Origin: Candidatus Hodarchaeota archaeon
GTDB taxonomy: Archaea; Asgardarchaeota; Heimdallarchaeia; Hodarchaeales; YT1-057
NCBI GenBank assembly: GCA_016839955.1
Contig: JAEOTI010000735.1
Location: forward strand, 1-7,697
Direction of reading: 5' to 3'
Length of the DNA: 7,697 nt
Shown: positions 1 to 7,697 of the stretch, in pieces
Layout of the letters: each line of letters begins with the position of its first letter
How positions within the stretch are numbered: position 1 is the first letter of the stretch
Translations under genes and position numbers: made by a program
Notes under the pieces: generated by a model
What the model saw: the letters and a program-made list of their open reading frames with translations, nothing else
Database searches by the model: none
What the model was told of the DNA's origin: nothing

Positions 1-168
1 AGCTAAAAACCCCATTTACTATAACATACATTTTATTGAGTTAATTCCAAGTTATCAGGACATTTTTTGACTAATGTGATAATTAAGATTCCCTACTCCG
101 AGAAGGCTCTGAATAAACATTAATTTACCATTGTTAGATGAAAGGGGAGAACCTCTTAAGAAGTAGTT

Positions 169-378
169 ATGATTAAGTATGAAAAGTTCCAAAAGATCAA
201 AAACACATTTGAGAGAGAGTACTATGAAAGAGAAAAAAATGATGGATTTTGTATCAATCATATTGAATCTCTACTGGAATCTCATTTGATAGAACAATAC
301 TTCGAAAAGTTAGTAATTGAAGACTACAAGACGATTTTCGTCATAAAATTTTTTATTTTTGAGTCTGATGATATTTAA
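169..378 (+). CDS. Small hypothetical protein, doubtful
   Basis: The ORF encodes 69 residues, acidic and helix-prone in the first two thirds (repeated KN/ER/EK segments), ending in a short hydrophobic stretch near residues 55-65. I do not recognise it. The start is the only ATG after an in-frame stop at 157. A GGGGAG lies about 20 bases upstream, too far for a normal ribosome site, so initiation support is weak. The stop overlaps by 4 bases the 3' end of a decayed minus-strand gene (375-677). An antisense ORF (261-55) is open over the first part and also looks partly protein-like. The ORF could be a real small gene, the remnant of a longer one, or chance. Confidence 0.35.
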   Translation: MIKYEKFQKIKNTFEREYYEREKNDGFCINHIESLLESHLIEQYFEKLVIEDYKTIFVIKFFIFESDDI

Positions 379-677
379 AGACCTTTTGCGTTGTATAAAG
401 GGTAATGGTAATAGTAGATTATTGTAACACCCAATTCATATCGTGAAATGTATGCAATTTCCTGAAGTTCTTAATCTTTAGTCCAAATAATGACAATATC
501 TAACATTAATCAGACCCCTTTTTAAGCCTATCCACTATTTCCATTTACATATTCGATAGCTTTCGATTATATAAGTGATGGAGGAAAATGATTCTTCCCA
601 ATTCCCTCACTTTGATATAGACGGTAATTCACTTGATTATTAATACTGATATTCTTCATGGATGATTCGTTCGACAT
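375..677 (-). pseudogene. Decayed ~100-codon gene with five in-frame stops
   Basis: Read on the minus strand from an ATG at 677, a single frame of 100 codons runs to a TAA at 377-375. It is interrupted by TAA (569-567), TAG (530-528), TAA (524-522), TGA (512-510) and TAA (473-471). The text between the stops still looks like protein: an N-terminal piece ending in HFPPSLI, then SKAIEYVNGNSG, and a C-terminal half with LDIVIIWTKD, a stop, ELQEIAYISRYELGV and a tyrosine-rich end. The hydrophobic strand followed by TKD and then a helix is vaguely like the second half of small PIN-type nucleases, but I do not recognise the family. All three stop codons occur, so codon reassignment is not the explanation. 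The most degraded stretch is 510-530. Confidence 0.45.
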
Positions 678-1112
678 TTATACTACCAAAATGGGTTTAT
701 TCAAATAAGGTAACAATTTCCCCTTATAGAATATACTTCTTCAAAGAGGTTGATATTAGTGGTTTATCGTGTCATTGGGTGTCAGTCATTCATAGAAACA
801 GCAATAGATAGAGTTTATGGTTCATATAGATCATTTCGAGTATATAAGGACTATAAAAGATTTAAAAGGACTATTTATACTATATAAATGAAGTGGGGAA
901 GTAATATAGATGTTATTCCTAATGTATGTCTTTTTTATTTTACTCACTTGATTCAAAATCCGTTACTTTAACTCTATTCATTATAAATAATTCTCTATGT
1001 TTAGTAATGCATACAACGATAATCATATGGAAATCTGAAAGTAGTGCATGCACCAAACCCCATGCACATAGAAGTCTTCCCATATACACGGGGGCAAAAT
1101 TCCCTTATCTTG
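678..1112. other. Gene-poor stretch, 435 bp
   Basis: No convincing gene was found. It holds an AT-rich block with a 9-bp direct repeat (846-874), several TATA-like runs (841-888), a palindromic cluster (1044-1067), and weak short frames. A GTG frame on plus at 759-887 (42 codons, very basic) has AGAGG nine bases upstream, but its K/R/Y-rich end is simply the translation of the AT-rich repeats. A plus frame at 926-1150 runs into the 3' end of the minus gene and looks spurious. On the minus strand, 1111-1001 reads as a cysteine-containing fragment (see findings). Confidence 0.5.
846..874. repeat. 9-bp direct repeat AAGGACTAT, 20-bp period
   Basis: AAGGACTAT occurs at 846-854 and again at 866-874, a start-to-start distance of 20 bp, or about two turns of the helix. 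The repeats sit in an AT-rich tract with TATATAA at 841-847 and TATATAAAT at 881-889. The spacing would place two copies of a protein on the same DNA face, so this could be a regulatory site. No clear gene starts directly downstream, and the repeat is short enough to be chance. Confidence 0.3.
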
Positions 1113-2156
1113 TTAATAAAGGAATTGAAAAGCTTCATCTATCTTTTTAATTAGATATGTAGCTCTTTGCAGTGGAATTTCAGGTTGATCATTATCTTTT
1201 TTGACTGTTACTCTCAAATCTCTTAAGGTTTTATCTAATTTTTTGATATCCTCTGGAAAATCACGCACAAGTTCTGTAAAGTCAAAAACATCTTTCAGGG
1301 TTGGAAATTCTTCTTCCGACCATTCTTTTATTGCACTTTCAGCCAAAACTTTCAAAAAATCATATTCTCCCTTTCTCATCCTCAGGAGAATTATTAACAA
1401 TCTCTTTTTTTCCAAAAGAGATAGTTCGTTCCAAGACTCTGCTTTTAATTCTTTTATAATTGGCAAGAGCTCCTTCCATTTAATTGCAAGAAAAGAAACT
1501 CTTTCAAAATTTCGGAAGGATAGTATATCCAAGCAAGTACTTCGTAGATCTGGTTCTCTAATCCAATTATTTATCATTTCAAGAATCTTAAAAAGGATTT
1601 CAATTCTTTCATCACTTATTGGAGGTTCTAGAGCCATATGGATATGATGTCTAAAGTTCCCAAGTATCTCTTGTCTTTCTAATGGATCTTCTCTATTTTC
1701 CATAAGTTCTAATTGTCTATTTAAGTAGTAAATAGACGGACTTTTTCTTAGATCCTCGTAATCAGTTTTTGGTTCATATTTTACTCTGAATAAATCTCCA
1801 ACCTTTACTTTTTCAGGTGTAAATTCTAAAATCTCTTCTTCACTTTCAGGTTTTGCTATTTCTGCATGTGTATAAAAAGTAAATGGATCTCGTGAAAGAC
1901 TTTCTAAAAGGGGAGATGATCTTATTACCTCGCTTCGAGCAATAGATAATTTATCTTGGACACTTGTTACTGTAGTAGTCGCTTTTACTAGTTCAAGTGG
2001 TTCAATTTCTTCTCCAATATCATTTGTAATCATAGGCCCTTCTGTATAAATAATAAGTTTCATTCCTTGTTTTATGCCATCTTTATTTCCTTTATCAATT
2101 ACTATAGTTGATGTATTTAGTATTTTGATTATTTTTCCTTTGATTGTCTGTACCAT
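1113..2156 (-). CDS. Protein with FlgT-C-like beta domain and helical tail
   Basis: The protein has 347 residues from the ATG at 2156. A TTG two codons further upstream (2162) is in frame, but AGGGAG at 2170-2165 sits eight bases before the ATG and only two before the TTG, so ATG is chosen. Residues ~4-77 carry the pattern of a small beta-barrel domain seen in many bacterial and archaeal proteins and resembling the FlgT C-terminal domain: GKIIKIL, then DKGNKDGIKQGMKL, a GEEIEPLELVKA segment, and VTSVQDKLSIAR. A later strand, KVGDLFRVKYEP (117-129), may close the fold. Residues ~135-347 are almost wholly helical and charged, like a scaffold or partner-binding region. There is no signal peptide, membrane segment or obvious catalytic motif. 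It is the last gene of a minus-strand operon and is coupled to the nuclease gene before it. The domain resemblance is from pattern memory; the function is unknown. Confidence 0.85.
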   Translation of the reverse strand: MVQTIKGKIIKILNTSTIVIDKGNKDGIKQGMKLIIYTEGPMITNDIGEEIEPLELVKATTTVTSVQDKLSIARSEVIRSSPLLESLSRDPFTFYTHAEIAKPESEEEILEFTPEKVKVGDLFRVKYEPKTDYEDLRKSPSIYYLNRQLELMENREDPLERQEILGNFRHHIHMALEPPISDERIEILFKILEMINNWIREPDLRSTCLDILSFRNFERVSFLAIKWKELLPIIKELKAESWNELSLLEKKRLLIILLRMRKGEYDFLKVLAESAIKEWSEEEFPTLKDVFDFTELVRDFPEDIKKLDKTLRDLRVTVKKDNDQPEIPLQRATYLIKKIDEAFQFLY

Positions 2157-2164
2157 TTTCAAAT

Positions 2165-2170
2165 CTCCCT
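2165..2170 (-). promoter_or_regulatory. Ribosome site overlapping the upstream stop codon
   Basis: On the minus strand, TAGGGAG at 2171-2165 contains both the TAG stop of the nuclease gene (2171-2169) and a strong Shine-Dalgarno sequence, AGGGAG. Eight bases then separate it from the ATG at 2156. A ribosome finishing the nuclease would therefore sit on the initiation site of the next gene, which predicts translational coupling. It also decides the downstream start in favour of ATG over the in-frame TTG at 2162. Confidence 0.75.
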
Positions 2171-3284
2171 AAAAAATCTCCATTTTTATATTTTGAATAA
2201 GATCATCCATTGTATCAAGGCATTGGTTCATATTAACTATAGGGGGAGGTTTACAAATTTCTACAAAATAGTTATCTTTGAGGAGCTTTCTATTACTACC
2301 CTCTAATTCTTTTTTCCACCTTGACACAATTTCTTTATCCCATATTTTATCTGAAATTACAGCGTAAGTAACTTTATTTGTTACATTTTCAGCTCTAACT
2401 TTGGCAATTAGATGATCTTCATTATAAAATAAATTGAACTCAATTCCAGGAATAAGATTATGTTGAACTCCAAGATTGAACGTAATGGCTAGTTTATCTT
2501 CGAATCTTGCTAAATAATTAACAGGAATCAGATCAGGATTTTTTGAAATAAGTCTATTAATTCTACTATAATCCTTTAACTTTTTTTGCATGAGATGTAT
2601 TGTATTTTTGCGATATTCAATCCCAATATTCCTTACTAAATATCTGATTGTTTTATTGTTTAATACCTCTTTATTATGCAATAAGCAGAATGCCTCATCA
2701 AAGATCTGCTGTGGCCATATCGTGTGAAGGTAAGAAGTTACAAACTCTCTATCAAATCTAGGTATAATTCTGAAATGGTTCAAAAATTCCTCCGCGATTT
2801 CACGTTGATTGTCTAGTGTTATATTTCTAGGTGATAGCCTCTTTGAAGAGGTAATTATTCTTTCAATTGCCAAAATTGACTTTTCAATATTAGCACCTTT
2901 TTGTTTTGAAAAGGTCTCTGCGACATTTCTTTGAATGTCTCCCTCTAAAAATAAGAGATATTTTATATTACCTGTATTTTGCCTTTTTCTCATTCCAATA
3001 AAATCTAAAATCAATTGTATAATTCCATCTTGAACTGTACTGATAGTCCAACAATTTTGATTTACGTCCCTACTTTTTACCTGAATTCTTTCTTCAAAGG
3101 TTGAATATCGCAGAGAAAAATCAATATCACCTGTTGAAGGAGGATGCATTCTTAATTCGTCTGGAAGTCTATTCTGATTATTACACTTCATTATAAGATA
3201 GAAAAGCGCAAATATTTTTTCATTATAACATGAAGTAACATTTAAATCCTCTTGTAAGTCTTTTGAAAAGGGTTCATGCTCCAA
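2169..3284 (-). CDS. Cap4/DUF4297-like dsDNA nuclease-domain protein
   Basis: The protein has 371 residues. The start is TTG at 3284, supported by AAGGAG at 3300-3295 ten bases upstream; the next in-frame ATG is 32 codons further in and would delete the first helix of the fold. Seen: a helix YNEKIFALFYLI (20-31), GDIDF (52-56), EERIQVKSRD (64-73), then WTISTVQDGIIQLI (79-92) and a strand YLLFLEG (109-115). The order helix, D-x-D, then Q-x-K with D53/D55, Q68 and K70 is the active-site signature of the PD-(D/E)XK dsDNA nuclease domain called DUF4297 or Cap4, known in CBASS and Avs immune effectors. Residues ~130-255 are helical. Residues ~262-345 alternate strands and look like a separate C-terminal domain that I do not recognise; it is not obviously SAVED. 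The gene is followed by the coupled 347-residue protein and preceded by a small zinc-finger ORF. The nuclease assignment is fairly likely; the immune role is inference. Confidence 0.85.
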   Translation of the reverse strand: MEHEPFSKDLQEDLNVTSCYNEKIFALFYLIMKCNNQNRLPDELRMHPPSTGDIDFSLRYSTFEERIQVKSRDVNQNCWTISTVQDGIIQLILDFIGMRKRQNTGNIKYLLFLEGDIQRNVAETFSKQKGANIEKSILAIERIITSSKRLSPRNITLDNQREIAEEFLNHFRIIPRFDREFVTSYLHTIWPQQIFDEAFCLLHNKEVLNNKTIRYLVRNIGIEYRKNTIHLMQKKLKDYSRINRLISKNPDLIPVNYLARFEDKLAITFNLGVQHNLIPGIEFNLFYNEDHLIAKVRAENVTNKVTYAVISDKIWDKEIVSRWKKELEGSNRKLLKDNYFVEICKPPPIVNMNQCLDTMDDLIQNIKMEIF

Positions 3285-3294
3285 AAAATTCGGT

Positions 3295-3300
3295 CTCCTT
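3295..3300 (-). promoter_or_regulatory. Ribosome site AAGGAG for the TTG-started nuclease gene
   Basis: AAGGAG on the minus strand lies ten bases before the TTG at 3284, and no in-frame ATG exists nearby. The first ATG downstream (3277) is in another frame. This site is the reason for accepting a non-ATG start. Confidence 0.65.
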
Positions 3301-3373
3301 CTTTATACATATTGTTAAGTCAATAGAAACCTATCATAAGGAATTTTGATGTGAGATAATAAAACATTGTAAA

Positions 3374-3526
3374 TCAAGAAATCGATCCTAGATAATTCAA
3401 TGAAATTATTGCACATTGATCACAAAGATAACGATCCCTCCAAGTGCTTGGTTTAATAGGAAAGCGACTATAGAGTTTTGCATCAGAGTTATTACATAAT
3501 TCACAGTTATAGGTCAATAATTTCAC
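3374..3526 (-). CDS. 50-residue two-CxxC zinc-finger protein
   Basis: This small minus-strand ORF runs from GTG at 3526 to TGA at 3376-3374. It carries two CxxC pairs, CELC (residues 8-11) and CDQC (35-38), separated by 23 residues with a basic and aromatic middle (YSRFPIKPSTWRDRY). Four cysteines in this spacing are typical of a zinc ribbon or treble-clef finger that binds one zinc ion, often in nucleic-acid-binding or adaptor proteins. An in-frame TAG lies five codons upstream, so GTG is the first usable start. No Shine-Dalgarno is present, but a TATAG box about 25 bp upstream fits a leaderless archaeal transcript. It ends 89 bp before the nuclease gene on the same strand and may be the first gene of that operon. 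I do not recognise the family. Confidence 0.6.
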   Translation of the reverse strand: MKLLTYNCELCNNSDAKLYSRFPIKPSTWRDRYLCDQCAIISLNYLGSIS

Positions 3527-3547
3527 AATAGAGGAGTTCTAAGAAAA

Positions 3548-3555
3548 CTATACAT
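3548..3555 (-). promoter_or_regulatory. TATA-like box for the zinc-finger gene
   Basis: TGTATAG on the minus strand is centred about 25 bp before the GTG at 3526, the spacing expected of an archaeal TATA box for a transcript that begins at the start codon. A T-rich run precedes it. This is positional inference only. Confidence 0.35.
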
Positions 3556-3729
3556 TGAGATTGGAAGTAAAAAAAATATTAAGATGAAAACTTACCAGAT
3601 TTCTGATTCATACTCGGTTATACTCCCTCTCATTTATTTAATTATATCTATTCCGACCTAAATCATTCTCACGAGGGACATGAGATGTATCCAAAAATTT
3701 TTATCTAAAGTGAGTGTCTGGATTGTTTG

Positions 3730-4178
3730 ATGAAGGAAAGGAAACAATTAATCCAAGACATCTCTATACAAATCAGGGAAGCAAAGAAGAACAATAATTG
3801 GGACAAGATTAATGCCACACTTGTGTTAAAGCGTCGCAAATGGGTTGGTCAAAACCTTGATCGCGTGAAGCTAGAAGGAACCGATGTAAGAAAGGCGTCT
3901 TTCTCATGGAATATCTCGAACTTGATCCAGTTGAAGTACCAATTGTATATGAAGACGAGAAGAAGATTATTTGGCGGTCATACAACTAATGTCCTGTCCT
4001 AGAAGTGTGTATACAAAAGAACTTCGATACCCGAGAAGTCTGTCGGAAAGGGTGGGAAACATCTGTCCAAGTCTTTCTGGAAGTCATCAATCCTAAACTG
4101 ATATTTTCTCGTAATTACTATAAAATTCGTCCCTTTGCACCTTATTGTGAGAAGCAAATTTCCTTACAAGAGAAATAA
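3730..4178 (+). pseudogene. Broken cysteine-containing protein gene
   Basis: From the ATG at 3730 the frame reads a soluble N-terminus (NNWDKINATLVLKRRKWVG, then LDRVKLEGTDVRKA). At about 3895-3903 protein-like text moves to another frame, as after a one-base deletion, and continues with LMEYLELDPVEVPIVYEDE and KKIIWRSYN. It meets a TAA at 3987-3989, then resumes in frame with CPVLEVC, DTREVCRKGWE, VQVFLEVINPKLIFSRNYY and KIRPFAPYCEKQI, and ends at TAA 4176-4178. The repaired product would be about 149 residues with four cysteines. The CPxLExC...C...RNY..IRP segment resembles archaeal proteins of unknown function that I recall being near the L-2-amino-thiazoline-4-carboxylate hydrolase-like group; that link is weak. 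Without the repair, the first frame stops at 4002 after an unrelated basic tail. Confidence 0.65.
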
Positions 4179-4208
4179 ACACAATTAATTCTTGAGAGTC
4201 ATTCATAA

Positions 4209-4337
4209 TATTCTAGAGAATCGTCCTTTAATAAATCATACACCCGCCAGTCCATTCGTGTATTCAGAGAACTTCCATATGATCTAACAATTCTCCTCGA
4301 AGATCTGTTTAATCCCGAGATTTCTATGAAGGATTAG
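4209..4337 (+). pseudogene. Short open fragment, possible gene remnant
   Basis: A 42-codon frame between a TAA at 4206 and a TAG at 4335 has no proper start but reads like protein: YTRQSIRVFRELPYDLT followed by ILLEDLFNPEISMKD. After the TAG, ten or so further codons (KGIELSTRTYF) stay plausible before more stops. It is in the same frame as the second half of the broken gene at 3730-4178 but is separated by two stops, so it may be a remnant of a second decayed gene. I do not recognise the family. The rest of 4179-4439 shows nothing else except an inverted repeat at 4406-4431. Confidence 0.25.
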
Positions 4338-4405
4338 AAAGGGATAGAACTTAGTACACGGACTTATTTCTTATGATAGTTTTTCCAACAAGTCCTAGAA
4401 CAATC

Positions 4406-4431
4406 AGCCCTGTTACTCCTAAAATAGGGCT
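4406..4431. repeat. Inverted repeat AGCCCT/AGGGCT
   Basis: Perfect 6-bp arms at 4406-4411 and 4426-4431 enclose a 14-base AT-rich loop. The right arm contains AGGG, ten bases before the ATG at 4440, so the hairpin could hide the ribosome site of the small secreted ORF. There is no T-run after it, which argues against a bacterial-type terminator. Confidence 0.3.
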
Positions 4432-4439
4432 ACAATGAA

Positions 4440-4589
4440 ATGAAAAAGCACATTGTCTTGGGTTTACTTTTCTGTACTGCTCTCTTTTGTGCCTTTCAAC
4501 TCAATTTAGCCAACCCCAATTGTGTAAATGCACAAATGGCGAGAAAACATACTCTTAGTGATTATTATAATATTCCGTGTAAAAAATGA
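4440..4589 (+). CDS. 49-residue ORF with a signal peptide
   Basis: The ORF starts at the second of two close ATGs; the first (4435) stops after two codons. MKKHIVLGLLFCTALFCAFQ is a classic N-terminal export signal: two lysines, then a hydrophobic core rich in L, F and C. A plausible cleavage point is after VNA (residue 31). The mature part would be only about 18 residues (QMARKHTLSDYYNIPCKK). AGGG lies ten bases upstream. Such a short tail suggests either a tiny secreted peptide or the 5' end of a decayed secreted or membrane protein gene; the surrounding sequence is full of remnants. No homologue comes to mind. Confidence 0.4.
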   Translation: MKKHIVLGLLFCTALFCAFQLNLANPNCVNAQMARKHTLSDYYNIPCKK

Positions 4590-4801
4590 ATGACACCTCA
4601 TCAAAGAGAAAGTAGGTTGGCCGACAAGTCAAAGAGGAAGCACTCCCATCAAAAGAGATTGATGATTCGATACCAATGATCTATTGGCCCAAAGCATCAT
4701 TGGGGATCATTCTATAATTTTTTGGACTATTTGTTCCAAATATGATTCTTGAGAGCAAACAAATTTTTAAGATTAATGTGGTTAGTAATTGAAAAGATCA
4801 A
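4586..4801 (+). pseudogene. In-frame remnant upstream of the membrane-protein ORF
   Basis: In the same frame as the ORF that opens at 4802, the sequence reads MNDTSSKRK, TAG (4613-4615), a hydrophilic run with VKEEALPSKEIDDS, then IPMIYWPKASLGIIL, TAA (4715-4717), FFGLFVPNMILESKQIF, and TGA (4790-4792). The hydrophobic piece across the TAA (about residues 700-735 of the base scale, 4697-4740) would form one more membrane helix. This suggests that the membrane-protein gene once started further upstream and lost its 5' part through three nonsense changes. It may instead be a separate decayed gene. No frameshift is needed to join the pieces. Confidence 0.4.
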
Positions 4802-4816
4802 TTGGATTTTAGAAAA

Positions 4817-5566
4817 ATGTCATTCATCACTCATATTGTCACGAAAGGGTCTGCTAATGTTGAAAAGTTAGCCTTTGCAGCTTCTGGGGGGGTCTTTCTT
4901 TTGATGTTATCTTTCTTACACACTTTTGATAGTTTTCGACTTGAAAACTTGATCTATAACGGAGATGAACCATATCAAATCAGTTTCCTTTTTTATACTC
5001 TTATGTTCGTCCTTTTAATATACACCTTTGAACCATTTGAGCGGTTATTCCAAGGGTTTGTTGCAAGAAGAGCACGCCATGAGTACCAGTTTTCCTTCGA
5101 AGAACAGGGTAAACAAATAAAATTTGACATTATTCAAGAGGAACTTAATATAATAGATAAAGAATTTACTAATGTAACAAGTAACACCTATGTACTTAGC
5201 GCTATCCTGTTTCTCACTCCAGTTATATTCTTTTTTGGCAAAAATTGGATCCTCACTTACCAATATCTAACTATCATGGTTATTTTACTAATCACGATGG
5301 GATTCTTGTATTGGCGCATTACAAAGATGAAAAATACTCTTTATTTCCATGTAAAGATGGTACTCCATAGTTACTCACAGTTCTATCAAGGTTCTGGTTC
5401 TAATGGGTTAAGTCTTGCCCGTCAATCAGCATGGACAGAACTTCAAGAGCAAATATTAAATGAAAATAAAAGTCTAACATATGAGATTTCAAAAGAACTC
5501 ATGACTTATATGGGAATAGAGATGGAATCAAATTGTAGCAGGGAGAGATTCGATCAATTTTTATGA
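4817..5566 (+). CDS. Multi-pass membrane protein, front part of an interrupted frame
   Basis: The frame is open from 4793. A TTG at 4802 and an ATG at 4817 are the possible starts; ATG is taken because neither has a clear ribosome site. The product is 249 residues with four predicted membrane helices, at about residues 23-38, 54-73, 125-142 and 149-167. Between helices 2 and 3 lies a charged ~50-residue loop containing GFVARRARHEYQF and an amphipathic helix, and after helix 4 a soluble helical tail begins. A TGA at 5564 ends it, but the same frame stays open and protein-like for 190 more codons (to 6139). Most likely this is the front half of one protein of about 440 residues whose gene has been cut by a nonsense mutation. 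The family is not recognised. The lack of a ribosome site and the three upstream in-frame stops also suggest decay. Confidence 0.55.
   Translation: MSFITHIVTKGSANVEKLAFAASGGVFLLMLSFLHTFDSFRLENLIYNGDEPYQISFLFYTLMFVLLIYTFEPFERLFQGFVARRARHEYQFSFEEQGKQIKFDIIQEELNIIDKEFTNVTSNTYVLSAILFLTPVIFFFGKNWILTYQYLTIMVILLITMGFLYWRITKMKNTLYFHVKMVLHSYSQFYQGSGSNGLSLARQSAWTELQEQILNENKSLTYEISKELMTYMGIEMESNCSRERFDQFL
5564..5566 (+). other. In-frame TGA splitting one long reading frame
   Basis: The codon lies between QFL and EDG in a frame that is otherwise open for 249 codons before it and 190 after it. The 41 codons directly after the stop contain no ATG, GTG or TTG, yet read as protein (DPFQWIYYRYTGYRSQYI). A nonsense mutation is the simplest reading; recoding of UGA as selenocysteine is a less likely alternative. 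Confidence 0.55.
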
Positions 5567-5689
5567 GAGGATGGAGCAAAAGACTCTAGATTCTTTCAAA
5601 AATTACTTCGACCTGAAGATCCTTTCCAGTGGATTTACTATCGGTATACAGGATATCGTTCACAATATATTCAAGAAAGAAAGAAGGTA

Positions 5690-6139
5690 GTGTCAAAGAT
5701 CAATCAGATATATGCCGAGATTGTGAAAGTTTGGCCCTCATTCATTTCTCATCTAAAAGAATTCCAAAATAAAATGAGTCATTATTCTAACCACGATTAT
5801 CGGCGCTTTTTATTGGATACTCTACTTTTGGAAATAGCAGCTGAATCTTTCGAGAAAAGACTACAAAAAGGCACATTTACTGAAGAATACCTGAATTCGA
5901 TTAAGAAAGGTACACAAATTGATACCACTCTAAAAATTGCGAAAGTAAAAGAAATGCTAAGTCAGCAAAAAAGGGGACAGATGTGGTTCAATCTTGTGGA
6001 TGATGTTATCAAAATTCGAGACCTTGCTTACAGTCACCATCAGAACCTTAATGAATTAAAAAAATTAAACCAACAGACTCTTCACAACCTTGAGAGTGAT
6101 ATAGAGAAATTAAAAGTCCCTTCTCCAAAGATTAACTAA
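5690..6139 (+). CDS. Helical C-terminal half of the interrupted membrane protein
   Basis: As an independent gene it would start with GTG at 5690, the first possible start codon after the TGA at 5564, and give 149 residues. The ribosome site is poor: AAGG lies only two bases away. The frame extends back without a stop to 5567, and those 41 codons look coding, so this is best read as the continuation of the ORF at 4817-5566. The sequence is soluble and mostly alpha-helical, with charged coiled-coil-like runs (KKLNQQTLHNLESDIEKLK near the end) and no membrane helix, catalytic motif or cysteine. In the restored protein it would form the cytosolic tail behind four membrane helices. It ends 70 bp from the 3' end of the convergent minus gene at 6210. 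Confidence 0.5.
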   Translation: MSKINQIYAEIVKVWPSFISHLKEFQNKMSHYSNHDYRRFLLDTLLLEIAAESFEKRLQKGTFTEEYLNSIKKGTQIDTTLKIAKVKEMLSQQKRGQMWFNLVDDVIKIRDLAYSHHQNLNELKKLNQQTLHNLESDIEKLKVPSPKIN

Positions 6140-6146
6140 GTTTAAA

Positions 6147-6173
6147 CCCATGAAACGATTGATTTCATATGGG
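6147..6173. terminator. Hairpin between convergent genes
   Basis: CCCATGAAA (6147-6155) can pair with TTTCATATGGG (6163-6173), leaving a two-base bulge and a seven-base loop. It lies between the stop codons of the converging genes ending at 6139 and 6210. Position fits a shared terminator or mRNA 3' end, but no strong T-run follows on either strand. A second small stem, CTGATC/GGTCAG (6198-6213), overlaps the minus-gene stop. Confidence 0.35.
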
Positions 6174-6209
6174 ATCTGATGATTTACCATGAAATTGCTG
6201 ATCTATAGG

Positions 6210-6992
6210 TCAGATAAAACTTGATAACAAATTCTTAATTTCATTTAAGCAATTCTTCCAGTCTTCTCTTTTCCTTTTATAATCTACATAATGAAGAGAA
6301 GTAAGTGCAAAGTTCTGGAATTCTCTCCAGAAGGACTGTGAATTCTTATGTTCTATCTTATTATTTCTATACGTAAAGTCCAAGAATTCAGTTATTGTTT
6401 GGATTCTTGTCGAATCAAGTTGGTCATAATCCTTCAGAATAAAATATCGTAATTCCTTAATTCTCTCTACAATTCTTTTAATTTCATCACTATACATTTC
6501 TTTCATAAAATCAAATTTATTGTAAAAAGAATTCATTATCTCATTTGCAAGTTTATCTTCAAGCAAGTTTAATTCTTCAAACAAATTATGAAGAGATTCC
6601 ACCTTATTTTTTAATTCCTGGTCAGCTTTTTCCCAAAGAATATTCTTTTTTAATCCACTAACTACATTTATTACTCGTTCACCTAAGTTATTTCCCCTTT
6701 CTCCACAACCGAATGTACCACGATCCAGAATTTCAAGACTTCCTGCTATTTTACTATACAATGGACTGTAAATTTTGTTTAAAAGATCTGTTTTAATCGA
6801 ATCGCTTACAGAAGTCGAGTAATCATTCCTAGAAAAATCAGGTGCCCTTCCCAAGGTTGGTCTAGGAAGCTTAGGTTTATCATGATGTCGTATTGGGTTA
6901 CTAGGGCAAGTATTGATCCATTCCCGATATTTCAGACAAAAAGCGATATTTTGTGTTCGTGTTTCTATCAAGTACATGCAAGGCCTGAACAT
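6210..6992 (-). CDS. Helical hypothetical protein with an unusual GC-rich N-terminus
   Basis: The protein has 260 residues from the ATG at 6992, which has GGTG five bases upstream (7001-6998). An in-frame ATG at 6977 is possible but less well supported. Residues 1-65 contain three cysteines (C5, C19, C29), a histidine pair (HHD, 36-38) and a proline-rich stretch (KLPRPTLG). The rest is a long helical region beginning TDLLNKIYSPLYSKI (68-82), with charged coiled-coil-like helices from 118 to 258 and no membrane segment. I do not recognise the family. The first ~65 codons lie in DNA of about 45% G+C, while the body falls to about 20-30%, so the N-terminus may be a later addition; no alternative start exists near residue 66. 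FC..Y...I..C could be a damaged zinc-binding motif, but this is speculative. Confidence 0.7.
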   Translation of the reverse strand: MFRPCMYLIETRTQNIAFCLKYREWINTCPSNPIRHHDKPKLPRPTLGRAPDFSRNDYSTSVSDSIKTDLLNKIYSPLYSKIAGSLEILDRGTFGCGERGNNLGERVINVVSGLKKNILWEKADQELKNKVESLHNLFEELNLLEDKLANEIMNSFYNKFDFMKEMYSDEIKRIVERIKELRYFILKDYDQLDSTRIQTITEFLDFTYRNNKIEHKNSQSFWREFQNFALTSLHYVDYKRKREDWKNCLNEIKNLLSSFI

Positions 6993-7004
6993 TACTCCAC
7001 CACA

Positions 7005-7019
7005 GGGTGTCTGACACCC
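7005..7019. promoter_or_regulatory. Perfect 15-bp dyad, candidate operator
   Basis: GGGTGTC and GACACCC flank a single central T (7005-7011, 7012, 7013-7019). The dyad ends two bases upstream of the GTGG/GGTG ribosome site of the minus gene starting at 6992 and lies about 100 bp from the start of the divergent plus gene at 7117. It could be an operator for a dimeric repressor between divergent genes, or an mRNA hairpin in the minus-gene leader; a one-base loop makes DNA-level recognition more likely than an RNA stem of full length. Confidence 0.45.
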
Positions 7020-7086
7020 GTATGAGGTCTATTAAGGGAAGAAGTCTGATATCTATCCATGCTGTGTGTTGATTTTAATTATTAAT

Positions 7087-7095
7087 CTTTTAAAG
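7087..7095 (+). promoter_or_regulatory. TATA-like box for the gene at 7117
   Basis: CTTTTAAAG is centred 26 bp before the ATG at 7117, within an AT-rich tract (7073-7096). With no Shine-Dalgarno before that ATG, this spacing fits an archaeal TATA box driving a leaderless message. This is positional inference. Confidence 0.4.
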
Positions 7096-7116
7096 TAAGT
7101 GGACCTGAATTACCTG

Positions 7117-7697
7117 ATGTCAAGAAATAAAATTAAATTTCATTTTAAAAATGGAGATGAAAAACTATTTGGTCTGTTCTTTAAAGAATCAAGAGATGGA
7201 TTAATAGCAGGATTAGATTTGCAAGGAAGTATGAGCCACTTGACTTTGATATATGATTCAATCAAGCAGGAATTTAGACCACATATCACAGTGGACAATA
7301 AAATAGTTGAGAGATTGCCTCATATTAACATCCACGAATTCATTAGTGATCTTATTGATATTCTTGAATGTGGCGTTCGCAAAAGAAAATTTCATCACTT
7401 AGAAAGGGCATGGAAAATGAGTTCTCATTTGGAAGATACTCTGAGTTACCCAATAAAACATGACAAAAAACAATCTATACATGAATATCCAATGTATTTA
7501 GTTAATACAGATATTCCTGAATTTGAAGAAGGCCAAAATTGGATTAGAGTAACAATTTCAGACGAAATAGGTAGTAGGGATCCATTATATATCCCTACAT
7601 CAAAGACTCTATGGCAGATTTATCCATTGGACAAGAAATATTTAATTCAAATTAATTTGGCTTATTTTCAAGTTCTAATCGAAGAAATTATAGAAGC
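7117..7697 (+). CDS. Hypothetical protein, cut by the window edge
   Basis: The frame runs 193 codons from the ATG at 7117 to the end of the window without a stop, so the C-terminus is missing. An in-frame TAA at 7096 limits the start; a GTG at 7099 is the only alternative. The opening strands KIKFHFKNGDEKLFGLFF look like a beta sheet, followed by a mixed region with LIYDSIKQEFRPHI, a helix HEFISDLIDILE (~76-87), a basic RKRKFHH, and later strands NWIRVTISDE and DPLYIPTSKTLWQIYP. There is no signal peptide, membrane helix or recognised motif. It is divergent from the gene at 6992 and shares the 124-bp spacer containing the 15-bp dyad. The coding character is strong; the function is unknown. 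Confidence 0.75.
   Translation, partial: MSRNKIKFHFKNGDEKLFGLFFKESRDGLIAGLDLQGSMSHLTLIYDSIKQEFRPHITVDNKIVERLPHINIHEFISDLIDILECGVRKRKFHHLERAWKMSSHLEDTLSYPIKHDKKQSIHEYPMYLVNTDIPEFEEGQNWIRVTISDEIGSRDPLYIPTSKTLWQIYPLDKKYLIQINLAYFQVLIEEIIE

Follow-up and report, generated by a model that had tools for sequence, protein, structure and literature searches.

The two genes at positions 2169–3284 (gene A, P0001) and 1113–2156 (gene B, P0002) lie next to each other on the minus strand of the window, by which we mean the whole analysed stretch of 7,697 nucleotides. We lean slightly towards the reading that they form a two-gene immune-type module, in which A would act as the effector, B would be its partner, and the two proteins would pair through their barrels. 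Adjacent pairs of this type recur in other genomes. Both genes carry barrels of common ancestry, the effector part is replaced from genome to genome, and the pairs elsewhere sit in defence-type neighbourhoods.

Gene A encodes 371 residues from a TTG start codon and is preceded, a few nucleotides upstream, by a ribosome-binding-site-like heptamer (AAGGAGA, 3294–3300, minus strand). Gene B follows downstream. Its frame spans 1113–2162 and would yield 349 residues from a TTG start, or 347 residues from the ATG at 2156. Relative to the ribosome-binding-site-like hexamer GGGAGA (2164–2169, minus strand), which overlaps the stop codon of gene A, the ATG appears to be the better-placed start. The spacing between the gene A stop and this ATG is 12 nucleotides. 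The coupling of a nuclease-like gene with a FlgT_C-like gene, as described in an earlier note on this DNA, is supported. In DNA with the GC content of the window (32%), reading frames that stay open for 371 and 347 codons are unlikely to have arisen by chance. The earlier claim that no other block is well preserved goes a little too far: a membrane ORF of 254 aa at 4802–5566 is open as well. No defence gene is visible in the window.

The earlier note had proposed a module of three genes. All three minus-strand frames are present in an ORF scan, including the third, a 50-aa ORF with two CxxC motifs at 3374–3526. This ORF matches no family above cut-off in Pfam, NCBIfam, PADLOC and PHROGs searches. 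A same-strand two-CxxC ORF within 800 nt upstream of A is absent at all seven other archaeal loci tested. The recurrent unit therefore comprises two genes, and the 50-aa ORF probably lies outside the module. What is conserved in unrelated genomes, often near defence genes, is the adjacency of the A–B-type pair, not of three genes.

Among 5.8 billion proteins, P0001 finds only itself at E ≤ 0.001, and the whole protein gives no family match in Pfam (E ≤ 10), NCBIfam (E ≤ 1) or PADLOC (E ≤ 10). The likeness to Cap4/DUF4297 nucleases claimed earlier has a mixed outcome: neither the whole protein nor its N-terminal pieces match Cap4_nuclease (PF14130) at E ≤ 10, but there is modest support over the predicted catalytic segment (residues 53–78; 3051–3128, minus strand). 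Two other short Pfam matches to N-terminal pieces (E 0.16 and 0.24) were taken as noise. For comparison we used the proteins from L070, L071 and L072, obtained from a PF14130 search of 149 actinobacterial genomes, three of which gave a match. When the P0001 stretch ERIQVKSRDVNQNCWTI was aligned with L070 by Smith-Waterman, the score was equalled or exceeded by 1 of 2000 shuffles. The score against L071 alone was reached by 22 of 2000 shuffles, and no similarity to L072 was seen. Against a profile of L070 and L071 combined, P0001 scores 24.9 in hhalign, compared with maxima of 19.2 for 100 shuffles and 21.7 for 49 other ORFs. The segment contains an SRD..Q..W run common to Cap4 nuclease relatives, and D53/D55 together with Q68-x-K70 are candidate catalytic residues, their roles being assigned by eye. 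Since the scores against L070 and the combined profile exceed those of shuffles and decoys, the Cap4/DUF4297 likeness is plausible, not proven. A model of the whole protein, made without relatives, reaches a pLDDT of 38 and is too poor for judging the fold. Its elements are ordered as helix 21–34, strands 43–47, 54–59 and 64–69, and helix 81–97; in our own reading of this poor model, the order would be that required by a PD-(D/E)XK core. This nuclease version of the A–B pair is found only in this window.

The C-terminus of gene A (residues about 252–371; 2172–2531, minus strand) was, at residues 262–345, left as an unassigned domain in the earlier note. It can now be assigned through its relation to the N-terminal domain of the partner. 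Aligned alone against a B profile that lacks the B protein of the window, it scores 20.6 with 50 columns in register, and none of 100 shuffles reaches this value (maximum 16.5). When all window sequences are excluded, an A-barrel profile scores 26.2 against the B profile, again reached by none of 60 column shuffles (maximum 14.0). A model of the C-terminus (pLDDT 67) has five strands plus a helix, a strand and a further helix. This region is a divergent version of the domain that opens gene B and is predicted to form a small beta-barrel.

Cap4 proteins carry SAVED in CBASS, and Avs nucleases carry a STAND ATPase. Gene A has no SAVED match in Pfam at E ≤ 10, its C-terminus matching the B barrel profile instead, and its 371 residues yield nothing at E ≤ 10 in either Pfam or PADLOC, hence no STAND ATPase with a repeat sensor, in agreement with the earlier observation that neither was recognised. 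A CD-NTase is likewise absent among the seven window ORFs scanned, the window ending 1.1 kb downstream of B. The Cap4-like catalytic segment and the decayed look of the flanks would fit the remnant of a CBASS or Avs Cap4 system that has lost its sensor and now adjoins an unrelated gene. Such an origin is very improbable in our view, as the C-terminus of gene A resembles the B barrel rather than SAVED or STAND, both reading frames are open and lie close together, each behind a good ribosome site, and the A–B pairing recurs elsewhere.

Gene B begins with a FlgT_C-like B domain (residues 1–127; 1776–2156, minus strand). The FlgT-C-like domain already suspected in the partner does produce a match to FlgT_C (PF16538; E 1.9e-5), although at 25.4 bits it lies just below the Pfam cut-off of 27 bits. 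Two relatives of P0002, P0027 and P0030, have PF16538 in their precomputed annotation. P0002 also matches phrog_27728 (E 7.1e-8), whose function is unassigned in PHROGs. Residues 4–126 share 35% identity with a 126-aa Haladaptatus plasmid protein (E 1e-6), which is the sole match to B in the plasmid collection at E ≤ 10. In the 5.8-billion set, a three-sequence B profile finds 25 proteins of 91–149 aa at E ≤ 0.001, one of which is a query row; the five with a named source come from Lacticaseibacillus, three haloarchaea and Methanobacterium. Stand-alone B genes, whose proteins are roughly 90–190 aa long, are spread over archaea, bacteria, temperate phages and small plasmids.

The C-terminal tail of gene B (residues 131–347; 1113–1766, minus strand) is helical by impression from the sequence. 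It recurs in P0003, a protein of 408 aa on a 2.3-kb JGI contig, which is 89% identical from residue 131 on and has a CAP12-type TIR domain where gene B has the B domain. The sharp boundary, with unrelated N-termini on a nearly identical tail, means that the front domains were exchanged recently. Sequence searches found no other convincing relative of the tail (best E 0.007).

In archaea, profile A4 has hits in 9 of 392 genomes of the phylum to which the Haladaptatus genome (G001) belongs. Profile A7 has hits in 5 of 371 genomes of the same class as G001, in 3 of 58 of the class that contains G258, and in 1 of 232 of the one containing G120. These samples overlap and amount to 11 genomes; one weak match with an internal stop (L020) was dropped, which leaves ten. 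At nine of the ten loci, an A-type barrel gene lies directly upstream of B, overlapping it or within about 22 nt; this includes L122, whose B frame is short and has stops inside the match, and without which the count is eight of nine. The A-type barrel C-termini were judged from sequence and from alignment A9. At the tenth locus (L062), B stands alone. The N-termini of the nine A genes are TIR domains in three cases and transmembrane in six. The TIR genes (L013, L014 and L016; PF10137, 6.9e-6, 3.5e-4 and 7.3e-6) all belong to one class, with L013 and L016 above the cut-off of 24.7 bits and L014 below. The transmembrane type was recognised by hydropathy in L007, L015, L017 and L019 and by eye in L121 and L122. 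All three TIR-A/B pairs adjoin Eco57I-type restriction-modification (methylase) genes (3.2e-44, 1.7e-30 and 3e-26), which lie directly upstream in L068 and L069 and are separated by one gene in L058. Exchange of nuclease, TIR and membrane parts at one gene position is typical of abortive-infection effectors, such as those of CBASS, Pycsar and type III CRISPR.

At most bacterial loci examined, one actinobacterial clade excepted, B is paired with a short membrane protein; gene calls in the comparison genomes, other than the named ones, are mechanical ORFs. Eleven further loci come from bacteria, phages and plasmids, and in eight of them a membrane gene directly precedes B: Nocardiopsis (L004), L067, plasmids of Glutamicibacter (L057), Psychrobacter (L051) and Megaera (L052), phages of Lacticaseibacillus (L053) and Fusobacterium (L055), and a viral contig (L123, transmembrane by eye). 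The membrane genes of L051 and L052 have a C-terminus that looks barrel-like by eye, and the other six are without one. In L002, L054 and L056, a different gene precedes B. Genes that adjoin B include a trypsin-like gene in L067 (4.2e-7), a CAP12-TIR gene in L057 (4.8e-37) and Abi_2 genes in the phages L054 and L002 (1.2e-28 and 8.9e-21). In L054, B is located between annotated cI and integrase genes, and on the corresponding side of B in L002, L053 and L123 there follows a gene that looks integrase-like by eye. Prophages often hold accessory immunity genes near cI/integrase-type positions.

Profile A7 has hits in 77 of the 84 Poribacteria genomes, mostly within frames of 400–470 aa; the single long-frame match inspected (L012) is a longer protein of a different kind. 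Our count covers 16 regions that hold short frames for B, 17 copies altogether, and at least one further short frame (G818) was left out. In 13 of these regions (14 copies), B comes after a membrane A gene, the exceptions being L106, where a HEPN gene (1.7e-9) adjoins B in this position, and L111 and L112, which have none. The first Poribacteria locus, L005, has a membrane gene before B as well. A mod-like gene starting MPRLTEQEQQEIIRF, or nearly so, is found in a different set of 13 of the 16 regions (all except L108, L110 and L111), accompanied in 12 of them (not in L107) by a res-like gene, whole or partial. The two genes of L104, the only ones of these mod-like and res-like genes run on Pfam, match ResIII (9e-17) and N6_N4_Mtase (9.5e-37), and L005 contains both mod-like and res-like genes. 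The Poribacteria regions come from one phylum and the archaeal TIR loci from one class, and they are not independent.

These settings pose the question whether the pair might be a toxin-antitoxin or a plasmid or phage addiction pair, in which A is the toxin and B a dedicated inhibitor that acts via the barrels, for the stability of the element. Two small, mostly overlapping genes, their presence on small plasmids (L051, L052 and L057) and on phage or prophage contigs (L002, L053–L056 and L123), and a B protein that often has only about 130 aa and no obvious sensor would agree with this. We consider it rather unlikely, however, since the gene order is toxin first and partner second, which is less usual in classical toxin-antitoxin pairs, and since the type III mod-like neighbours in Poribacteria and the Eco57I-type neighbours fit accessory defence better. 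An addiction pair is in any case a variant of the immune-module explanation and not its opposite.

Of 396 actinobacterial genomes sampled, 44 match, and 38 of these score alike and seemingly represent one locus kind. At the 14 loci examined from these 38 genomes, no effector-like gene lies upstream of B in any; a rhomboid-like gene (by eye) follows B in eight, and the others have only shadow frames or nothing. This clade, with B and without A, counts against the module and implies that B also lives outside the pair. In L064–L066, which are actinobacterial and Mycobacterium-like by impression, a membrane gene directly precedes B. L063 is truncated where its contig ends.

FlgT and TsaP are envelope proteins of flagella and pili. 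In the PDB, the 28-row B profile A7 matches TsaP (5.2e-9), another LysM protein (1.1e-6) and, weakly, FlgT (0.84). B could thus be a structural barrel of the TsaP/FlgT type that works alongside a membrane protein in the envelope or in a housekeeping role, and the variants with a nuclease or TIR domain would be rare secondary fusions. Membrane partners are indeed the commonest, and the copies in the Mycobacterium-like loci and in the actinobacterial clade look chromosomal and conserved. Against this, TIR and nuclease-like partners are expected in the cytoplasm, the archaeal occurrences are very sparse (the 9 of 392, 5 of 371 and 1 of 232 genomes given above), and the settings are those of mobile elements and restriction-modification. 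Moreover, Pfam gives no LysM match on P0002, P0005 or P0006. Taken together, we regard an envelope role as quite unlikely.

We therefore return to the immune-type module. Here, A would be an effector in which an N-terminal Cap4-like PD-(D/E)XK nuclease is joined to the C-terminal small beta-barrel, and B would join its related FlgT_C-like barrel to the tail. A barrel is common to all barrel-type A genes and is related to B, which makes barrel-barrel contact the simplest mechanism. Through such a contact, B would restrain or position the nuclease. Its sign may be either of two: B, whether or not it has an added tail, could keep A inactive until there is a trigger, or it could assemble A into the active form. 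During infection, the tail, or a ligand or protein recognised by the tail or the barrels, would cause the nuclease to be released or clustered. The nuclease would then cut DNA and thereby stop the cell or the invader. The tail common to gene B and P0003 may serve as a second, exchangeable sensor or adaptor. Whether this extends to a widespread and undescribed immune module, in which B commands an exchangeable effector A via a second, diverged barrel, and which often lies next to or within restriction-modification loci and forms a second defence line there, is in our estimate an even call.

Several known systems share parts of this arrangement. As in Cap4 (CBASS) and Cap4-STAND (Avs-type) proteins, gene A has a predicted Cap4-like catalytic segment at its N-terminus and appears to be a modular effector; it differs in having no recognised SAVED, STAND or CD-NTase, a B-like barrel at its C-terminus and a separate barrel partner. 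The TIR proteins resemble CAP12/PCTIR effectors (PF10137), with P0003, L013 and L016 above the Pfam cut-off and L014 below, but here the TIR domain is fused to a tail of the window type (P0003) or to the A barrel. The B domain is in or close to the same family as the C-terminal domains of FlgT and TsaP (PF16538; PDB 3w1e and 3jc8), whereas B itself is short and in most cases coupled to a membrane gene or an effector-like one. In the part of Kaur et al. 2020 (PMC7159879) used here, EADs are small domains common to effectors and adjacent genes, for which homotypic coupling was proposed and whose effectors are exchanged. Similarly, gene A and the adjacent gene B carry a related domain. Unlike the EADs, which that part describes as belonging to NTPase-centred multigene systems, the common domain in the window is a FlgT_C-like barrel, and no NTPase core component was recognised among the seven ORFs scanned in this short window. 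The term FlgT is absent from the main text of PMC7159879, as far as it was available to us. The pairs of nuclease and protease that several immune systems have acquired (PMC12799240, in the part used here) are likewise two-gene accessory cassettes that recur in unrelated defence loci. Their domains differ from those of A and B, and one B locus (L067) adjoins a trypsin-like gene.

The tested A and B proteins match no named system in Pfam, NCBIfam, PADLOC and PHROGs, and among the matches listed in a literature search by title and abstract, none describes the A–B module. Swappable effectors with an adaptor are known in principle, and the novelty seems to lie in the domain and in the two-gene form. 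If our reading is true, the pair would be a compact, effector-swapping defence module that can be reduced to two short genes, built on a coupling domain that is not named in the defence literature among the matches listed. The B-domain profile would then help to find further effectors beside short, anonymous genes for barrel proteins that are carried by prophages, plasmids and restriction-modification islands. The reading would also suggest that a barrel of the flagellum or pilus type may serve as an immune adaptor, pairing with its own kind.

Upstream and downstream of the pair formed by gene A (2169-3284, minus strand), the candidate effector, and gene B (1113-2156, minus strand), its barrel partner, no gene was recognised in window 3527-4800 and 1-1112. 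The frames there are mostly short and broken, and both stretches look like decayed sequence. On the plus strand, an open reading frame for a 254-aa membrane protein spans 4802-5566, and behind it, in a different frame, lies a 149-aa open reading frame (5690-6139). The frame of the latter stays open back to about 5566, and the two are possibly a single frameshifted gene (4802-6139).

The B gene is conserved and stand-alone in one actinobacterial clade (L021-L030, L036, L040, L044, L049). No effector partner of B is seen in any of these 14 loci; by eye, a rhomboid-like gene lies downstream of B in eight.

Elsewhere, A-B pairs lie directly downstream of a trypsin-like protease gene (L067, 773-1546, plus strand; Trypsin_2, 4.2e-7) and of a CAP12-type TIR protein gene on a 6.6-kb Glutamicibacter plasmid (L057, 2130-2927, plus strand). 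Three Mycobacterium-like genomes (L064-L066) carry a membrane protein paired with B, which looks chromosomal. In Poribacteria (L104-L119), the type III R-M loci have a slot of varying content close to res and mod, in which A-B pairs, HEPN-like and ParA-like genes (called by eye, except the L106 HEPN) occur in combinations that differ by locus; L114 has two A-B pairs in tandem.

In the metagenomic protein P0003 (2295-bp JGI contig), a TIR domain is fused to a tail that shares 89% identity with the tail of the gene B product. Judging from sequence, the front domain has evidently been swapped recently.
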